From Parafannyhessea umbonata (GTDB lineage Bacteria; Actinomycetota; Coriobacteriia; Coriobacteriales; Atopobiaceae), in assembly GCF_900105025.1 (NCBI RefSeq), contig NZ_LT629759.1, forward strand, positions 496,001 to 560,000: 64,000 nucleotides of DNA, in the 5' to 3' direction. Positions within the stretch are counted from its first letter, which is position 1; each line of letters opens with the position of its first letter. Under the pieces are notes generated by a model. The model ran no database searches, was not told the DNA's origin, and saw nothing but the letters and a program-made list of their open reading frames with translations. This document shows positions 1 to 64,000 of the stretch, one piece after another. The position numbers and the translations under genes were made by a program.

Positions 1-130
1 GCAATCTTCGAAGGCTGTGACCTCGTCTCAGGAGTCCCCTGGCACGTTAAATCGTTACGCGGATCGAGTCTCGGGAGCGGGGGGTGCGTCTTTGTCGTGC
101 GGCACCTGGACGAGAGACGTTGTCGGCGCA

Positions 131-152
131 CGCGCACCTATATTTGTGCGCG
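131..152. other. Small hairpin in gene-free left end
   Basis: Positions 1-205 hold no gene I can support. The only structure seen is an inverted repeat with 7-base arms CGCGCAC and GTGCGCG around an AT-rich 8-base loop. It lies just past the stop of the minus-strand gene that ends at 206 and could help end that transcript, but no T-run follows on either strand. Confidence 0.3.
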
Positions 153-205
153 GTGCGTCTGCGTGCGGCGTGCGCTTCTTCTGCGCTATGCGAGCTGGCG
201 AATGC

Positions 206-1255
206 TTAATCTAGCCGCAGCGGGGGCACCGCCCATGGGGCGCTTTTCCAGACGACCTCTCCCGATTTCATTATTTGCGACCGGTGGGGGAGAATCCTGT
301 TCAAGAAGGCGTTCCTCTTTTCGCTTATGGCCGGAGTGCTCTTTCGCAGGCGATACCCAATCGCCCGTGCGATGTCCATCACCAGGCGGTTTCTTAGGGA
401 GCTGGTTACCACTTGCGTAATGGTCACGTTAAACAGGGTGCAGCCTTCGCTCCTCAGGACATACTCCCGCGTCACGTCACGGTCGACGTCCTTGTGATAC
501 GCCTGCCCAAGGTATTCCACCGCAACGTTTGACTTTGGGTAAAAAAGGTCAACCACATAGTAGGGCGTCCCCGCAATCTCGGATGACCCTGCCGAAAGGT
601 CGACTATCTGGTTGAGCATGGGTTTCGGAAGCCCGTATCCTCCCATCCTCCTGCTGACGGACAGCAGCATGGCGGTCGAAGTTTCCATGGGCGATCTCGA
701 TCCCTCGTGCACCCACCTCAGCGCCCTGCGCGCCTTCGAGGCGTTCTTCACGTTCCTAAACTGAGCGAGGAACCCATACAGCCGCTTGATCGTCGTCAAC
801 TGCGGTCGCCTGACAAATCCCGTCGGCCCCTCGTAGGGGTAATAGCAGCCGCACAGGCTGCACCCCAGGATTGCGAGCTCCATCTCGTCGAGGCTGTTCG
901 CCATCTGCAGGAATGCGAACTCCGGGGTCGATAGGTATACTCCCTCATCCAGCCTGATGACGGCATTCTCCGGTAGCGCACGGCCCCAAGAGTGCCGCAC
1001 GCAGACGTCGTTCTTCCTTCTGCTGGCCCCCTTCGGAACGAGTACGTCCAGAGGCCTGACGCGCCCCTCTTCCCATTCGGCCAGAGCGCATATCTTCGGG
1101 AGGAGCGCCCGCGTCTCCGCGATGATGCCACTAGTGCGGCCAATCCCAAATGTTGGCTTCGGGCCAGCGCCCCCACGTCCGCCCGCGACGAGCGGCCAAA
1201 TGCCAGGGCTGCACATCAGCCACAGAGCCGTTCTATGTGAGATGTAGATACTCAT
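206..1255 (-). CDS. DUF559-like endonuclease-domain protein
   Basis: A protein of about 349 residues. The C-terminal third carries VDLFYPKSNVAVEYLG (about residues 232-250) followed by a His and basic residues, which resembles the DUF559/very-short-patch-repair-like PD-(D/E)XK fold, with Asp and Glu as likely metal ligands. The middle has a Cys-rich patch (CSLCGC). I chose the ATG at 1255 because the protein then opens MSIYISHRTALW, as I recall for related coriobacterial proteins; a GTG at 1297 is also open and neither has a strong SD. It stands alone on the minus strand. Such proteins are often accessory defence or toxin-like genes, but nothing here shows a target. The family call is from motif likeness only. 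Confidence 0.6.
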   Translation of the reverse strand: MSIYISHRTALWLMCSPGIWPLVAGGRGGAGPKPTFGIGRTSGIIAETRALLPKICALAEWEEGRVRPLDVLVPKGASRRKNDVCVRHSWGRALPENAVIRLDEGVYLSTPEFAFLQMANSLDEMELAILGCSLCGCYYPYEGPTGFVRRPQLTTIKRLYGFLAQFRNVKNASKARRALRWVHEGSRSPMETSTAMLLSVSRRMGGYGLPKPMLNQIVDLSAGSSEIAGTPYYVVDLFYPKSNVAVEYLGQAYHKDVDRDVTREYVLRSEGCTLFNVTITQVVTSSLRNRLVMDIARAIGYRLRKSTPAISEKRNAFLNRILPHRSQIMKSGEVVWKSAPWAVPPLRLD

Positions 1256-1589
1256 GCGCGCATGATGCCACGCGGCGCTTGCAGATGGCTCGCGCACAGC
1301 TTTCCGTTAGCTGCGGTATCTGGCACCTTTCGTTGCGGTCCTATCGTTTTCGCAGGTAAACGCCATGGGCGAGAAGGACGTCCATTCGCGCTTGCCCCCT
1401 TGCGCCCCCAGCTCGGCAACCGTCCTCCGCAGGAACAACACGAAGCCCACCGCACTCGCGTGCCCGGCGCCCGCACGCACCTGTCGCCCTTGCGCGTTGC
1501 CCCACCCATTAACATCTGTGTCGCGTTTGCCCGGGCGCGCCGCCGCGGCCGGCGCGTCTGCTAGGATTTCCCTGTCGAGGCGCCGAGCC

Positions 1590-2630
1590 ATGTCCGGCGC
1601 TACCAAGGCGGGGGAGAAGGCCATCTTGGACGCTTGGCACTCGTTCGGAAAGTTCATCGGCGCCCACATGGCGCCCATCGCGGTTGCATGCGTCGTCGCG
1701 GCGTGCGCGTTTCCCGCGCAGCTTTCCCACCTCGCACCCGCGGTCCCGTGGCTGTTCGCGCTCGTGTCGTTCCAGGGCGCGCTCACCAATGGGCTCCGCA
1801 ACCTCGTCCAGGCCGTCAGGCGGCCCGTCCCCATGCTGCTCACGGTTGCCTTTGCGTCCGTTGTGATGCCGGTTGTCGCGTTTTTGCTGGCCAGGGCCCT
1901 GTTTGGCAGCAACGTGCACCTCGTGACCGGCATCGTGCTCGAGTACAGCGTCCCCGTCGCGGCAATCTCCACCATGTGGATCTCCATGTACGGAGGCAAC
2001 GTCGCGCAGGGGCTGGCAACGCTCATGGTCTCGTCCGTCATCGCGCCCGCAACCATTCCCGCCACGCTGCAGGTCCTCCTCGGCCACGCCGTCCGGGTCG
2101 ACGCCGGGCCCATGATGCTCAACGTGGTCCTCACCGTCGCGCTTCCCGCCGTGCTCGGCATGGGCCTCAACGACGCCACCCGCGGTTGGGCCGCGCGGCG
2201 CCTCTCGCCTGGCCTCATGCCTGCGGCACGCGTTGCCATCGTCCTGGTCATCGCGTCAAACGCCACGTCCGCGGCGCCGTACCTCACGCACCTCTCGCCG
2301 ATGCTCGTGGGGGTCCTGGTCTTCATCCTGGTGTTCGCGTCCTCGGGCTACCTCGTGGGACTCGCCCTCGCGCGTGCCGCCAGGCAGGACGTACCCGGCA
2401 CGGTGTGCATGGTCTTCCAGTGCGGCATGCGCAACATCTCGTGCGGCGCGGTCATCGCGGCGCAGTTCTTCCCGCCCGCGGTCATGTTCCCCGTCGTTGC
2501 GGGCACGCTGTTCCAGCAGGTGCTCGCCGCCACGTACGGCAAGCTCATGGGGCGCGTCCTCGGCGTCCGGCCTGACGCGCCCGCCCCTGGCGACGTGCCG
2601 GCCGCGCCAAATGCACCGGTGGCGCACTGA
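1590..2630 (+). CDS. Bile acid:sodium symporter (BASS) family transporter
   Basis: A membrane protein of 346 residues with about nine or ten hydrophobic segments starting near residue 30 and small-residue-rich helices typical of the BASS/SBF family. Members carry organic anions (bile acids, pantoate, keto acids) by sodium symport; the substrate here cannot be told. The ATG at 1590 is chosen because GAGG lies 9 bases before it and the residues encoded upstream (from 1365) are Pro/Arg-rich low complexity without transporter character. The 292 bases before the gene hold one copy of the GGGCGAGAAG motif and no other gene. A GC-rich gap of 129 bases separates it from the next transporter on the same strand. 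Confidence 0.75.
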   Translation: MSGATKAGEKAILDAWHSFGKFIGAHMAPIAVACVVAACAFPAQLSHLAPAVPWLFALVSFQGALTNGLRNLVQAVRRPVPMLLTVAFASVVMPVVAFLLARALFGSNVHLVTGIVLEYSVPVAAISTMWISMYGGNVAQGLATLMVSSVIAPATIPATLQVLLGHAVRVDAGPMMLNVVLTVALPAVLGMGLNDATRGWAARRLSPGLMPAARVAIVLVIASNATSAAPYLTHLSPMLVGVLVFILVFASSGYLVGLALARAARQDVPGTVCMVFQCGMRNISCGAVIAAQFFPPAVMFPVVAGTLFQQVLAATYGKLMGRVLGVRPDAPAPGDVPAAPNAPVAH

Positions 2631-2759
2631 CGGCCTTTCCAGCCCCTGCCGGCCTGGTCATCCGGGGCCGCCCGGGGCCGCCCGGGTAGCCCCCTCCGCC
2701 GGCACGGTGGCCCCCGTCTTTCCCGTCACCCCGTGAAGAACATGCAGAAAGGCTTCGCC

Positions 2760-4067
2760 ATGCATTTCGCCAGGCATCCGCACAATCTCGCATCCACGCT
2801 CCTCTCAAAGACGGAAGTCCGCATCGTGGCGGCAAACTTCCTCATGCAGCTGGGACTCCAGGCCGTATACTTCGTGGGCATCATCGGGTGCGCCACCTAC
2901 GACCTGGGAGCCGACGCGCTCGTCGTTTCCTCTCTCGTCCTGGTGCTCAACGTCATGCTCGTGGTCATGAGCCTCATGGCGGGCCCCCTGGTGGACGCCG
3001 TGGGTCCCAGGCGCACGCTCGCGGCCACGCTCTGTGTCATGGCGGTGGCGGGGCTCGCCGGATGGCTCCTGCCGCTGGGCTATGGGCTTCTCTACGTCCT
3101 TGCCGCCGTGCAGGGCGCGGCGTTCGGCGTCGGGAGCACCTCCATGGACGCCTATCCGCGCTTCGTATCCGACGACCCGCGCTATCTGCAGAGGGTCAAC
3201 AGCCTCGTCTATACCGCCACCAGCGTGGCCGTCATCGCGGGGCCGGCGCTCGGCGGCCTCGTCGTAAGCGCGCTGCCCACCAAGTGCGACTTTGCGATTA
3301 TGACGTTCGCCTCGCTTCCGGCGTTCGCGCTGGTCTGGGCCACGGTCGAGAAGATCGCGCCCTCCCGGCAGCGGTCGGCGTCCGACGCCGCTGGTACCAC
3401 CGCCGCCGGCACGGGCGCCGCCGATGCCGAGCCCAAGGCGCGCCCTGCGGGCGGCGCGCGCGGGTTTCTCGCCGACCTTGCCGAGGGCGTGCGCATCACC
3501 TGGGAAAGCGAGGGTCTACGCATGCTCTTCTGCATTGGCTTCCTGGGGTTCTTCGCATACGGCGCGTTCGACTCGCTCGAGTCGCTGTTCTATCGCGACG
3601 TGCTGCACGCCGGCGTGCAGTGGATGGGGTGGCTCTCTGGCATAGCGGGCGTCGGCGGCACGCTGGGGTCGCTCGCGGTGCTGCGCATCCCCTCGCGCAG
3701 GCTCGACATGACGGCGCTGTCTGCGATGCTCCTCGTCACGGGGGTGGGGTCCATGCTGTACGTTGGCACGGGGTCCATCGCGTGGGCGTGCGTGGGCCAG
3801 CTGGTCAGCGGGCTGGGCTTTGGCGCCATGGGGCCAACGCGCACCACGCTTGCGCAGGAGCGCTGCGACGTTGCCCACGTGGGACGCGTCACGTCCGTCA
3901 TGCGCGTTGGCATGAACGGCGCGGGCGTGGTGCCGCTGCTGGTGGCGCCGTTTGTGGCGGGCGCCCTTGGCGTGCAGACAACGCTGTTTGCGGCGTCGGC
4001 CATGGTCGCCATCGTGGCGACGGGGTTTGTGGCGCGCACGCGGGCCCGGCGCGCGCATCTGGGCTAG
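2760..4067 (+). CDS. MFS transporter
   Basis: A major facilitator of 435 residues with two halves of about six membrane helices. Between the halves is a central loop rich in Ala, Gly and Thr (about residues 200-240), longer than usual. Overall it resembles drug-efflux or uncharacterised 12-helix MFS proteins; no substrate is evident. Three in-frame starts exist (GTG 2733, ATG 2742, ATG 2760). The last is preferred because AGAAAGG precedes it by about 8 bases and a positively charged cytoplasmic start (MHFARHPHN) follows. The gene stands before gatC with a gap of 173 bases that contains a 16-base GC-rich direct repeat (4088-4119). Confidence 0.75.
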   Translation: MHFARHPHNLASTLLSKTEVRIVAANFLMQLGLQAVYFVGIIGCATYDLGADALVVSSLVLVLNVMLVVMSLMAGPLVDAVGPRRTLAATLCVMAVAGLAGWLLPLGYGLLYVLAAVQGAAFGVGSTSMDAYPRFVSDDPRYLQRVNSLVYTATSVAVIAGPALGGLVVSALPTKCDFAIMTFASLPAFALVWATVEKIAPSRQRSASDAAGTTAAGTGAADAEPKARPAGGARGFLADLAEGVRITWESEGLRMLFCIGFLGFFAYGAFDSLESLFYRDVLHAGVQWMGWLSGIAGVGGTLGSLAVLRIPSRRLDMTALSAMLLVTGVGSMLYVGTGSIAWACVGQLVSGLGFGAMGPTRTTLAQERCDVAHVGRVTSVMRVGMNGAGVVPLLVAPFVAGALGVQTTLFAASAMVAIVATGFVARTRARRAHLG

Positions 4068-4240
4068 TCCCGGCCCCCGCGCCGGCCGGACCCGGCGCCG
4101 CCCGGACCCAGCGCCGCCCGACACCGCCCCTGGCCCCGCCCAAACGTAACGGTGCGATTGCGCGAGCGCGTGCGCGCGCCCAACGGCGGCCGCGTTTGCG
4201 TATGATGGTCGGGACCAAACGAGCCGCAAGGAGGGCTGCC

Positions 4241-4558
4241 ATGGCACTGTCCCAGGATGACGTGGCGCAGATCGCGGACTACGCGCGCATCGCGCTCACG
4301 CCCTCGGAGCTCGAGCAGATGACGACCTACATGAACGAGGCCGTCGATCTTCTTGAGCCGATTACCCACTATGACCTCGACGGCGTCGACCCCACGTTCC
4401 ATCCCATTGGAGACCTGTCCAACGTGATGGGGGCCGACGTCGTGGACGATTCCGTCCGCGCGCTGCCCATAGGCGTCGCGCTCAAGAACGCGCCGTCCGT
4501 ACACGACCGCTACTTCCGCGTGCCCTCCATCCTGGGCGACTCAGAGGAGGACTTCTAA
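4241..4558 (+). CDS. gatC: Asp-tRNA(Asn)/Glu-tRNA(Gln) amidotransferase subunit C
   Basis: GatC of 105 residues, normal length for the family. It wraps between GatA and GatB and stabilises the GatCAB complex, which amidates misacylated Glu-tRNA(Gln) and Asp-tRNA(Asn) in the cytoplasm. The N-terminal helical stretch (DDVAQIADYARIALT) and the C-terminal VHDRYFRVPSIL are typical. The start is set by a strong SD (AAGGAGGG, 4228-4235) five bases before the ATG. A TATGAT hexamer at 4201 may be the -10 of the operon. Its stop overlaps the gatA start by one base (TAATG), so the three subunits are probably translationally coupled. Confidence 0.95.
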   Translation: MALSQDDVAQIADYARIALTPSELEQMTTYMNEAVDLLEPITHYDLDGVDPTFHPIGDLSNVMGADVVDDSVRALPIGVALKNAPSVHDRYFRVPSILGDSEEDF

Positions 4559-6069
4559 TGGCCAGCCTCGACTCACTCTCTGCCGCGCAGATCGCGGCCG
4601 GTGTCCGCAACGGCGACTTTACGGCCACGGAGGTGGCCCGGGCCGCGCTTGACGCCATAGACTCACGCGAGAAGGACGTCCAGGCTTACCTGCAGGTCTC
4701 CGCGGACCTCGCGCTCAAGGCAGCCGCGCGCACGGACGCGCGCCGCGCCGCGGGCGAGAAGATCGGCCCCCTTGCCGGCGTGCCCGTGGCCTTCAAGGAC
4801 AACATGCACCTTGTGGGCACGCGCACCACCTGCGCGTCCAGGATGCTCGAGGACTACGAGTCCGTGTTCACGGCCACGTGCGTGCAGCGCATGCTCGACG
4901 CGGGCGCCACGCCCGTGGGCAAGGCCAACATGGACGAGTTCGCCTTTGGCAGCACCACGGAGTCGTCCGCGTTCCACCGCACCAACAACCCGTGGGACAC
5001 CTCCCGCGTGCCCGGCGGCTCCTCGGGCGGCTCCGCCGCGGCCGTCGCCGCGGGCGAGGCCACGCTCGCGCTCGGCTCTGACACGGGCGGCTCGATCCGC
5101 CAACCGGCGAGCTTCTGCGGCGTCGTGGGCATGAAGCCCACGTACGGTGCCGTCAGTCGCTACGGCGTCGTCGCGTTTGGGTCGTCCCTCGACCAGGTGG
5201 GCCCGTTCGGACGCTGCGTTGAGGACGTTGCCCTCGCCATGAACGCGCTCACCGCGCCCGGCCGCGACCCGCTCGACTCCACCAGCCAGGACTGCGCCGT
5301 CGACTTCCTGGAGCACCTGGATGACCCGGTAGAGGGTCTCACGGTGGGCGTCGTGCCGCAGCTCATGGAGGCAAAGGGCCTCTCGCAGGAGGTGCGCGAC
5401 GCCCTTGCCGACGCGCTTGACTCCCTGCGCAACCAGGGCGCGCGCGTCGTGGAGGTCGAGCTCCCCAACATCCAGTCCGCCATCGCGGCCTACTACGTGA
5501 TCGCACCGTGCGAGGCGTTCAGCAACCTCGCGCGCTTTGACGGCGTGCGCTACGGCTACCAGGAGCCCAACTGCCAGACGCTGGCCGAGCAGACCTCGCT
5601 TAGCCGCGCGCACGGCTTCGGCGAGGAGGCAAAGCGGCGCCAGATGCTCGGCGCGTACCTGCTTTCCAGCGGCGTGTACGAGAAGTACTACTATCCCGCG
5701 CAGCAGGTCCGCACCCTCATCACGCAGGACTACGCCCGCGCGTACCAGAGCTGCGACGTCATCCTGCTGCCGAGCGCGCCCACCACGGCATGGCGCTTCG
5801 GCGACGTGAGCGACCCCACGCAGATGTACGCGTCGGACATGTTCACGATCTCCAACAACATCTGCGGCAACGGCGGCGTCTCGGTCCCGCTGGGCCTTTC
5901 CGCCCAGACGCACATGCCCGTCTCGGCGCAGCTGCAGGGGCCCGCGTTCAGCGATCGAAGGCTGCTGCGCTTTGCCCGTGCGCTCGAGCGCGGGGTCGAC
6001 CAGGGCCTGGGACTCGGAGGCGGCGCCCCCGTCGCGCCCGCGTTCGCCGGAAGGGGAGGTGACCTGTAG
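4558..6069 (+). CDS. gatA: Asp-tRNA(Asn)/Glu-tRNA(Gln) amidotransferase subunit A
   Basis: GatA of 503 residues, an amidase-signature enzyme that hydrolyses glutamine to supply ammonia for transamidation on GatB. The catalytic Ser-cisSer-Lys apparatus is visible: the lysine in PVAFKDN near residue 80, the Gly/Ser-rich signature PGGSSGGSAAAVAAG near residues 150-165, and SDTGGSIRQPAS just after, with the nucleophile serine in the last segment. Length is normal. It begins inside the gatC stop and ends inside the gatB start (TAGTG), so all three genes form one tightly packed operon. Confidence 0.96.
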   Translation: MASLDSLSAAQIAAGVRNGDFTATEVARAALDAIDSREKDVQAYLQVSADLALKAAARTDARRAAGEKIGPLAGVPVAFKDNMHLVGTRTTCASRMLEDYESVFTATCVQRMLDAGATPVGKANMDEFAFGSTTESSAFHRTNNPWDTSRVPGGSSGGSAAAVAAGEATLALGSDTGGSIRQPASFCGVVGMKPTYGAVSRYGVVAFGSSLDQVGPFGRCVEDVALAMNALTAPGRDPLDSTSQDCAVDFLEHLDDPVEGLTVGVVPQLMEAKGLSQEVRDALADALDSLRNQGARVVEVELPNIQSAIAAYYVIAPCEAFSNLARFDGVRYGYQEPNCQTLAEQTSLSRAHGFGEEAKRRQMLGAYLLSSGVYEKYYYPAQQVRTLITQDYARAYQSCDVILLPSAPTTAWRFGDVSDPTQMYASDMFTISNNICGNGGVSVPLGLSAQTHMPVSAQLQGPAFSDRRLLRFARALERGVDQGLGLGGGAPVAPAFAGRGGDL

Positions 6070-7652
6070 TGAAGAAGCTCGAGGACGTCCTCAGGGACTG
6101 GGAGGCCGTGATCGGCCTGGAGGTCCACACGGAGCTCACCGCTCTCGACACCAAGATGTTCTGCAACTGCCGCCTCTCGCACGACGACCCGCCCAACACC
6201 AACGTGTGCCCCGTCTGCCTGGGCATGCCCGGGGCGCTCCCCGTGCCCAACCGCAAGGCGATCCAGTCCATCGTGATGGCCGGCCTTGCCACAAACTGCC
6301 AGATCATGAAGCACTCCATGTTCTACCGAAAGCACTACTTCTATCCTGACATGGCCAAGAACTTCCAGACCACGCAGGGCCCGGTCGCGTTCTGCATGCA
6401 CGGACACCTGGACCTCGAGGTCGAGGGCGCTGGCGCCGCGGAGCGCCCCGCGTGGGAGGACGTCGCCGCGGACGGCCAGACCCCCATTGCGCGCGCGGCC
6501 GACGGCTCGTACACCGTGCCCATCCGCATCCTGCGCATCCACATGGAGGAGGACGCCGCCAAGATGGTCCACTCCGGCGGCACGGAGGGTCGCATCGCCG
6601 GCGCGTCCGAGTCGTTCATCGACTACAACCGCTGCGGCACGCCGCTCATCGAGCTCGTGACCGAGCCCGACCTCCGCACGCCGGAGGAGGCCCGCCTGTT
6701 CATGGAGAAGCTGCAGCAGACGTTCAAGACGCTCGGCATCAGCGACTGCTCGCTCGAGAACGGCTCCATGCGCTGCGACGGCAACATCAGCCTGCGCCGG
6801 CGCGGCGAGACCCGCCTGGGCACCAAGGCCGAGATGAAGAACATCAACTCGTTCAAGAGCCTGCACGACGCGCTGGAGTACGAGATCTGCCGCCAGGCGG
6901 AGGTGCTCGAGGAGGGCGGCATCATCTACCAGGAGACCCGCCACTGGGAGCCCAGCCGCCGGCGCACCGTCGTCATGCGCGTGAAGGAGACCGCGGACGA
7001 CTACCGCCTGTTCCCAGACCCGGACCTCGCGCCGTTCGACCTCACGGACGACTTCATCGAGGAGGCCCGCTCCCACATCCCGGAGCTTCCGGACGCGAAG
7101 GCGGCACGCTACGCGGCGGATCTTGGCCTCAAGCGCGCCGACGCCCGCCAGATCGCGGGCGACCCGCAGACGGCCGCCCTTTTCGAGGACGCCGTCGCCG
7201 CGGCTGACGCTGCAGGCAAGAAGGGCGGGAAGACCGCCCAGGGCGAGAAGGACGTGGCTAAGCTCGTCTCGACCGTCGCGAACGTGATCGTCAACCTCGT
7301 GCCCGGTCACGCGGGCGTCACGGCGGCGCAGGTGGCATCGCTCTCCGCGCTGCTCGCGACCGACGCCATAACCTTTGCCCAGGCGCGCGAGGTGCTCGAT
7401 GCCGTGGACGGCACGGACCAGGACCCCGAGGCCGTGGTGGACGCGCGCGGCATGCGCCAGGTCACGGACACCTCGGCGCTCGAGCCCGTGGTGGAAGAGG
7501 TGCTCGCGCGCTGCGAGGACCAGGTGCGGCAGTACCACGACGGCAACAAGAAGGTCGTGGGCTACCTGGTGGGCCAGTGCATGAAGGCGAGTCGGGGCCA
7601 GGGCAACCCGAAGCTCTTCAACCAGCTGCTTCGCCAGAAGCTGGAGGCGTAG
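6069..7652 (+). CDS. gatB: Asp-tRNA(Asn)/Glu-tRNA(Gln) amidotransferase subunit B
   Basis: GatB of 527 residues, the tRNA-binding and kinase subunit that phosphorylates the misacylated residue and completes amidation. The N-terminal VIGLEVHTEL, the Cys pairs CNCRL and CPVCLGMPG, and the GatB/YqeY tail domain from about residue 390 are all present. The protein is somewhat longer than the usual 475-500 residues. The extra length is an insert near residues 118-150 (Ala/Gly-rich, before VPIRILRIHMEED) and a Lys/Gly-rich loop in the tail domain (GKKGGKTAQGEKD). The start is a GTG overlapping the gatA stop. Confidence 0.96.
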   Translation: MKKLEDVLRDWEAVIGLEVHTELTALDTKMFCNCRLSHDDPPNTNVCPVCLGMPGALPVPNRKAIQSIVMAGLATNCQIMKHSMFYRKHYFYPDMAKNFQTTQGPVAFCMHGHLDLEVEGAGAAERPAWEDVAADGQTPIARAADGSYTVPIRILRIHMEEDAAKMVHSGGTEGRIAGASESFIDYNRCGTPLIELVTEPDLRTPEEARLFMEKLQQTFKTLGISDCSLENGSMRCDGNISLRRRGETRLGTKAEMKNINSFKSLHDALEYEICRQAEVLEEGGIIYQETRHWEPSRRRTVVMRVKETADDYRLFPDPDLAPFDLTDDFIEEARSHIPELPDAKAARYAADLGLKRADARQIAGDPQTAALFEDAVAAADAAGKKGGKTAQGEKDVAKLVSTVANVIVNLVPGHAGVTAAQVASLSALLATDAITFAQAREVLDAVDGTDQDPEAVVDARGMRQVTDTSALEPVVEEVLARCEDQVRQYHDGNKKVVGYLVGQCMKASRGQGNPKLFNQLLRQKLEA

Positions 7653-7707
7653 CGCCACCACGCGCCGCGAACCCACGCGCAAAGCCCGCTTGGCGAAGGC
7701 GAGCCGC

Positions 7708-8670
7708 CTAGCGCCCAGCAAGGATCGTGAGCGCCTCCCGGCACCATTGCTGGAGGGCGCTCACGCGTGGCGTGCGCGCGGCCACGGGCACAAGCGTCAC
7801 GCCCTGCCGACGCGCGCATCGAAGCGCACGCCACAGGTGGTAGTCGTTCGACACCACGCACAGCTGCCTCTTCGCAAGCCCCGCCTTGCGAACCACCTCG
7901 AGCGAGAAGGACATGTTTTGCCTGGTGTTCGCCGCACGTGGCTCCAGCAAGAGCTGCGCTTCTGGCACGCCGAGCTCCCGCAGGTATCGGGCCATGGCCT
8001 CCGCCTCCGTCGGCTCGCACGGCCGTGCGGCGGACGCGCCGCCCGAAAGAACGGCAACGCGGTCGGGATGTCCAAGCAGGAGGCTTGCGGCCACGTCGAG
8101 CCTTCGGGCCAGCGTCTGGCAGGGCCTGCCGCCTCGCACGGCGGCGCCAAGCACTATGAGCACGCTCTTCTCGCCCGGCGCGGGCGCGTTTGCGTACGTC
8201 GCGCGCATCTTCGCGAACAGGCGTCCAAACACGGCGACGCAGGCGACGCCCAACGCAAGCGTCACGATTGCGCACGCGCGCAGCGGTGCCGCGGCGCCTG
8301 TCGCGGAAGCCGCGAGGGGGGCGGCCGCGGCTCCGGCGGACGCGACGGCAACGGGCATCATGCCGATGGTGGGGCGGCCGGAGTGCCGTGCAAGGTAGGT
8401 CACGTTCGAGGCGTGCGTTGTCGCGAAGGCGAGCGTGCAGGCAACCCAAAGATACGTGCTTGGGCGCAGTGCTCCCGTGGGAAATGCGCAGGCAAGAAAC
8501 GTGATGCCAAGTGCGAGTGAGGCTGCGCAGACGGCGTATGCCGCGCCTCGCCAGTGGCGCTCGGATCCTTCGAGTGTGGAGTCCCGCGCATGGCGCATGG
8601 TGTCGGCTCTGCGTGCGCCATATGCGGACGCTTGAGGGTGACTTGAGGGTTTAGCTGGGCATTTGTTCAT
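7708..8670 (-). CDS. YdcF-like (DUF218) membrane protein
   Basis: A 320-residue protein with several hydrophobic helices in the first half (residues about 40-165) and a C-terminal DUF218/YdcF domain. The domain shows VLIVLGAAVRGGRP, an AVLSGG strand-loop, EAEAMARYL with the conserved acidic pair, LEPRAANTRQN and VVSNDYHLWRA, matching the SanA/YdcF/ElyC family, in which some members act in envelope polysaccharide metabolism. The ATG at 8670 has GGAG five bases upstream; a start at 8694 has no such site. It converges on gatB with a gap of 55 bases. The enzymatic activity of the family is unsettled. Confidence 0.75.
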   Translation of the reverse strand: MNKCPAKPSSHPQASAYGARRADTMRHARDSTLEGSERHWRGAAYAVCAASLALGITFLACAFPTGALRPSTYLWVACTLAFATTHASNVTYLARHSGRPTIGMMPVAVASAGAAAAPLAASATGAAAPLRACAIVTLALGVACVAVFGRLFAKMRATYANAPAPGEKSVLIVLGAAVRGGRPCQTLARRLDVAASLLLGHPDRVAVLSGGASAARPCEPTEAEAMARYLRELGVPEAQLLLEPRAANTRQNMSFSLEVVRKAGLAKRQLCVVSNDYHLWRALRCARRQGVTLVPVAARTPRVSALQQWCREALTILAGR

Positions 8671-8927
8671 AACTGCTCCAAATTGTCTGCACATTCACGA
8701 AGCCCCCACGACGCTGAACGACCGCTTTGGGACCGCTTGGGGATGCCTAAAAACCTGCATGCCATCTGGTAAAAGGCACCTTTCTTGCATCCCAGAGACA
8801 CGTGGCCCAAAACGGGTGGCTTGGGTCGTGACGATGCGCGCGAGGCGGATTCCAGGAAGCGACGTCCCCAAAATGATAGAATCTTCGGGACCTTAAAAAC
8901 GACGATGCAATACGAAAGAGGCGGGTT

Positions 8928-10226
8928 TTGAAGCGAAATAAGGCCCAAAAAGCTATAGCTGCCGCACTCTCCGCGACGCTAGTCTTCTCAGGCGCAGCGG
9001 TTCCTGCGCTCGCAACTCCCTCCAGCTCCGAGCTGAAGTCCCAGCTGAACGATGCCCAGGCGAAGCTGGACAGCCTTTACGCAAAGGCGGAGCAGGCCTC
9101 CGAGGATCTGAACCAGACGAAGGTCGAGCTCGACCAGACGAACTCCAAGATCGACTCCCTTAACTCCGACATCGAGAAGACCCAGGCGGAGCTGAAGGAG
9201 AAGCAGGCCGTCCTGAGCAAGCGCGTTGCCGCAAACTACAAGTACGGCGACACCGACCTGCTGAGCATCCTGCTTGGCTCCGACTCGTTCGACACGCTCA
9301 CGAGCAACATCGTGTATGCGAACAAGGTGAGCGAGAAGGACTCCAACGCCATCAACGACGTCAAGACGCTCGAGAACCAGCTCTCGTCCCAGAAGTCCGA
9401 GCTCGAGGAGCAGAAGGCTTCCCAAGAGAAGCTCGTGGCCGACAAAAAGGCTCAGAGCGAGGCGCTGAACGCGCAGTCCCAGAAGGCCCAGGACTATGTG
9501 AACAGTCTGAGCGCGGAGATGCGGCAGGCTCTGGCGGAGGAGCAGGCCGCGCGTGAGGCAGCCGCGAAGAAGGCCGCCGAGGAGGCCGCCGCGAAGGCGC
9601 AGGCCAACGGTGGCGAGTACTACAAGTCCGAGGGCAACGCTAACGCGCAGAGCAACTCGAACTCCGGCAAGAGCAACAGCTCGAACTCGAACTCGAACAA
9701 GGGCAACGCCAACACCGGTTCGAACGCGAACAAGGGCAACGGCGGCTCTGCGTCGAACTCCGGCAGCAGCTCCAACAAGGGCAACGGCGGCTCTGCGTCG
9801 AACTCCGGCAGCAGCTCCAACAAGGGCAACGGCGGCTCTGCGTCGAACTCTGGCAGCAGCTCCAACAAGGGCAACTCCGGCATCTCCGGCGCATGGCGCA
9901 ACACCGTGATCGCAGCGGCGACGCGTATGGTCGGCGGCACCTATGTCTGGGGCGCCTGCAACCCCGGCTCCAAGACGTTCGACTGCTCGGGTCTCACGAG
10001 CTATGCGTACGGTGTTGCCGGCATCAGCATCAGCCACAGCTCCGCGTCGCAGGCTTCGTTCTGCACCAAGCCGATCTCCCAGGCGGAGCCCGGCGACGTC
10101 GTCTGGCGTCCCGGTCACGTGGGCATCTACATTGGCGGAGGCACCACGATCGAGGCGTTCTCGCCTAGCCAGGGCATCGGCTACGGCAGCGTGAGCAGCT
10201 TCTCCAGGTGTGGCTCGCCCGTATAG
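8928..10226 (+). CDS. Secreted NlpC/P60 peptidoglycan hydrolase with coiled coil
   Basis: A 432-residue exported protein starting at TTG, with an AGAGG-type SD about 6 bases before it. Residues 1-30 are a signal peptide (basic start, hydrophobic core, PALAT cleavage region). Residues about 33-210 are a long coiled coil rich in Glu, Lys, Gln and Ala, as in CwlO/RipA-type hydrolases. Residues about 225-320 are an Asn/Gly/Ser linker containing three identical 15-residue repeats. The last 105 residues are the NlpC/P60 domain with the catalytic Cys in FDCSGL and the His in RPGHVGIYIG; the third position, often His, reads Glu in TTIEAF. It probably cleaves cell wall peptides during division or separation, with the coiled coil as regulator. 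Neighbours are unrelated. Confidence 0.9.
   Translation: MKRNKAQKAIAAALSATLVFSGAAVPALATPSSSELKSQLNDAQAKLDSLYAKAEQASEDLNQTKVELDQTNSKIDSLNSDIEKTQAELKEKQAVLSKRVAANYKYGDTDLLSILLGSDSFDTLTSNIVYANKVSEKDSNAINDVKTLENQLSSQKSELEEQKASQEKLVADKKAQSEALNAQSQKAQDYVNSLSAEMRQALAEEQAAREAAAKKAAEEAAAKAQANGGEYYKSEGNANAQSNSNSGKSNSSNSNSNKGNANTGSNANKGNGGSASNSGSSSNKGNGGSASNSGSSSNKGNGGSASNSGSSSNKGNSGISGAWRNTVIAAATRMVGGTYVWGACNPGSKTFDCSGLTSYAYGVAGISISHSSASQASFCTKPISQAEPGDVVWRPGHVGIYIGGGTTIEAFSPSQGIGYGSVSSFSRCGSPV
9735..9869 (+). repeat. Three 45-base tandem repeats in hydrolase linker
   Basis: Three head-to-tail 45-base units (9735-9779, 9780-9824, 9825-9869), nearly identical at the DNA level with one silent change seen in the third (tcc to tct). 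Each encodes GNGGSASNSGSSSNK. Near identity at synonymous sites points to recent expansion or continuing homogenisation. Confidence 0.95.
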
Positions 10227-10255
10227 GCGATAAGTCGGCATACATGTGCTTTTGC

Positions 10256-10289
10256 GAGAAGGGCGCGTCCAGGGGGACGTGCCCTTCTC
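10256..10289 (+). terminator. Hairpin after the NlpC/P60 gene
   Basis: Arms GAGAAGGGCGCGTCC and GGGACGTGCCCTTCTC pair almost fully (one wobble) around a very short loop, 30 bases past the stop. No T-run follows, so it may stabilise the mRNA end rather than act as a classical terminator. The left arm overlaps the genome-wide GCGAGAAGG motif. Confidence 0.6.
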
Positions 10290-10441
10290 CCGTATGCGTC
10301 GGGAATTGCGCTCATGGGGGATAACCTACCGTTCGCGGATGCTGATGCGGACACATGTTCGTATATCAGCCATTAGGGTATAGCTGAAACTACGCGCAAT
10401 AAAGCGAAGTGACCACATCTTCCAAAGCCTGAGGAGGCAAC

Positions 10442-11602
10442 ATGGCAAACAGGTTCGTTCTCAACGCCATCTCGTATCACGGTTCGGGCGCCATCAAGGA
10501 GATTCCGGGTGAGCTTAAGCGGCGCGGCTTTGATCACGTTTTCGTGAGCTCCGACCCTGACCTCGTGAAGTTTGGCGTAACCTCCAAGGTGACGGATCTG
10601 CTGGACGAGGCGGGCATCAAGTGGGACCTCTATGACGAGGTCAAGCCCAACCCCACGATCAAGAACGTGCAGGATGGCGTGGAGGCGTTTAAGAAGAGCG
10701 GTGCGAGCGCAATCGTGACCATCGGTGGCGGATCCGCGATGGACACGGCGAAGGCCATCGGCATCATCGCCAACAACCCCGAGTTTGCGGACGTCAAGAG
10801 CCTCGAGGGCGTTGCGGACACGAAGAAGCACGCCGTCTTCACCATTGCGGTTCCGACAACGGCTGGCACGGCCGCCGAGGTCACCATCAACTACGTGATC
10901 ACCGACCCGGAGAAGGAACGCAAGTTCGTCTGCGTCGACACGAACGACATCCCCGACGTGGCAGTGGTCGACCCTGACATGATGGCATCCATGCCGGTTG
11001 GGCTTACCGCATCTACGGGCATGGACGCGCTCACGCACGCCATCGAGGGCTATACCACGAAGGGCGCGTGGGAGATGTCCGACATGTTCCACTACAAGGC
11101 CATTGAGATTATCAGCCACAACCTGCGTGACGCCGTTCAGGAGGCAAAGGAGAAGGAGCCCGGTCACGGTCGCGAGCAGATGGCGCTTGGCCAGTACATC
11201 GCTGGTATGGGCTTCTCGAACGTCGGTCTTGGCATCGACCACTCCATGGCGCATACGCTGTCCGCGCACTACGACACGCCGCACGGCGTCGCCTGCGCTA
11301 TGCTGCTGCCGATTTCGATGGAGTTCAACAAGCCGGTTGCTGCCCACAAGCAGGCTGGCGTCGCACGCGCCATGGGCGTATACGAGGAAGGCATGACGGA
11401 CGAGCAGGCCGCGGACGCCGCAATCGCTGCAGTTCGCAAGCTGGGTGAGGATGTCGGCATCCCCAAGACGTGCAAGGGCCTTGTGGAGGAGGACCTCGAC
11501 CAGCTGGCGGCAGACGCTCTTGCCGATGCCTGCTACCCCGGCAACCCGCGCGAGGCGACTCCCGAGCAGGTGAAGGAAATGTTCCGCCAAATCATGGCAT
11601 AG
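10442..11602 (+). CDS. fucO: Iron-containing alcohol dehydrogenase, lactaldehyde reductase-like
   Basis: A 386-residue group III alcohol dehydrogenase that aligns closely, from memory, with E. coli FucO along its whole length (MANRxxLN opening, VKPNPTI, IGGGSxxDTAKAIGI, PTTAGTAAEVTINYVITD, NPREAT close). The iron site is intact: Asp and His in MDALTHAIEG, and His in DHSMAHTL and TPHGVA. NAD binds at the GGGSAMD loop. It would interconvert lactaldehyde and 1,2-propanediol, or a similar small aldehyde/alcohol pair, to rebalance NADH in fermentation. No fucose or rhamnose genes are adjacent, so the physiological substrate is open. SD GAGGAGG precedes the ATG by 5 bases. Confidence 0.88.
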   Translation: MANRFVLNAISYHGSGAIKEIPGELKRRGFDHVFVSSDPDLVKFGVTSKVTDLLDEAGIKWDLYDEVKPNPTIKNVQDGVEAFKKSGASAIVTIGGGSAMDTAKAIGIIANNPEFADVKSLEGVADTKKHAVFTIAVPTTAGTAAEVTINYVITDPEKERKFVCVDTNDIPDVAVVDPDMMASMPVGLTASTGMDALTHAIEGYTTKGAWEMSDMFHYKAIEIISHNLRDAVQEAKEKEPGHGREQMALGQYIAGMGFSNVGLGIDHSMAHTLSAHYDTPHGVACAMLLPISMEFNKPVAAHKQAGVARAMGVYEEGMTDEQAADAAIAAVRKLGEDVGIPKTCKGLVEEDLDQLAADALADACYPGNPREATPEQVKEMFRQIMA

Positions 11603-11624
11603 GCTTTCGCGAAGAGAGTTTTGC

Positions 11625-11652
11625 GGGGCGGTGCCCATGCGGGTGCCGCCCC
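11625..11652 (+). terminator. Hairpin after fucO-like gene
   Basis: Twelve-base arms GGGGCGGTGCCC and GGGTGCCGCCCC pair with two G-U wobbles around ATGC, 22 bases after the stop. There is no T-run behind it. It separates the dehydrogenase from the DUF2974 gene. Confidence 0.55.
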
Positions 11653-11728
11653 GATGCTACCTCGAGAGAGACAAGGCTCTTCTTGCTCGTTCCACTACCA
11701 TATTGACGCGGTGCGTGGGGAGGTGCAC

Positions 11729-12946
11729 GTGGCTGGAAACCTGATCGACTACGTAAAGTGGCGAGGTGACCTAGACTTTATCGAGCGGCCCTTCAACGAC
11801 GTTGACGCTTTGGTGCTCGCGACGTTGAGCTACATCGACCTTGTCGGTTTTGCTCCGAACGAGGCATCCGGCGGGACGGTCGAGGTGCGCGAGGCCTTGG
11901 GTGCGCTCATGGAGCGTTCGGGAGGCGATGTTGCGCCGTACGTGAGGTCGCTTGCCACGATTGACGCGCGCTACATCGATGCGGTCGCCAAGAGCCACCG
12001 CTTTGGAGGCTTGCGCATCGGTCGATACGTGGACGTGATGGATTACGACAACGCCGTTCAGTTTGCCGCCGTTGAGGTGATGCTTCCGCCGAGCTCCGTA
12101 GAGGGTTGCGGCAAGGGTGTGCGCTACGTGTCGTTTCGTGGCACCGACCTCACGATTGCCGGCTGGCGAGAGGACTTCATGTTGAGCTTCGAGGTGACGG
12201 GAGCCCAGAAGCTGGCGGCGGAGTATCTGAACAGGGCGTTGCGGGCTGCCGTTGCCGTGGGAGAGCCGCTTATGGCGGGCGGGCATTCCAAGGGCGGAAA
12301 CCTCGCCTCGTACGCGGTGGCGGTTGCTCCGTCTTGGCTTGCGGAGCACGTGCTTCGCTGCTACAGCTTCGACGGGCCCGGTCTGGACGGGCGAGTCGTC
12401 GCGCACGACGCCCGTGACGTCATCGGAGATAGGTTCATGCGCTATCAGCCCGCATATTGCGTCATAGGCCAACTGTTCGATCGGGCCGAGGAGCCAAGGG
12501 CATACGTGGCGAGCACGGGCTCGGGGATGCTGCAGCATGACCCGCTCACGTGGCAGGTCTCGTCCTCTGGCTTCGTCTTGGCCGATGGGCTCGACCCGGA
12601 TGCCGCCACATTCGACGCTGCGCTTGACGAGTGGATGGAGCCTGTGGAGATGGGGGAGCGTGAGCGCTTCACGAACGAGTTTTTCGACATTTTGGGGGCT
12701 GGAGGCCCAAAGCTTACCGATGTGACGTCCCGAGAGGGGCTGCCGAAAGTGATGAGTGCGGCAAACGGGGCGAGCGACCAGACGAAACGCCTGGTGTGGA
12801 AGCTTGTGGAGTGCGTGGTTACAAAGCAGGCGGAAAGGACGTCCGACGTCGTCCGCAAGGCGTATGAGGAGGTCGTCCAGAGCGCACGCGATGCGGCGAG
12901 CGGCCTCGCAGTATCGCTTCCTCGTCGCCAACTGCATGCTGAATAA
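11729..12946 (+). CDS. Mbeg1-like (DUF2974) alpha/beta hydrolase-fold protein
   Basis: A 405-residue protein. The start region NLIDYVKWRGDLDF, followed by PFNDVDALVLATLSYID, is the hallmark of the DUF2974 (Mbeg1-like) family. GGHSKGGNLASY near residue 190 is a lipase-type nucleophile elbow with its Ser, and CYSFDGPGLD follows as in family members. A hydrolase activity is plausible but not established. I chose GTG at 11729 because GGGGAGG ends six bases before it and the family N terminus begins right after; an earlier in-frame start at 11621 lies inside the preceding hairpin region. No signal peptide is seen. Confidence 0.82.
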   Translation: MAGNLIDYVKWRGDLDFIERPFNDVDALVLATLSYIDLVGFAPNEASGGTVEVREALGALMERSGGDVAPYVRSLATIDARYIDAVAKSHRFGGLRIGRYVDVMDYDNAVQFAAVEVMLPPSSVEGCGKGVRYVSFRGTDLTIAGWREDFMLSFEVTGAQKLAAEYLNRALRAAVAVGEPLMAGGHSKGGNLASYAVAVAPSWLAEHVLRCYSFDGPGLDGRVVAHDARDVIGDRFMRYQPAYCVIGQLFDRAEEPRAYVASTGSGMLQHDPLTWQVSSSGFVLADGLDPDAATFDAALDEWMEPVEMGERERFTNEFFDILGAGGPKLTDVTSREGLPKVMSAANGASDQTKRLVWKLVECVVTKQAERTSDVVRKAYEEVVQSARDAASGLAVSLPRRQLHAE

Positions 12947-12969
12947 ACGCTGCTGTAACACACGATACG

Positions 12970-12985
12970 CTTTATTGCGATAAAG
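12970..12985. promoter_or_regulatory. Palindrome CTTTAT-TGCG-ATAAAG before yerC-like gene
   Basis: A perfect 6-4-6 palindrome lies 35 bases before the ATG of the TrpR/YerC-like gene, in an AT-rich spot of a GC-rich genome. It fits an operator, possibly for that protein itself. No data identify the binding protein. Confidence 0.4.
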
Positions 12986-13020
12986 TAGTTCCCACCTAAT
13001 GGCTGTCGCGAGGAGCGCAC

Positions 13021-13323
13021 ATGACAGAGGAACACGCACAGAGGTTGCGCGAGGAGGAGAACCGGCTTTTCGCGGCGTTCGGGTCGCTACGCGATGCGAA
13101 TGAGGCGCGTGCCTTTCTCTTGGACGTGTGCAGTCCAAAGGAGATCGAGGACCTGGCACAGAGGCTTCAGGTGGCCACGCTGCTCTCTGCCGGCTGCTCG
13201 TACGTGGACGTGTCGCGCAAAACCGGCGCGTCTTCCACGACCGTGAGTCGCGTCTCGAAATGCCTGAACGGAGAGGTGGGAGGTTATCGTACCGTGCTTT
13301 CGCGCCTTGAGGGCGGCGCCTAA
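13021..13323 (+). CDS. YerC/YecD family TrpR-related regulator
   Basis: A 100-residue DNA-binding protein that matches the YerC/YecD branch of the Trp repressor fold. The stretch PKEIEDLAQRLQVATLL, then SYVDVSRKTGASSTTVSRVSKCLN, is the helix-turn-helix with the family's TGAS-TTVSRV recognition helix. B. subtilis YerC is a small regulator whose ligand is poorly known. The ATG has a GAGGAGCGC upstream (weak SD). A perfect palindrome sits 35 bases before the start. No tryptophan genes are nearby. Confidence 0.85.
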   Translation: MTEEHAQRLREEENRLFAAFGSLRDANEARAFLLDVCSPKEIEDLAQRLQVATLLSAGCSYVDVSRKTGASSTTVSRVSKCLNGEVGGYRTVLSRLEGGA

Positions 13324-13587
13324 GGCGCGCTCCTGCGTCTGCGTGTCGGGCAGGTGTCCTACTTGTAGAGTTTTTACCGAACTTGCCGTCGTTCGTTCAG
13401 AATTACGTAAGGTTTCGTGGCTTGTACCAGCATGCACGTCTGCACGCAGCATGGCCACATCCTCCTAACGCAGTTCAATCGCAGCGGCTCCACGGTGCAA
13501 GCGCGCCGGAGCCTCAACGCTAGGTCCGCGACGACCTTACGTCGTCACATGACGCATGCCGCGAAGCGCGGCGAAAGGAGCCGGCAC
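13324..13587 (+). other. 264-base leader before the ABC transporter operon
   Basis: No credible gene. An AT-rich patch around 13370-13400 could hold the operon promoter, and GACGAC-CTTAC-GTCGTC near 13530 can fold into a small hairpin just ahead of the ATPase start. No recognised riboswitch family was seen. Confidence 0.35.
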
Positions 13588-14316
13588 ATGCCCAACATGA
13601 TTGACATCGTGCACTTGAACAAGTACTTCGGGGACCTGCACGTGCTCAAGGACGTAAACCTTTCCGTGCGTGAGGGCGAAAAGGTCGTGCTCATCGGGCC
13701 GTCAGGTTCGGGCAAGTCCACGCTCATCCGTTCGATCAACTGGCTCGAGGAGCCGTCGAGCGGCGAAGTCCGCATCAACGGAGAGCTCATGACCAAGAAG
13801 AACCACCTCGAGGTCACGCGTAAGTACACGTCCATGGTGTTCCAGCAGTTCAACCTCTATCCAAACATGACGGTCATGGGCAACCTGACGCTGGCTCCCA
13901 TCAAGCTGCAGAAGAAGACCCGCGAGGAGGCCGAGGCAGAGGCTATGCGCAACCTCAAGAGGGTAGGCCTTGCGCACAAGGCCGACGAGTACCCGCAGAA
14001 CCTCTCGGGCGGTCAGCAGCAGCGCGTTGCCATCGCGCGTGCACTTTGCACCAAGCAGCCCATCATGCTGTTGGACGAGCCCACCTCCGCCCTTGACCCA
14101 GAGATGGTGAGCGAGGTCCTGAACGTCATGGTCGAGCTCGCGCAGGAGAACATCACCATGATCTGCGTCACACACGAGATGGGCTTCGCGCGCCAGGTGG
14201 CCGACCGCATCGTCTTCATGGAGGACGGCCAGATCCTGGAGGAGGGTACGCCCGAGCACTTCTTCACGCATCCCGACAACCCGCGCTGCCAGGCCTTCCT
14301 GGACAAGATTCTCTAG
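13588..14316 (+). CDS. Polar amino acid ABC transporter ATP-binding protein
   Basis: A 242-residue ABC ATPase of the GlnQ/HisP class. It has Walker [11 protein letters not shown]-loop [10 protein letters not shown], signature [15 protein letters not shown], Walker [14 protein letters not shown], and the switch His in CVTHEMGFA. It powers uptake of a polar amino acid with the two permeases and the binding protein that follow. The ATG at 13588 has GAAAGGAG seven bases upstream; an in-frame region from 13417 lacks ABC features. It is the first gene of a four-gene operon (gaps of 8, 9 and 3 bases). Confidence 0.93.
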
Positions 14317-14324
14317 GAGCCACG

Positions 14325-15215
14325 ATGAGAAGAACGTACGATTCTGGGCCGTTGAACCGTCCCCAGCTGACGCGCAGGGGTTTCGTCTCGCTCGCGGGCG
14401 CCGCCGTGCTCGGCATCTCTGGTGCGTCCGCCATGGGGCTTTCCGGTTGTTCGTCATCGGGAGCATCGACCGCCGTGAGCGTCGAGGCTATCCGGAGTCG
14501 GGGGCACCTCAACTGCGGCGTAAAGACCGATGTCATAGGCTACGGCTACCAGGACACGGCCACCGGCAAGTTCCAGGGCATGGAGATCGATATCTGCTAC
14601 GCCATCGCCGCGAAGGTGTTCGGCGTGTCGATGTCCGAGGCAAAGCGTCGCGGTCTAGCCAGCTTCACGGGCGTTACGGCGAAGACGCGCGGCCCCCTCG
14701 TGGACTCCGGCCAGGTGGACCTCGTGTGTGCCACGTATACGATCACGCCCGAGCGCAAGAAGTCCTGGAACTTCTCGCCTGCGTACTACACGGACTCCAT
14801 CGGCATGCTCGTGCTGAAGAGCTCTGGCATCAAGTCCGTGGCAGACCTTGACGGACGCATCGTCGGCGTGGGCGAGGGCGCGGATACGATGAACCAGATT
14901 CAGCAGATGCTCAAGGACGAGGATCACGGCGACTTCAACGTCAGCTACCCGCAGTACCTGGACTATCCCACGCTCGCGGCGGCGCTCGCGTCCGGCAACA
15001 TCGACGTGTTCGCCATCGACCGTTCCATCATCCGCGCGTACATGAACGACTCCAATGAGCTGCTCGAGCCGAGCCTGGTCTTTGGCAAGCAGGAGTACGG
15101 CGTGTGCACCACCAAGTCCGCCAAGGAGCTCACGAGGCTCGTCAGCGGCGTCGTGAAGGACCTGAAGGGGTCCGGTGCGATCGACCGGTGGGCCAAGAAG
15201 TACCGGCTCTTGTAG
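14325..15215 (+). CDS. Tat-type lipoprotein, amino acid ABC substrate-binding protein
   Basis: A 296-residue periplasmic-binding-like lipoprotein (SBP family 3). The N terminus has a twin-arginine motif LTRRGFVSLAG, a hydrophobic stretch and a lipobox LSGC near residue 43, so it is probably exported folded by Tat and lipid-anchored. The mature part shows family 3 features: RSRGHLNCGVKTD, FQGMEIDICYAIA, DLVCATYTITPERKKSWNFSPAYY and DGRIVGVGEGADTM. Glutamate/glutamine or a similar amino acid is the likely ligand; the ligand cannot be fixed from sequence. It sits between the ATPase and the permeases. Confidence 0.9.
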   Translation: MRRTYDSGPLNRPQLTRRGFVSLAGAAVLGISGASAMGLSGCSSSGASTAVSVEAIRSRGHLNCGVKTDVIGYGYQDTATGKFQGMEIDICYAIAAKVFGVSMSEAKRRGLASFTGVTAKTRGPLVDSGQVDLVCATYTITPERKKSWNFSPAYYTDSIGMLVLKSSGIKSVADLDGRIVGVGEGADTMNQIQQMLKDEDHGDFNVSYPQYLDYPTLAAALASGNIDVFAIDRSIIRAYMNDSNELLEPSLVFGKQEYGVCTTKSAKELTRLVSGVVKDLKGSGAIDRWAKKYRLL

Positions 15216-15224
15216 GGAGGCCAC

Positions 15225-15962
15225 ATGGAACTCTTCAACCCCGAGCGTTGGGCCGCCACGCTCGCAAACACTGACCTGCTGTGGCAGGGCTTCCTCTTCA
15301 CCATCGAGGTCTCGCTCGCGGGGCTTCTGGTGTCGCTTGTCGTAGGCACGCTGCTTGGCGTCTTCTCCACGACCCAGTCGCGGGTGCTTCGCGGCATTTC
15401 CCGCGTCTACGTGGAGTTCTTCCAGAACACGCCCATCGTCGTGCAGGTGTTCTTCGTCTACACCGCCGGCCCCATGCTTCTCCAGGCTATCACGGGCGCG
15501 GAGCACGTCGTGCGCATCGCGCCGTTCGTACTCGTCGTCATCTGCGTCGGACTCTACCACGGCGCCTATGTTGCCGAGGTCATCCGCACCGGCATCGAGG
15601 CCATACCGCGCGGACAGATGGAGGGCGCGCAGTCGCAGGGATTCACGCGCGTGCAGGCATATCGCTACGTCATCCTGCCGCAGACATTCAGGATCATTCT
15701 TCCGCCCCTTGCCAACCAGGCGCTCAACCTGGTGAAGAACACGTCCGTCCTTGCGCTCATCGCGGGCGGTGACCTCATGTACCAGGCGGACATCCTCGTT
15801 GCCGACAGCGGCTACCTGCAGGGTTACATCGTGTGCTGCGCCATGTACTTCCTCATCTGCTTCCCCATAGCCATGCTCGTCACCTGGCTCGAGAAGCGCT
15901 CCCGCGCGCCGCGCAAGGCTCGTCGCGCCGCCACTGCGGGCGCAACGAAAGCGGAGGTGTAG
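15225..15962 (+). CDS. Amino acid ABC transporter permease 1
   Basis: A 245-residue integral membrane permease of the HisM/GlnP class. About five helices are visible, with the QNTPIVVQVFF segment and the EAA loop (EGAQSQGFTRVQAYRYVILPQTFR) that contacts the ATPase. The start is an ATG after GGGAGGCC. It has a basic tail (EKRSRAPRKARRA). It pairs with the next permease as a heterodimer. Confidence 0.92.
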   Translation: MELFNPERWAATLANTDLLWQGFLFTIEVSLAGLLVSLVVGTLLGVFSTTQSRVLRGISRVYVEFFQNTPIVVQVFFVYTAGPMLLQAITGAEHVVRIAPFVLVVICVGLYHGAYVAEVIRTGIEAIPRGQMEGAQSQGFTRVQAYRYVILPQTFRIILPPLANQALNLVKNTSVLALIAGGDLMYQADILVADSGYLQGYIVCCAMYFLICFPIAMLVTWLEKRSRAPRKARRAATAGATKAEV

Positions 15963-15965
15963 CAC

Positions 15966-16613
15966 ATGGGAGTCTTTACCGCCAGCAACGTGGCCTTCAT
16001 GCTGCAAGGCCTGTTTAACACCATCGTCATCTCCGCCGCGTCCATCGTGCTGTCCATCGCGTTCGGCACGCTGCTCGCCCTGGCAAAGTCGTACTGCCAC
16101 GGCCGCTGGTCGTGGCTCAGGTGGCTCGTGACCGCCTACATCGAGCTCTTCCGTTGCACGCCAAACCTGCTGTGGATTCTCATCTTCCGCTTTACTGTGC
16201 AAGGCGACAACATCCTCGTGTCCATCCTCACGTTCACGGTCTTCACCTCCGCCGTAATGGCCGAGATAGTCCGCGGCGGCCTGAACGCGCTGCCCAAGGG
16301 CCAGTTCGAGGCGGCGCAGTCTCAGGGCTTCGGCTTCGTGGACACCATGCGTCTCATCGTGCTTCCCCAGGCGTTCAAGATGATTGTCCCCGCGCTGTTC
16401 AGCCAGTGCACGACGGTCATCAAGGACACGTCCTACCTCCGCGGCATCGACGTCCACGAGTTCATGCGCAACTCCGCCGTCGTCATGGGACAGGCGTCTA
16501 CGCTTCCGCAGATTCTCCTGCTGTACGGCTTCGTCCTTCTCACATACTTCGTACTCAACTTCGCGATATCCCTTGCGGTCCGCGCTTACCAGCGCAGGAA
16601 CGCCGCGGCATAG
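15966..16613 (+). CDS. Amino acid ABC transporter permease 2
   Basis: A 215-residue second permease with the same architecture: ELFRCTPNLLWI, the EAA loop FEAAQSQGFGFVDTMRLIVLPQAFK, and about five helices. It starts three bases after the first permease stop, so both are co-translated. Together they form the membrane channel of the amino acid importer. Confidence 0.92.
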   Translation: MGVFTASNVAFMLQGLFNTIVISAASIVLSIAFGTLLALAKSYCHGRWSWLRWLVTAYIELFRCTPNLLWILIFRFTVQGDNILVSILTFTVFTSAVMAEIVRGGLNALPKGQFEAAQSQGFGFVDTMRLIVLPQAFKMIVPALFSQCTTVIKDTSYLRGIDVHEFMRNSAVVMGQASTLPQILLLYGFVLLTYFVLNFAISLAVRAYQRRNAAA

Positions 16614-16683
16614 CGCCCAGACGCCGGCGGGCGAGAAGGACCGCCCCCGCGCCCCGCACAACAATCCAAACGAAAGGTCACAC

Positions 16684-17349
16684 ATGAGCGCAAACGACCT
16701 CAGGCACAGCGCAAGCGTCAACGGGTCCGCAGACCCTGACAGCCAGGAACCCATCGTCATCTCCATCGCACGCGATTATGGCGCGGAGGGACACGAGGTT
16801 GGTAAGCTCCTCAGCGTGATGCTGGGCATCCCCCTCTACGACAACGAGCTCCTCGTGCGCTCCGCACTGCGCATGGGGCTCGACGTCGACCAGCTCGCGG
16901 CAGTGGACGAGCGTCCTCAGCGCGGCCCCCTGGCGTTTCTGCCAGACAACATGGACCAGCGCTCGGACGCGGACCGTGCGTTCCAGGCGATCCGTCAGGT
17001 CATCCTGGACCTGGGAAGCACGCGTCCGTGCATCATCGAGGGCCGTCTGTCCGACTACATTCTGCGCCGCAACCCCAACCTCATATCCGTACTGGTCACG
17101 GCACCGCTTGATGTGCGCGTCGAGATCGTGCGCGCAAAACGTGGCATGACCACGCACGACGCGAGTGCGTTCGTTCGCAAGCGCCAGCACGAGCGCGAGC
17201 GATTCTACACGCGCTACAGCGGCGGAAGGTGGGACATGTACACGGATAAGGACTTGGTGGTGGACCGCTCCGTCTTCGGACGCGAGGGCGCGGCGCAGAT
17301 CATCGCGGCGGCATACCGCCTGAAGGAGCACCAGCTGGGAAGGGACTAG
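16684..17349 (+). CDS. Cytidylate kinase-like family protein
   Basis: A 221-residue P-loop kinase-fold protein. The start VISIARDYGAEGHEVGKLLS resembles the modified nucleotide loop of cytidylate-kinase-like proteins (REYGSGGREIGK-type) rather than a classical Walker A. It continues with IPLYDNELL, a Gln/Arg-rich lid region, and VDRSVFGREGAAQII at the end. True CMP kinases differ, so substrate is uncertain. GAAAGG lies 6 bases before the ATG. It is 70 bases after the permease with no clear terminator between, so it may be co-transcribed. That gap also holds an intergenic copy of GGGCGAGAAG. Confidence 0.72.
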   Translation: MSANDLRHSASVNGSADPDSQEPIVISIARDYGAEGHEVGKLLSVMLGIPLYDNELLVRSALRMGLDVDQLAAVDERPQRGPLAFLPDNMDQRSDADRAFQAIRQVILDLGSTRPCIIEGRLSDYILRRNPNLISVLVTAPLDVRVEIVRAKRGMTTHDASAFVRKRQHERERFYTRYSGGRWDMYTDKDLVVDRSVFGREGAAQIIAAAYRLKEHQLGRD

Positions 17350-17401
17350 CTCCAGAGTCTAATGCCGGCGCTCGCACAGGCGTTGGCGCAAGCGCCTTGT
17401 C

Positions 17402-17437
17402 GAACCGGGCGCGTCGTTGCGGCGGCGCGCCCGGTTC
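17402..17437 (+). terminator. Terminator after kinase-like gene
   Basis: Perfect 12-base arms GAACCGGGCGCG and CGCGCCCGGTTC with a 12-base loop, then TTGTGT. It lies 52 bases after the stop and isolates the addB promoter region. Confidence 0.7.
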
Positions 17438-17516
17438 TTGTGTCGCACACATGGGGAATAAATGTCCACTCGGCGCGTTACCATAGCACTCAGCAAAAAC
17501 TGACGGAAGGACAACC

Positions 17517-20500
17517 ATGTCCCTAACCATTGCCCAGACGCACGACGCACGGCTCGTAGGCGAGGCCGCGGAGGCCGCCCTCAAGGGGGCGCTCGCCGCG
17601 CATGGCCGCGCGACGCTGCTTGTGCCCAGCTTTGCCATGCAGCTCGATGTCAGCCGGGACCTTGCGCGCCGCGGGCTTGGCTTGGGCGTCACGGTGACGA
17701 CGCCGCTTGCGTGGACGCGTGAGCGCTGGGAGGTCTGGGGCGACGGCACGCAGGTGGTCGATCCGCTCACGCGCACCGTCGCCATGCAGCACGCACTTTC
17801 CTCGGCAGCTGACGCGGGGGAGGACGTTGCGTATAACGCCGGCACCGTGGACGTGCTCGGCCGCCTTGCGAAGGACGCCCTGCCGTGGATCCCCGTGTGC
17901 AATGGTCGCGTGGACGTGGACGCACTCATCGACGCAGGCCTTACGCGCCGCGAGGCGGACGTCGTGCGCGTGCTTGATCGCTATTGCGAGCTGCTTGCGA
18001 GGACATCCTTCACGGAGGAGTCCGTTGCCATGTCCTGCGTGGCGGGGCGCATAATCGCCGCGGGCGCCGCGCGCTCGCTGTGGCCCACGGTCGTGGTCGG
18101 CCTTGGTTTGCTTGCTCGTCCTATGCGCGAGCTGATGCGCGTCCTTGCGGGCGCGACGGACGTGACGCTCTGCGTTCGCGCCCAGAACCCAGAGGCAACT
18201 GCCGGAGAGTGCCGCTCGGCAGATCTTGTGGCAGCGGCGTGCGCGCGGAATGGCATCGATGTCATGCGTGTGCAAGAGCCTTGCATTTCCGCTGGTACGG
18301 GCTTCGATAATATAAAACCTGCCGCAGGCGAGAAACGCCGCGCGCCAGAGCTCTCGGCACTTCTCGAAAGCGTGTTCGTCGGCGGCGGGGAGGTCCTGGC
18401 CCCCAAGGGCGCCGTGTCGCTCGCGCTCCCCGCGGGCCCACTCGCGGAGGCTGAGACTGTGGCACGGGAGGTGTGCGCCCTCTCGAAGGAGGGTGCCGCG
18501 GACATCGTCGTGAGCGTTCCGGACACGTCCCGTGCGTGGCGCGAGCTTGCTCCCAAGCTCGCCGCGCATGGCCTGGGCGTGAGCGCCCAACTGTCTGTAC
18601 GCGTCGGTGACATCCCCGCCGGCCGCGCGTTTTTGGAGTATGCGGCGAGCGTGGCGCAGCTGGCGGAGCTGGATGCAACGTGGCCGAAGCCCGTGCGTGC
18701 AGAGGAGGGTACGTACGTGCGCCTGGGGGACATGTCCTGGTGGCCGCCGCGAGCGCTTGCGGACTTCCTCCTTTCGGACGTCGCACACGTCCCGACGGCT
18801 CGGGCGTACATGCTCGACGCGGACTGGCGCGGCGACCGCCTGCTCACGCCTTCAGACGTGCTCCAGCAGCTCCAGAACCCCAAGAAGACGTCCGGCGAGG
18901 TTGCGGCCGCGACGCGCGAGCTTCTGAAGGGAAGGCTGGGGTCTGCGGCATCGAAGCTCCTTGCTCCGTACGTGTCGTCGCAGACCGGCGTATCAACTTC
19001 CCCGGCTGCTTCGGGTGACACGTGCGCCAAGCTGGACGACTACATCCTTGGCGAGGGCGGAGAAGTCGCCGCACGCTTTCCGCATGAGGCAGACCGCCTT
19101 TCCGACGCACTTGCCGCTGGAGCCCTGATGGCCGTCCTTAACGTGGCGGCAACGCTCAAGGAGCTGGGATTCTCGGCGGACCAAAAGGCGGCGGGCCACG
19201 TGCCGCTCTCCGTGCTCGTGGCGCATGCAGCCGCGGCGCTCGAGCGTCAAGCCGTCGTCGTGAGGCCATGCGTTCCCGCAGGGGGGTCCGCGCGCGTGCG
19301 CATTATGGACGCGACTGCGGCTGCGTCGCTCGCGCAGTGCTCGGTGGATGCGGTCGTCGTATGCGGGCAGACGTCCGTGGAGGCACCCGTGAAGGCCGAG
19401 GACGACGTTGCGTCCGCCTTGCTGGAGGCCCTGGGGGTCGATCCGCGGGAAGATCCCATGGTGCGGCCGCGCGCTGGGTTCTGGTCGCAGCTCGCCGCGG
19501 CGCGCTGCCATGTGACGCTTGAGCGCACGCTCTACGACGCCAAGTCGAAGGAGTGCTATCCCTCGGTCATGATGACGGAGCTGCTGGCCTGCTACGGCGT
19601 GGAGGACGGCGACCCCGCCGAGAAGGGCTTCGCCATTCGCTCGCTGTCCGAGACCCGGGCGGCGGCTAACCTCAGCGCCTCGGGAGTTTCGCCTGCGCCT
19701 GTGGCGAGCGAGAGACCGGAGGCGGCGGGTCGCGTGGCCGACGCGTCCGCGCGCGCCCTCGTGAACGTGCCGCCCGAGGGCAAGCCAGACCTGCTTGACG
19801 GAAGGCCGGTTCTCTCCGCGTCACAGATAGAGTCGTACCTGGAGTGCCCGTACAAGTGGTTCAGCCTTCGGCGTCTGCGCCTGCGTGATTCCGACGCAGG
19901 CTTTGGGCCCATGGAGATGGGCACGTTCGCGCACCACGTGCTCGAGGTGACGCACCGGACGCTTCTCGAGGAGGCGCTTGCCTCCCTTGAGGAGGCGGGA
20001 GGCGTCGTGCCGGATGTCGCGAGGGACCTTTCCGCCCGCGTGCCCGGCTCGGGCGTGAGCGAAGAGGACCCAGAGCTTCTTGCCCATGCTAGGCAGGTGC
20101 TGTCGCGCGCATTGGAGGAGGACCGCCGCACGCAGTTTCTCGTCACGCGCCGACGCGAGCGCCCGCAGGCGTTCGTGCCGCACTCGGTCCAGGACGAGGG
20201 GCAGCTCGAGACGCTCGAGAGGGACCTGCTCTCCGCCATCGACTACGAGTCCGGCCTGCTGGTGGGGTTCGAGCCGAGGCTGTTCGAGTGGGACTTCGGC
20301 CATGGGCGCGACTTGGTGGAGTATGCGGGCGCGTGGCTTAACGGCACCGTGGACCGCATCGACGTCGACGCCCATGGCAATGCCGTCGTGATCGACTACA
20401 AGCACAAGGGCGTCGGGGGCTTCGCCAGGGAGTACGCCGCGCTCCCTGGCGGGCCCGACGGCGAGCCGTCCGCGTCCTTCTCGCTGCCCAGGCGCGTGCA

Positions 20501-20867
20501 ATCGCTCATCTACGGTCAGGTTGTTCGGCGGCGCCTCCCGAGCCTCGTCGTGAAGGGGGCCGTGTACCTCTCGACGCGCGGGCGCGAGCACGCGCTCTCC
20601 GGCGCCGTGGATGCGAACCTGATGGACCGCGTGTTTGGCAGCCGCACGCCTTCGAAGGCGACGGCGGAGGCCGTTGCCGTGGACCCGCATGGGAGCTTCG
20701 GAACGGACGGGACGCACGGCATGGACGCCCTGCTGGACGCGACGGAGGAGGCCATTCGGGCGGCGGTCGCCCGCATGCTGGACGGCGACATCGAGGCGGC
20801 GCCCGTCGATGAGGGCGCATGCGCCTACTGCCCGGTCATGAACTGCGAGAGGAGGATCGCGAAGTGA
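17517..20867 (+). CDS. addB: AddB-like helicase-nuclease subunit with Fe-S nuclease domain
   Basis: A 1116-residue AddB/RexB-type subunit of the AddAB (RecBCD-like) complex, which resects double-strand ends for recombination. The N-terminal helicase-like part lacks a recognisable Walker A, so it is probably structural. The C-terminal RecB-family nuclease is intact: GTVDRIDVDAHG and VIDYKHKG supply the Asp and Asp-X-Lys. Four Cys fit the AddB iron-sulfur staple: one in ECPYKW near residue 777 and three in CAYCPVMNC at the C terminus. SD GGAAGG precedes the ATG. Its stop overlaps the addA GTG start (GTGA). Confidence 0.88.
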   Translation: MSLTIAQTHDARLVGEAAEAALKGALAAHGRATLLVPSFAMQLDVSRDLARRGLGLGVTVTTPLAWTRERWEVWGDGTQVVDPLTRTVAMQHALSSAADAGEDVAYNAGTVDVLGRLAKDALPWIPVCNGRVDVDALIDAGLTRREADVVRVLDRYCELLARTSFTEESVAMSCVAGRIIAAGAARSLWPTVVVGLGLLARPMRELMRVLAGATDVTLCVRAQNPEATAGECRSADLVAAACARNGIDVMRVQEPCISAGTGFDNIKPAAGEKRRAPELSALLESVFVGGGEVLAPKGAVSLALPAGPLAEAETVAREVCALSKEGAADIVVSVPDTSRAWRELAPKLAAHGLGVSAQLSVRVGDIPAGRAFLEYAASVAQLAELDATWPKPVRAEEGTYVRLGDMSWWPPRALADFLLSDVAHVPTARAYMLDADWRGDRLLTPSDVLQQLQNPKKTSGEVAAATRELLKGRLGSAASKLLAPYVSSQTGVSTSPAASGDTCAKLDDYILGEGGEVAARFPHEADRLSDALAAGALMAVLNVAATLKELGFSADQKAAGHVPLSVLVAHAAAALERQAVVVRPCVPAGGSARVRIMDATAAASLAQCSVDAVVVCGQTSVEAPVKAEDDVASALLEALGVDPREDPMVRPRAGFWSQLAAARCHVTLERTLYDAKSKECYPSVMMTELLACYGVEDGDPAEKGFAIRSLSETRAAANLSASGVSPAPVASERPEAAGRVADASARALVNVPPEGKPDLLDGRPVLSASQIESYLECPYKWFSLRRLRLRDSDAGFGPMEMGTFAHHVLEVTHRTLLEEALASLEEAGGVVPDVARDLSARVPGSGVSEEDPELLAHARQVLSRALEEDRRTQFLVTRRRERPQAFVPHSVQDEGQLETLERDLLSAIDYESGLLVGFEPRLFEWDFGHGRDLVEYAGAWLNGTVDRIDVDAHGNAVVIDYKHKGVGGFAREYAALPGGPDGEPSASFSLPRRVQSLIYGQVVRRRLPSLVVKGAVYLSTRGREHALSGAVDANLMDRVFGSRTPSKATAEAVAVDPHGSFGTDGTHGMDALLDATEEAIRAAVARMLDGDIEAAPVDEGACAYCPVMNCERRIAK

Positions 20868-23800
20868 GCGGCATCGACCTTTCCACACTGAACGACGAAC
20901 AGAGGAAGATCGTCACAACCCTGGACGAACCGCTGTTCGTGGAGGCCGGTGCTGGCTCCGGCAAGACGTTCACGCTCACCAGGAGGGTTGCGTGGGCGCT
21001 CACACCCGGCTCCGGCGCGGATGGCGCGCCGTTTCTGGACGACCTCTCGCAGGTTCTCGTGATCACGTTCACGAATGCCGCCGCGCAGGAGATTCGGGAG
21101 CGCGTACGCGCCACGCTGCGCGCGGCTGGCATGCGCGAGCAGGCGCTGCAGGTGGACTCCGCGTGGATCAGCACCATCCACGGCATGTGCTCGCGCATAC
21201 TGAGGCGCCATGCCTTCGAGCTCGGTCTTGACCCGAAGTTCAAGATCGCCGAGGGAAACGACGCGGAGGCCATGCAGAACCAAGCCCTGGAGGAGGTCGT
21301 GGGCGCCGCCTACAGGGACCGCGACGCCAAGCCCGCGCTTCGCGAGGCGTTCGAGGAGTACCAGCTTGGACGTAGGTCGCAAGGTGGCTACTCCGGCCTC
21401 ATGGGCGTGGTGCAGGATGTGCGTGCCGCAGCGCGTGCGGTGCCCGACGGGTACGAGGGTCTTACATTTCCGCAGGTAGACAGCATGACCGATGTGATGT
21501 CGCATCTGACGGAGGAAGTGGAGTCGCTCGCCGCGCAGAAGCTGACGGCGAAGGCGTCCGAGAAGGTCGTGCCTTCCCTGGAGGCGCTTAGGTCGTTCGC
21601 GGAGCTCGCGCCGGGCCGCCGCACGGCGTCCGCGGCCGCAGCAGCCCTTGCCTCCGTGACGCTTCCGCGAAGCGTCAACAAGGGAGCGAAGGAGCAGTTG
21701 GAGCTTGCGAAGGCGGCCCTTGCCGAGGCGCGGGCCTGCGTCCTTCTCGCCCGCCCGCGTTCGTGGGTCGAGGACATCGTCGGTCTTGCGCGCAAGGTGG
21801 ACGAGCGCGTGGCGGAGCTGGAGCGTGCCGCGGGCGTGCTCTCGAACGACGAGCTCGTGAGCCTTGCGCTGAGGGCCGTCCGCGACAACGAGGCCATCGC
21901 CCGCGACTATGCGGGTCGCTTCAGGCTCGTGATGGTGGATGAGTTTCAGGACACGGACGCGACGCAGCTGGAACTCATTGGCCTTCTGGCGGGACGCGAT
22001 GCCCGCCACCTGGCAACGGTGGGCGACGCGCAGCAGTCCATCTATCGCTTCCGCGGCGCTGACGTGGGGGTGTTTCGCGGTAGGGGGGAGGAGCTGCCCT
22101 CGGAGCAGCACGTGAGGCTTGCCGTGAACTACCGCAGCCACGCGGACGTGCTGTCCCTGGTGGACCGCGCGTGCGGCGGCGACGCCGGCGTGCTTGCGGA
22201 CTTCATGCACCTGGACCCGAACCCGGGACGCGACGACAAGTATCGTGCGCGCGACCTCCCGCGCATAGACGTGGAGGTCACGCGTGGCGTGGGCACGAGG
22301 GGGCAGGTGGGCGCCCAGCAGGCGAGGGTCGCCGCCGCGGCGCTGGCGGACAGGCTCGCGGAGTACGCGGCGCATGGCGAGCGTCCGGGTGACATGGCGC
22401 TCCTTCTTGGCACCACCACGAAGGCCGCGCTTTACATCGATGCCATCCGCGAGCGTGGTCTCGAGTGCGTGGTGACGGGAGGCTCCACGTTCACGAACGC
22501 GCCGGAGGTCTCCACCATGGCGAAGCTCCTGCACGTGCTCGCGAACCCAAAGGACACCCAGTCCGGCCTCTTCCCGCTGCTTACGAGCGAGATGTTCATG
22601 CTCGATGCCAGCGACCTGCTGCAGCTTGGCACCCGCGCCCAACGCGAGCTCGACGCCCCGACGATGCGCAAGATCGACCGCGGTATCGAAACCATGGACT
22701 TCTTCCACGATGCGGCACCGTCGCGTCGCCTCGTCCATGCGCACGACGTGCTGGCCCGTGCACGGCTTGCGGTAAGGCGCACGTCCGTCGCGGACGTCTG
22801 CCTGCAGGTCGTGCGCGAGTCAGGCTGGCTGTCGCGACTGGAGGCGGAAGGCTCCACCGGCGCGGCCCGCGAGGCGAACGTGCTTGCCGCCGTGGGCTAC
22901 ATACGGGACCTTACGGACGGCATGGGGCTTGGCCCCGCCCGCGCCGCCGCAGAGTTCGACCTGTGGCTCGAGGTCTCCAAGATTCCGCCCGCGTCGCTTG
23001 CGGGCGGCAGGATGGAGTCCGTGCGCGTCATGACGATTCACGCGTCAAAGGGTCTGGAGTTTCCCGTCACGGCGGTCGCGGAGTGCTGGGGGCAAAGGTC
23101 GGAGGGCAGCAAGCTCAAGACGTTTGCGAACGGCCGGGGGAGCGTGTGCGTGCTATCCCCCCAGGACCCGATATCGGACATCGGCCGCATCCAGGAGACG
23201 GACCGGCCGTCGAACATGGCGGAATGGCTGCGCCACGCGACCGTCGCAAACGACGAGGCCGCTGCCGCCGAGAAGACCAGGCTCCTCTACGTCGCGCTCA
23301 CCCGCGCTCGCGAGGCGCTCATCGTGGGGTGCAACGTCGCCGTGAAGAAGGACGGCACGAACCCTGCGCTCGCATGCGGGTTCCTGGATGCGCTCCTGCC
23401 CGGGGGCGTGCCGGCGACTGGTGAGCACCGCTTCGACTACGGCGGCACGGAGCCCGGACGCCTGCGCGTGATAGACGTGGCAAAGGCGGACGGCGAGTTT
23501 ACGGTGGACTCCGCGGGCTCGCTCGCCGGCGTCGACGGCACGCTCGCGGCGGAACCGGACGCCGCCGAAGGCGCCGTGGACGGCGAGCCCGCGAGCTTCG
23601 ACATCTATGCGGTCGAGGATGACCCAACGCTAGGGCGCGTCGACGTCTGGAGGCCGCGCGAGGGCGTGTTCAGCTTCAGCAGCGCTCACGAGCAGATGGC
23701 CGAGCGCTTCGCAGGGGGCAAGCCTGGCGGTAGGTCTGACGCTGCGGGTTCCGATGCCCTTCCGCTTCCCGTTCGCATCCCCACGCGCGCAGAGCGCGCG

Positions 23801-24388
23801 GCGGAGCAGGAGGGCGCGCCCGTGACGGCTGACGAGGAGCGAGCGACGAATTTCGGGTCCGCCTTCCACGAGCTGGCACAGTGCCTGGTCGAGGTGGGCG
23901 AGGGGCTCGAGGACCCGTGCGAGGCAGAGCTTCCCAAGGGGAGGTTCGATGCGACGTGCGAGCTCTGGCGTCTCTCCGCAAGAAACAGAGCGCGCCTTCG
24001 CACGGCGTTCGACCGGTGGCGCACCTCGCGGCTCCGGCGGGAGGCGCTCGCCCATGGACGCGTGCGGGCTGAGGTGCCGTTCTTCTCGCCTGCGGACTCC
24101 GAGTTCGGGGAGTACGTCGAGGGCGCGATTGACCTGCTTGCAACGGACGAGGGCGCGGACGGTGCGTTTCTGGTTGACTACAAGACGGGAGACCGCGGTC
24201 TTTCCGCGGAGCAGGTTCGCGCGCGGCATGAGATGCAGGCCAACTTCTATGCGTCGGTGCTCATGGGGCAGGGGTTCGCGTCCGTTGACTGCCGCTTCGT
24301 GTGCGTAGAGCTTGCGGACCCGGACGATCCCGACGAGCCGTACTCCGTGGCCTACCTGTTCGACGCGGACAATCTCCCACGCATGTAG
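20864..24388 (+). CDS. addA: AddA-like UvrD/Rep-family helicase and nuclease subunit
   Basis: A 1174-residue SF1A helicase with C-terminal RecB nuclease. Walker A is EAGAGSGKTFTLTRRV (residues about 23-38); motif II is VMVDEFQDTD; AVNYRSH, VRVMTIHASKGLEFP and LYVALTRAREALIVG are helicase motifs IV to VI. The nuclease has EGAIDLLATDEG and DYKTG. It forms the motor of AddAB. The GTG at 20864 is chosen because AGAGGAGG precedes it by 8 bases and the protein opens LSTLNDEQRKIV as usual. It overlaps the addB stop. Confidence 0.92.
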   Translation: MSGIDLSTLNDEQRKIVTTLDEPLFVEAGAGSGKTFTLTRRVAWALTPGSGADGAPFLDDLSQVLVITFTNAAAQEIRERVRATLRAAGMREQALQVDSAWISTIHGMCSRILRRHAFELGLDPKFKIAEGNDAEAMQNQALEEVVGAAYRDRDAKPALREAFEEYQLGRRSQGGYSGLMGVVQDVRAAARAVPDGYEGLTFPQVDSMTDVMSHLTEEVESLAAQKLTAKASEKVVPSLEALRSFAELAPGRRTASAAAAALASVTLPRSVNKGAKEQLELAKAALAEARACVLLARPRSWVEDIVGLARKVDERVAELERAAGVLSNDELVSLALRAVRDNEAIARDYAGRFRLVMVDEFQDTDATQLELIGLLAGRDARHLATVGDAQQSIYRFRGADVGVFRGRGEELPSEQHVRLAVNYRSHADVLSLVDRACGGDAGVLADFMHLDPNPGRDDKYRARDLPRIDVEVTRGVGTRGQVGAQQARVAAAALADRLAEYAAHGERPGDMALLLGTTTKAALYIDAIRERGLECVVTGGSTFTNAPEVSTMAKLLHVLANPKDTQSGLFPLLTSEMFMLDASDLLQLGTRAQRELDAPTMRKIDRGIETMDFFHDAAPSRRLVHAHDVLARARLAVRRTSVADVCLQVVRESGWLSRLEAEGSTGAAREANVLAAVGYIRDLTDGMGLGPARAAAEFDLWLEVSKIPPASLAGGRMESVRVMTIHASKGLEFPVTAVAECWGQRSEGSKLKTFANGRGSVCVLSPQDPISDIGRIQETDRPSNMAEWLRHATVANDEAAAAEKTRLLYVALTRAREALIVGCNVAVKKDGTNPALACGFLDALLPGGVPATGEHRFDYGGTEPGRLRVIDVAKADGEFTVDSAGSLAGVDGTLAAEPDAAEGAVDGEPASFDIYAVEDDPTLGRVDVWRPREGVFSFSSAHEQMAERFAGGKPGGRSDAAGSDALPLPVRIPTRAERAAEQEGAPVTADEERATNFGSAFHELAQCLVEVGEGLEDPCEAELPKGRFDATCELWRLSARNRARLRTAFDRWRTSRLRREALAHGRVRAEVPFFSPADSEFGEYVEGAIDLLATDEGADGAFLVDYKTGDRGLSAEQVRARHEMQANFYASVLMGQGFASVDCRFVCVELADPDDPDEPYSVAYLFDADNLPRM

Positions 24389-24453
24389 GGCGGGCTGCGG
24401 TCGGGACGGTGGATTGTGTGCGTCATCTGGAGCGTGACGGACGCCTGACTGCT

Positions 24454-24504
24454 CCTCTGAGCTGCGCATGTGAGAAGACCCTGCATGGCACCGCAGCTCA
24501 GGGG
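24454..24504. repeat. Inverted repeat between addA and dnaE
   Basis: Arms CCTCTGAGCTGCG and CGCAGCTCAGGGG (one G-U pair) with a 25-base loop, 66 bases after addA and ahead of the dnaE upstream box. No T-run follows. It may end addA mRNA or form part of the dnaE leader. Confidence 0.4.
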
Positions 24505-24519
24505 GCGTACGTGAGATGA

Positions 24520-24531
24520 GAACACTTGTTC
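24520..24531. promoter_or_regulatory. LexA-like (SOS) box before dnaE
   Basis: GAAC-ACTT-GTTC has the GAAC-N4-GTTC geometry of Gram-positive LexA boxes. Three of the four inner bases fit the RNRY preference of B. subtilis; the third does not. It is 74 bases before the dnaE ATG. A second, better box precedes ruvC in this window, which raises its credibility. Confidence 0.45.
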
Positions 24532-24605
24532 TTCTCGGCTGCGCGAGGCGTTGTCGTGGGGTATCATGGACAGGTCAAATCTTGGGCTTGCCTTCGGAGG
24601 GTTAC

Positions 24606-27600
24606 ATGGCTTTCGTCCACCTGCACAACCACTCGGACTTCTCGATTCTGGACGGCGCGACGCCGATTCCGGACATGGTGAAGCGCGCCGTCGACTTTGG
24701 GATGCCTGCCGTCGCCATCACGGATCACGGCTACATGTTTGGTATACCCGAGCTCGACCTGGAGTGCCGCAAGTACAACGATGGCCAGAAGAACATGAAG
24801 CAGTGGCGCCATGACGTCGAGTGCTTCAAGAAGGAGTGGGAGCTGGAGGAGCCAGCGGCCGACCCCGATGAGGCGGACTACTTCGACCGCGTGCACGATC
24901 AGTGGGCGTCCGACGTTAGGGCCTGGGAGGAGAGCGGCCACGACGTGAAGGCCGTGGAGGCGAACCGCCCGCGCCTCAAGATCAAGCCCATCTTTGGCTG
25001 CGAGGCCTACTTCATCCCGGGCGATCACGTCGAGCGTGGCCATAGGGAGAAGCGCTACCACCTGATTCTGCTGGCGAAGAACTCGACCGGCTACCACAAC
25101 CTGCTGAAGTGCATGTCGGAGGCTGCTGGCCACGAGATGATGTACTACGGCAAGCCCCACACCGTCTTCAGCATGCTCGAGAAGTATCACGAGGGGCTCA
25201 TCTGCCAGAGCGCGTGTGTGCAGGGCATCATCCAGCAGTGCGTGCTGGACGGGCAGTTCGACGAGGCGCGCGACTGGGCCCGCAAGTTTCACGCGCTGTT
25301 TGGCGACGACTTCTACATGGAGATCCAGGACCATGGCCTCACGTTCCGCAATGGCTGGGACGACCGCAAGCTCGACGAGTACCTGGTGAAGCTTGCGCAC
25401 GAGGAAGGCATCAAGGTCGTCTGCACCAACGACTTCCACTACCTCACGCGCGAGGACGCCTCCACGCAGGACATACTGAGCTGCATAGGCAAGGCGACCA
25501 CGCTCGACGACCCCAACCGCATGCGCATGGAGGGTACCGAGTTCTACATGAAGAGCGAGGAGGAGATGCGCGGCCTGTTCTCGTGGTGCCCCGAAGCCGC
25601 GGACACCACGCTCGAGATCGCGGATAAGTGCGACTACGAGCTCGACTGGTCGAGCATGTACCTGCCGGAGTACCCTGGGCTTCGTCCCGGCGAGACCGCC
25701 GAAGAGCGCTTCCGCGAGGAGTGCGAGAAGGGCCTCGCGCGTCGCTACGGCGAGAACTGGCGCGACCTCACCATAGGAGACTGGAACGTCAAGGACCGCT
25801 TCGAGCACGAGTACAAGATCATCACGGAGAAGGGCTTCGCGAACTACTTCCTCATCGTCCAGGACTATGTGCAGTGGGCGAAGGACAACGGCATCGGCGT
25901 CGGTCCGGGGCGTGGCTCTGCCGCCGGCGCAATCGTCGCGTACGCCATGAACATCACGAACTTCGACCCGCTGGAGAACGGCCTGATGTTCGAGAGGTTC
26001 CTCTCGCCGCAGCGTTCCGAGATGCCCGATATCGACATGGACTTCGACGATGAGCACCTTCAGGACGTGCTCCAGCACGTTCGTGACGTCTACGGCGAGG
26101 ATCACGTCTGCAAGGTCATCACGTACTCGACGATCAAGGCCAAACAGGCCATTAACGATGCGAACCGCGTCCTTGGCTTCCCGGTCTTCATGGGCCAAAA
26201 GCTCTCCAAGATGCTTTCGAACGACCCCAAGCTGACCCTGCCGAACGCGCTCCACAAGAACGAGAAGAAGCCGGATCAGTACTCGCCTGACTTCGAGGAG
26301 GCCTACAACAAGGATCCCGACGCGCACCGCATCATCGACGCGGCCCTCTCGATCGAGGGCTTCATGCGCGGCGAGGGCGTCCACGCCTGCGCGACGCTCA
26401 TCGCACCTACGCCCGTCACGGACCACGTGCCGACGAAGCTCGACACGAAGGGCAACGTCACCATCACCCAGTACGAGGGCCACTCGGTCGCGGACATGGG
26501 CCTGCTCAAGATGGACTTCCTGGGACTCAGGACCCTGACGGTCATCAACAAGGCACTCGCGAACATCAGGCGCAGGTATTCGAAGGCGTCTGACATAGAG
26601 CGCGTGCCCGAGGCCGTGAGGAAGTGCCTGAAGGATGGTGCGACCTGCGTCGACATCGACGTGGACAAGATCGACTTCTCGGACCCAAAGATATACGAGC
26701 TCCTCGGCTCGGGGCAGACGGCCGGCGTCTTCCAGGTCGAGTCGGGCGGCATGACCGCGACCATCAAGAACATGCAGCCCAACCAGTACAAGCAGATCGT
26801 CGCTCTCATCGCGCTCTACCGCCCGGGCCCGCTTGGCGCCGGCATGGTGGACAGCTACATCAAGCGCATGCATGGAGAGGAGAAGATCTCCTACTACGAC
26901 GACAGGCTAAAGCCGATCCTGGAAGAGACCTATGGCACCATGGTCTACCAGGAACAGGTCATGCAGATTTCGATGAAGATGTCCGGCTTCACGCCGGGCG
27001 AGTCCGACTCGCGCATGCGCAAGCCCGTGGCCAAGAAAAAGATCAAGATGCTGACCGACCAGGTCTTCCACTGGGAGAAGACCGGAGCGGACGAGACGAT
27101 CTACGACCACTGGATGAACGGCGCGGAGGCCAACGGCTACAAGCGCGACGTCGCACAGGAGATCTGGGACAACGTCCTCGAGTTCGCGTCGTATGCGTTC
27201 AACAAGTCGCACTCCGCCGGATACGCGATCCTGGTCATGCAGACCGCTTGGCTGAAGGCGTACTTTCCGAAGGAGTACATGGCCTCGGTCCTCACGTCCT
27301 ACATGGGCAAGACCGACAAGATCGTCCACTACGTCACGGCCTGCAACCATGACGGCACCAAGGTCCTTCCGCCGGACATCAACAAGTCCGGCAAGGACTT
27401 CACGGCAACCGACGAGGGGATCGTCTTCGGCTTCGCCGGCATCAGGGGCGTGGGCGAGGGACCTGCCGAGGCAATCATGGCGGAGCGCGCCGCGAACGGT
27501 CCGTTCAAGGACCTACACGACTTCTGCGAGCGTGTCGACTCGTCCCAGGCGAACCGCCGAGTGGTCGAGGCCCTCATCAAGGCGGGCGCGTTCGACGAGA

Positions 27601-28517
27601 CGGGCTATCCGCGCAAGCAGCTCATGGAGTTCGTGGACAAGAACAACCCCGCGAACATCATCGACGCCGCGGCGAAGCGTCAGAAGGACAAGGCGAACGG
27701 ACAGGTGTCCATGTTCGACATGTTTGCCGACGTCGCTGGCTCAGGCTTCACGGACGACGTACCAGACCCAGACCCCGATGACGAGTGGGATCGCCATCTC
27801 AAGCTGCAGCAGGAGCACGACGTCCTCGGACTCTACGTATCGGACCATCCCCTGCGGCCGTTCGAGTACGCGTTGTCGAAGGCTCGCGACTGCACCATAT
27901 CCGAGGCGATGGCCTCAGAGGACTACGTCGACCCGGTGACGGGCGCGACCTCCCAGCGCTTCAAGGTGGAGGACGGCAAGGTCATCAAGCTCGCCGGCAT
28001 GGTCCCCGTGGGAGGCGTCGCCAAGAAGGTCACCAAGAAGGGTGACCAGATGGCCATCGTCACCCTCGAGGACATGGAAGGCGAGATTTCACTTGTCGTC
28101 TTCCCGAAGACCTACCAGGAGTGCGCGTCCGCCCTCGAGGGAGAGGTCGACCCCGACACCGGGGAGCGCATCGGCGACGTCTTCATCCAGGCAACCGGCA
28201 AGATCGAGCACGGCGATAGGGGAGACCAGCTCATCTGCTCGAAGATCGAGGCGCTCGAGCTGAACGAGAGGACGAACAGGCCGAAGGTGTTCGAGGTCTA
28301 CATCCCCTCAAGGATGCTCTCGATGGACAGGATGGAGACGCTCCAGTCCATCTTCGACCGCTACAACGGTCTCGATCACATTGAGCTCATGGTCGAGAGC
28401 TCGTGCGGCGATATGATGAGAATGGAGCTGCCGACGAAGGTGGACGCGAAGAACATGGTTCTCCTCGCGGAAGTGAAGGACTTCGTCGGCCGCGACGGCC
28501 ACGTGCAGATCGCCTAG
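24606..28517 (+). CDS. dnaE: DNA polymerase III alpha subunit
   Basis: A 1303-residue replicative polymerase DnaE. The PHP domain has HLHNHSDFSILDG and ITDHG, so its metal site looks intact. The palm has MPDIDMDFDDE with two catalytic Asp and KMDFLGLRTL with the third. The beta-binding and helix-hairpin-helix region is followed by an OB domain (MVPVGGVAKKV, TLEDMEGEISLVVFP). About 60 residues (60-122), acidic and Trp-rich, are inserted in the PHP domain between the metal loop and IKPIFGCEAYF, where most DnaE have a short turn. GGAGG five bases upstream fixes the ATG at 24606. Its stop overlaps the stop of the opposing Abi_2 gene. Confidence 0.95.
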   Translation: MAFVHLHNHSDFSILDGATPIPDMVKRAVDFGMPAVAITDHGYMFGIPELDLECRKYNDGQKNMKQWRHDVECFKKEWELEEPAADPDEADYFDRVHDQWASDVRAWEESGHDVKAVEANRPRLKIKPIFGCEAYFIPGDHVERGHREKRYHLILLAKNSTGYHNLLKCMSEAAGHEMMYYGKPHTVFSMLEKYHEGLICQSACVQGIIQQCVLDGQFDEARDWARKFHALFGDDFYMEIQDHGLTFRNGWDDRKLDEYLVKLAHEEGIKVVCTNDFHYLTREDASTQDILSCIGKATTLDDPNRMRMEGTEFYMKSEEEMRGLFSWCPEAADTTLEIADKCDYELDWSSMYLPEYPGLRPGETAEERFREECEKGLARRYGENWRDLTIGDWNVKDRFEHEYKIITEKGFANYFLIVQDYVQWAKDNGIGVGPGRGSAAGAIVAYAMNITNFDPLENGLMFERFLSPQRSEMPDIDMDFDDEHLQDVLQHVRDVYGEDHVCKVITYSTIKAKQAINDANRVLGFPVFMGQKLSKMLSNDPKLTLPNALHKNEKKPDQYSPDFEEAYNKDPDAHRIIDAALSIEGFMRGEGVHACATLIAPTPVTDHVPTKLDTKGNVTITQYEGHSVADMGLLKMDFLGLRTLTVINKALANIRRRYSKASDIERVPEAVRKCLKDGATCVDIDVDKIDFSDPKIYELLGSGQTAGVFQVESGGMTATIKNMQPNQYKQIVALIALYRPGPLGAGMVDSYIKRMHGEEKISYYDDRLKPILEETYGTMVYQEQVMQISMKMSGFTPGESDSRMRKPVAKKKIKMLTDQVFHWEKTGADETIYDHWMNGAEANGYKRDVAQEIWDNVLEFASYAFNKSHSAGYAILVMQTAWLKAYFPKEYMASVLTSYMGKTDKIVHYVTACNHDGTKVLPPDINKSGKDFTATDEGIVFGFAGIRGVGEGPAEAIMAERAANGPFKDLHDFCERVDSSQANRRVVEALIKAGAFDETGYPRKQLMEFVDKNNPANIIDAAAKRQKDKANGQVSMFDMFADVAGSGFTDDVPDPDPDDEWDRHLKLQQEHDVLGLYVSDHPLRPFEYALSKARDCTISEAMASEDYVDPVTGATSQRFKVEDGKVIKLAGMVPVGGVAKKVTKKGDQMAIVTLEDMEGEISLVVFPKTYQECASALEGEVDPDTGERIGDVFIQATGKIEHGDRGDQLICSKIEALELNERTNRPKVFEVYIPSRMLSMDRMETLQSIFDRYNGLDHIELMVESSCGDMMRMELPTKVDAKNMVLLAEVKDFVGRDGHVQIA

Positions 28518-29479
28518 ATGCCCGCGATTCCCGTCCGTTCGAGCTCGCGTGCGATGGCGGGGCTTGCCTGCGAGTACTCGGTCACGAGCGACTCGATGCC
28601 GCCTTGCAGGTGTGCAAGGTCTCCGGTTTCGAGGAAGTGGGACATCATGGAGACGAAGGCGGCAAAGTCCGCCTCGTCTTCCAGCCCGAAGCGTCCATCA
28701 TACAGGCGCTCCCCATGAGCGCAGACGTTGCGAACGTCGACGATGGCCTCGAGGTCGCGGGCGACGCGCCGTGGGGTGAGCGGCCTCTGGGGCGGAGACA
28801 CGCGCTTCTCGCCCAGGCGCTCCGCCGCGGCGGGGCCTTCGTAGCGGCAAGAGCTGAGCTCCGCGAGGTTGTCGCAGACCGTGAGTTGCTCTTCGCGTCG
28901 TAGGAGCGCGAAGAGGTACTTGAGGTTCCCAAACGTGAGCTCGTCGACGAGGACCCACAGAGGCACGGTGTCGTGGTTGTCCTGGAAGTGGGCTACGCGC
29001 ACGTCGCGGCGATCGCCTCGCGGATCGCGTTCGCGCGTGCGGGCATGGTGGGCGAGCGTGTCGATCATCCAGCGAAGGTCCCCCTCGAAGGCGTCCTCGC
29101 CGCGCAGGTAGGCGCGGCGGCAGGTGTAGCTGGACTCGTCGAGGTATGCCTCCGGCCGCGGGTGGCGCTCGCAGAACGCGTAGCTTATGAGGGAGCGCAG
29201 CGTCGCCTCGACGAGCATGAGGTGGCGGAACGTGAGCGCGCGGAGGCTGCGGTCGAAGCGGAAGAGGGCGTACACGTCCGAGAAAGACGTGCCCTCCAGA
29301 TAGCGATCATCCTTGGCGGCTCGGGTGGCGCCTTGGTCCAGGAACGGACGCTTGTAGCCGTTCACGACCGCGTAGTATCCCTCGCGCAGGAGGATGCGCG
29401 GCGTCTGCGCATCGCAGCGCAGGCCGCGTGCCGCGAGGAGCTCGACCTGCTCAGCTATGGTGAGGAAGCGCTTCTCCAC
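28514..29479 (-). CDS. Abi_2 family protein with HEPN-type Rx4H motif
   Basis: A protein of about 321 residues matching the Abi_2 (AbiD/AbiF) abortive infection family: FLTIAEQVELLAARGL, then YYAVVNGYKRPFL, VYALFRFDRSLRALTF, VEATLRSLISYAF and LWVLVDELTFGNL. Near residue 250 the stretch RNVCAHGERLYD gives the RN-x3-H core seen in HEPN ribonucleases, which suggests an RNA-cleaving toxin acting in phage defence. I chose GTG at 29479 because GGAGG lies 6 bases before it and the family start follows directly; upstream in-frame codons to 29683 run into the superoxide reductase promoter. No antitoxin partner is adjacent. The gene converges on dnaE with the two stop codons sharing bases. Confidence 0.8.
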   Translation of the reverse strand: MEKRFLTIAEQVELLAARGLRCDAQTPRILLREGYYAVVNGYKRPFLDQGATRAAKDDRYLEGTSFSDVYALFRFDRSLRALTFRHLMLVEATLRSLISYAFCERHPRPEAYLDESSYTCRRAYLRGEDAFEGDLRWMIDTLAHHARTRERDPRGDRRDVRVAHFQDNHDTVPLWVLVDELTFGNLKYLFALLRREEQLTVCDNLAELSSCRYEGPAAAERLGEKRVSPPQRPLTPRRVARDLEAIVDVRNVCAHGERLYDGRFGLEDEADFAAFVSMMSHFLETGDLAHLQGGIESLVTEYSQASPAIARELERTGIAGI

Positions 29480-29669
29480 GTTGGCCTCCGCCTTGGGTGT
29501 CCGGCCGCGTGTCGCGGCCACGAGCCGACTGTACCACGATGGCGGGGCATTTGGGACTTTCGCTACGGAGATGGTTATTCTGCCACCGTATGGGGCACAA
29601 TAGGTGAAAGGCCGCGCGACGCGCGGCCGGGCATGGTACACGTCATGGTTGACCCGCAAGGAGGACTGT

Positions 29670-30050
29670 ATGGCAGAGCTCACGTTCTATCGTTGCAACA
29701 AGTGCGGTAACTTGGTCATGGTGGTCGACAGGGGCGCCTGCGTGCCCACGTGCTGCGGCGAGCCCATGGAGAAGCTGGTTGCCGGATCCGTCGACGCGGC
29801 GGCCGAGAAGCACGTTCCCTTCATCGAGCGCGACGACAAGCACATGGTCGTGAAGGTCGGCGAGGTCGCGCACCCCATGACCGAGGAGCACTATATCGAG
29901 TGGATCGCAGTCGCGGCCGAGGGAAAGACCATCATCAAGTACCTGAAGCCCGGCGAGGAGCCCACGAAGACCTTCTGCAAGAAGTTCGCGGACCATGGCA
30001 CGGTCTACGCGTACTGCAACCTGCATGGCCTGTGGAAGGCAGAGTTCTAG
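29670..30050 (+). CDS. dfx: Desulfoferrodoxin (superoxide reductase)
   Basis: A 126-residue two-centre superoxide reductase, which reduces superoxide to peroxide without releasing oxygen, as anaerobes need. Centre I (FeCys4) uses Cys9, Cys12, Cys28 and Cys29, the exact Desulfovibrio spacing. Centre II has its ligands in EKHVPFIE, HPMTEEHYIEW and CNLHGLWK, with the Cys near residue 117. SD AAGGAGG precedes the ATG by 5 bases. Rubredoxin or another electron donor is not next to it. Confidence 0.95.
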   Translation: MAELTFYRCNKCGNLVMVVDRGACVPTCCGEPMEKLVAGSVDAAAEKHVPFIERDDKHMVVKVGEVAHPMTEEHYIEWIAVAAEGKTIIKYLKPGEEPTKTFCKKFADHGTVYAYCNLHGLWKAEF

Positions 30051-30094
30051 AACCGTAACGCGACGGATGGTCGCGCACCGCGGCCAAGCGGCAC

Positions 30095-30144
30095 ATCCCT
30101 CCGTCGGGTAGCGTCCCCTCAGGCGGGCGTGCCCGCGGAGGGAT
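30095..30144 (+). promoter_or_regulatory. Hairpin that covers the SD of the NadE-like gene
   Basis: Left arm ATCCCTCCGTCGGG (30095-30108) pairs with right arm CCCGCGGAGGGAT (30132-30144) with one bulge. The right arm contains GGAGGG (30137-30142), the only SD of the next gene, whose ATG is at 30152. The same structure could also end the dfx transcript. Folding would hide the ribosome site, so translational control is plausible; the 23-base loop shows no known aptamer. Confidence 0.55.
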
Positions 30145-30151
30145 TTCTTAC

Positions 30152-32065
30152 ATGAGGATTGGCATCGCACAGATAGATACGCGCGCGGGCGACCTGGAGG
30201 CAACGGCCACGCGGATGGTAGCGCTTTCCAGCGCTGCCGCAGAGCAGGGGGCTGACCTTCTCGTCTTTCCCATGGCAGCTCTGACGGGGCCTCTGCCCGT
30301 GCGCGAGAGCGAGCAGGACGACTTCCTTGTGGACGTGATGGACGTGCTCGTGCGCCTTTCCGAGGAGGTGTCGTGCCCGTGCATCGTGCCTGTTGTCGGA
30401 GCGCTCGACGGCCAGCCGGCGCCTGAGGCGGTGCTGGTGGGGGACGAGAAGATCCTGCCCCTGAAGATGCAGGCATATGCCCAGTCCGAGGACGCCGGCC
30501 TAACGGACGACGAGGATGCGCCGGCGCCCGACCTGCCTGAGTTCGAGTTTGGCGGCATGCGCCTGGGCATCGCCTTCACCTACGAGGACCTAGACGATTA
30601 CGACGACTTTGACCTCGACGTGGGCGCCATCCTCTACATCGCGGGCTATGGGTACGCCGCGGATGACGTAGACTCCGTGCTTGGCAGCGACCTTGCCGAG
30701 AATCGTTACGTTGCGGACGCACGAACCACGGGCGCCTGGATCGTGGGCGTGGGGTCCGTTGGCGGCTACGGGACGTCCGTGTACTCTGGGTCGAGCTTCG
30801 TGCTCTCGCCGCAAGGCGAGCTTGTGGCGTCGCTCCCTTCCTGCGAGGAGGGCCTCGTGGTGGCCGAGGTAGGGGGCTCGTCCGCAGACGACGGTGACGA
30901 GGTCCTGCCCGAGGTCTACAACCGCCCGCTCTACCTGTGGCAGACGCTCGTGCTGGGGCTGAGGGACTATCTCCATAAGATTGAGCAGAGAAGCGCCGTG
31001 CTCGTGCTGGACGGCAGCGTGGGCTCCATGGTGGTCGCCGCACTTGCCACTGATGCGCTGGGGCCCACGAACGTGCACGCAATCGTGGACGTGCCGGGCG
31101 ACGTCAGCCGCGAGGCGTGCTGCCAGCGTCTGGCGCGCAACCTCAGGATCGACGTGCGAGATGCGGGCGACATGCGCGCGGCGGCCTTTGTCACGAGGTC
31201 GGAGGACGCGTTGCTCCGCCGTGGCATCGTGGACGCCTACCTTGCTGCGTGGGCGGCGGAGGTCGGCGGCGTGGTCCTTTCCGGCGCGGACAAGACCGCC
31301 CTCGCATTGGGTGAGAAGCGCCTGGCCCTGGAGGCCGACGCGCTGAAGCCCGTTGGGGATGTCTACCGCTCGGACGTGCTCGAGCTCATGCGCATGAGGA
31401 ACACGATCAGCCCGGTGTTTCCGTCGACGAGGCTTGCGGCGGATGAGGCGCCCGAGGTGGGACTCGACCACGCATCGCTTTCGGACGAGGTGTGGTGCGC
31501 CGAGGTAGACCAGGTGCTCTCCGACCACATCGAGTATGGCAGGAGCATGACGGAGGTCGCCGCGGACCTGCGTGACAACGAGCTGGTCGAGGCGGTGCTC
31601 GCTCGGCTGGACGAGAGCGAGCCGTGGCGCGTGGGACGAGGGCTCTACCTCATGGTGTCCACGGTGACACTCTTTGACGCACGAAGGCCCTTGGGGCTCG
31701 CGTGGCACAACCGCATCCGCGCGGACCGTGAGGCGGCCTCGATGCTCGACCGCGTTACGCGGCGCGTTGGCGCGGGCATCGGCCTTTCGGACCTGCGCGG
31801 CGTTTCAGACCTGCGAGGTGGCTCTTCCTCCGGAAAGGACGCGAGGCGGGAGCCCGTTGCCGAGGAGAGGGGCGATGCTGCCGCACCGCACGGCGATGCG
31901 AGGCAGGTGAAGGACGCACTCTCGTTCTTGAGAGACTTCTCGTACGGCGGCGGGTTCAGGCCGAAGGGCTTTGGCGAGGCGCACAATGCCGGTCAGGATG
32001 GTCCCACGAACGGGTTCGAGGATTCGCGCGGCCAGACGTGGCCCAACCCATTTTCCGAGAACTAG
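30152..32065 (+). CDS. Degenerate NAD synthetase-like two-domain protein
   Basis: A 637-residue protein with the layout of glutamine-dependent NAD synthetase: N-terminal nitrilase-like domain (1 to about 255) and C-terminal synthetase-like domain (about 270-570), then a polar tail. Both active sites look lost. The nitrilase Glu that follows FP is Met41 (VFPMAALTG) and the nucleophile Cys position reads Thr143 (GIAFTYEDL). The PP-loop SGGxDS is DGSVGS at residues 287-292. Still, VVAALATDALGPTNVHAIV, LKPVGDVYRSDVLELMRM and other fold-bearing segments are kept and the frame is intact over 1.9 kb, so selection preserves it. It probably has a non-catalytic or altered role. True NadE must be encoded elsewhere if NAD is made. 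Confidence 0.75.
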   Translation: MRIGIAQIDTRAGDLEATATRMVALSSAAAEQGADLLVFPMAALTGPLPVRESEQDDFLVDVMDVLVRLSEEVSCPCIVPVVGALDGQPAPEAVLVGDEKILPLKMQAYAQSEDAGLTDDEDAPAPDLPEFEFGGMRLGIAFTYEDLDDYDDFDLDVGAILYIAGYGYAADDVDSVLGSDLAENRYVADARTTGAWIVGVGSVGGYGTSVYSGSSFVLSPQGELVASLPSCEEGLVVAEVGGSSADDGDEVLPEVYNRPLYLWQTLVLGLRDYLHKIEQRSAVLVLDGSVGSMVVAALATDALGPTNVHAIVDVPGDVSREACCQRLARNLRIDVRDAGDMRAAAFVTRSEDALLRRGIVDAYLAAWAAEVGGVVLSGADKTALALGEKRLALEADALKPVGDVYRSDVLELMRMRNTISPVFPSTRLAADEAPEVGLDHASLSDEVWCAEVDQVLSDHIEYGRSMTEVAADLRDNELVEAVLARLDESEPWRVGRGLYLMVSTVTLFDARRPLGLAWHNRIRADREAASMLDRVTRRVGAGIGLSDLRGVSDLRGGSSSGKDARREPVAEERGDAAAPHGDARQVKDALSFLRDFSYGGGFRPKGFGEAHNAGQDGPTNGFEDSRGQTWPNPFSEN

Positions 32066-32096
32066 CCACGCCACGTCGCCTTGCTGTGCTACCATA

Positions 32097-32108
32097 GAAC
32101 GAACGTTC
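32097..32108. promoter_or_regulatory. LexA (SOS) box before ruvC
   Basis: GAAC-GAAC-GTTC fits the full core GAAC-RNRY-GTTY of the Gram-positive LexA operator; only the outer C and G are replaced by A and T. It ends 29 bases before the ruvC GTG. LexA control of ruv genes is established in several bacteria. Confidence 0.7.
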
Positions 32109-32137
32109 TGTTTGGTGACGCACAGTAAGGCGGCATA

Positions 32138-32791
32138 GTGATAATACTTGGCATAGACCCAGGTCTTGCGCATACGGGGTGGGGCGTGGTCGAGACACGC
32201 GGATCCCTTTGTCGTGCCCGCGCCTACGGCTGCGTCACAACAATGGCCTCCGAACCCATCGACCAGCGGCTTGGAAGGATATTCGACGATCTCACGGAGG
32301 TCATCGGTCGCTACCATCCCTCGCAACTCTCAATCGAGAGGATCTTCTTCGGGGAGAACACGCGCTCCGCCATCGCCACGGCCCACGCTCGCGGCGCCGC
32401 GATCGTGGCATGCTCCAATGCCGGGCTTGCGGTGGGGGAGTTCACCCCCATGCAGATCAAGCAAGCCGTCGTGGGCACTGGCTCTGCGGACAAGCGGCAA
32501 GTCATCTATATGGTGCGCAACATCCTGGGCCTTGACCACGATCCGAAGCCAGACCATGCCGCAGATGCGCTTGCGGCCGCCATCTGCTACGCGAACCTCA
32601 AGCGCACGAGGAACATCGCGCGTGCCGTCGCGACGGACCAACTGAGGGAGCAGGAGAGGGCGCAGCGCGAGGCAGACGCTGAGGCGGCACGTCAGATCAC
32701 TGCGGCAGCGACTGCCGCGAACATAGCACGCGCTCAGGGCAAGGGCGACCCGCTCTTCTCCACGCGGGCGAGCAGGAGGAGCAGCAGATGA
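32138..32791 (+). CDS. ruvC: Holliday junction resolvase RuvC
   Basis: A 217-residue RuvC, somewhat long owing to an Ala/Arg-rich tail after residue 175. The catalytic acids are visible in GIDPGLAHTGWG (Asp), SIERIFFGEN (Glu) and DHAADALAAAIC (two Asp). It cuts four-way junctions left by RuvAB migration. The start is GTG with TAAGGCGG upstream. Its TGA overlaps the ruvA ATG, so ruvC-ruvA-ruvB form one operon behind the SOS-type box. Confidence 0.95.
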   Translation: MIILGIDPGLAHTGWGVVETRGSLCRARAYGCVTTMASEPIDQRLGRIFDDLTEVIGRYHPSQLSIERIFFGENTRSAIATAHARGAAIVACSNAGLAVGEFTPMQIKQAVVGTGSADKRQVIYMVRNILGLDHDPKPDHAADALAAAICYANLKRTRNIARAVATDQLREQERAQREADAEAARQITAAATAANIARAQGKGDPLFSTRASRRSSR

Positions 32792-33420
32792 TAGTAAGGC
32801 TAACGGGTACCCTCGTAGAGGTCCTGCCGACTCATGTCGTGCTCGACGTCAACGGGGTCGGATACGAACTCGGTGTCTCGGCGAACACGGCGGCGTCGCT
32901 TCCCTCCGTGGGAGAGGCGGGTGTCACGCTTCTCACGAGGCTCATCGTGCGCGAGGATGCCATGGAGCTGTATGGATTCTCGACGCGCGAGGAGCGGGCG
33001 CTCTTCGACCGCCTCGTCGCGATTTCGGGGGTCGGCCCGAAGCTCGCGCTGTCCGTTCTCTCGACGTTCAGGCCACAGGAGCTGGCCACGGTTGTCGCAA
33101 CGGAGGACGTAGGCCGCATGAGCCAGGTGTCGGGAGTCGGAAAGAAGAAGGCACAGAGGCTGCTCGTGGAGCTCGAGGGCGTGTTCCAGAAAGATGCCGA
33201 GCTCAGGAGCCTTGTCGGCCTTTCGCAACCGTCGCGCGGAGACGTTGTCGCTTCCGTCCCCGCACTTCCGGTTGAGGCGGAGGCGACCGATGCGCTCCTC
33301 TCCATGGGCTTTACCTCGCAGGAGGTAGAACTTGCGCTGCAAGGTCACGAGGAAGCGGGGGCGATGACCATACAGCAGGTGCTGTCGTACGCGCTCAAGC
33401 GGCTGGGAAGCGGGGCATAA
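32788..33420 (+). CDS. ruvA: Holliday junction helicase subunit RuvA
   Basis: RuvA of 210 residues: N-terminal OB domain (MIVRLTGTLVEVLPTHVVLDVNGVGYEL), tandem HhH motifs (FDRLVAISGVGPKLALSVLS and VSGVGKKKAQRLLVELEG), and a C-terminal RuvB-binding domain (ATDALLSMGFTSQEVELAL). It binds the junction and loads RuvB. It overlaps ruvC by four bases. Confidence 0.96.
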   Translation: MIVRLTGTLVEVLPTHVVLDVNGVGYELGVSANTAASLPSVGEAGVTLLTRLIVREDAMELYGFSTREERALFDRLVAISGVGPKLALSVLSTFRPQELATVVATEDVGRMSQVSGVGKKKAQRLLVELEGVFQKDAELRSLVGLSQPSRGDVVASVPALPVEAEATDALLSMGFTSQEVELALQGHEEAGAMTIQQVLSYALKRLGSGA

Positions 33421-33423
33421 GCC

Positions 33424-34497
33424 ATGTGGGAAGCTGGTAGGGACGACCTGTTCGAGGATGCAGGAACGGCGGGGATGCGCGGCATGCGCGAGTCGGGCCC
33501 TAGGTCCGTCACGGCGGAGCTCACCGCGGACGACCTCGACGTAGATCGCACGCTAAGGCCAAAGTCGCTGGACGACTACTGCGGACAGGAGCGCGTGAGG
33601 GAGAACCTCCGCGTCCTGATTCAAGCGGCAAAGGAAAGAAACGAGCCCCTCGACCACGTCATCTTCTCGGGTCCTCCGGGACTGGGCAAGACGACGCTTG
33701 CCGGCGTCGTGGCGAACGAGATGGGGGCCAAGCTCCACACGACGTCAGGACCCGCGATCGAGAGGACCGGTGACCTTGCGGCCATCCTCACGAACCTCGA
33801 GGAGGGCGACATCCTCTTCGTGGATGAGATACACCGCCTGAACCACCAGGTGGAGGAGGTGCTCTATCCCGCGATGGAGGACTTCTTCCTGGACATCGTG
33901 ATAGGCAAGGGTCCTGCCGCAAGATCCATCAGGCTGGACGTGCCACGCTTCACGCTCATAGGCGCGACCACGAGGACTGGTCTTCTCACCGGCCCGCTGC
34001 GCGACCGCTTTGGCATTAGCTATCGTCTCGACTACTACACGACGGAAGAACTCGCTCGTATCGTCGTGAGGTCGGCGGGCATCCTCGGCGTGGATATAGA
34101 CCAGCAAGGGGCGCTCGAGATTGCGTCGCGCTCTCGCGGCACGCCGCGCCTTGCCAATCGGCTCCTCAAGCGCGTTCGCGACTACGCACAGGTGAAGGCC
34201 GAGGGAAGCATCACGTGGGACATCGCGGCCGAGGCGCTGAAGTTCTTCGAGATTGACGAGATGGGTCTCGACTGGATGGACGTGAAGATCCTCACGGCCC
34301 TCACGAAGACGTTTAGGGGCAGGCCGGTCGGACTCACGACCGTCGCGAGTGCAGTCGGCGAGGATCCTGCGACTCTTGAGGACGTATACGAGCCATACCT
34401 GCTTCAGACTGGTCTCATCATCAGGACCCCCCAAGGCAGACAGGCTACGCAGCTCGCGTTCGAGCACCTTGGAGTCGTTCCGCCTGCCACAAGGTAG
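33424..34497 (+). CDS. ruvB: Holliday junction branch migration ATPase RuvB
   Basis: RuvB of 357 residues, an AAA+ ring motor. It has Walker [14 protein letters not shown], Walker [13 protein letters not shown], sensor [18 protein letters not shown], and a C-terminal winged helix ([27 protein letters not shown]). Length is normal. It starts three bases after ruvA. Confidence 0.97.
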
Positions 34498-34594
34498 GGC
34501 TGGCGTGTCTGGACATATACTACGTTCGTCAGTACTTGGACGTGCGTGACCACGCGACGCGGAGCCGCTGTGGGGTCATGGTTTGGAGGGACGG

Positions 34595-34984
34595 ATGCTG
34601 CAACACGACTATCTGCTCGAGGTAATCGGTCGCTTTGTGGAGACTGTGAGCGCGAGCTTGCGCGGGGCGCTCTGCGACGGCGACTTTGCTCGCGTAGGCG
34701 AGGTGGAGCGTGCCGTGGGAGAGCTGCTCGATCTGGACGCGCGGACGGCCATGGCGCTCTCGCCCCAATCGCTCGTCACCATGATGACGCTGTCTGGCGT
34801 GGGGGAGTCCGTGGCCGCGTACGCCGCATATGCCCTTGACAAGGTGGCGCTCGCTTACGAGCGGCAGGGGGATGACGCCGAGGCGTCTCTTCGGCGCGCG
34901 CAGGCAACCGCCATCGCAGGCGCCTTCCATGCGGACGGAACCATCCCAGAGGAGTTTGCGGAGCTGGAGGCAGGGCTGTCATAG
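34595..34984 (+). CDS. Hypothetical helical protein (DUF6483-like)
   Basis: A 129-residue, largely helical, probably soluble protein. The opening MLQHDYLLEVIGRFVETVSASL recalls the short DUF6483 proteins of Firmicutes, which begin with a DYI/LM-type helix; function there is unknown. SD GGAGGG precedes the ATG at 34595 by 4 bases. It lies 97 bases after ruvB, with a TATACT hexamer at 34516 as a possible -10 of its own. I cannot assign a role. Confidence 0.6.
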   Translation: MLQHDYLLEVIGRFVETVSASLRGALCDGDFARVGEVERAVGELLDLDARTAMALSPQSLVTMMTLSGVGESVAAYAAYALDKVALAYERQGDDAEASLRRAQATAIAGAFHADGTIPEEFAELEAGLS

Positions 34985-35221
34985 CGTGACGGATTGGTGT
35001 GGAAATACGGCGATCTGCGCTTTCATGCAGCTGCCTTTGGGTTTCGGGAAGCAATGATTCAATTTAGGGTCGAATTTCGTCCGTAAACGGTTTGTGGGAG
35101 AGGTAGCGGGGTCTTTGGGGTAATATATCCCTCGTGACGCGCCGCAGGGCGGGTTGCACAATGTATCGCGCGAAAGCGCAGCGTTCATGTTCCCTCGCGG
35201 AACAAGAAAGAAAGGCACGAC

Positions 35222-35425
35222 ATGGCTCAGGGTACTGTTAAGTGGTTCAACGCCGACAAGGGCTACGGCTTCATCTCTCGCGAGGACGGCGACGACCTGT
35301 TCGTCCACTACTCCGAGATTCAGATGGACGGCTACAAGACTCTCGACGAGGGTCAGGCTGTCGAGTTCGATATCACCACTGGCCAGAACGGCAAGCTCCA
35401 GGCTTCCAACGTTCGTAAGCTCTAA
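35222..35425 (+). CDS. Cold shock protein, CspA family
   Basis: A 67-residue OB-fold RNA chaperone with both RNA-binding motifs (KGYGFISRE and [10 protein letters not shown]). [15 protein letters not shown] is the standard opening. The 237-base region before it has no gene and includes a likely long 5' leader with an AT-rich TAATATA around 35120, as is common for csp genes. SD AAGAAAGG precedes the ATG. A strong terminator follows. Confidence 0.96.
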
Positions 35426-35449
35426 TCACCAACCCAACAGAGCTGAATG

Positions 35450-35476
35450 GGGACCGCTTCGGCGGTCCCTTTTTTT
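35450..35476 (+). terminator. Rho-independent terminator of csp
   Basis: GGGACCGC-TTCG-GCGGTCCC followed by seven T, 24 bases after the stop: a textbook terminator. Confidence 0.95.
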
Positions 35477-35570
35477 GATGCGCTGTCTCGTATGCGCCAA
35501 AGGAGAAGCCATTAGTCCAACTTGGCGTGTACCATTGGTTTCGAACAACGACACGAGAGATGGGGGAAGC

Positions 35571-37001
35571 ATGTCCGACGAGAAGCTCGAGCAAGAGGTT
35601 GACGCCTACGTCGATGAGGTATGGGAGGACGCGGTTGAGGACATCCGCACGTTGGTGAAGATTCGCTCCGTGCGCGACCCGAAGACGGCGGGTCCTGGTA
35701 TGCCGTGGGGCAAGGGCAGCCATGATGCGCTCGTGGCCGCGCTTGGCATCGCACGGAGGCTGGGGCTCGATGCCCACGAGTGCGAGGGCTACATAGGCTA
35801 CGCGGATCTTCCGGGTGCATCCGACCGCCAGATCGCGACCATTGCCCACACGGACGTCGTTCCCGAGGGGCTTGGCTGGACGGTCGACCCCTTCGACGTG
35901 ACGCGTCGCGAGGGCTATCTCATTGGCCGTGGCGTGTTGGACGACAAGGGTCCGTTCGTGCTTTCGCTCTATGCGGCGCACTTCTTCAAGCGCAAGGCGG
36001 ATAAGACGGGCAGTCCGCTGCCGTACACCCTGCGCTGCCTTGTGGGCAACGAGGAGGAGTGCGAGATGGGCGACCTCAAGTGGTACCTCGCCCATTACGA
36101 CGAGCCCGCGTTCGCCTTCACTCCTGACGCCGACTTCCCGCTCATCTGCGGGGAGAAGGGCGTCTTCCACGGCCACTTCACGAGCGAGGTCATCGCGGGC
36201 GATGTCCCCGGTAGCCGCATCGTGGAGCTTGATGCCGGCACGGTCGCCAACGCGATTCCCGGCCAGGCGACCGCGCTCGTGCGCGTTGCCGCGGACGAGC
36301 TTCCCGCGGCGGACGGCATCGACATCGAGCCGGCGGGCGAGGGGCTCGCACGGGTTGTCGCGCACGGTGTCGGCGGACATGCTTCCCTGCCGGCGGGAAC
36401 CGTCAACGCCATTGGCGTGCTTGCGGACTACCTCCTGGTCAACGATGTCTGCTCCGAGCGCGAGCGTGCGTTCCTCTCGTTCGAACACCTGCTGTGCGCC
36501 GCGTCCACGGACGGATCCTCCGTGGGCATTGCGTCTGCGGACGAGAAGTTCGGCCCCCTTACCTGCATCGGAGGCACGGTGCGCACCGAGGGCGGCCGCT
36601 TCGTGCAGACGGTGGACTCGCGATATCCTGCCTCGACCACGGACGAGGAGATCACCCGCGCGCTCGCGACGCTCGGCGAGGAGCATGGCCTGACGTTCGA
36701 CGTGGACGGCGTGAAGGTCCCGTTCTACATCGAGCCCACGTCGCCTGAGATTAGGTGCTTGCTCGACACGTATCACGAGTACACGGGGAGGCCGGCGGAG
36801 GCGATGGTCATCGGCGGCGGCACGTACGCGCGCAACTTCAGCCGCGCCTGCGCCTTCGGCCCGAACGACCCAGAGGCGGAGCTGCCGGAGTGGGTCGGGC
36901 CGGAGCACGGTCCCGACGAGGGTATCGCGGAGGAGACGCTGCGTCGTGCGCTCAAGATCTACATCGTGTCCATTGCACGTCTCATGAGGCTCGAGCTCTA
37001 G
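35571..37001 (+). CDS. M20 family dipeptidase (PepV-like), copy 1
   Basis: A 476-residue zinc peptidase of the M20 family, PepV/carnosinase-like. Metal and catalytic motifs are intact: IAHTDVVPEG (His, Asp), GRGVLDDKGPF (bridging Asp), VGNEEECEMGD (catalytic Glu), PDADFPLICGEKG (Asp), and GGGTYARNF near the end for the lid-domain site. No signal peptide, so it should act on imported dipeptides in the cytoplasm. The ATG at 35571 follows GGGGGAAG. It is a clear paralogue of the protein at 39579-40991, sharing segments such as GYLIGRGVLDDKGP and the C-terminal IYIVSIARLMRLE. Confidence 0.9.
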   Translation: MSDEKLEQEVDAYVDEVWEDAVEDIRTLVKIRSVRDPKTAGPGMPWGKGSHDALVAALGIARRLGLDAHECEGYIGYADLPGASDRQIATIAHTDVVPEGLGWTVDPFDVTRREGYLIGRGVLDDKGPFVLSLYAAHFFKRKADKTGSPLPYTLRCLVGNEEECEMGDLKWYLAHYDEPAFAFTPDADFPLICGEKGVFHGHFTSEVIAGDVPGSRIVELDAGTVANAIPGQATALVRVAADELPAADGIDIEPAGEGLARVVAHGVGGHASLPAGTVNAIGVLADYLLVNDVCSERERAFLSFEHLLCAASTDGSSVGIASADEKFGPLTCIGGTVRTEGGRFVQTVDSRYPASTTDEEITRALATLGEEHGLTFDVDGVKVPFYIEPTSPEIRCLLDTYHEYTGRPAEAMVIGGGTYARNFSRACAFGPNDPEAELPEWVGPEHGPDEGIAEETLRRALKIYIVSIARLMRLEL

Positions 37002-37017
37002 GTCGCCCACGCTGGCC

Positions 37018-37755
37018 TTACAGCGCGATGTCACGCCAATCGTCCAGGAAGAGGTCCGCGGCCGCACGGACCTCCTCCGCATCCTGCGTTGGGTCGTTCG
37101 AGCGAACGCCGCACGTGAGCATGCCGGCGCAGCGCGCGGAGCGGATGCCTACCGTGATGTCCTCGAACACGATGCAGTCTTCAGGTGCGGCACCCAGGCG
37201 TTGTGCCGCCTCCAGGTAGATGTCCGGCTTGCTCTTGGGCACGGGCACGTCCTTGCCGTGGACCCTCGCCTCGAAGAGCGCGTCCATGTCGATGCCGCGC
37301 ATGGAGTCCAGCACGTCCGGGTCGTTCGTCGTTGCGAGGGCGACGGGAACGCCCAGTCTGCGCAACGCGCGGATGTAGGCCTCGGCGCCGGGGCGTAACC
37401 GGGCCTCGTCCCTATAGAGCGCGCGTCCCATGGCATTCCACTCGTCGCAGATTTCTTGCACGGACTCGCGCAGTCCAAAGCGCTCGATGGTGTAGCGCGC
37501 GCCAGCCTCGAAGCCCAGTGCGGAGAGCGTGCGTGCGTAGTCTGGTGGAACCTGGAAGCCGCGCGACCCCAAGAACGCCACGTCCACCTTGCGCCACAGG
37601 TCCGCGGTATCGGATATCGTTCCGTCGAAGTCGAATATCGCCGCCCCAAAGCGCGGAGGCCACAGCGCCGCGGGGGCCCTGCCCGCAAGCCACGGCGCCC
37701 TTGCGGCTCCCGGCGTCTTGGTCCTTCTCGCCGCGTCGTGTTGGGATGAGTCCAT
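37018..37755 (-). CDS. HAD hydrolase, beta-phosphoglucomutase/phosphatase-like
   Basis: A 245-residue HAD-superfamily enzyme with a cap domain. Motif I is IFDFDGTISDTADLW, motif II is LATTNDPDV, motif III has the Lys in VPVPKSKPDIYLEA and motif IV is CIVFEDITVGIRSARCAGM. The class I helical cap fits sugar-phosphate phosphatases or beta-phosphoglucomutases; substrate unknown. The ATG at 37755 has GGAGG six bases upstream. The N-terminal 38 residues before motif I are basic low complexity. It converges on the M20 gene with 16 bases between. Confidence 0.82.
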   Translation of the reverse strand: MDSSQHDAARRTKTPGAARAPWLAGRAPAALWPPRFGAAIFDFDGTISDTADLWRKVDVAFLGSRGFQVPPDYARTLSALGFEAGARYTIERFGLRESVQEICDEWNAMGRALYRDEARLRPGAEAYIRALRRLGVPVALATTNDPDVLDSMRGIDMDALFEARVHGKDVPVPKSKPDIYLEAAQRLGAAPEDCIVFEDITVGIRSARCAGMLTCGVRSNDPTQDAEEVRAAADLFLDDWRDIAL

Positions 37756-37889
37756 GGGAGCCTCCGTCGATTGGTGTGTGGGTTGCGCGTGTGGGCGGCC
37801 TGCGCCTCGTGCAAGCTCGACGCGTGCGCGCGCGACTGCCGTGAAATATGCTAGTCTATCGTGCGTCCTGCGCGGGTACAAACGCCCGC

Positions 37890-37939
37890 CGAGCAGTTCG
37901 GGTCCTAAATCCTGCTCGTTAAACCTAAAACCAAAGGAG
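37890..37939 (+). promoter_or_regulatory. Candidate preQ1-I-type riboswitch
   Basis: A compact leader abuts the SD of the VUT transporter. Stem CGAGCAG/CTGCTCG (37890-37896, 37912-37918) encloses a loop opening TTCGGGTCC; an A-rich tail TTAAACCTAAAACC leads into AAAGGAG. The tail ACC can pair with loop GG(G/T), giving the H-type pseudoknot of preQ1-I aptamers, which have a short stem, TTC at loop start and an A-rich tail running into the ribosome site. The fit is by eye. The downstream gene family (queuosine precursor transport) is a common target of preQ1 switches. Confidence 0.5.
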
Positions 37940-37947
37940 ATACTCGC

Positions 37948-38718
37948 ATGTTTAGGGACTTTTTCAGGGATTATCGGCTTCTGCTGCGCAACGTGCCCAG
38001 CACAAACGTCACGCTCTTCGTGCTGAGCGTCGTTCTCATGAACCTGCTGGCCAACAAGGAGCTCGTCTCGCTTCCGTACCTTGCGCTGGACTGCGGCATC
38101 ACGCTCAGCTGGGTCTCGTTCCTCTGCATGGACATGATCACCAAGCGCTTTGGGGCAAAGGCATCCATCAAGATCTCCGTGTTCGCGCTCGCATGCAACC
38201 TTGCGGTTGTCGCGCTGTTGTGGCTTGTCAGCCTCGCGCCCGGCCACTGGGGCGCATACTACTCCTCCGGGCTCGCCCCCGTGGACGCGGGCCTCAACGC
38301 CACGTTCGGTGGCAGCTGGTACGTGGTCCTTGGCAGCTCGATCTCCATGCTCCTCTCGTCCGTCACCAACTCCCTGCTCAACCAGTTCATTGGCAGCAAG
38401 TTCGTGAAGGATAACTTCGGCACGTTCGCCGCGCGATCCTACACGTCCACCCTCGTGGGTCAGCTCGTCGACAACCTCACGTTCGCCATCATCGTCAGCC
38501 ACACGTTCTTCGGCTGGACGTGGATCCAGGTGCTCGGCTGCTCGGTCACCGGCGCCCTCGTCGAGCTGCTGTGCGAGGTCGTGCTCAGCCCCATAGGCTT
38601 CCGCGTCGTGCGCCAGTGGGAGCGCGACGGCGTCGGCCAAGCGTATCTCGATGCCCAGGGCGAGAAGAACGCGGCCTCCGCGGCCGTGGTGGACGCAGCC
38701 GTCGCGAGGGAGGCGTAG
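37948..38718 (+). CDS. VUT family queuosine precursor transporter
   Basis: A 256-residue membrane protein with about six helices that matches the VUT/YhhQ family (queuosine precursor uptake): MNLLANKELVS, a DMITKRFG motif after the third helix, GSSISMLLSSVTNSLLNQFIG and DNLTFAIIV. It would import preQ0, preQ1 or queuine for tRNA modification. SD AAAGGAG precedes the ATG by 8 bases and lies at the edge of a preQ1-I-like fold. The C-terminal tail is Ala-rich and charged. The next gene starts about 30 bases on. Confidence 0.85.
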   Translation: MFRDFFRDYRLLLRNVPSTNVTLFVLSVVLMNLLANKELVSLPYLALDCGITLSWVSFLCMDMITKRFGAKASIKISVFALACNLAVVALLWLVSLAPGHWGAYYSSGLAPVDAGLNATFGGSWYVVLGSSISMLLSSVTNSLLNQFIGSKFVKDNFGTFAARSYTSTLVGQLVDNLTFAIIVSHTFFGWTWIQVLGCSVTGALVELLCEVVLSPIGFRVVRQWERDGVGQAYLDAQGEKNAASAAVVDAAVAREA

Positions 38719-38747
38719 CCGTGGGCGTGCGGGAGGAGCGGCACCCC

Positions 38748-39446
38748 ATGGACGTGCTCGTGACCGGTGCCTCAGGCGGCATCGGTCGCGCGGTCTCGGA
38801 GCTCTTTCTCGAGCGTGGGCACCGCGTGGACGGCCTCGACGTCGCGCCGGCGACGGTCGAGCACGCGCGCTATCTCCACCACGTGGCGGACGTGCGGGAC
38901 GCAGCATCGCTTCCCGACCTGTCCCCACAGGTCATCGTCACGTGCGCCGGCGTGCAGAACACCCCGGACGACATAGACGTCAACCTGAAGGGCGCAATCA
39001 ACGTGTGCGAACGCTACGCATTCCAGAGCGTCTCGCACCCGCGCGAGCAGGTGCGCTCCGTGGTGAACGTCGGCTCGTCGTCCGGGCACAACGGCTCGGA
39101 GTTTCCGCACTATGCCGCAAGCAAGGGCGGCATCATCGCGTACACCAAGAACCTGGCGCTGCGCCTCGCGCCGCAGGCCATCGCAAACAGCATCGACCCC
39201 GGTGGCGTCATGACCGATCTCAACCGTCCCGTGATGGACGATCCCGAACTCTGGGGCAAGATCATGGCGCTCACGCCGCTGCGTCGCTGGGCGACCCCGC
39301 GCGAGATCGCGGAGTGGGTGTACTTCGTGGGCGTGACCAACCGTTTCATGACGGGGCAGAGCATCCTCGTCGACGGGGGAGAGGCGGGCAACGCCCAGTT
39401 CGTGTGGCCGGACGTCGAGGTCGGGCACAGACCGACCGAGGGATAG
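38748..39446 (+). CDS. SDR family oxidoreductase
   Basis: A 232-residue short-chain dehydrogenase. It has the NAD(P) loop TGASGGIGRA, VTCAGVQNTP in place of the NNAG strand, the catalytic Ser (VGSSSG) and Tyr-Lys pair (YAASKGG), and PGGVMTD. The Asp in GLDVAP at the end of the second strand favours NAD. The ATG at 38748 has GGGAGGAG nine bases upstream and puts the first strand at residue 2; a GTG at 38721 is an alternative. Substrate unknown. It follows the transporter closely and may share its transcript. Confidence 0.82.
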   Translation: MDVLVTGASGGIGRAVSELFLERGHRVDGLDVAPATVEHARYLHHVADVRDAASLPDLSPQVIVTCAGVQNTPDDIDVNLKGAINVCERYAFQSVSHPREQVRSVVNVGSSSGHNGSEFPHYAASKGGIIAYTKNLALRLAPQAIANSIDPGGVMTDLNRPVMDDPELWGKIMALTPLRRWATPREIAEWVYFVGVTNRFMTGQSILVDGGEAGNAQFVWPDVEVGHRPTEG

Positions 39447-39578
39447 CGCCTGACTTTCGTCCGTTGCTCCGCGCGCACGCCTGCCCGTGCCGCCCGCGGA
39501 AGACGCGCCCCCGATTGTTGCCAGCCTGTTACACTGGGTGGGTATTGGATACGACAACACATCTATGCGGAGGTTTCC

Positions 39579-40991
39579 ATGACGGACGAGGAACTTAAGC
39601 AACGCGCGAAGGAGTTTGTCGAGAAGAACTGGGAGGACGTCGTTGCGGACATCGACTCCCTGGTGAGGATCAACTCGGTCGAAGACCTCGACCACGCCGA
39701 GCCCGGCAAGCCGTACGGCCCCGCGCCGTTCGAGGCACTCGACACCGCCGTGAAGATCGCGACGCGCCTGGGGCTCGATGCCCACAACTGCGACGGCCAC
39801 ATCGGCTACGCGGACGTCCCCGGCGCATCCCCCAAGCAGATAGCGACCATAGGCCACACGGACATCGTCCCCGCCGGCACCGGCTGGACGTTCGAGCCGT
39901 TCAGGGTGACCCGCAAGGATGGCTACCTCATCGGCCGCGGCGTGCTCGACGACAAGGGTCCCACGACCCTCTCGCTCTATGCGGCGAAGTTCTTCGCGGA
40001 CCTCGCGCGCGAGACGGGCGAGCAGCTGCCGTACACGCTGCGCTGCATCATCGGCAACAACGAGGAGACCGAGATGGCCGACGTCGAGTGGTACCTCGAC
40101 AACTTCGACCAGCCAGAGTTCCTGTTCTCGCCGGACGCGGACTTCCCGCTCATCTACGGCGAAAAGGGCGGCTGGTCCGCGACCGTCACCTCCAAGCCCG
40201 TCTCGGACGTGATCGTGGACTTCGAGGGTGGCACCGTCGGCAACGCCGTCGCGGGCGAGGCCACGGCCGTCGTGCGCGCTGACGCGTCCACGCTGCCGTC
40301 CGCCGATCGCATCGACGTCGAGCCCGCGGGGGAGGGGCTGGCGCGCCTCACGGCCCACGGCATCGGCGCGCACGCGTCCACGCCGCAGGGCTCGATCAAT
40401 GCCATCGGTCTTCTCGTCGACTACCTGCTGCAGAACGAGCTGTGCTCTGCGGACGAGAAGGACTTCCTCCAGTTCGAGAGGCTGGTCTTTGGCTCCACGG
40501 ACGGCTCGACCCTGGGCATCGCATGCCAGGACGAGTACTTCGACCCCCTGACGTGCATCGGCGGCACCATCGCCACCAAGGACGGTCGCTTCGAGCAGAC
40601 GCTTGACAGCCGCTATCCCACGAACATCACCGGCGAGGAGATCACGCGTCGCGTTGGCGCGCTTGCGGCCGAGCACGGCTGCACCATCCACGTCGACATC
40701 GACATGGTGCCGTTCCTCACCGATCCGGACACGCCTGCGATGCAGACGCTCGTGAGGACGTACAACGAGTACACGGGTCGCGACGCGAAGGGCTTCTGCA
40801 TCGGTGGCGGCACGTACGCACGCCACTTCAAGGCCGGCGGCTCCTTCGGCCCGAACGACCCGGCGTTCCCCATGCCCGACTGGGTGGGTGCGGAGCACTC
40901 CGCGGACGAGGGTTTCAGCGAGGAGCAGCTCAAGCGCGCGCTGCAGATCTACATCGTGTCCATCGCGCGCCTCATGAGGCTCGAGTTCTAG
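39579..40991 (+). CDS. M20 family dipeptidase (PepV-like), copy 2
   Basis: A 470-residue paralogue of the protein at 35571-37001, sharing the same length, motif set and C terminus. Metal and catalytic motifs are IGHTDIVPAG, GRGVLDDKGPT, IGNNEETEMAD, PDADFPLIYGEKG and GGGTYARHF. SD GGAGG precedes the ATG by 5 bases. The two copies differ at many residues, so the duplication is not recent; they may divide dipeptide substrates. An IS element lies 69 bases after the stop. Confidence 0.9.
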   Translation: MTDEELKQRAKEFVEKNWEDVVADIDSLVRINSVEDLDHAEPGKPYGPAPFEALDTAVKIATRLGLDAHNCDGHIGYADVPGASPKQIATIGHTDIVPAGTGWTFEPFRVTRKDGYLIGRGVLDDKGPTTLSLYAAKFFADLARETGEQLPYTLRCIIGNNEETEMADVEWYLDNFDQPEFLFSPDADFPLIYGEKGGWSATVTSKPVSDVIVDFEGGTVGNAVAGEATAVVRADASTLPSADRIDVEPAGEGLARLTAHGIGAHASTPQGSINAIGLLVDYLLQNELCSADEKDFLQFERLVFGSTDGSTLGIACQDEYFDPLTCIGGTIATKDGRFEQTLDSRYPTNITGEEITRRVGALAAEHGCTIHVDIDMVPFLTDPDTPAMQTLVRTYNEYTGRDAKGFCIGGGTYARHFKAGGSFGPNDPAFPMPDWVGAEHSADEGFSEEQLKRALQIYIVSIARLMRLEF

Positions 40992-41060
40992 GGACTCTGC
41001 TTCTTAGGCGATTGTGGCTCTGGGCACAAGGGTGCCCCGGGCACCGCGTCAAGCCGTGAC

Positions 41061-41084
41061 TGAACTGCCTCCCATTTCTTGGAC
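41061..41084 (+). repeat. Left terminal inverted repeat of the IS
   Basis: Begins TGAACTGCCTCCCA and ends CTTGGAC; pairs with 42510-42533 with five mismatches. Confidence 0.9.
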
Positions 41085-41119
41085 AGGGAAATAGAAGTCC
41101 GAGAGATGGGAGGCTTTCC

Positions 41120-41635
41120 ATGTCCGTCGACCTGAGATTGAGGCACGACCGGTCGCTGCGCGAGCGCGCAGCCGAGATGTTCGAGAGGGGCCTCGGCTAC
41201 GGGTCCGTCGCAAGGGGGCTTGGCGTGCCCGCCGAGGCTGTGAGAAACTGGCAGAAGACGTACCGCGCGACCGGGAGGGACGGCCTGCTGAAAATGGGCG
41301 AGAAGCACGCGAGATACGACTTCGAGACCAAGGTCGCCGCAGCCAGGGCCGTGGTCGACGACGGGATGGCCAAGCCCGAGGCGATGGAGCGCTTCGGCAT
41401 CGCGAGCGCGACGCCGCTGAAGCAGTGGTGCAGGCTGTACCGCGGGGGCGGGGCCGAGGCCCTGAGGCCCAAGCCGAAGGGCAGGCCGAGGGGGTCGGGC
41501 GCGAAGGCCGCGCCGATGACCCGCGAGCAGGAGCTCGAGCGCGAGGTCAGGAGGCTCGAGGCGCAGGTGGCGTACCTAAAAAAATCGATAGCCCTGAAGG
41601 CGGAGCTGCGCTCCCGAACCGGGAGAAGGCCCTAG
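41120..41635 (+). CDS. IS3-family transposase OrfA
   Basis: A 171-residue OrfA with two helix-turn-helix units (RERAAEMFERGLGYGSVARGLGVP and KVAAARAVVDDGMAKPEAMERFGI) and a C-terminal leucine-zipper-like stretch, as in the IS150 group. It binds the terminal repeats and regulates transposition. Near its end the run A AAA AAA (41578-41584) is a classical -1 slippery site. OrfB in the -1 frame has no good start of its own nearby, so the active enzyme is presumably the OrfAB fusion. Confidence 0.92.
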   Translation: MSVDLRLRHDRSLRERAAEMFERGLGYGSVARGLGVPAEAVRNWQKTYRATGRDGLLKMGEKHARYDFETKVAAARAVVDDGMAKPEAMERFGIASATPLKQWCRLYRGGGAEALRPKPKGRPRGSGAKAAPMTREQELEREVRRLEAQVAYLKKSIALKAELRSRTGRRP

Positions 41636-42492
41636 CGGTCGCCGAGCTTTCAGGGCGGCACGACCTCTCCGACCTCCTCGAGGCCGCCGGCCTCCCCAGG
41701 TCGAGCTACTACTACGCCGTCTCGCACCCCAAGGCCCCCACCAGGCCGGAGCTGCGCGCCAGGGTGACGGAGATCTTCGGCAGGCTCCCCAACGGCGTCG
41801 GCCACAGGCAGGTGGCGATGGAGCTGCGCGCCGTCGACGGCGCGCGGATAGCGGACAAGACCGTGCTCAAGATGATGAACGAGATGGGCCTCAGGTGCGG
41901 CATCCGCCGGGAGACCGACCACCACAGGTACAGCTCCTACAGGGGGAAGGTCGGCGAGACCTTCGAGAACGTGCTCGGCCGCGACTTCGCCGCCGACGGC
42001 CCCTGGCAGAAGATGGGCACCGACGTCACCGAGTTCAAGTGCGGGTTCGGCAAGGCCTACCTCGCGCCCGTGTACGACTTCGGCAGCAAGGAGATCGTGG
42101 CCTGGTCGGTCTCGGAGCATCCGGACCTCGCTCAGCAGGAGGAGATGCTCTCAATGCTCGTGGCGGCGAAGCCGGAGGGCGCGGCGCCGGTCCTGCACTC
42201 CGACATGGGCTGGCAGTACCAGCACGTGTCCTACGTCGCGAAGCTCAGGGAGAACGGCTTCGTGCAGAGCATGTCGCGCAAGGGCAACTGCATCGACAAC
42301 GGCGCCACCGAGCAGGTCTTCGGCCACCTGAAGGACGAGTTCTACAGGGGCAGGGACTGGGAGACGTTCGAGGAGTTCAAGCGCGACCTCGAGGCGTACA
42401 TCCACCATTGGAACCATGCGAGGCGCCAGGCCAAGCTGAAGGGCCTGACCCCGATCGAGTTCCGGGACCAGGCCCTCCGGGGGGCCGCCTAG
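41578..42492 (+). CDS. IS3-family transposase OrfB (via -1 frameshift)
   Basis: About 305 residues read after the slippery run. It has an HTH_21-type region (RVTEIFGRLPNGVGHRQVAMEL) and the rve integrase core: Asp in GTDVTEFK, Asp in VLHSDMGWQYQ and Glu in NGATEQVFGHLKDEFY, with a Lys/Arg-rich tail (HWNHARRQAKLKGLTPIEFR). All three catalytic acids are present. The coordinate given is where the -1 frame takes over; the protein is most likely made only as the OrfAB fusion. Confidence 0.9.
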   Translation, partial: KKIDSPEGGAALPNREKALAVAELSGRHDLSDLLEAAGLPRSSYYYAVSHPKAPTRPELRARVTEIFGRLPNGVGHRQVAMELRAVDGARIADKTVLKMMNEMGLRCGIRRETDHHRYSSYRGKVGETFENVLGRDFAADGPWQKMGTDVTEFKCGFGKAYLAPVYDFGSKEIVAWSVSEHPDLAQQEEMLSMLVAAKPEGAAPVLHSDMGWQYQHVSYVAKLRENGFVQSMSRKGNCIDNGATEQVFGHLKDEFYRGRDWETFEEFKRDLEAYIHHWNHARRQAKLKGLTPIEFRDQALRGAA

Positions 42493-42509
42493 CGGTTATG
42501 ATTTATCGC

Positions 42510-42533
42510 GTCCAAGTTTTGGGGCGCAGTTCA
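42510..42533 (-). repeat. Right terminal inverted repeat of the IS
   Basis: Read on the minus strand it begins TGAACTGCGCCCCA and ends CTTGGAC, mirroring the left end. Confidence 0.9.
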
Positions 42534-42618
42534 GACGCGCGTGTCCGGGGCGCTTTCCTTTGGTGGACTTTTGGGGCCTTTGGCCAAGACGCGGTCGCCG
42601 CTGCCTGGGATGCGGGCG

Positions 42619-45342
42619 CTATTGGTCCGGGACGCCCTCCATGGAGTCCAGCACCTGCAGTATCACGTCGTCCGGATCGAACGCGGCGAGCACGCTCACG
42701 AAGTTGCGCGCCACGGGGTAGACCTCCGCATCCATCGACGCACGTGTGCACTCCATAAACGTCTTCGAGATCTCGTCCGTAGGCGCGACGGGTACGCCGT
42801 GGTAGCCCAGCGTTGCCTCGACCTCCTGCTGCGACATGGGGCTCAGGGCAAGCCCGCCCTTCTCGCCCTGCGACTGCGCCGCAAGGCCCGTCACCTCCAT
42901 CACCACGATGGGCGTGATGGAGGGCATGAAGCTCATGGCGCTCTGGTAGCACGCCTGCGCGGCGAGCGCGTTGCCGCGTGCCATCTGGAACGACGCCATG
43001 CGATAGTAGCCAAGCCCTATGGCCTCGGGGTCGTGCGCCCCCTTCAGGAACTCCGTCAGGGTGGCCATGGCCTCGTCCGCGTGGCCCGCCTCCTCGAGGC
43101 AGCGCACCAACTGCAGGTTCGCATGCTTGTCCAGCGGCGCCATCTGGCGCAGCCGGCGCGCGTGGGCAAGCGCCGCGTCCGTCTGCCTCAGGGCGAGGTT
43201 CGCGACGGAGAGGTAGAAGTGCGCCGCAAAGTACGCGTCCGGCACCAGCAGCAGCGCGTGCGGGTCGTCCGCGTGCTGGCGGTTGTACAGCGTGCGGTCC
43301 ACGTAGCTCGCGAAGTAGCGCCATACCACGCCGCCCTTGTCCGAGAAGAGCCCGGCTTCGTCCACGGGGCCCACCACGGGCTCGAGCGCGGCCTTCGCCC
43401 CGGCGGCATCGTGCTTGGTGAGGCATTCCCTTGCGCGCTCGCACGCCCTGTCGAGGGCGTCGCCGCGCACGAACTCCTCGCCAATGTCCATGGGGTCCGT
43501 GCCGACGGTGCCATCGATCATGCCCCTCACCAGGCGCTCCGCCGCGGAGCGCACCGTGGGGTCCGGGTCGTTGCCGGCAAGCTCCATCACCATGCGCACG
43601 TTGCGCCGGGTCGCGTCGTGCTCTTCCGGCGGGCACAGGTTCAGCATGATGTCGCTTGCGATGAGGCTGCGCTTGTCCGCCTCCTCGATCGCAAGGCCGC
43701 TCACGCTTGGGGCACCCAAGGCGCGCGCAAGGCGCTCCGGAAGGCGACGGCTGGAAAGGCCTACGGGCATGTGGCGCCACGTGGGACTGAAGCGGGGATC
43801 GGCAAGGTCTGCGGTCTGCTCCACGGGACGGAGGATGTCATTCTCGACGCGCATGTTGGGCACGAACGGCCTCATGGCGCGCGGGAGGTCGTCCACGTGG
43901 TTCAGGTCCAGCCGCCTGAAGCGCCACCGGTCGAAGTCTACGCACAGGTAGCAGCGGTGCGCATGGGCGTCGTCCACCGTGCCTATGACCCAGGCGTGGC
44001 GGATCTTGCTCGAGGCGCGAAACGCCGTCGCCGCAAGCAGTATGGCCACGCGCTGCGCGTAGGCGGACGCCGCCTTGCGGCGCATCTCGCGCGAGCTCTG
44101 CACCACGCCGAGGCCCGCGACGAACACGGACGAGGGAAACACGCGCTCTGGCGTCAGGTCCACGTGAAATCCTACGTTGCCGTCGGCCACGTTCACGCGA
44201 AAGTGCTGCTCGAGGCGGTACGGCAGCTGCATGTCCTCGATGGCGGCCGCGATTTTGCGGCGAACGGCCCACTCGCCGTCCGGGTCCTCGCCCTCCCCGG
44301 ACTCCAGTGGCACGTCCAGCCCCGGCGACTGCGCGCACACGGACGTGGCGAGCCCCTGCGTCAGCTTGTAGCAGTCGGCCTCCGTCACATCCTGCGGGTC
44401 GTCGAAGTACGTGCACGCGTAGCGCATGGCGTTCAGTGCCGCCTCGATCTTCAGCACGCGCAGCCGCGCCAGGTACGAGAGCTCGCGTTGCTCCACGCGC
44501 ACAAACAGCATCTGCGAGTGCGGCGAACGCACCACAGACATGCGCGGCAGCTCCGTGTCGGTCGAGAAGAGCCCCGCCTCAATCAGCATCCGCGCCACGA
44601 AGCGCTCGACGGGGGAGGGCGAGAGGATCGTGCCATCCGGGGTCGCGTCACCCCCGGTCCCGCGCGTCGCCGGCACCAGCGGCGCGTCGCCGGGAAGGCG
44701 GGCCGCGTCCAGCTCGCGGGCGGCGTCCTCGCCATCGGTCTGGGCCATGCGGGTGCGGATGTCTCCCACCAGGAGCTTGAGCTCGGCCAGCGGGTCCGGG
44801 CTCTGAACGATGCGCTCGCTCACGGCGTTGTAGTCGAGCTGCGAGTGGGCGATGACGGGCTCGCCATCTGCTGCGTTGTTCGTGGGGGAGCCGTCCTCCG
44901 CCGGCGCGGCCTCCTCTTGCGTGGCGATGTCGCCACGTGCGGCGGCGGGTACGTCCGCCTGCGTGCCTGCGGCTACGGGCGTGATCGCGGCAAGCTCGGT
45001 CGTGCCTGCGTTGGTCCGCGGCTGCGCGAGCGTCTGGCGCGACGGCGCGGCTGCAGCATCGGGTGCCGCGCCCTTCTCGCCCGGCGCCACGCGGGTATCC
45101 TGGGCTTTCGGGTGCGGAGGAGTCTGTGCCTTGGCCTGGCTGCCGCGCTCCTGTCTGCTTTGGGCCGCAGACCTGGTAAACGCCAGAATCGTGCCTGCCC
45201 CAAGCGCCGCGGCGCCCGCGGTGAGCGCCCAGCCAACGCTGTCCAGCGCGATGGACTGGTAGCAGCCGAGCGCCGCCACCAGGGCGAGCGCGCCCGCGCC
45301 AGGGATAAGAATGTGCCGCGACGAGAATCTGTCGTGTGTCAT
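42619..45342 (-). CDS. Large membrane-anchored TPR protein of unknown function
   Basis: A 907-residue protein. Two hydrophobic helices lie near the start (about residues 10-57), followed by about 120 residues of Ala/Pro/Thr/Gln-rich linker. Then come two uncharacterised globular regions (about 190-420 and 420-590), and a helical region with TPR-like units from about 690 (YLSVANLALRQTDAALAHARRLRQMAP, then HANLQLVRCLEEAGHADEAMATL, then GYYRMASFQMARGNALAAQACYQSAM). No catalytic motif is recognised. The ATG at 45342 has AGGTGG upstream. It stands 110 bases after hypA on the same strand but separated by a GC hairpin. The IS at 42533 lies just beyond its stop. Confidence 0.7.
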   Translation of the reverse strand: MTHDRFSSRHILIPGAGALALVAALGCYQSIALDSVGWALTAGAAALGAGTILAFTRSAAQSRQERGSQAKAQTPPHPKAQDTRVAPGEKGAAPDAAAAPSRQTLAQPRTNAGTTELAAITPVAAGTQADVPAAARGDIATQEEAAPAEDGSPTNNAADGEPVIAHSQLDYNAVSERIVQSPDPLAELKLLVGDIRTRMAQTDGEDAARELDAARLPGDAPLVPATRGTGGDATPDGTILSPSPVERFVARMLIEAGLFSTDTELPRMSVVRSPHSQMLFVRVEQRELSYLARLRVLKIEAALNAMRYACTYFDDPQDVTEADCYKLTQGLATSVCAQSPGLDVPLESGEGEDPDGEWAVRRKIAAAIEDMQLPYRLEQHFRVNVADGNVGFHVDLTPERVFPSSVFVAGLGVVQSSREMRRKAASAYAQRVAILLAATAFRASSKIRHAWVIGTVDDAHAHRCYLCVDFDRWRFRRLDLNHVDDLPRAMRPFVPNMRVENDILRPVEQTADLADPRFSPTWRHMPVGLSSRRLPERLARALGAPSVSGLAIEEADKRSLIASDIMLNLCPPEEHDATRRNVRMVMELAGNDPDPTVRSAAERLVRGMIDGTVGTDPMDIGEEFVRGDALDRACERARECLTKHDAAGAKAALEPVVGPVDEAGLFSDKGGVVWRYFASYVDRTLYNRQHADDPHALLLVPDAYFAAHFYLSVANLALRQTDAALAHARRLRQMAPLDKHANLQLVRCLEEAGHADEAMATLTEFLKGAHDPEAIGLGYYRMASFQMARGNALAAQACYQSAMSFMPSITPIVVMEVTGLAAQSQGEKGGLALSPMSQQEVEATLGYHGVPVAPTDEISKTFMECTRASMDAEVYPVARNFVSVLAAFDPDDVILQVLDSMEGVPDQ

Positions 45343-45372
45343 GCCGTGAACCACCTAAGTGCCATGGGTGAA

Positions 45373-45390
45373 GGGGCGGAGCGCCGCCCC
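45373..45390 (-). terminator. Possible hairpin after hypA
   Basis: GGGGCGG-AGCG-CCGCCCC lies between the hypA stop and the TPR gene start. There is only a short pyrimidine tail on the minus strand, so termination strength is doubtful. Confidence 0.4.
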
Positions 45391-45452
45391 CGTTAGCGTC
45401 TTTCGTTACTCTTACCCAATCGCACGGCCGTCTTCCAGTGCGTTACCAGTCT

Positions 45453-45797
45453 CTAACAGCCCTCTATCTGCTTGATCTCGCACTCGTTGCCCCGCAGGAG
45501 CACTGTCTGGTCGCTTCCGCAGTTCGGGCACGTGCGACCGTAGCGCACCGTCTCGTAGGTGTGACCGCACGCGTTGCAGACGGTGACGGCCTTTATCTGC
45601 TCGACCTCCAGCGTGGAGTCGCGCAGCAGGTCGCTCTTCTGCTGCGCCCACTTCCAGCAGTCCACGAAGTAGTCCTCCAGGATGCCCGAGACCTCGCCCA
45701 GGCACATGGTGACGGAGCTAATGCGCGTGAGCTCGTTCTCGCGGGCGACGTCCTCGATCGTGTCCATCGCCGCGAACACCACCCCCAGCTCGTGCAT
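45453..45797 (-). CDS. hypA: Hydrogenase nickel maturation protein HypA
   Basis: A 114-residue HypA with the N-terminal MHE needed for nickel binding and a zinc ribbon CNACG...CPNCG. It delivers nickel with HypB to [NiFe] hydrogenase. It follows hypB by three bases. No hydrogenase structural genes are in the window, so the client enzyme is encoded elsewhere. Confidence 0.93.
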   Translation of the reverse strand: MHELGVVFAAMDTIEDVARENELTRISSVTMCLGEVSGILEDYFVDCWKWAQQKSDLLRDSTLEVEQIKAVTVCNACGHTYETVRYGRTCPNCGSDQTVLLRGNECEIKQIEGC

Positions 45798-45800
45798 GCG

Positions 45801-46472
45801 CTAGGCCTTCCAGTTGCGGACGGCGTCGCGCAGCCAGTCCAGCCACTCGTCCATGCCCTCGCCGGTCTTCGCGGAGAGGTAGATGATCTTGGCTTCCGGG
45901 TTGCGCAGGTGCACGTTCTGCTCGAGCTTCTGCTTGTCGAAGTCGAAGTACGGCAGAGTGTCGACCTTGCTGATGAGCACGAGGTCGCTCACCTCGAACA
46001 TGAGGGGGTACTTCAGCGGCTTGTCGTCGCCCTCGGGGACCGAGAGGATCATGACCTTCTTACCGGCGCCCGTGTCGAACTCCGCGGGGCAGATGAGGTT
46101 GCCAACGTTCTCGATCACGACGAGGTCCTGGTCCTGGTAGCCCAGCTGGTTGAGCCCCTGCTCCGTCATGGCCGCGTCGAGGTGGCACATGCCGCCGGTG
46201 TGCAGCTGGATCGCCTTCGCCCCGGCCTCCTGTACGGTGTAGGCGTCCACATCGGAGTCGACGTCCGCCTCCATTACGCCGATGCGCATCTCGTCCGCGA
46301 GGGCGCGCAGCGTCGCGGAGAGGAGCGTGGTCTTTCCGGCTCCCGGCGAGCTCATGAGGTTGATCATGAGCGTGCCCGCGTCGTGCATGCGCGCGCGGAG
46401 CGCCTCGGCCTCGCGGTCGTTGTTCGCGAACACGCTTTCCTTGACTTCGATTACCTTGATCGGGTCGGTCAT
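45801..46472 (-). CDS. hypB: Hydrogenase nickel incorporation GTPase HypB
   Basis: A 223-residue SIMIBI GTPase. Walker A is MSSPGAGKTTLL, switch I EADVDSDVDA, metal-site GGMCHLDA with Cys-His, VIENVGNLICPAEFD, and the guanine motif SKVD. It lacks the His-rich nickel-storage N terminus of some homologues. GGAGG lies 5 bases before the ATG. With hypA it forms a two-gene unit. Confidence 0.95.
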   Translation of the reverse strand: MTDPIKVIEVKESVFANNDREAEALRARMHDAGTLMINLMSSPGAGKTTLLSATLRALADEMRIGVMEADVDSDVDAYTVQEAGAKAIQLHTGGMCHLDAAMTEQGLNQLGYQDQDLVVIENVGNLICPAEFDTGAGKKVMILSVPEGDDKPLKYPLMFEVSDLVLISKVDTLPYFDFDKQKLEQNVHLRNPEAKIIYLSAKTGEGMDEWLDWLRDAVRNWKA

Positions 46473-46761
46473 CTTTTCCTCCTATCGTTTTCGTCCATGA
46501 TACAGGAGGCGGGCGCGCGTGGGGCTGCGATGTAGACATGCGTCGCCGGCCACTCCCTTGCGGGGTCGCGACGTCTGCGCCGGGATGCACGCGTCACACA
46601 CCCCGTCCGAGTTTGCATGAACGCGCAAGGCCACCCCGGATGCGTTGCTCGCTCGACGGCGCTCGACGCGCGAAGGGCCGTGGCCTGCGTTGGACCACGG
46701 TGTCGCAAAGGGTCCGGCCAATCCAGCACGACGTCGCAGAAAGCTTTCCATGTATAAGAGT

Positions 46762-46775
46762 TTGAGTTAAATCAA
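46762..46775. promoter_or_regulatory. FNR/CRP-type palindrome
   Basis: TTGAG-TTAA-ATCAA matches the FNR consensus TTGAT-N4-ATCAA at nine of ten positions. It lies 290 bases before hypB and about 180 before the small gene. A Crp/Fnr-family regulator is a reasonable guess in an anaerobe. Confidence 0.35.
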
Positions 46776-46868
46776 GGCTACGCACGTGGGGGAGCTTGTA
46801 CATCGAGACGTGTGCATAAAGGCAATCTACCTGTGCGTTTGTAATGCTAGAAAATGTACGAAACACGC

Positions 46869-46897
46869 TTGAAACATTAACTGAAACCATGTAAAAC
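46869..46897 (+). promoter_or_regulatory. Sigma70-like promoter
   Basis: TTGAAA, 17-base spacer, TAAAAC in an AT-rich stretch, 57 bases before the small membrane protein start. Confidence 0.45.
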
Positions 46898-46953
46898 GTA
46901 AATCGAAGGGCACGTTGGCGCGTGCGGAACGATTCAATCGGATGGAGGGGTCC

Positions 46954-47139
46954 ATGGGTGCCTTCTCGATGCAGACGGTTCTGTTCATCATCTACACCAT
47001 GCTCGGCTTCGTGGCGGCTCTTGCCGCGATAATGGTCGTCACCGGAATCATCAGGTTCTTGGTGCGAAAAGCCCTGGGGAGGATCGAGCCCGACCCCAAC
47101 GCGACGACGTACCCCACTGAGGTTCCGCGCGTGGCGTAG
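46954..47139 (+). CDS. Small single-span membrane protein
   Basis: A protein of about 61 residues: short polar start, one hydrophobic helix of about 30 residues (VLFIIYTMLGFVAALAAIMVVTG is its core region in part), then a basic stop-transfer (RFLVRKALGR) and an acidic/Pro-rich tail. GGAGGGG precedes the ATG at 46954 closely; ATG 46942 is an alternative. No family recognised. It stands alone with its own promoter and a strong terminator. Confidence 0.6.
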   Translation: MGAFSMQTVLFIIYTMLGFVAALAAIMVVTGIIRFLVRKALGRIEPDPNATTYPTEVPRVA

Positions 47140-47178
47140 CGATAGCCGGTAGGTAGTGCTCATACATTCATTCACACG

Positions 47179-47214
47179 GGAGGCCCCGCAGCCACATTCG
47201 GCTGCGGGGCCTCC
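47179..47214. terminator. Bidirectional terminator
   Basis: Perfect 15-base arms GGAGGCCCCGCAGCC and GGCTGCGGGGCCTCC around a 6-base loop, between the small membrane protein and the convergent deacetylase gene. It can serve both. Confidence 0.85.
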
Positions 47215-47250
47215 GTTGTTCGCGCCTTTGTCGCCATCGCGCAGCCGTCG

Positions 47251-48729
47251 CTACGCGTCTCCCAGCTCCGACGGCCACGTGACGCCCTTCGGCATCTTCG
47301 CGTTGCCGGACTGGATGGACTTCGGGATGGTGCTGTCAGAAGCCATGAGCTCGTCGATTGTGACGAGGGTGTAGCCTGCACCCTGAAGCGACTCGATGAT
47401 CTTCGGCAGCGCCTCGACGTCCTGATCGCGGTTGCCACCACCGTCGTGCATCAGGATGATGGAGCCAGACCTCACATTCACCAGGCTGTTCTTCACGATT
47501 TCGTCCGCACCGGGACGTGCCCAGTCGCGCGAGTCCTGCGTCCACGTGACGGAGACAGAGGGAATGCCACCGGCCGCGAGCCACGTCCTCTCGGTAAACG
47601 CGCCATATGGCGGACGGAACACCGTCGTGTCAACGCCAGTGGCGTCGCTTATCGCCTTGAACGCGGTGTTGAACTCCGTCCTCAGCTCGTCGGCTCCCAG
47701 CTTCGTCAGCTGCTTGTGCGATTGGGTGTGGCTTGCGATCTGGCAGCCCTGGTCCACGATCGCCTTCGCGAGCTTCGGGAACTCCTGCACGTTCTTGCCC
47801 AGGCAGAAGAACGTTGCCTTCGCGTTGTACTTCTTCAGGATGTCGAGGTACTGCTGGGTGTACTTGTCGCTTGGTCCGTCGTCAAACGTCAGCGCCACGA
47901 GCTTCTTGTCGCCTTCGGGAATGGGCGTGCGCAGGTAGATTTCCGTGTCGACGGTCTTCGACTTCACTACGTCCGCCACCTGCTTCGACTTCTTGCCGGT
48001 AAGGTGCTCGACCCTGCCGGGCGTGCCCCAGTCCCTCACGTAGGCGATCGGGCCGTAGCCGCCCTTCATCACGAGCTTCGGGGCCTCGGTCTCGACCTTC
48101 CTCGTGTGCGGCTCCATCACGTCCTTGCCCGCGGTGAGCGTGATCTTGTCGTTCGCCCTCACGCGATACTCCTGCGCGGCCTTGCCCGTAAGGGTCTTCT
48201 TTCCCACGGTGGCGCCAAATGGCTCGCCGCCCCCCGCCTTCAGGACGTCGCCCTTCACGCTCACGTAGTTCCCGGGCTTCGTGTGGATGGACTGGTCGCG
48301 AACGGCCTCTGCAAGCGTGCTGTCAATCCGCACGTTATAGCTCTTGTCGTTGATGGTCACGCTCACCGGTCGGTTCGTCCACAGGTGCCAGGCGCCGCCG
48401 CCCAGCACAAGGATGAGCGCCAGGGCGAGAAACGCCGGCGCCTTGCTCGATGCCGCCTTGTCAGACCGGCTCTCGGCCGATCCGTGGCGTGCATTCGCGG
48501 CACCTTCGACCTTCGACGTCGTGGGAATGTAGTACACGTTGCGTCGGCCTTGGTCGTGAGCCTTGGGTCGCCGAGCCCCGCTCGTGCGGGGAGACCCTCT
48601 GTGCTCCGAGGCATGCCGTGCTTCCTGGGACCTAGCGCTTCTCGTCCCCTTGCGGGCGCCTTCTCCCTGTGCGGGGTTCTGACGTACGTGCTCGGCCCGC
48701 TGGGGGCCGTGGGAGTCAGTCTGTGCCAT
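47251..48729 (-). CDS. Membrane-anchored polysaccharide deacetylase (PgdA-like)
   Basis: A 492-residue CE4 enzyme. A long basic cytoplasmic start (to about residue 98) leads to one membrane helix (APAFLALALILVLGGGAWHLW), then about 160 residues of extracellular domain, then the NodB domain from about residue 275. Catalytic motifs are intact: LTFDDGPSD (Asp pair), ASHTQSHKQL (two zinc His), RPPYGAF, WTQDSRDW and ILMHDGGG. It probably removes N-acetyl groups from peptidoglycan, which protects against lysozyme. The start is uncertain: ATG 48729 lacks a good SD and GTG 48537 is possible. Confidence 0.88.
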   Translation of the reverse strand: MAQTDSHGPQRAEHVRQNPAQGEGARKGTRSARSQEARHASEHRGSPRTSGARRPKAHDQGRRNVYYIPTTSKVEGAANARHGSAESRSDKAASSKAPAFLALALILVLGGGAWHLWTNRPVSVTINDKSYNVRIDSTLAEAVRDQSIHTKPGNYVSVKGDVLKAGGGEPFGATVGKKTLTGKAAQEYRVRANDKITLTAGKDVMEPHTRKVETEAPKLVMKGGYGPIAYVRDWGTPGRVEHLTGKKSKQVADVVKSKTVDTEIYLRTPIPEGDKKLVALTFDDGPSDKYTQQYLDILKKYNAKATFFCLGKNVQEFPKLAKAIVDQGCQIASHTQSHKQLTKLGADELRTEFNTAFKAISDATGVDTTVFRPPYGAFTERTWLAAGGIPSVSVTWTQDSRDWARPGADEIVKNSLVNVRSGSIILMHDGGGNRDQDVEALPKIIESLQGAGYTLVTIDELMASDSTIPKSIQSGNAKMPKGVTWPSELGDA

Positions 48730-49055
48730 TGGTCACGCGTCCAATTCTTCCGCATTTCGCTTCCAAAGTCGCACAAGCATACCATGTCCGTGCGACGCAG
48801 GGTGCGTTCGCAAAGTTGGCTGAAATCTGCACTCGATGCAAGCGTCCTTTGCGTTTTCCCATGTAAATGCGCCCCAAATACAAATACGAACGAGGGGCAC
48901 ACACCTGACATGCAACGCCTTGCAACGCAAAACAATAAAGTCGGACCGAATGTTGCGCCAACACAAAAGGACGGGCACGGCACCATGCCGCACCCGTCTA
49001 AAAGATGACCTTTCGCCCCGGTTGGCCTCTGCGGTCGACCCTCACGCAGCCGGCG
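48730..49055. other. 326-base region between deacetylase and DUF1015 genes
   Basis: No supported gene. The right third contains the operon terminator (48962-48995). The rest is moderately AT-rich and presumably carries the deacetylase promoter on the minus strand; I could not pick out a confident -35/-10 pair. Confidence 0.5.
48962..48995 (-). terminator. Terminator of the serC-serA-DUF1015 unit
   Basis: On the minus strand GGGTGCGGCA-TGG-TGCCGTGCCC pairs over ten positions (two wobbles), followed by GTCCTTTTGTG. It lies 60 bases after the DUF1015 stop. Confidence 0.65.
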
Positions 49056-50345
49056 CTACCGAAGCCTGCGAACGAAGAGGCCGCTGCGGAGCTTTGGCTC
49101 GAACCACGTCGACTTTGGCGGCATCAGCAGCCCGGCGTCGGACACGGCCATGAGCTCGTCCACTGACGTGGGATAGAGCGAGAACGCGACGCCGTCCGTG
49201 CCGGCAAGGCGCTCCAGCGCCTGCGGGCCCTCGATGCCGCCCACAAAGCGGATGCGGACGTCCTGGCGAGGGTCCTCGATCCCCAGGACCGGCCCCAGCA
49301 CGCGGTCCTGCAGGATGGACACGTCGAGCGTCGCCACGGGGTCGTCCGTCGGAAGCGACGCGACCGCCTCGGGCGAGAAGCGCATGGCATGCCACGCGCA
49401 GCCCACATAGAGGCCAAAGCCATGGCGGGCGGAAGGCTCGGCAGGGGAGTCCTGGGCGGGACCCACCTCGAAGCCGGCAGCCTCGATGCGCTCGATTAGC
49501 TGCGCCGGCGCCATGCCGGCCGTGTCCGTCACCACGCGGTTGTAGGCCATGACCTTAAGCTGGCTCGCGGGAAACATGACTGCGAGGAAGGAGTCGTACG
49601 GCGCCGGGGACGCCTCGGCACCGGGCGCCGCGTCCTTCTCGCCCGCGGAGCCCGCCTGACGGGCGGCCTCAAGGCGCATCTCCTGACACACGCGCACGGC
49701 GGAGGCGGCGCGGTGGTGCCCATCGGCGATGTAGGCGCACGGCACGGTGGCGAACGTCGCCGTCATGGCCTCGACGGCCGCTGGGCGCGCAACGCGCCAC
49801 ACGGTCTGGCGAACGCCCTGCTCATCCGTGAAGTCATACAGGGGCTCGGCCGTGGACGCAAGGCCCACCAGCGTGTCCATCGCGAAGTTGTCGCGGTACG
49901 CCAGAAAGATCGGGCCCGTCTGCGCGCCGGTCGCGCGGATGTGCTCCACGCGGTCCTGCTCCTTGTTGCGGCGCGTGTTCTCGTGGCGACGGATCGTGCC
50001 GTCCAGGTACTCGTCCACGGAGGCGGCGCACACCACGCCCGTCTGGGCGCGGCCGTCCTGCTCCAGGCGGTACACGTAGTAGCACGGCGTCTCGTCGTGC
50101 AGCAGCGTTCCGTCCGTGGCGGCGCGGCGCAGCAGCTCCGCGGCCTTCGCGTACACGTCCGGGGCATACATGTCGTGGTCGGGCGAGAAGGACGTCTCCG
50201 GCCGGTCGATGGCCAAAAACGAGCCCGGGTGGTCCCTCACGTAGGAGGCCGCCTGCGCGCGGTCGAACACGTCGTACGGCAGCGACGCGAACGTCGCCGC
50301 CTTGTCCGGGGTCGGACGGTAGCAGCGTATGGGCTCGACGCGCAT
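49056..50345 (-). CDS. DUF1015 family protein of the serine cluster
   Basis: A 429-residue DUF1015 protein: opening PIRCYRPTPDKAATFASLPYDVF, then RHENTRRNKEQDRVEH, ADGHHRAASA (residues 207-216) and a C-terminal MPPKSTWFEPKLRSGLFVRRL. The DGHHR box recalls the ParB/Srx-fold serine kinase SerK. Together with its place directly after serC and serA, it suggests a role at the serine/phosphoserine step, either as kinase or phosphatase; this is inference. ATG 50345 has AAGGAGA upstream. The gap from serA is 45 bases, so it is probably co-transcribed. Confidence 0.82.
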   Translation of the reverse strand: MRVEPIRCYRPTPDKAATFASLPYDVFDRAQAASYVRDHPGSFLAIDRPETSFSPDHDMYAPDVYAKAAELLRRAATDGTLLHDETPCYYVYRLEQDGRAQTGVVCAASVDEYLDGTIRRHENTRRNKEQDRVEHIRATGAQTGPIFLAYRDNFAMDTLVGLASTAEPLYDFTDEQGVRQTVWRVARPAAVEAMTATFATVPCAYIADGHHRAASAVRVCQEMRLEAARQAGSAGEKDAAPGAEASPAPYDSFLAVMFPASQLKVMAYNRVVTDTAGMAPAQLIERIEAAGFEVGPAQDSPAEPSARHGFGLYVGCAWHAMRFSPEAVASLPTDDPVATLDVSILQDRVLGPVLGIEDPRQDVRIRFVGGIEGPQALERLAGTDGVAFSLYPTSVDELMAVSDAGLLMPPKSTWFEPKLRSGLFVRRLR

Positions 50346-50390
50346 GCGGTCTCCTTCCGCTTGGGGGCTCGTCGTCGCCAGCGTTGGTCG

Positions 50391-51581
50391 CTAGCGGGTG
50401 ATTGCCGGGACGATCTGCCTGATGCGATAGACGCCGGGGATGGCGCGGAGCTTCTCCATCGTGGCGGCGTCCACCGGCTGGTCGGTGTCGATAAGAGTAT
50501 AGGCGCTGCCGTCCTGTGCCTCGTTCGACATGCGCTGGATGTTCGCGTTTGACTTTGCGAGGGCGCCGGAGATTTGGCCTATCATGTTTGGCACGTTCGC
50601 GTGCAGCGCGGCGATGCGACCACCGGTGTGGCACGGGCCCATGTCGCAGTCCGGATAGTTGACGGAGTTCCTGATGGTGCCTTGCTCCAGGTAGTCCTTC
50701 ATCTGGCTAACGGCCATCGAGGCGCAGTTCGCCTCCGCCTCGGCGGTGCACGCGCCCATGTGCGGCGTGATGAGGGTGTTCGGCATCTTCGTGGTCATGG
50801 GCGTCGCGAAGTCGCACACGAAGCGCCCGAGCTTGCCAGAGCGCAGCGCCGCGTCCACCGCGGGCTCGTCCACGATGTCGGCGCGTGCGTAGTTGATGAG
50901 CATGGCGCCGTCGCTCATGAGAGAGATCATCTCGGCGCCCATCATGTGGCGCGTGTCGTCCTTCGACGGGACGTGCAGCGTGACGTAGTCCGCGTTGCGG
51001 CAGAGCTCCGCCATCGAGTCGACGCGCTTCACGTTGCGGTTGAGCTGCCATGCGTGCTCGACGGACAGGTACGGGTCGTAGCCGTACACGTCAAGTCCCA
51101 GCGCCTCAAGTGCGTTCGCCACCTTCGAGCCCACGGCGCCGAGTCCCACGACGCCGACCTTGCGGCCAATGGCCTCGCGTCCGACGAAGGCCTTCTTGTT
51201 CTTCTCGGCGTCCTTCACGATCTGCGGGTCGTCCGCGTTGCTCTGGACCCAGCGCATGCCGTCGAGCGTGCCCCTGGAGTTGACGAGGATCATGCCCACG
51301 ACCAGCTCCTTCACGGCGTTCGAGTTGCCGCCTGGCGTGTTGAACACCACGATGCCCTGCTTTGCGCAACGCTCGATGGGAATGTTGTTGTAGCCGGCGC
51401 CGGAACGCGACACGCAGCGGACGTTCGGGCCAAAGTCGAGATCGCGGATGTCCGAGGCGCGCACCAGGATGGCGTCCGCCTGGTTCACGTCGTCGGTCTT
51501 CTTGTAGCCCTCGCCCAGCTCCGCGACGCCGTCGCGGGTGATCTGCTTCGCGATGTTGTCGAATATCTTTACGTAGCGCAT
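50391..51581 (-). CDS. serA: D-3-phosphoglycerate dehydrogenase
   Basis: A 396-residue SerA, first enzyme of serine synthesis. It has VGVVGLGAVGSKVA for NAD, NYARADIVDE with the substrate Arg, and TPHMGACTAEAE with the catalytic His. A C-terminal ACT domain (from about residue 315) probably senses serine. It is the short type without the extra allosteric domain. GGAG lies 5 bases before the ATG. It follows serC on the minus strand. Confidence 0.93.
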   Translation of the reverse strand: MRYVKIFDNIAKQITRDGVAELGEGYKKTDDVNQADAILVRASDIRDLDFGPNVRCVSRSGAGYNNIPIERCAKQGIVVFNTPGGNSNAVKELVVGMILVNSRGTLDGMRWVQSNADDPQIVKDAEKNKKAFVGREAIGRKVGVVGLGAVGSKVANALEALGLDVYGYDPYLSVEHAWQLNRNVKRVDSMAELCRNADYVTLHVPSKDDTRHMMGAEMISLMSDGAMLINYARADIVDEPAVDAALRSGKLGRFVCDFATPMTTKMPNTLITPHMGACTAEAEANCASMAVSQMKDYLEQGTIRNSVNYPDCDMGPCHTGGRIAALHANVPNMIGQISGALAKSNANIQRMSNEAQDGSAYTLIDTDQPVDAATMEKLRAIPGVYRIRQIVPAITR

Positions 51582-51697
51582 CGAGTCTCCTTCGTGCCCT
51601 TGGGGCCTCTGTCAAGCGCGGTCCCGCAGGGCCGCGCCGGGTATTCCCTTCATGTGTGCCGGCGGCGTTCGGCGGTGTGCCAGCGTCGCCGGGTTCG

Positions 51698-52807
51698 CTA
51701 GCGCGCGTCCGTGCGGCAGTCCGCGGCGTGTGTGCGCTCGAAGTCCTGCATGTAGTCCAGAAGCGCGTCCACGGCCTTCGCCGGGACTGCGTTGTAGCAG
51801 CTTGCGCGCATGCCGCCCAGGATGCGGTGGCCCTTGACGCCCACGATGCTGCGCTCTGCGGCGCCCGCCACAAACTCCGCGTCCAGCTTCGGCGTGGGGC
51901 AGCGGAACGTCACGTTCGCGATGGAGCGCGAGTCGGGCTGCGCGATGGGCGAGAAGAGCGAGCTTCCGTCGATGTAGCCATAGAGGCGGTTGACCTTCTC
52001 CCAATTTCTGGCCTCCATGGCGGCGAGGCCGCCCGTGTCCTCGATCCAGTGGAACACCTTCCCGCACATGTAGATGCCCCACGCGTTTGGCGTGTTGTAC
52101 AGCGAGTCCTTGCTGGCCTGCAGCCTGTAGCCCATGTACGTCGGCACGACGTCGCCAAGCGCCGGGCCGTCGCCAACGAGGTCGTCGCGGCAGATCACGA
52201 CGGTGTTTCCCGCGGGACCGGCGTTCTTCTGGACGCCGGCGTAGATGAGCCCGTAGCGCTCCACGGGCAAAGGGCTCGAGAGGAACATGCTCGAAACGTC
52301 CGCCACGATCGGGACGTCGCCGGTGACGGGGAGCTCGCGCGTCATCGTGCCGTACACGGTCTCGTTCTGGCACAGGTACACGTAGTCCAGCGACTGGTCC
52401 GGCATGACCTCGAGGTGCGGCGTGCGGTCAAAGCCCGTGGGCTCGCTCGTGGCAAGCACGTCCGCCTGGCCGTACTTGCTGGCTTCCTGCCAGGCCTTCT
52501 TCGACCAGTTGCCCGCCACCAGGTAGCCTGCGTGACGGCCGCGCATCAGGTTCATGGGCACGCACGCAAACTGCAGCGTCGCACCACCCTGCATAAACAT
52601 GACGCGATAGTTGTCCGGAATCCCCATAAGGCGCCTGAGCGTCTGCTCCGCGTCGTCCAGGATTGACTGGAAGGTGGAAGATCGATGGCTCATCTCCATG
52701 ACGGACATGCCGCAGCCCTTGTAGTCGAGCATCTCCGCGGCGGCCTCCTTCAGGACCTCCTCGGGCAGAGCCGAGGGCCCCGCGGAAAAGTTAAACGCGC
52801 GTGCCAT
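51698..52807 (-). CDS. serC: Phosphoserine aminotransferase
   Basis: A 369-residue SerC, a class V PLP aminotransferase. The start FNFSAGPSALPEEVL, EMSHRSSTFQ and the PLP lysine in YAGVQKNAGPAG are typical. It turns phosphohydroxypyruvate and glutamate into phosphoserine. GGAGG five bases before ATG 52807 fixes the start. It is first in the serC-serA-DUF1015 unit; a divergent promoter region separates it from the HAD gene on the right. Confidence 0.95.
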   Translation of the reverse strand: MARAFNFSAGPSALPEEVLKEAAAEMLDYKGCGMSVMEMSHRSSTFQSILDDAEQTLRRLMGIPDNYRVMFMQGGATLQFACVPMNLMRGRHAGYLVAGNWSKKAWQEASKYGQADVLATSEPTGFDRTPHLEVMPDQSLDYVYLCQNETVYGTMTRELPVTGDVPIVADVSSMFLSSPLPVERYGLIYAGVQKNAGPAGNTVVICRDDLVGDGPALGDVVPTYMGYRLQASKDSLYNTPNAWGIYMCGKVFHWIEDTGGLAAMEARNWEKVNRLYGYIDGSSLFSPIAQPDSRSIANVTFRCPTPKLDAEFVAGAAERSIVGVKGHRILGGMRASCYNAVPAKAVDALLDYMQDFERTHAADCRTDAR

Positions 52808-53002
52808 CCAAACCTCCCTGTCAAAACGGCTTCGCACCCGTCCCATGCGGGCACATTGGTAGACACACTAACGTACCCGTGTTTCAGGCGTGGAAACTAA
52901 CGCTCTCGCCACATGGTGCCATGGGCGATGCCGCGCGGCTGCGCTATGCTGGTGGCGCACGGGAGGCGGGCGCACAGTGCGCCGCGTGGATCAGGGGGTC
53001 AA

Positions 53003-53731
53003 ATGGGCGAGAAGAACGGGCGTGCTGGCTCGGGCCTTACCGGGACGGAGGCGCCGCATGGGCTTCGGCATGCTGACCCCTCGACCCGTGGCGTAGTCGT
53101 GTTCGACTTTGACGGCACGATCGCCGACACGCTCCCCTCGATCGTGGCCGTGGCGCGCCACGTGCTGAGCGCGTGGGGGCTTCCCCAGGAGCGGCTCGCG
53201 GACTGCCCCAAGCTCGTGGGTCCGCCGTTTCCGCAGGCGTTCAGCATGGTGTTCGGGCTCTCCGAGGCGGATGCGCGCGAGGTAACGCGCCGCTACCGCG
53301 AGGAGTATGGCGCGCTTGGCCCAGAGGCGTGGCCGGCGTTTCCCGGCATGGGCGCGCTGTTGGAAGGCCTCAGGGCGTCCGGCAGGCTGCTGGCGGTCGC
53401 AAGCTCCAAGCGGACCGAGATTCTGCACCGCGCACTTTCTGACGAGGGACTGCTCGGGCGCTTCGACGTCGTGCGCGGCAAGCAGTCCGATGCGCAGCAG
53501 AGTAAGGCGGAGACGCTCTCCGCGGTGCTCGAGGATCTGGGTGTGGCCGCGGACGACGCCGTCATGGTGGGCGACCGCCACTTTGACGTGGACGCGGCGC
53601 TCGCGTGCGGCGTGCCGTGCGTGGGCGTGACGTACGGCGGGACCGCGCCGCTCGGGGAGCTCGAGGAGGCCGGCGCCTGCACCGTGGCGGGAAGCGTCGA
53701 GGAGCTCGGCCACGTCCTTCTCGGCCGCTGA
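53003..53731 (+). CDS. HAD phosphatase, phosphoglycolate phosphatase-like
   Basis: A 242-residue HAD hydrolase: VVVFDFDGTIADTLPS (motif I, near residue 33), LAVASSKRTEI (II), SKAETLSAVL with the Lys (III) and VMVGDRHFDVDAAL (IV), with a helical class I cap. It resembles Gph/PpaX phosphatases. Because it is divergent from serC and no serB is seen here, it could supply phosphoserine phosphatase activity, but cap sequence alone cannot show that. ATG 53003 has GGGGG upstream; about 30 extra residues precede motif I, so the true start could be the GTG near 53099. Confidence 0.78.
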   Translation: MGEKNGRAGSGLTGTEAPHGLRHADPSTRGVVVFDFDGTIADTLPSIVAVARHVLSAWGLPQERLADCPKLVGPPFPQAFSMVFGLSEADAREVTRRYREEYGALGPEAWPAFPGMGALLEGLRASGRLLAVASSKRTEILHRALSDEGLLGRFDVVRGKQSDAQQSKAETLSAVLEDLGVAADDAVMVGDRHFDVDAALACGVPCVGVTYGGTAPLGELEEAGACTVAGSVEELGHVLLGR

Positions 53732-53912
53732 CGCGTCGGTCTGCGCCCCGGACGCCGTACGCCTGCTTCGGGGGCGCTCCACGCCCGCTTGAGTTGCCCC
53801 GCCGCTTGCGGATGCGGCGCGTCTAGCGCTCGCGGCTTGGGGGTACAAGCATGAGCATGGTCCGCGCGCCGCGCGGTCCCAACTGTCTGCCGTCCCAAGG
53901 AGAGGGGTCAAC

Positions 53913-54269
53913 ATGGCTGGTTTCGACGATCTGGGCGATGGCGTCCGCAAGCTGTTCCTGGTGGGCGTGGGCGCGGTGGCGACCGGTGCCGAGAAGTCCA
54001 CGGAGATCGTGAACAAGCTGGTCGAGAAGGGCGAGCTCACCGTGGCCCAGGGCAAGGCCGTGAACGAGGAGCTCAAGCACACCATCAAGAACGCCGCCGG
54101 TGACACCTCGGATGCGGTCCTGCGCGCGAAGCTGAAGGCCATGACGCCCGAGGAGCGCGCGGCCTGGGTGAAGAGCGCCCAGAAGATCGCCGACGACCTC
54201 GATGCCGAGCCCGTTGAGGTCGAGGTCGAGGACGCCGACGATGCCGAGAAGGACAAGCGCGCGGAGTAG
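53913..54269 (+). CDS. Phasin-like small helical protein
   Basis: A 118-residue acidic helical protein: DDLGDGVRKLFLVGVGAVATGAEKSTEIVNKLVEKGELTV resembles the start of phasin-like and AarF-associated small proteins. A coiled-coil middle and an Asp/Glu-rich tail follow. It precedes the AarF/UbiB kinase by 15 bases and is probably its operon partner. Function unknown; no granule biosynthesis genes are nearby. SD AAGGAGAGG precedes the ATG. Confidence 0.65.
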   Translation: MAGFDDLGDGVRKLFLVGVGAVATGAEKSTEIVNKLVEKGELTVAQGKAVNEELKHTIKNAAGDTSDAVLRAKLKAMTPEERAAWVKSAQKIADDLDAEPVEVEVEDADDAEKDKRAE

Positions 54270-54284
54270 GGAAGAGCCACTTTC

Positions 54285-56051
54285 TTGGCAGAGGACAAAA
54301 GGCCAGCCCAGGGCAATCCCTCGGGCGACTTCGATATAAGCGAGCTGGACGACGTCGAGTACCTTGGCAAGTGGTATGAGAGCGTCTCGAAGACGAACAC
54401 CCGTGATGCGGGAACGATAGGCATCCTGGGCGGGCGAAGCGTAGACGCTGGTCCTTACAGAATCACGCGCGCGAAGAAGGCGGCCCGCCTGCGCGAGATT
54501 CTAAGGATTGCGAGCCACTATGACGTCCTACATGGGCTTACGCCCGTCACGCTGCGCAAGCTTCTGGAGGAGCTCGGCCCCACCTTCGTGAAGGCGGGGC
54601 AGATTCTCTCGATGCGTTCGGAGATTCTGCCGCAGAGCTTCTGCGACGAGCTCACGAAGCTGCGGACCGACGTCGAGCCGATGGATCGCGAGGAGGTGCT
54701 CTCCACCCTCAGGGCGGAGTACGACACCCCCATAGAGGAGCTGTTCGACGCGATAGACGACGTCCCGCTTGGCTCCGCCTCCGTCGCACAGGTGCACAAG
54801 GCGCGCCTCGTGACGGGTGAGACGGTGGCGGTGAAGGTCCAGCGCCCCCACGTGAAGGAGATCATGGCGCAGGACATCTCCATCATGCGTTCGCTCGCGA
54901 AGAGGAGCGCCATCGTCATGGGGGACGAGCAGGTACTGGACCTGCAGTCCGTGGTGGACGAGCTGTGGCAGTCCTTCCGGGAGGAGACAGACTTCCTCGT
55001 CGAGGCGAGGAGTCTGGAGGAGTTCCGGCGCAACAACGCGGAGTGTAAGTTCATCGACTGTCCGAAACCCTACCCGCGACTCTGCACGGAGCACGTCGTG
55101 GTGATGGATTACGTCGAGGGGATTCCCATCGACAGTACGGAGCGTCTGAAGGCCGAGGGCTATGACCTCTCGGAGATTGGCGCGAAGCTCGTCGACAACT
55201 ACACGAGCCAGATGCTGGACGACGGGTTCTTCCATGCGGACCCACATCCCGGCAATCTGGTGGTAAAGGGCGGCAAGATCATCTACCTTGACCTCGGCAT
55301 CATGGGGAGGCTGTCCGCCCATGACAGGGCTGCCATGAAGGACATGGTGAACGCCGTCGCCCTGCGCGACTCCGTCGGGCTCAAGAATGGCCTGCTGCGA
55401 TTCTCGGTTTCCGACACCTCCGAGGTCGACCATCCCGGCCTGCTTGCCGACCTCGACTCGATCCTGGACAACTACGGCGAGGCGGACCTCTCGGACCTCG
55501 ACATCGGCGCCTTCCTCAACTCTCTCATCTCAATGGCGCGCAAGAACGGCATCGAGCTTCCGGGTACTGTCACGATGCTCGCAAGGTCGCTCGTCACGCT
55601 CGAGGGTGTCGTGGACGAATTCCTCCCGGGAACGTCCATGATCGACATAGTGCGTGCTCACGTGAAGGCCCATGCTGACCCCGTCGACGTCTCCAAGCGA
55701 GAGCTCAAGCGCCTCGCGCGTGAGTCAATAGCTGCGACGCATGGCCTGCTTGGCGCTGCGTCGCAGGTGTCGACGGCAATGAACATGCTCACGCGTGGAC
55801 AGCTGCGTGTGAACCTCGGACTCGATGGGTACCAAGACCCCATTGGCGACATGGCGCGGGCGGCAGACCGTCTGACGCTCGGCATCATCATCGCGGGCCT
55901 CTTTATCGGCTCGTCGGTCGTGTACTACGCGCGCATAAAGCCCGTGGTCTTCGGCATTCCCGTGATTGGCTTTTTCGGCTACGTCCTCGCGCTTGCGCTT
56001 GGGCTGTGGATTGTGCACCAAGTCGTCAAGGAGAACAGGCACCGCAGGTAG
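54285..56051 (+). CDS. ABC1 kinase family protein (AarF/UbiB-like)
   Basis: A 588-residue protein-kinase-like protein. The ABC1 signature KxGQ is in FVKAGQILSMR, the Ala-rich loop in PLGSASVAQVHKARL, the ion-pair Lys in VAVKVQRP, the catalytic loop FFHADPHPGNLVV, and metal Asp in YLDLGIMG. Two C-terminal hydrophobic helices (about residues 535-580) anchor it. UbiB-type proteins support ubiquinone synthesis, or lipid/quinone handling in organisms without ubiquinone, which is more likely here. The start is TTG with AGGGAAGAG upstream. Confidence 0.9.
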   Translation: MAEDKRPAQGNPSGDFDISELDDVEYLGKWYESVSKTNTRDAGTIGILGGRSVDAGPYRITRAKKAARLREILRIASHYDVLHGLTPVTLRKLLEELGPTFVKAGQILSMRSEILPQSFCDELTKLRTDVEPMDREEVLSTLRAEYDTPIEELFDAIDDVPLGSASVAQVHKARLVTGETVAVKVQRPHVKEIMAQDISIMRSLAKRSAIVMGDEQVLDLQSVVDELWQSFREETDFLVEARSLEEFRRNNAECKFIDCPKPYPRLCTEHVVVMDYVEGIPIDSTERLKAEGYDLSEIGAKLVDNYTSQMLDDGFFHADPHPGNLVVKGGKIIYLDLGIMGRLSAHDRAAMKDMVNAVALRDSVGLKNGLLRFSVSDTSEVDHPGLLADLDSILDNYGEADLSDLDIGAFLNSLISMARKNGIELPGTVTMLARSLVTLEGVVDEFLPGTSMIDIVRAHVKAHADPVDVSKRELKRLARESIAATHGLLGAASQVSTAMNMLTRGQLRVNLGLDGYQDPIGDMARAADRLTLGIIIAGLFIGSSVVYYARIKPVVFGIPVIGFFGYVLALALGLWIVHQVVKENRHRR

Positions 56052-56077
56052 AGGTCTGCGGCGCCCTTGAAGAGTGA

Positions 56078-57607
56078 CTATGAGATGCCGTTGACTGCGA
56101 GCTCCACGACCCTGTAGGCCCCGTCATACACTTCGATGGCGTTTGCCTGCTCGATGCGATCGCACATGAACGAGATGAGGTGCCTGTCCGATTGAAGCGC
56201 GTCGATCATTGACAGGACCTCGGCGGTGTCGTCCATCTCGTACGTTCCATCTCCGACCTCTGCGGCGCGAATCGCACCCCAGGCCTCATGGCCCCCGACG
56301 CGATGAATCATTAGCTTTGGGACCGGGTAGAACGAGAACTCGCTTGGCTTCGTTACCAGGATGTCCGAGCAGCGCATGAGGACGTTCGAGCTGTAGACGG
56401 CCGAGAAGATATCCGCGTCGCAGAACGCATGGATTCCGGAAACGTCCTCATCAAGTGCGCGTTTCGCGAAGGCGCTCACCTCCGAGAAGTCGTCAAAGTG
56501 GATCTGTGCGAGCTCGGAGAGCCCGTGGACGGACGATACGAGGCCGTCCCAGACGTCCCTGTGGTCGCCCACGTTTACGAAGAGCGTCGCCTCATTACGA
56601 CTGACATAGGGGATGAGGTGCCCGATTATCGAGGCGAAGAGATCTTGCTGTGCGCCTGCGCCTCCCACTGAGATGAGGTAGCGCACCGCCCCGCCGCCCA
56701 GCGCGCGTTCCCTACGCGCCGTACAGTCACGGCCGATGTTGCTTACGATCTCGTGATCGACGTAGTGCCCCGTGTAGACGAGAGAGCCCTCTGGCATCGG
56801 CTTAAGCTGACGTGACGGATCCATGCCGCGTAGCTGGTGGTACCCGAGATAGGCGCTCGGCGTCTGAACGGTGTGAATCGACCCCTCCGCAAGGTGAAGC
56901 GCCATCGGCCAGTTGTCTGGGATTGCGTTTACGACGTGAGTGAGACCGGCGTGTACCGCTGCTTGGGATGGCCACACATGCGTACCGATGTAGGGGACGT
57001 CTCGAGGGAGGTCCTGAAAGAGCGGGATGCAGAGTTCGGCGTTCTTCTGGTCTCCAGAATTATAGGAGAGCTTCCTGAAGCCCTCGCTGTTCAGCGGTTC
57101 CCAGAACAGTCTGTCGAAGGCACCTACCCTTTGTGAGAGGCGCGAGCCCATGGAGTAGAGCCCATTCTGGTATTCGATGACCTTCGACCCCGTGCTTTCC
57201 TTGAACGAGGCGAGGTCGAGCCAATAGGGCGTGTAACCCATCGCGTGCGCTGCGGAGGCCATGGCCATCGAGATGCGATAATGGCCGAATCCCATGCGGA
57301 TGTTACCAACGACCACGGGGCTTCCGCCAGCGCTTGGGACCGTCTTCTCGGTCTTCTGGGGCAGCGGCTGTGCCGCCGCGTCCGCGCGGATGTCCAAGGC
57401 GTCAGAACCGTCTGCGAGCACGAGGTCCCTGACGCCCAGCGTCTCGCTGATGACCGGCACGTCTGCGCCCTTGAGGTGATACACGGCGTTCGAGTCGTCC
57501 CCAAACTTCCTGAGGAACTTCTCCTTCGAACGGACCGCCTTCCTGTAAGTGGCCTCGTCCTGGACGTTTCCGAAGGCACTTTTCGCCCTGTCGGTTCCGG
57601 TCGTCAT
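56078..57607 (-). CDS. GT28-like glycosyltransferase homologue (predicted)
   Basis: A 509-residue protein of GT-B appearance. Near residue 100, VVVGNIRMGFGHYRISMAMA is like the GxGH acceptor loop of MurG/MGDG synthase-type enzymes. The C-terminal half has YLISVGGAGAQQDLF and CSDILVTKPSEFSFYPVPKLMI, like the nucleotide-sugar half of GT28. No signal peptide. GGAGG five bases before ATG 57607 fixes the start. It is divergent from the TetR gene, with twin palindromes between them, so it is likely co-regulated with the galactoside genes. Donor and acceptor unknown; family call is by eye. Confidence 0.55.
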   Translation of the reverse strand: MTTGTDRAKSAFGNVQDEATYRKAVRSKEKFLRKFGDDSNAVYHLKGADVPVISETLGVRDLVLADGSDALDIRADAAAQPLPQKTEKTVPSAGGSPVVVGNIRMGFGHYRISMAMASAAHAMGYTPYWLDLASFKESTGSKVIEYQNGLYSMGSRLSQRVGAFDRLFWEPLNSEGFRKLSYNSGDQKNAELCIPLFQDLPRDVPYIGTHVWPSQAAVHAGLTHVVNAIPDNWPMALHLAEGSIHTVQTPSAYLGYHQLRGMDPSRQLKPMPEGSLVYTGHYVDHEIVSNIGRDCTARRERALGGGAVRYLISVGGAGAQQDLFASIIGHLIPYVSRNEATLFVNVGDHRDVWDGLVSSVHGLSELAQIHFDDFSEVSAFAKRALDEDVSGIHAFCDADIFSAVYSSNVLMRCSDILVTKPSEFSFYPVPKLMIHRVGGHEAWGAIRAAEVGDGTYEMDDTAEVLSMIDALQSDRHLISFMCDRIEQANAIEVYDGAYRVVELAVNGIS

Positions 57608-57637
57608 CGATTCCTCCTTGACGGTGCGGTCAACGGC

Positions 57638-57654
57638 TGATAGTCTGACTATCA
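57638..57654. promoter_or_regulatory. TetR operator candidate 1
   Basis: Perfect palindrome TGATAGT-CTG-ACTATCA, one base apart from a second related palindrome, 43 bases before the TetR start and 30 before the divergent gene start. Confidence 0.75.
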
Positions 57655-57655
57655 A

Positions 57656-57676
57656 AGTGATAGATAGACTATCACT
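57656..57676. promoter_or_regulatory. TetR operator candidate 2
   Basis: Perfect palindrome with 8-base arms AGTGATAG and CTATCACT around ATAGA. Shares the TGATAG/CTATCA half-sites with the neighbouring palindrome, which suggests two repressor dimers bound side by side. Confidence 0.75.
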
Positions 57677-57697
57677 CACTTGGAGAGGGAGTCAAGT

Positions 57698-58378
57698 ATG
57701 GCATCCGAGAGGACGGGAGATAGCTTGCTAGTGGCCAGGCAGCAAGACGCCAAGGCCAAGCCGGAGGCGGTGCGTGACGAGTGGGTTGTGGAGTGCGCCG
57801 CCCAGCTCTTTCTCGAGGGCGGGCTCTCAAGCGTGAAGATGACGGACATTGCGGATGCCTCTGGGGTTGGTGTCGCGACCCTCTACAGACGCTTCAAGTC
57901 AAAGACCCGGCTGTCGGTGGAGGCCGCCACGCTTCTCTGGAAGAGGTTCAACGAGCGGATATGCGAGCTCGTGGAATCGGATGACTTCCTCGTCATGAAC
58001 GGGGCCGACCGTCTCGAGACGCTGCTCAGGGAGTATGGGGCGCACTATGTCGCGAATCGGGAGTTTGTGAGCTTCCTAGACGAGTTCGACCACCTCGTTC
58101 TTTCTGAGGGGGTCGAAGGCGGGGAGCTAGAGGGCTACGGTCGCGAGGTCGATTCGTTCTACATCATCTTCGACGATGCGTATAAGCTGGGCGTCTCGGA
58201 TGGCTCGGTGCTAATCCTTCCCGACTTCGCGACGTTCTATAAGAGCGTCGCGCATGCCCTCGTCAGCGTCGCGGAGAAGATGGCCCGCGGGGAGGTCATC
58301 CCCTCAGATGACTTCTCCGATGGCATGGAGGAGCTTGACTGCATTGTCGATATGGCCGTGAAGTACGTGAGGAAGTAG
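57698..58378 (+). CDS. TetR family transcriptional regulator
   Basis: A 226-residue TetR regulator. The helix-turn-helix is KMTDIADASGVGVATLYRRFKSK (in part), residues about 45-68; the ligand-binding part is acidic and all-helical. It probably represses itself, the divergent glycosyltransferase-like gene and the downstream galactoside genes by way of the twin palindromes. GGAGAGGGA before ATG 57698 sets the start. Confidence 0.88.
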   Translation: MASERTGDSLLVARQQDAKAKPEAVRDEWVVECAAQLFLEGGLSSVKMTDIADASGVGVATLYRRFKSKTRLSVEAATLLWKRFNERICELVESDDFLVMNGADRLETLLREYGAHYVANREFVSFLDEFDHLVLSEGVEGGELEGYGREVDSFYIIFDDAYKLGVSDGSVLILPDFATFYKSVAHALVSVAEKMARGEVIPSDDFSDGMEELDCIVDMAVKYVRK

Positions 58379-58452
58379 GCCGGCGGATTCGGATGCCTGT
58401 GTGGTGGGCTTGTCTGCGGCGGCGAGGAAATGCTGCCGGAAAGGGACGTGAT

Positions 58453-59835
58453 ATGGGCGAGAAGAGACTTGCGAACGGTACCGTGATCAGGAAGTTCGCT
58501 ATTGGGCAGCTTGGTTGGGCGATTCTCTCTGGAATCATAAGCAACTGGCTCGTCTACTACTACATGCCCTCCGAGACGCTCGTCAAGCAGGGGATGACGG
58601 TCTTCATCACGCAGGGCATCGTGTTCGCGGGCCTCACGGTCATCGGAATCATCACGGCGTGCGGGCGTCTCCTCGACGGCTTCATCGATCCGTTCATCGC
58701 CTCCAAGTCCGATTCACTTGCATGTCCGCTCGGGCGCAGGATACCTTTCATGAGGAAAGCGGCCGCGCCATTTGCCGCAATGACCGTCTTGGTGTTCGTC
58801 ATTCCGGGAACGTCAAGCGTGGTGGCGAACAACGTCCTACTCTTCGTGTGCCTGATGCTTTTCTATATAACGCTCTCGCTCTACTGCACGCCCTTCAACG
58901 CGCTCATCCCCGAGCTCGGCCGAACGCAGGAGCTGCGCGTCAACCTCTCGACCTACATCTCGGTAACCTATTTCGTGGGCACTGCGGCCGCATACCTCGT
59001 TACCGCGTTGGCGGGTATCCTCGAGCCATCTCTGGGTCCCGTCACGAGCTTCAGGGTCACGGTGGCCATGCTGGCGGTCGTTGCCCTCGCGTGCATGCTC
59101 GTACCCGCCTTTGGTATCGACGAAAATCTCTATGCGGACACTCAGCCGAGCTCGACACCCATGGGGCAGTCCGTCGCGAAGACGTTCAAGAACCGCGAGT
59201 TCCAGATCTTCGAGGGCTCCGACGTCCTGTACTGGGTGTCAATCACGATGTTCCAGACGGGGCTGCCATATTACGTCACGGAGCTGATGGGCTTCGACGA
59301 CTCCTGGACGTTCGTCTTCTTCGCTGCCATGACGCTCATCTCCCTCATGTTCTACGCACCCGTCAATGTTCTGGCAAAGCGCATCGGCAAGAAGAAGCTT
59401 GTCGCCTTCGCATTTTTCTTCTTCTGCCTCGCGTTTGCCGTGACGTCGGTGTGTGGACAGTTCGGAGTGCCTCAGATTGCGTGGGGTGTGGTCGTGGCCT
59501 TCCTGGCAGCGGTTCCCATGGCCATACTGGGAATCCTGCCCCAGGCGGTGCTCGCTGACATCGCCGAGGCAGATGCCGTTCAGACGGGAGAGAACCGCGA
59601 GGGTATGTTCTATGCCGCACGTACGTTCAGTATGACGCTTGGGCAGACCCTTGCGATGGTGCTCTTCACCTCGATCTCCTCCACTGCCGCAGGTGGTCTG
59701 GGGTATAGGCTCACCGCAATCGTTGCGACGGCGTTCTGTCTGATAGCGGGTCTTGTGTTCACGCGCTACCACGAGGGGAAGGTGCTGGGCGTCATTTCCG
59801 CACGGGGCGCCGATGACGTGTCTGCGTCCGAGTAA
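58453..59835 (+). CDS. GPH family sugar:cation symporter (MelB-like)
   Basis: A 460-residue, 12-helix glycoside-pentoside-hexuronide symporter. It shows GWAILSGIISNWLVYYYMP in helix 1, GRLLDGFIDPFIASKSD (the conserved cation-site Asp), CPLGRRIPFM in the first cytoplasmic loop and NREGMFYAARTF in the second half. The neighbouring alpha-galactosidase points to melibiose, raffinose or another alpha-galactoside. GGAAAGGGA lies 6 bases before ATG 58453, which itself starts a GGGCGAGAAG copy. Confidence 0.85.
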   Translation: MGEKRLANGTVIRKFAIGQLGWAILSGIISNWLVYYYMPSETLVKQGMTVFITQGIVFAGLTVIGIITACGRLLDGFIDPFIASKSDSLACPLGRRIPFMRKAAAPFAAMTVLVFVIPGTSSVVANNVLLFVCLMLFYITLSLYCTPFNALIPELGRTQELRVNLSTYISVTYFVGTAAAYLVTALAGILEPSLGPVTSFRVTVAMLAVVALACMLVPAFGIDENLYADTQPSSTPMGQSVAKTFKNREFQIFEGSDVLYWVSITMFQTGLPYYVTELMGFDDSWTFVFFAAMTLISLMFYAPVNVLAKRIGKKKLVAFAFFFFCLAFAVTSVCGQFGVPQIAWGVVVAFLAAVPMAILGILPQAVLADIAEADAVQTGENREGMFYAARTFSMTLGQTLAMVLFTSISSTAAGGLGYRLTAIVATAFCLIAGLVFTRYHEGKVLGVISARGADDVSASE

Positions 59836-59913
59836 AGTGGCAACAATGGGAGTGGTGCCGTCGCTGTGACGTGCATGGGCTTTGATTGTTGCACATGGGG
59901 AGGATGCGGGAAG

Positions 59914-61953
59914 ATGGACCTCAATCCCAAGTTTCAGATAGCATGGAGAGTGCCCGACGGCGGGCGGCGGGTAACGTATGTCTCGGATCAGGTCCCGACG
60001 TTTGGGGCGGATTGCAGGGATTTGGATGTTACCGTCGAACGCGACGGGGACGTCTGGCACGTCTGGGTAGACCCCGAGTATGACCTCACGGTAGAGTTCG
60101 CAACGGCAACGGTCTCGCTCGACCTCCAACATGCCGATGCCCTTTTTCTCAACGGTTATAACTCGTGGACCGACTCCTGGGAGCGCTCTCCGCGGGCAAA
60201 TATGCATGGGTTATGGGGGACTCCCCGCAGCGTCGTGGACCACTGGGTTCTCGACGCATCGGGGGATTATCGCTTCGCGCGTCAGGACCCTCGCTTCGGG
60301 CATCAGCATGGCGTGGGGTATGGCTATTTGAGGTTCGGTCAAGCCGTCTCGCTGTTTGGTGACTGTAAGCCGGACACTGGACTCACTGTCATCTACGAGG
60401 ACCTTTCCGAGAACACCATCACTCTGGAGAAGGAGGGCCCTGACAGGATCCTTGCCGCTGGTGAGCGGGTGGAGGTCCTCACCCTTGCGCTGGTCGAGGG
60501 GACGCTCCAAGGCGCCTTTAGCCGATACGTGGAGCTGATGGGTGTGAAACGTCGCCCCGCGTACCCAATCGTGGGATTCACGAGCTGGTATCGCCATTAC
60601 GGCGACATCGACGCGGCGACCTTGAGACGAGATCTCGTGGGGGTGTCCGACATCCTTCTCGCCCAGCCCTTGGAAGGAGTCCTGCCCGTCTTCCAGGTAG
60701 ACGACGGGTATGCGAAAGTGGGGGACTGGACCAGGCCCGACCTCGAACGCTTTCCGGCGGGCATGGGGGCGGTCGCTGACGACATACGCTCGGCGGGACT
60801 CGTGCCCGGGCTCTGGATGGCACCCTTTGTGTGCGAGAAGGACTCGCATACCTTCGTCGAGCATCAAGACTGGCTACTAAGGGATACCCAGGGACATCCT
60901 GTCATGAGTGGTTCGCACTGGAGCGGCGGCTATGCCCTCGACACGCAAAACCCTGAGGCCCGCGATTACGTACGGACGTCGCTTGGCACGGCCACACGGA
61001 CTTGGGGCTTCGAACTGCTGAAGCTCGACTTCCTGTATGCCGCCGCCATGGTTCCACATGCCGGATTGAACCGCGGCGAGCTCATGGCAGACGCCCTCGA
61101 TCTGCTCCGTGAGAGCGTCCCGGACAAAACGTTGTTCGACTTTTGCGGCGTGCCGGTCGTGAGTGCCTTCGGTCGTTGCGAGTACTGCCGTGTAGGCTGC
61201 GATGTGGGACTCGACTGGAACGACACGCTGCACATGCGTATTACGGGTCGCGAGCGCGTCAGCACCAAAAACAGTCTTCACAACACGAAGGGCCGTGCAC
61301 ACCTCAACGGTGTGACCTTCTTGAACGACCCCGACGTCTTCTTTCTTCGAAGGGACGTGAAGATCACGGATTCGCAGCGTACCCGTCTGCTTTCGGCGGA
61401 CTCGCTGCTGGGCGGAGTGCTATTCACGTCAGACGACATGGGGGCGTGGGACTCCCGTCAGATGGGCATCTTCCATAATGCGCTTGACACCTTTGTCCGG
61501 CGCTCCCGTGAGCTCGTGCCACGGGAGGAAGGTTCTGGAGGGCTCGAAACCAATGACGATTCGCGTGATGAAGAGGAGGAGTCCGACGGGCCGAGCTCGG
61601 CTTTGGATGCCGAGGTTGTGACATCCGACATGACCCAACCAATGCCGATCGTCGGCATGACCCAGCTCATGCCCGCAGTGGACAAGACCGATGCCCCGCC
61701 GGCCTCTGACGAGACGGGGGTAGTGCCCGGGCCTGACATGACGCAGGCGATGGAAGGGCCGGACATGACGCAGGCGATGGAAGGGCCGGACATGACGCAG
61801 GCGATGGAAGGGCCGGACATGACCATAGTCGACCGGCCGCTTCTGGCCGCAATCGAAGCTGCGGAGAGGGAGGGCAACTCACCAAAGGAGGGTGACGCCT
61901 TGCGGGAGTCGGACGATACGTCTCTAGAGACCGAAGGGAATACGCATGAGTAG
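59914..61953 (+). CDS. GH36-type alpha-galactosidase with acidic repeat tail
   Basis: A 679-residue glycoside hydrolase, clan D. N-terminal beta domain, then a barrel with FTSWYRHYGDID, FQVDDGYAKVGDW, GLWMAPFVCEKDS, LLKLDFLYAA (nucleophile Asp) and CRVGCDVGLDW (acid/base Asp). It should release galactose from alpha-galactosides imported by the GPH carrier; there is no signal peptide, so it acts inside the cell. After about residue 530 the usual C-terminal beta domain is missing or reduced and an acidic tail of about 150 residues follows, with MTQ-containing repeats. ATG 59914 has GGGGAGG 10 bases upstream. The stop overlaps galK. Confidence 0.82.
   Translation: MDLNPKFQIAWRVPDGGRRVTYVSDQVPTFGADCRDLDVTVERDGDVWHVWVDPEYDLTVEFATATVSLDLQHADALFLNGYNSWTDSWERSPRANMHGLWGTPRSVVDHWVLDASGDYRFARQDPRFGHQHGVGYGYLRFGQAVSLFGDCKPDTGLTVIYEDLSENTITLEKEGPDRILAAGERVEVLTLALVEGTLQGAFSRYVELMGVKRRPAYPIVGFTSWYRHYGDIDAATLRRDLVGVSDILLAQPLEGVLPVFQVDDGYAKVGDWTRPDLERFPAGMGAVADDIRSAGLVPGLWMAPFVCEKDSHTFVEHQDWLLRDTQGHPVMSGSHWSGGYALDTQNPEARDYVRTSLGTATRTWGFELLKLDFLYAAAMVPHAGLNRGELMADALDLLRESVPDKTLFDFCGVPVVSAFGRCEYCRVGCDVGLDWNDTLHMRITGRERVSTKNSLHNTKGRAHLNGVTFLNDPDVFFLRRDVKITDSQRTRLLSADSLLGGVLFTSDDMGAWDSRQMGIFHNALDTFVRRSRELVPREEGSGGLETNDDSRDEEEESDGPSSALDAEVVTSDMTQPMPIVGMTQLMPAVDKTDAPPASDETGVVPGPDMTQAMEGPDMTQAMEGPDMTQAMEGPDMTIVDRPLLAAIEAAEREGNSPKEGDALRESDDTSLETEGNTHE
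61729..61824 (+). repeat. 27-base tandem repeats in alpha-galactosidase tail
   Basis: Three full 27-base units (61729-61755, 61756-61782, 61783-61809) and a partial fourth (to 61824), encoding GPDMTQAME. The units differ at one base only. Two weaker MTQxMP copies precede them, at about 61630-61680. Confidence 0.95.
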
Positions 61954-63166
61954 CAGCGCCATGACCATTGAGTGCCTCGATACGCTTGTAAGGGAGTATG
62001 GGGATGAGTTTGGGAAGCCTGATGGCCGCCTGCTTGCCGTGGTGGCGCCCGGGCGTACGGAGCTTGCGGGTAACCACACCGACCATGAGGGTGGGCAGGT
62101 TATCGCGGGTGCGGTCAACCGTTACGTACGAGGCGTTTTCCATCCCAACGATAGCGGTCTCATACGCGTGATGAGCATTGGCTACGGGCTTGTCGAGGTG
62201 GACTGCTCCGATTTAAAGCCCCGCGCGGACGAGAGGAACACGTCTGCCGCCATCGTTCGTGGGCTGCTTTCCGCGTTTCGAGAGATGGGCTTCGGTGGCG
62301 ACCGACTGGGGTTCGATGCAGTCGTCACGAGTGAGGTTCCCTCTGGCTCTGGCCTCTCCAGTTCAGCTGCCTTCGAGCTAGAGATCGCCCAGGCAATGAA
62401 CTGGCTGTGGGCGGACGGCAGCGTGTCCGCGATGAGACTCGCGCAGATGTCACAGTTTGCGGAGCGCGAGTACTTCGGAAAGCCGTGCGGACTGATGGAT
62501 CAGGCCGCGGTCGCCGTCGGCGGAATCGCGCACATGGACTTTGAGGATGATGCCGCGCCAAAGGTGGAGCGGCTCGGCTTCGACTTCGTGGAGAACGGCT
62601 TCGCGGTCTGTCTTGTCTCGGTTGGTGCGGACCATTCAGCGAACACGGCGGATTACGCTGCGGTTCCACGGGAGATGCAGGACGTTGCGCGTGAGTTTGG
62701 ACATGAGCGCTTGCGCGAAGTGCGCGAGTCCGACGTCATAGGGAGCCTTCCCTCGCTTCGCGCGAATCTGGGGGATCGCGCGGTCTTGCGTGCGCTGCAC
62801 TACTTCCGTGAGGAACGTTTCGTTCAGAACCGCGCGGACGCCCTTCGCGCCGGCGACATGGCCGCCTTCCTCGAGCTCACGCAGCGCTCGGGCGCCTCTA
62901 GCGCAATGTACCTGCAGAACGTGTCGATCGGAGGCTCGCCCGAGCAACCAGCCATGATAGCGCTTGCCGTTGCTGAAGAGCTGCTTGGCGGTCGAGGGGC
63001 GGCGAGGATCCACGGCGGAGGTTTTGGGGGGACGATTCAAGCCTTCGTCCGGCTCGACGAGGCAGACGAGTTCTGTCGTGCGATGGACGAAGTCCTCGGA
63101 GGCAAGGTTTCCGCACGCTATGACATTGACCAAGAGGGGGCGAGAGCGCAGTGGCTGGAGAGCTAA
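61946..63166 (+). CDS. galK: Galactokinase
   Basis: A 406-residue GHMP kinase. Motif 1 is GRTELAGNHTDHEGG, as in Gram-positive anaerobe GalK; motif 2 PSGSGLSSSAAFELE binds ATP; motif 3 is IHGGGFGGTIQAF. It phosphorylates galactose to galactose-1-phosphate. It overlaps the alpha-galactosidase stop by 8 bases and the galT start by 16, so expression is coupled. Confidence 0.94.
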   Translation: MSSSAMTIECLDTLVREYGDEFGKPDGRLLAVVAPGRTELAGNHTDHEGGQVIAGAVNRYVRGVFHPNDSGLIRVMSIGYGLVEVDCSDLKPRADERNTSAAIVRGLLSAFREMGFGGDRLGFDAVVTSEVPSGSGLSSSAAFELEIAQAMNWLWADGSVSAMRLAQMSQFAEREYFGKPCGLMDQAAVAVGGIAHMDFEDDAAPKVERLGFDFVENGFAVCLVSVGADHSANTADYAAVPREMQDVAREFGHERLREVRESDVIGSLPSLRANLGDRAVLRALHYFREERFVQNRADALRAGDMAAFLELTQRSGASSAMYLQNVSIGGSPEQPAMIALAVAEELLGGRGAARIHGGGFGGTIQAFVRLDEADEFCRAMDEVLGGKVSARYDIDQEGARAQWLES

Positions 63167-64000
63167 CGGAGCAAGTTGGGGCGTCGTCGTCCAGGCTTGT
63201 GGCTTATGCCGTTACGCATCACATCATCGATTCGGGAGATGAGCGCTGGGCCTATAACCGCCTACTAGAGTGCTCGGGGCAGACGTCGCCTGGGCCCATA
63301 GACTCCCTGCAGGCGATGGAGCAGGTTCTTCTCGACGGGTATGACTTTGAGGACGATCTTGCCACTTTGGCGGAGGCGGCGGTACGCTGCGGCGCTACGC
63401 AGGACAGCGCAACGGGAAGGGACCGCGTCTGCATGCGACTCATGGGGTCGATTATGGCAAGGCCGTCCGAGGTGAGTAGACGCTTCTGGTCGATTGCGAG
63501 AGACGAGGGGACAGCTGCGGCAACCGATTGGTTCTATAGGTTGTGCTGCGATGTCGACTACGTCCGGCGGTCCGCCATCGCGAGGAACCTCAAATGGTCC
63601 TGTTCCACGCGCTGGGGCGACCTCGAGATCACCATAAACAAGTCGAAGCCCGAGAAGGACCCGCGTGACATCGCCGCTGCGGCGACGGCGGGCGTGGGCG
63701 AGAAGTACCCCGCATGCGCGCTCTGTCGTGAGAACGAGGGTTATGGTGGCAGGGCGGCATCGGATGCGGGGGGACATGCCGCTCGGCAGAACCTCCGCAT
63801 CGTCCCTATTGCGCTCGGAGGAGAGGAATGGGGGCTTCAGTACAGCCCCTACGCCTATTTCGAGGAGCACTGCATCGTGATGAGCGACAGACACAGGCCG
63901 ATGCACGTGGACCGTGAGTCTCTGGGATGTCTGCTTGACTTCGTGAGCCAGGTCCCGCACTACTTCGTGGGGTCGAACGCAGACCTTCCCATAGTCGGGG
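63151..64000 (+). CDS. galT: Class II galactose-1-phosphate uridylyltransferase (partial)
   Basis: The first 283 residues of a Gram-positive-type (class II) GalT, cut by the window end. It opens LVAYAVTHHIIDSGDERWAYNRLLE, then FWSIARDEGTAAATDWFYRLCCDVDYVRRSAIARNLKW, CALCRENEGYGGRAASDAG and YFEEHCIVMSDRHRPM, all typical. It converts galactose-1-phosphate and UDP-glucose to UDP-galactose. The start is GTG inside the galK end. The frame is open to base 64000. Confidence 0.92.
   Translation, partial: MAGELTEQVGASSSRLVAYAVTHHIIDSGDERWAYNRLLECSGQTSPGPIDSLQAMEQVLLDGYDFEDDLATLAEAAVRCGATQDSATGRDRVCMRLMGSIMARPSEVSRRFWSIARDEGTAAATDWFYRLCCDVDYVRRSAIARNLKWSCSTRWGDLEITINKSKPEKDPRDIAAAATAGVGEKYPACALCRENEGYGGRAASDAGGHAARQNLRIVPIALGGEEWGLQYSPYAYFEEHCIVMSDRHRPMHVDRESLGCLLDFVSQVPHYFVGSNADLPIVG

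Follow-up and report, generated by a model that had tools for sequence, protein, structure and literature searches.

A predicted NAD synthetase pseudoenzyme with a conserved C-terminal tip in Parafannyhessea umbonata and related bacteria

The NadE-derived gene and its neighbourhood

The window, by which the whole stretch of 64,000 nucleotides analysed in this study is meant, harbours a NadE-derived gene upstream of ruvCAB (Table 1). The reading frame was open throughout, started with ATG and was preceded at a short distance by the sequence GGAGGG. Pfam matches over the cut-off were obtained for CN_hydrolase (46 bits, residues 2-240) and NAD_synthase (40 bits, residues 263-489). The open frame and these two matches bore out the proposal of a first-pass annotation, made from the sequence alone, that the two-domain layout of NadE is full length and its frame intact. 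Domains, domain order, length and descent are shared with the PRK13981-type two-domain NAD synthetases (5kha, 3n05 and 4f4h), which a profile of 30 relatives matched over almost the whole of their length. The NCBIfam model PRK13981 aligned with residues 1-491 at 112 bits, but the equivalog cut-off of 479 bits was missed by far. The protein also differs from this type in lacking all catalytic and most ligand-binding residues, and in carrying an additional tail with an FSxN tip.

A structure model of all 637 residues was too poor for use (pLDDT 43), and the modelling alignments were shallow. A model without the tail had a mean pLDDT of 68.6, with 5kha, 3n05 and 4f4h again as the best structural matches; it is good for the single-domain folds only, its domain arrangement and pocket being unreliable. 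Modelling had been proposed earlier as a way to look for a preserved nucleotide pocket; the fold of each domain was supported by the model and the pocket was not.

Table 1. Features of the NadE-derived gene and its surroundings (window coordinates)
Feature	Position	Strand	Evidence
Desulfoferrodoxin gene, usual upstream neighbour	29670..30050	+	Neighbourhood comparison
NadE-derived protein, doubly inactive, 637 aa	30152..32065	+	ORF, domain matches, column comparison
Nitrilase-like (glutaminase) domain, residues 2-240; Glu/Lys/Cys replaced by M41, Q107, T143	30155..30871	+	Pfam CN_hydrolase, column comparison
NAD synthetase-like domain, residues 263-489; NaAD/ATP-site motifs gone, Lys381 retained	30938..31618	+	Pfam NAD_synthase, column comparison
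Former PP-loop SGGxDS, reads DGSVGS, residues 287-292	31010..31027	+	Alignment
Variable linker rich in Gly, Glu, Ala, Asp, about residues 528-581	31733..31894	+	Alignments
Conserved helix-like motif around ALSFLRDFSYGGGF, about residues 582-605	31895..31966	+	Loose pattern; helix in low-confidence model
Invariant C-terminal tip F-S-E-N, residues 634-637, abuts the stop codon	32051..32062	+	Conservation in relatives
LexA-type palindrome GAACGAACGTTC between the NadE-derived gene and ruvC	32097..32108	.	Motif count in loci
ruvC, ruvA, ruvB, constant downstream neighbours	32138..34497	+	Neighbourhood comparison

A class-wide scan of 296 genomes was performed in order to find relatives of the gene. 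Every genome of the window's own family (f1) except G056 was matched, as was every genome of a second family, f3, here called Collinsella-like; this label, and that of Eggerthellaceae-like for f2, are based on place and profile only. The absence from G056 is uninformative with regard to gene loss. This genome consists of one contig with 99% completeness, but dnaE, ruvC and ruvB were likewise not found, and the stretch with these genes and the NadE-derived gene is probably missing from the genome sequence.

In both families the order of the NadE-derived gene, ruvC, ruvA and ruvB was constant, with desulfoferrodoxin in front of them in most cases and missing in some. This constancy might indicate that the NadE-derived protein works with RuvABC in DNA repair, which we regard as highly improbable. 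A LexA-type box was present before ruvC in 70 of the 71 loci (0.026 expected per locus by chance), but no such box lay within 200 nt upstream of the NadE-derived gene in any of the 71. The sole locus lacking the box before ruvC was that of a third family, f5, where ruvC is elsewhere in the genome and the NadE-derived gene adjoins desulfoferrodoxin. The position of the box between the NadE-derived gene and ruvC suggests that ruvCAB is transcribed from a promoter of its own, in f1 and f3 probably an SOS promoter that would be switched on separately by DNA damage. Membership of the NadE-derived gene in an SOS operon was ruled out, as the box sits 3' of the gene, and the ruvCAB neighbourhood alone is no proof of a repair role.

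Two further observations were made at this site. An Abi_2 (abortive-infection-like) gene lies between dnaE and desulfoferrodoxin (28514-29683, minus strand) in this genus and in locus L041, and was not seen at that position in the other relatives compared. A strongly diverged version of the NadE-derived gene occupies the same dnaE/ruvC site in genome G240 (L151:6163-9399); its product of 1078 aa (1011-1078 aa) carries a long acidic insertion, was not matched by Pfam and lacks the FSxN tip.

Catalytic centres and selection

In an alignment with nine active relatives from outside the order, the glutaminase residues Glu, Lys and Cys corresponded to M41, Q107 and T143, and the PP-loop SGGxDS corresponded, column by column, to DGSVGS (residues 287-292). 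As the first-pass annotation had read them, the nitrilase Glu is thus Met41, the nucleophile Cys is Thr143 and the PP-loop is DGSVGS; the loss of the Lys was not named there. Intact SGGxDS or Glu-Lys-Cys residues at other positions would have spoken against this reading, and the alignment with active relatives revealed no intact catalytic motif elsewhere in the protein. The order of a nitrilase domain followed by an NAD_synthase domain is that of a PRK13981-type NadE, whereas neither the Glu-Lys-Cys residues nor the SGGxDS loop and NaAD-site motifs of this type are present. Comparison with homologues, which had been suggested as a check, indicated that the losses are fixed: among the 71 distinct sequences examined, both centres were absent from all 70 that belong to f1 and f3 (in one of these, L056, the first 68 residues lie outside the frame).

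The columns that are invariant in active NadE and retained here were mostly Gly, Ala, Leu and Pro of the fold; D453 and R493 were retained as well. Those that are gone comprised SGGxDS, the N354/R358/R360 region, TGN..E, GYSTLYGD and KPPSAEL, motifs which we take to form the ATP and NaAD sites in known NadE structures. In an alignment of 30 sequences, Lys381 of the GNKSE motif was invariant, Gly288 and Ser292 were nearly invariant, and the former PP-loop carried a new family-specific consensus, DG[S/T]xxS. As these three residues of the old ATP site are conserved, the protein might still bind phosphate or, weakly, a nucleotide. They also bear, together with the new loop consensus, on the idea that the old pocket binds a nucleotide or metabolite and that the tail signals its presence. 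Such a ligand sensor is unlikely, as NaAD- and ATP-site residues invariant in active NadE are gone in both families. Of the two roles put forward in the first-pass annotation, that of a scaffold became the likelier; that of a sensor of NAD intermediates was weakened, because most of the nucleotide-binding motifs are gone, even though Lys381, Ser292 and Gly288 persist from the old site.

That a re-made site has given the protein a new catalytic activity was judged very improbable. The fold is retained, and a conserved acidic stretch, EDLDDY, follows the former Cys in many members of the window's family, but it is absent from the second family, and no new invariant polar residue set common to both families was found in either former active site.

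Comparison with the nearest species gave dN/dS ratios of 0.09 (nitrilase domain), 0.11 (synthetase domain) and 0.24 (linker and tail); for the neighbouring genes ruvC and ruvB the ratio was approximately 0.01. The NadE-derived protein is under purifying selection, which is weaker than that on ruvC and ruvB. Decay of the gene was ruled out by this selection, the intact frames and the near-universal retention. With values of about 0.1 in the folded domains, far below 1, and with losses fixed across two families, the earlier suggestion of a pseudoenzyme under selection was supported. The catalytic residues are gone, whereas selection has preserved the fold and the gene, and the comparison of sequences supports a non-catalytic pseudoenzyme.

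The C-terminal tail and its FSxN tip

The first-pass annotation did not mention the tip, the stepwise history of the gene or its ruvCAB neighbourhood. The helix-like motif of the tail (e.g. DLLGYLRDFS) matched a loose pattern in 52 of 55 sequences from the window's own family, and FSxN followed directly by the stop codon was present in 71/71 relatives. F634, S635 and N637 were among only 14 invariant columns of the 30-sequence alignment. Synonymous variation was seen at the Phe, Ser and stop codons, which means that the constraint on the tip acts at the protein level. FSxN was absent from the C-terminus of active relatives outside the order, and two proteins of family f6 ended in FLDN and FLEN, which may be an early or independent form of the tip. 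No other gene in the genome of the window ended in FSxN, and the idea of a widespread tag was ruled out on this ground.

Docking peptides typically appear as an invariant free carboxy-terminus that follows a variable linker, and the SSB tip is an example of such a peptide at the extreme C-terminus of a protein. As in proteins of that kind, the variable linker ends here in a short invariant motif with an aromatic residue; the sequence of the tip, FSxN, and the body that carries it differ from those of SSB. From this pattern we infer that the tip may dock into a partner protein. Alternatively, it could be a degron or an internal plug, and the strongly diverged member in G240, with no tip, is evidence against the docking interpretation.

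History of the gene and its possible role

Forms intermediate between active NadE and the doubly inactive protein were found in other families. The 71st sequence, L073 of f5, has a dead glutaminase site with SGGIDS and GNKSE intact, and four further relatives of this kind (L101-L104, five in all with L073) from f4, f6 and one f2 genus likewise combined a dead glutaminase domain with an intact synthetase motif. In f2, the match was essentially confined to the synthetase domain in 25 of the 26 genomes scanned, and the sequences that were read had an intact SGGxDS or SGGxDS-like loop. These single-domain NadE proteins (L105-L129) are apparently the two-domain form minus its glutaminase domain; as they sit among two-domain relatives, this looks like domain loss. 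Two NAD synthase genes, coding for a single-domain protein and for a two-domain protein whose glutaminase site is dead, occurred together in one f6 genome (G256:C44). When a tree was built from the synthetase domain, the order formed one group (support 100/99), and the doubly dead proteins fell into a single long-branched clade (100/100); the branching order of f2, f4, f5 and f6 was uncertain. The scan of viral contigs for NadE returned one ordinary NadE. It is a two-domain protein in an NAD gene cluster on an IMG/VR contig filed as viral (L156), with neighbours that look, on reading, like nicotinate phosphoribosyltransferase, nicotinamidase, a Nudix regulator and NadD.

The search for a canonical nadE elsewhere in the genome, also suggested earlier, was positive: an intact NadE of the PRK02628 type is encoded at G000:C1:2311074-2313005, with the motifs ELALTGY, KRHIPNY, CEDLW and SGGLDS. 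PRK02628 NadE scored over the cut-off in 131 of the 296 genomes, almost all of them from the two families with the pseudoenzyme, and was present in nearly all f1 and f3 genomes (G287 had no match). Outside these families it exceeded the cut-off in a single f2 genome, G058, and in none of the f4, f5, f6 or other f2 genomes scanned. No match to the old NadE was found in G058.

Co-occurrence of PRK02628 NadE in nearly every genome with the pseudoenzyme might reflect an allosteric partnership, in which the dead NadE binds and tunes the live one. In trypanosomes, catalytically dead paralogues of AdoMetDC and DHS activate the live enzymes (PMC5201418, PMC3663545), and there, as here, a dead copy has been retained in addition to a live enzyme that catalyses the same reaction. 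The live enzyme is, in the present case, from a distant subfamily (the PRK02628 model gave 14 bits on the window protein), and the likeness rests on co-occurrence. Moreover, f5 (G225) is devoid of PRK02628 NadE but already has both the FSxN tip and the dead glutaminase site. An arrangement of the prozyme kind is accordingly unlikely.

The explanation that we favour, as slightly more likely than not, is that a retired NadE has been kept as a non-catalytic scaffold with a flexible tail, the FSxN tip of which would dock into a partner. The gene would be the former resident glutamine-dependent NAD synthetase of the order, passed on by vertical inheritance. The glutaminase site would have been lost first; a PRK02628-type NadE would then have been gained in the ancestor of the two families, and the synthetase site lost after that, an order of events that we infer. 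On the simplest account, arrival of the second NadE would have freed the old one, which G058 then would have dropped, whereas f1 and f3 kept theirs. In the scaffold reading, the folded two-domain body would serve as the platform, and the tail would display the short helix-like motif and the F-S-x-N tip to the partner protein. A more far-reaching version, drawn by analogy with SSB, is possible but doubtful: the order's own NAD synthetase would have been turned stepwise into a non-catalytic hub, with FSxN as a new class of tip for docking into some conserved cellular machine by an SSB-like logic.

The two families consist mostly of gut and oral bacteria. No description of a NadE pseudoenzyme was found in open-access papers, the literature covered by our search. 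Where the annotation of an f1 or f3 genome lists two NAD synthetases, only one should be counted. Stages in the retirement of an essential enzyme survive in living relatives, namely active, half dead, single-domain, and fully dead but kept, and the finding raises a testable question, that of what reads the FSxN tip.

Follow-up and report, generated by a model that had tools for sequence, protein, structure and literature searches.

The window analysed here is a 64,000-nucleotide stretch of the Parafannyhessea umbonata genome. It holds a GH36 alpha-galactosidase gene whose product continues past its catalytic barrel into an acidic, repetitive tail. The gene belongs to a galactoside operon (TetR, MFS, GH36, GalK, GalT) that is present in the same bacterial family. 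The features are as follows.

58393-59835, plus strand: MFS_2 sugar transporter, adjoining the GH36 gene upstream
59914-61953, plus strand: GH36 alpha-galactosidase with C-terminal tail, 679 amino acids from the ATG, the frame being open from GTG 59866
59914-61509, plus strand: N-terminal beta-rich domain and barrel, residues 1-532, delimited from the AF2 model and the alignment to the Thermus thermophilus enzyme TtGalA
61510-61950, plus strand: acidic, predicted-disordered tail, residues 533-679, of low pLDDT and without a Pfam or solved-structure match
61630-61845, plus strand: unbroken run of eight 9-residue units, all with Thr as their second residue
61738-61818, plus strand: three exact MTQAMEGPD copies of 27 bp each, identical in DNA
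61813-61863, plus strand: terminal module PDMTIVDRPLLAAIEAA, with PDxTxVDxPLxxAIEAA common to three species and a weakly predicted helix
61946-63166, plus strand: galactokinase, its start overlapping the end of the GH36 ORF
63151-63999, plus strand: galactose-1-phosphate uridylyltransferase, truncated by the window edge

The neighborhood was compared with that of ten tail-less loci, on some of which the contigs are short. The MFS gene adjoins GH36 in all ten, GalK and GalT are also present in six, and the full set from TetR to GalT in five. A DUF6937-DUF6938 protein (56078-57679, minus strand) is encoded divergently from the TetR-MFS-GH36-GalK-GalT group and has a match in nine of 12 related loci compared. 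The tail occurs in three species, the genomes of which we label G000 (the window genome), G030 (a sister species) and G052 (a third species, a MAG). In G052 (locus L066), GH36 adjoins an ABC1-like gene, and at E up to 1e-5 the 14-kb stretch around it showed none of DUF6937, TetR, MFS, GalK and GalT. The window also has a separate tandem array at 9729-9875 (45 bp, 3.3 copies, 99% matches), the unit of which reads, in one of its frames, as many Ser, Gly and Asn codons.

The tail-bearing ORF spans 59866-61953, with its stop at 61953. Its start is likely to be ATG 59914 rather than GTG 59866: in the sister gene, an in-frame stop lies between the counterparts of these two positions, shortly before the matching ATG. 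The Pfam Melibiase match (PF02065) scores 40.6 bits, above the cut-off of 27, at E 2e-10 and covers residues 280-388 only. In the AF2 model, made with 15 sequences, a beta-rich N-terminal part is followed by the barrel, the final helix of which spans residues 514-532, and GH36 structures rank top in the fold comparison (Z 34-37). TtGalA (6lcl, 6lcj) matches best both in structure (Z 36.9 and rmsd 2.6, with model residues 1-529 aligned to 437 of its 455 resolved residues) and in sequence (E 1.2e-39). TmGalA of Thermotoga maritima (1zy9, 5m1i), likewise a GH36 enzyme, follows at Z 34.8-34.9 and is also among the nearest solved relatives by sequence. The Asp residues of KLD (D372) and TSD (D507) are invariant in all 15 aligned sequences and, by analogy to GH36, are taken as the putative nucleophile and acid/base, respectively. 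No C-terminal beta-sheet domain was found past the barrel in the AF2 model, where no strand follows residue 505 and the tail pLDDT is below 50. Inspection by eye revealed no signal peptide, and the enzyme is probably cytoplasmic, as the operon logic suggests.

The preliminary description of this DNA had pointed out an acidic tail of about 150 residues, and the tail indeed has 147, with 38 D+E and seven K+R, beginning where the barrel ends near 61509. The MTQPMP, MTQLMP and three exact DMTQAME motifs that it listed are all present, and they turn out to be parts of a larger repeat of eight 9-residue units, in the order MTQPMPIVG, MTQLMPAVD, KTDAPPASD, ETGVVPGPD, MTQAMEGPD (three times) and MTIVDRPLL. 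The seven successive Thr spacings are each exactly nine residues. Among the six distinct units, Thr is the sole invariant column; M1, P6 and D9 come next, each in four of six. At the DNA level, where near-identity of the units had been noted, the three MTQAMEGPD units are identical, and TRF finds a sole array in the tail region (61729-61823; 27 bp, 3.5 copies, 98% matches, score 183).

The tail is predicted to be disordered. pLDDT is below 50 for all but one of residues 537-679, with block means of 24-45 over 541-679. Folding the tail alone (three sequences) gave a mean pLDDT of 54.3 and a pTM of 0.15. A weak helix is predicted at 641-654 in the full AF2 model and at 109-121 in the lone tail. 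Against Pfam at E up to 1, the window tail gave nothing and the two other tails one sub-cut-off row each (E 0.26 and 0.018). A profile of the three tails matched no solved structure at E up to 1. A folded domain hidden in the tail was considered and rejected on account of the poor lone fold, the lack of a Pfam match in the window tail and the lack of a structure-profile match.

The tail had been proposed to substitute for the C-terminal beta domain, a view that the homologues do not bear out. We searched 121 family genomes, drawn out of 140 in the family, and 78 of them match the GH36 protein. Only the matches in the three genus members extend past query residue 559 (to 695, 691 and 681). As an unrelated tail would be invisible in the column of match ends, the C-termini of 45 loci were inspected (30 from the family search plus 15 of 16 named loci, the two sets overlapping). 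Of these, 37 end between 9 residues before and 15 after the same post-barrel point, and two MAGs titled Ruminococcus and Oscillospiraceae reach 25 and 26 residues past the barrel end. The remaining six have at least 60 residues past the barrel: five come from the three species that have the tail (with L043 and L044 duplicating the contigs of L002 and L003), and one is L054. Among the 30 family-search homologues so inspected, the tail is found in three, all of the genus of P. umbonata. The tail is thus genus-restricted among the genomes searched. From these sequence comparisons, it is an addition to GH36 and not a replacement of the beta domain, because homologues that lack it, many of them surrounded by the same operon genes, end once the barrel is complete. 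The exception L054, from a Coriobacteriia MAG, carries a GH36 match (4001-5494) and a GalT match (5540-6361) in one frame (ORF 3752-7123, 1123 codons), possibly a fusion of two pathway enzymes.

The known enzymes place this addition in context. The resolved chain of TtGalA stops about where the window barrel stops, and its deposited sequence, 479 residues, is without an acidic repeat tail. The TmGalA chain, 564-575 residues, continues beyond the matched stretch (match end 478-489) into what we take to be the beta domain. A C-terminal beta-sheet domain after the barrel is common in GH36 (PMC7688924); since TtGalA, as far as its chain is resolved, also stops there, we take this domain as non-defining for the family. 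RgAgaSK is also a GH36 enzyme with a C-terminal addition and serves galactoside use, as the window enzyme would, but there the addition is a sucrose kinase domain of about 215 residues and not a motif tail (PMC7688924).

Motifs related to the tail units occur in other proteins. A first search of the window genome gave five matches, four in the GH36 tail and one in a 57-codon ORF that was taken as chance. The DNA-level pattern [DE]-[FLIMV]-T-[QE]-[PA]-M gave six, four and zero matches in the three genus genomes (zero in G052), and its reversed control none in each. Seven of these ten lie in GH36 tails, one in an SDR-like enzyme and two, both DLTQPMP, in a linker within a Zn-ribbon protein. Besides this polar linker, the Zn-ribbon protein has what by eye resembles a membrane segment, and it ends in a NADase_transloc domain. 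LTQPMP is kept in it in all three species within a diverged linker, and the protein of the third species, 55% identical overall, reads NLTQPMP. When this third linker was shuffled, a 6-mer common to the other two recurred in nine of 20,000 trials (5-mers in 171, 4-mers in 2517). A Zn-ribbon linker from another genus (L148) has NDLTQPL.

A broader pattern, [DN].T.[PA][LM], has 18 occurrences, spread over 14 ORFs, in a sample of 501 kb and 377 ORFs that includes the window and four loci not randomly chosen. Six of these sites have a flanking hydrophobic fraction of at most 0.17: four in the GH36 tail, one in the Zn-ribbon protein and one in another ORF (DATAAM). The sample undercounts, since its rough gene calling missed the FHA/Zn-ribbon ORF. 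Over all 140 family genomes, the strict DNA motif gave 34 matches against two for the reversed control. We have set this ratio aside as support, since the contexts inspected (28 of 34) are mostly apparently folded proteins: 12 fall in one 606-codon ORF family, three are ABC-ATPase-like and three asparaginase-like (names by eye). The clear linker case is L076, a minus-strand ORF of 379 codons from another genus (genome G020). Its DLTQPM and DLTQPL sit in a polar region flanked by hydrophobic segments, and it is possibly a further motif carrier.

A Thr motif is also found next to FHA domains. A Zn-ribbon/FHA protein has DTTMPL ahead of its FHA domain in the window genome and DATVPL and DATLPL in the other two species. 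The pattern [DE].T..[LIM] is present in 15 of 18 linkers of the FHA/Zn-ribbon family, counting some nearly identical sequences and some motifs that lie where the FHA domain begins; the shuffle mean is 2.1, and none of 5000 shuffles reached 15. The 18 linkers were extracted from 30 loci, 12 of which gave none. In a set of small FHA proteins (30 loci, L181-L210), all 12 N-termini extracted have ATxIFR[MV]P ahead of the FHA domain.

Kinase and FHA genes, which the preliminary description suggested seeking, are present: the window genome has three Pkinase and four FHA matches over the cut-off. This is a weak criterion, since matches over the cut-off also occur in control genomes, six of 14 for FHA and eight of 14 for Pkinase. 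In one of the kinase ORFs, a membrane-like stretch is followed by repeats that by eye resemble PASTA. Close to this ORF are two FHA ORFs as well as one FtsW/PBP-like and one PP2C-like ORF, these last two named by eye. No genetic link was seen between the GH36 gene and any FHA gene. Two of the FHA proteins have relatives in 100 of 101 and 61 of 61 family genomes, respectively, with or without the tail. The machinery alone therefore does not account for a tail confined to one genus.

The reading that we tentatively put first, at somewhat below even confidence, is that the tail serves as a multisite Thr acceptor and docking platform for kinase and FHA recruitment. The disordered acidic tail gained in the genus of P. 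umbonata would be a multisite platform of linear motifs. A membrane kinase with PASTA-like repeats would phosphorylate the Thr of its D-x-T-x-x-[M/V] repeats, and FHA domains, among them perhaps that of the Zn-ribbon/FHA protein, which has its own D-x-T-[MVL]-P-L site, would bind the phosphorylated residues. Such binding could tether the enzyme to the membrane or to a signaling assembly, and several copies could give avidity or a graded response. The earlier suggestion of Thr phosphorylation and FHA reading is thus partly sustained: the kinase and FHA matches, the motifs beside FHA domains and in a polar linker, and the invariant Thr are in its favor, but the FHA proteins are family-wide regardless of the tail, and the residues flanking Thr give a mixed picture across the species.

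Comparison of the three tails brings in the alternatives. All three have DxTxVDxPLxxAIEAA, their clearest common stretch (the MAFFT alignment splits the last part of this end module in the third species, and the sharing is taken from the sequences themselves). Given that this module also holds the only predicted helix of the tail, it may be that the module docks to a partner independently of phosphorylation, for example to a pathway enzyme or a membrane protein, with the repeats as a variable spacer. The third species, in whose tail no 27-bp array was found, suits this idea as well. Phosphorylation-independent docking nevertheless leaves unaccounted for both the retention of Thr in diverged units and the recurrence of LTQPMP in the Zn-ribbon linker, and we regard it as rather unlikely.

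Equally doubtful is a neutral or biophysical role, in which 27-bp replication slippage in a tolerated disordered tail has produced an acidic bristle that perhaps aids solubility but that nothing reads specifically. At the same place, the sister species has a 27-bp array of its own, in 3.6 copies, with a different unit, MTQPMPDID; this and the DNA-identical units of the window suit slippage. The low pLDDT and the low identity of the other tails to the window's (37% and 35%) agree with a tolerated tail, and so does the inconsistency between species of the residues flanking Thr. The flanks were tested on distinct windows with 5000 shuffles and nine offsets per species. In G000, D/E is at -2 in six of ten windows (22 shuffles reach this), and hydrophobic residues are at +3 in five (53) and at +2 in four (261), an enrichment that may lean on unit copying. 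In G030, hydrophobic +3 is seen in seven of 18 (271, weak), D/E at -4 in seven (296) and D/E at -2 in six (773, not enriched). In G052, where the Thr sites are instead EETQVW, NVTSVV, EPTVLA and GETEVYVM, hydrophobic +2 stands out in six of nine (2) and +1 in four (110), with no enrichment of +3, in one (3010), or of D/E at -2, in four (960). As the enrichment differs between species, the Thr sites do not form one strict consensus. Against a bristle without a reader stand the presence of the tail in all three genus genomes with an end module in common, the Thr invariant in six distinct units and the related motifs in other linkers.

A sequencing or assembly artefact, or a wrong frame, is very improbable: identical DNA units like those of the window can be misassembled, but the frame is open through the tail in all three genus genomes, and a different 27-bp array sits in the same place in the sister species.

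Returning to the kinase/FHA platform, a more specific form of it can be put forward, which we consider rather unlikely. The copy number of the 27-bp unit would tune FHA recruitment of GH36, alongside a membrane-type Zn-ribbon/F5-8C protein with [DN]-L-T-Q-P-M-P, and the tail would be a self-expanding phosphothreonine array.

Parallels to such a platform exist. GarA has an ETTS Thr site N-terminal to its FHA domain that is kinase-phosphorylated and controls metabolism; there the FHA protein has the site and binds enzymes, whereas here the enzyme itself would have many sites (PMC12321487). StkP, a PASTA kinase, has seven phosphothreonines in its juxtamembrane domain, a linker segment, but these belong to the kinase and not to a metabolic enzyme, and the consulted portion of that source does not mention a 9-residue repeat (PMC12077195). 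The predicted StkP motif, also given there, has Asp at -3, not -2, and fits none of StkP's own seven sites (PMC12077195). In the open PMC literature, no report was found that joins a glycoside hydrolase or alpha-galactosidase with FHA and threonine phosphorylation, and what the consulted part of it yielded on FHA domains and kinases in coriobacteria was work on Bifidobacteriales. P. umbonata itself is named in four articles there.

Should the tail prove to be phosphorylated and FHA domains to read it, PASTA-type kinase signaling would be wired directly to carbohydrate breakdown in a rumen or gut actinobacterium. The motif D-x-T-x-P-[ML] would then offer an experimental handle on kinase and FHA targets in Coriobacteriia, and the 27-bp unit would provide a natural valency series.
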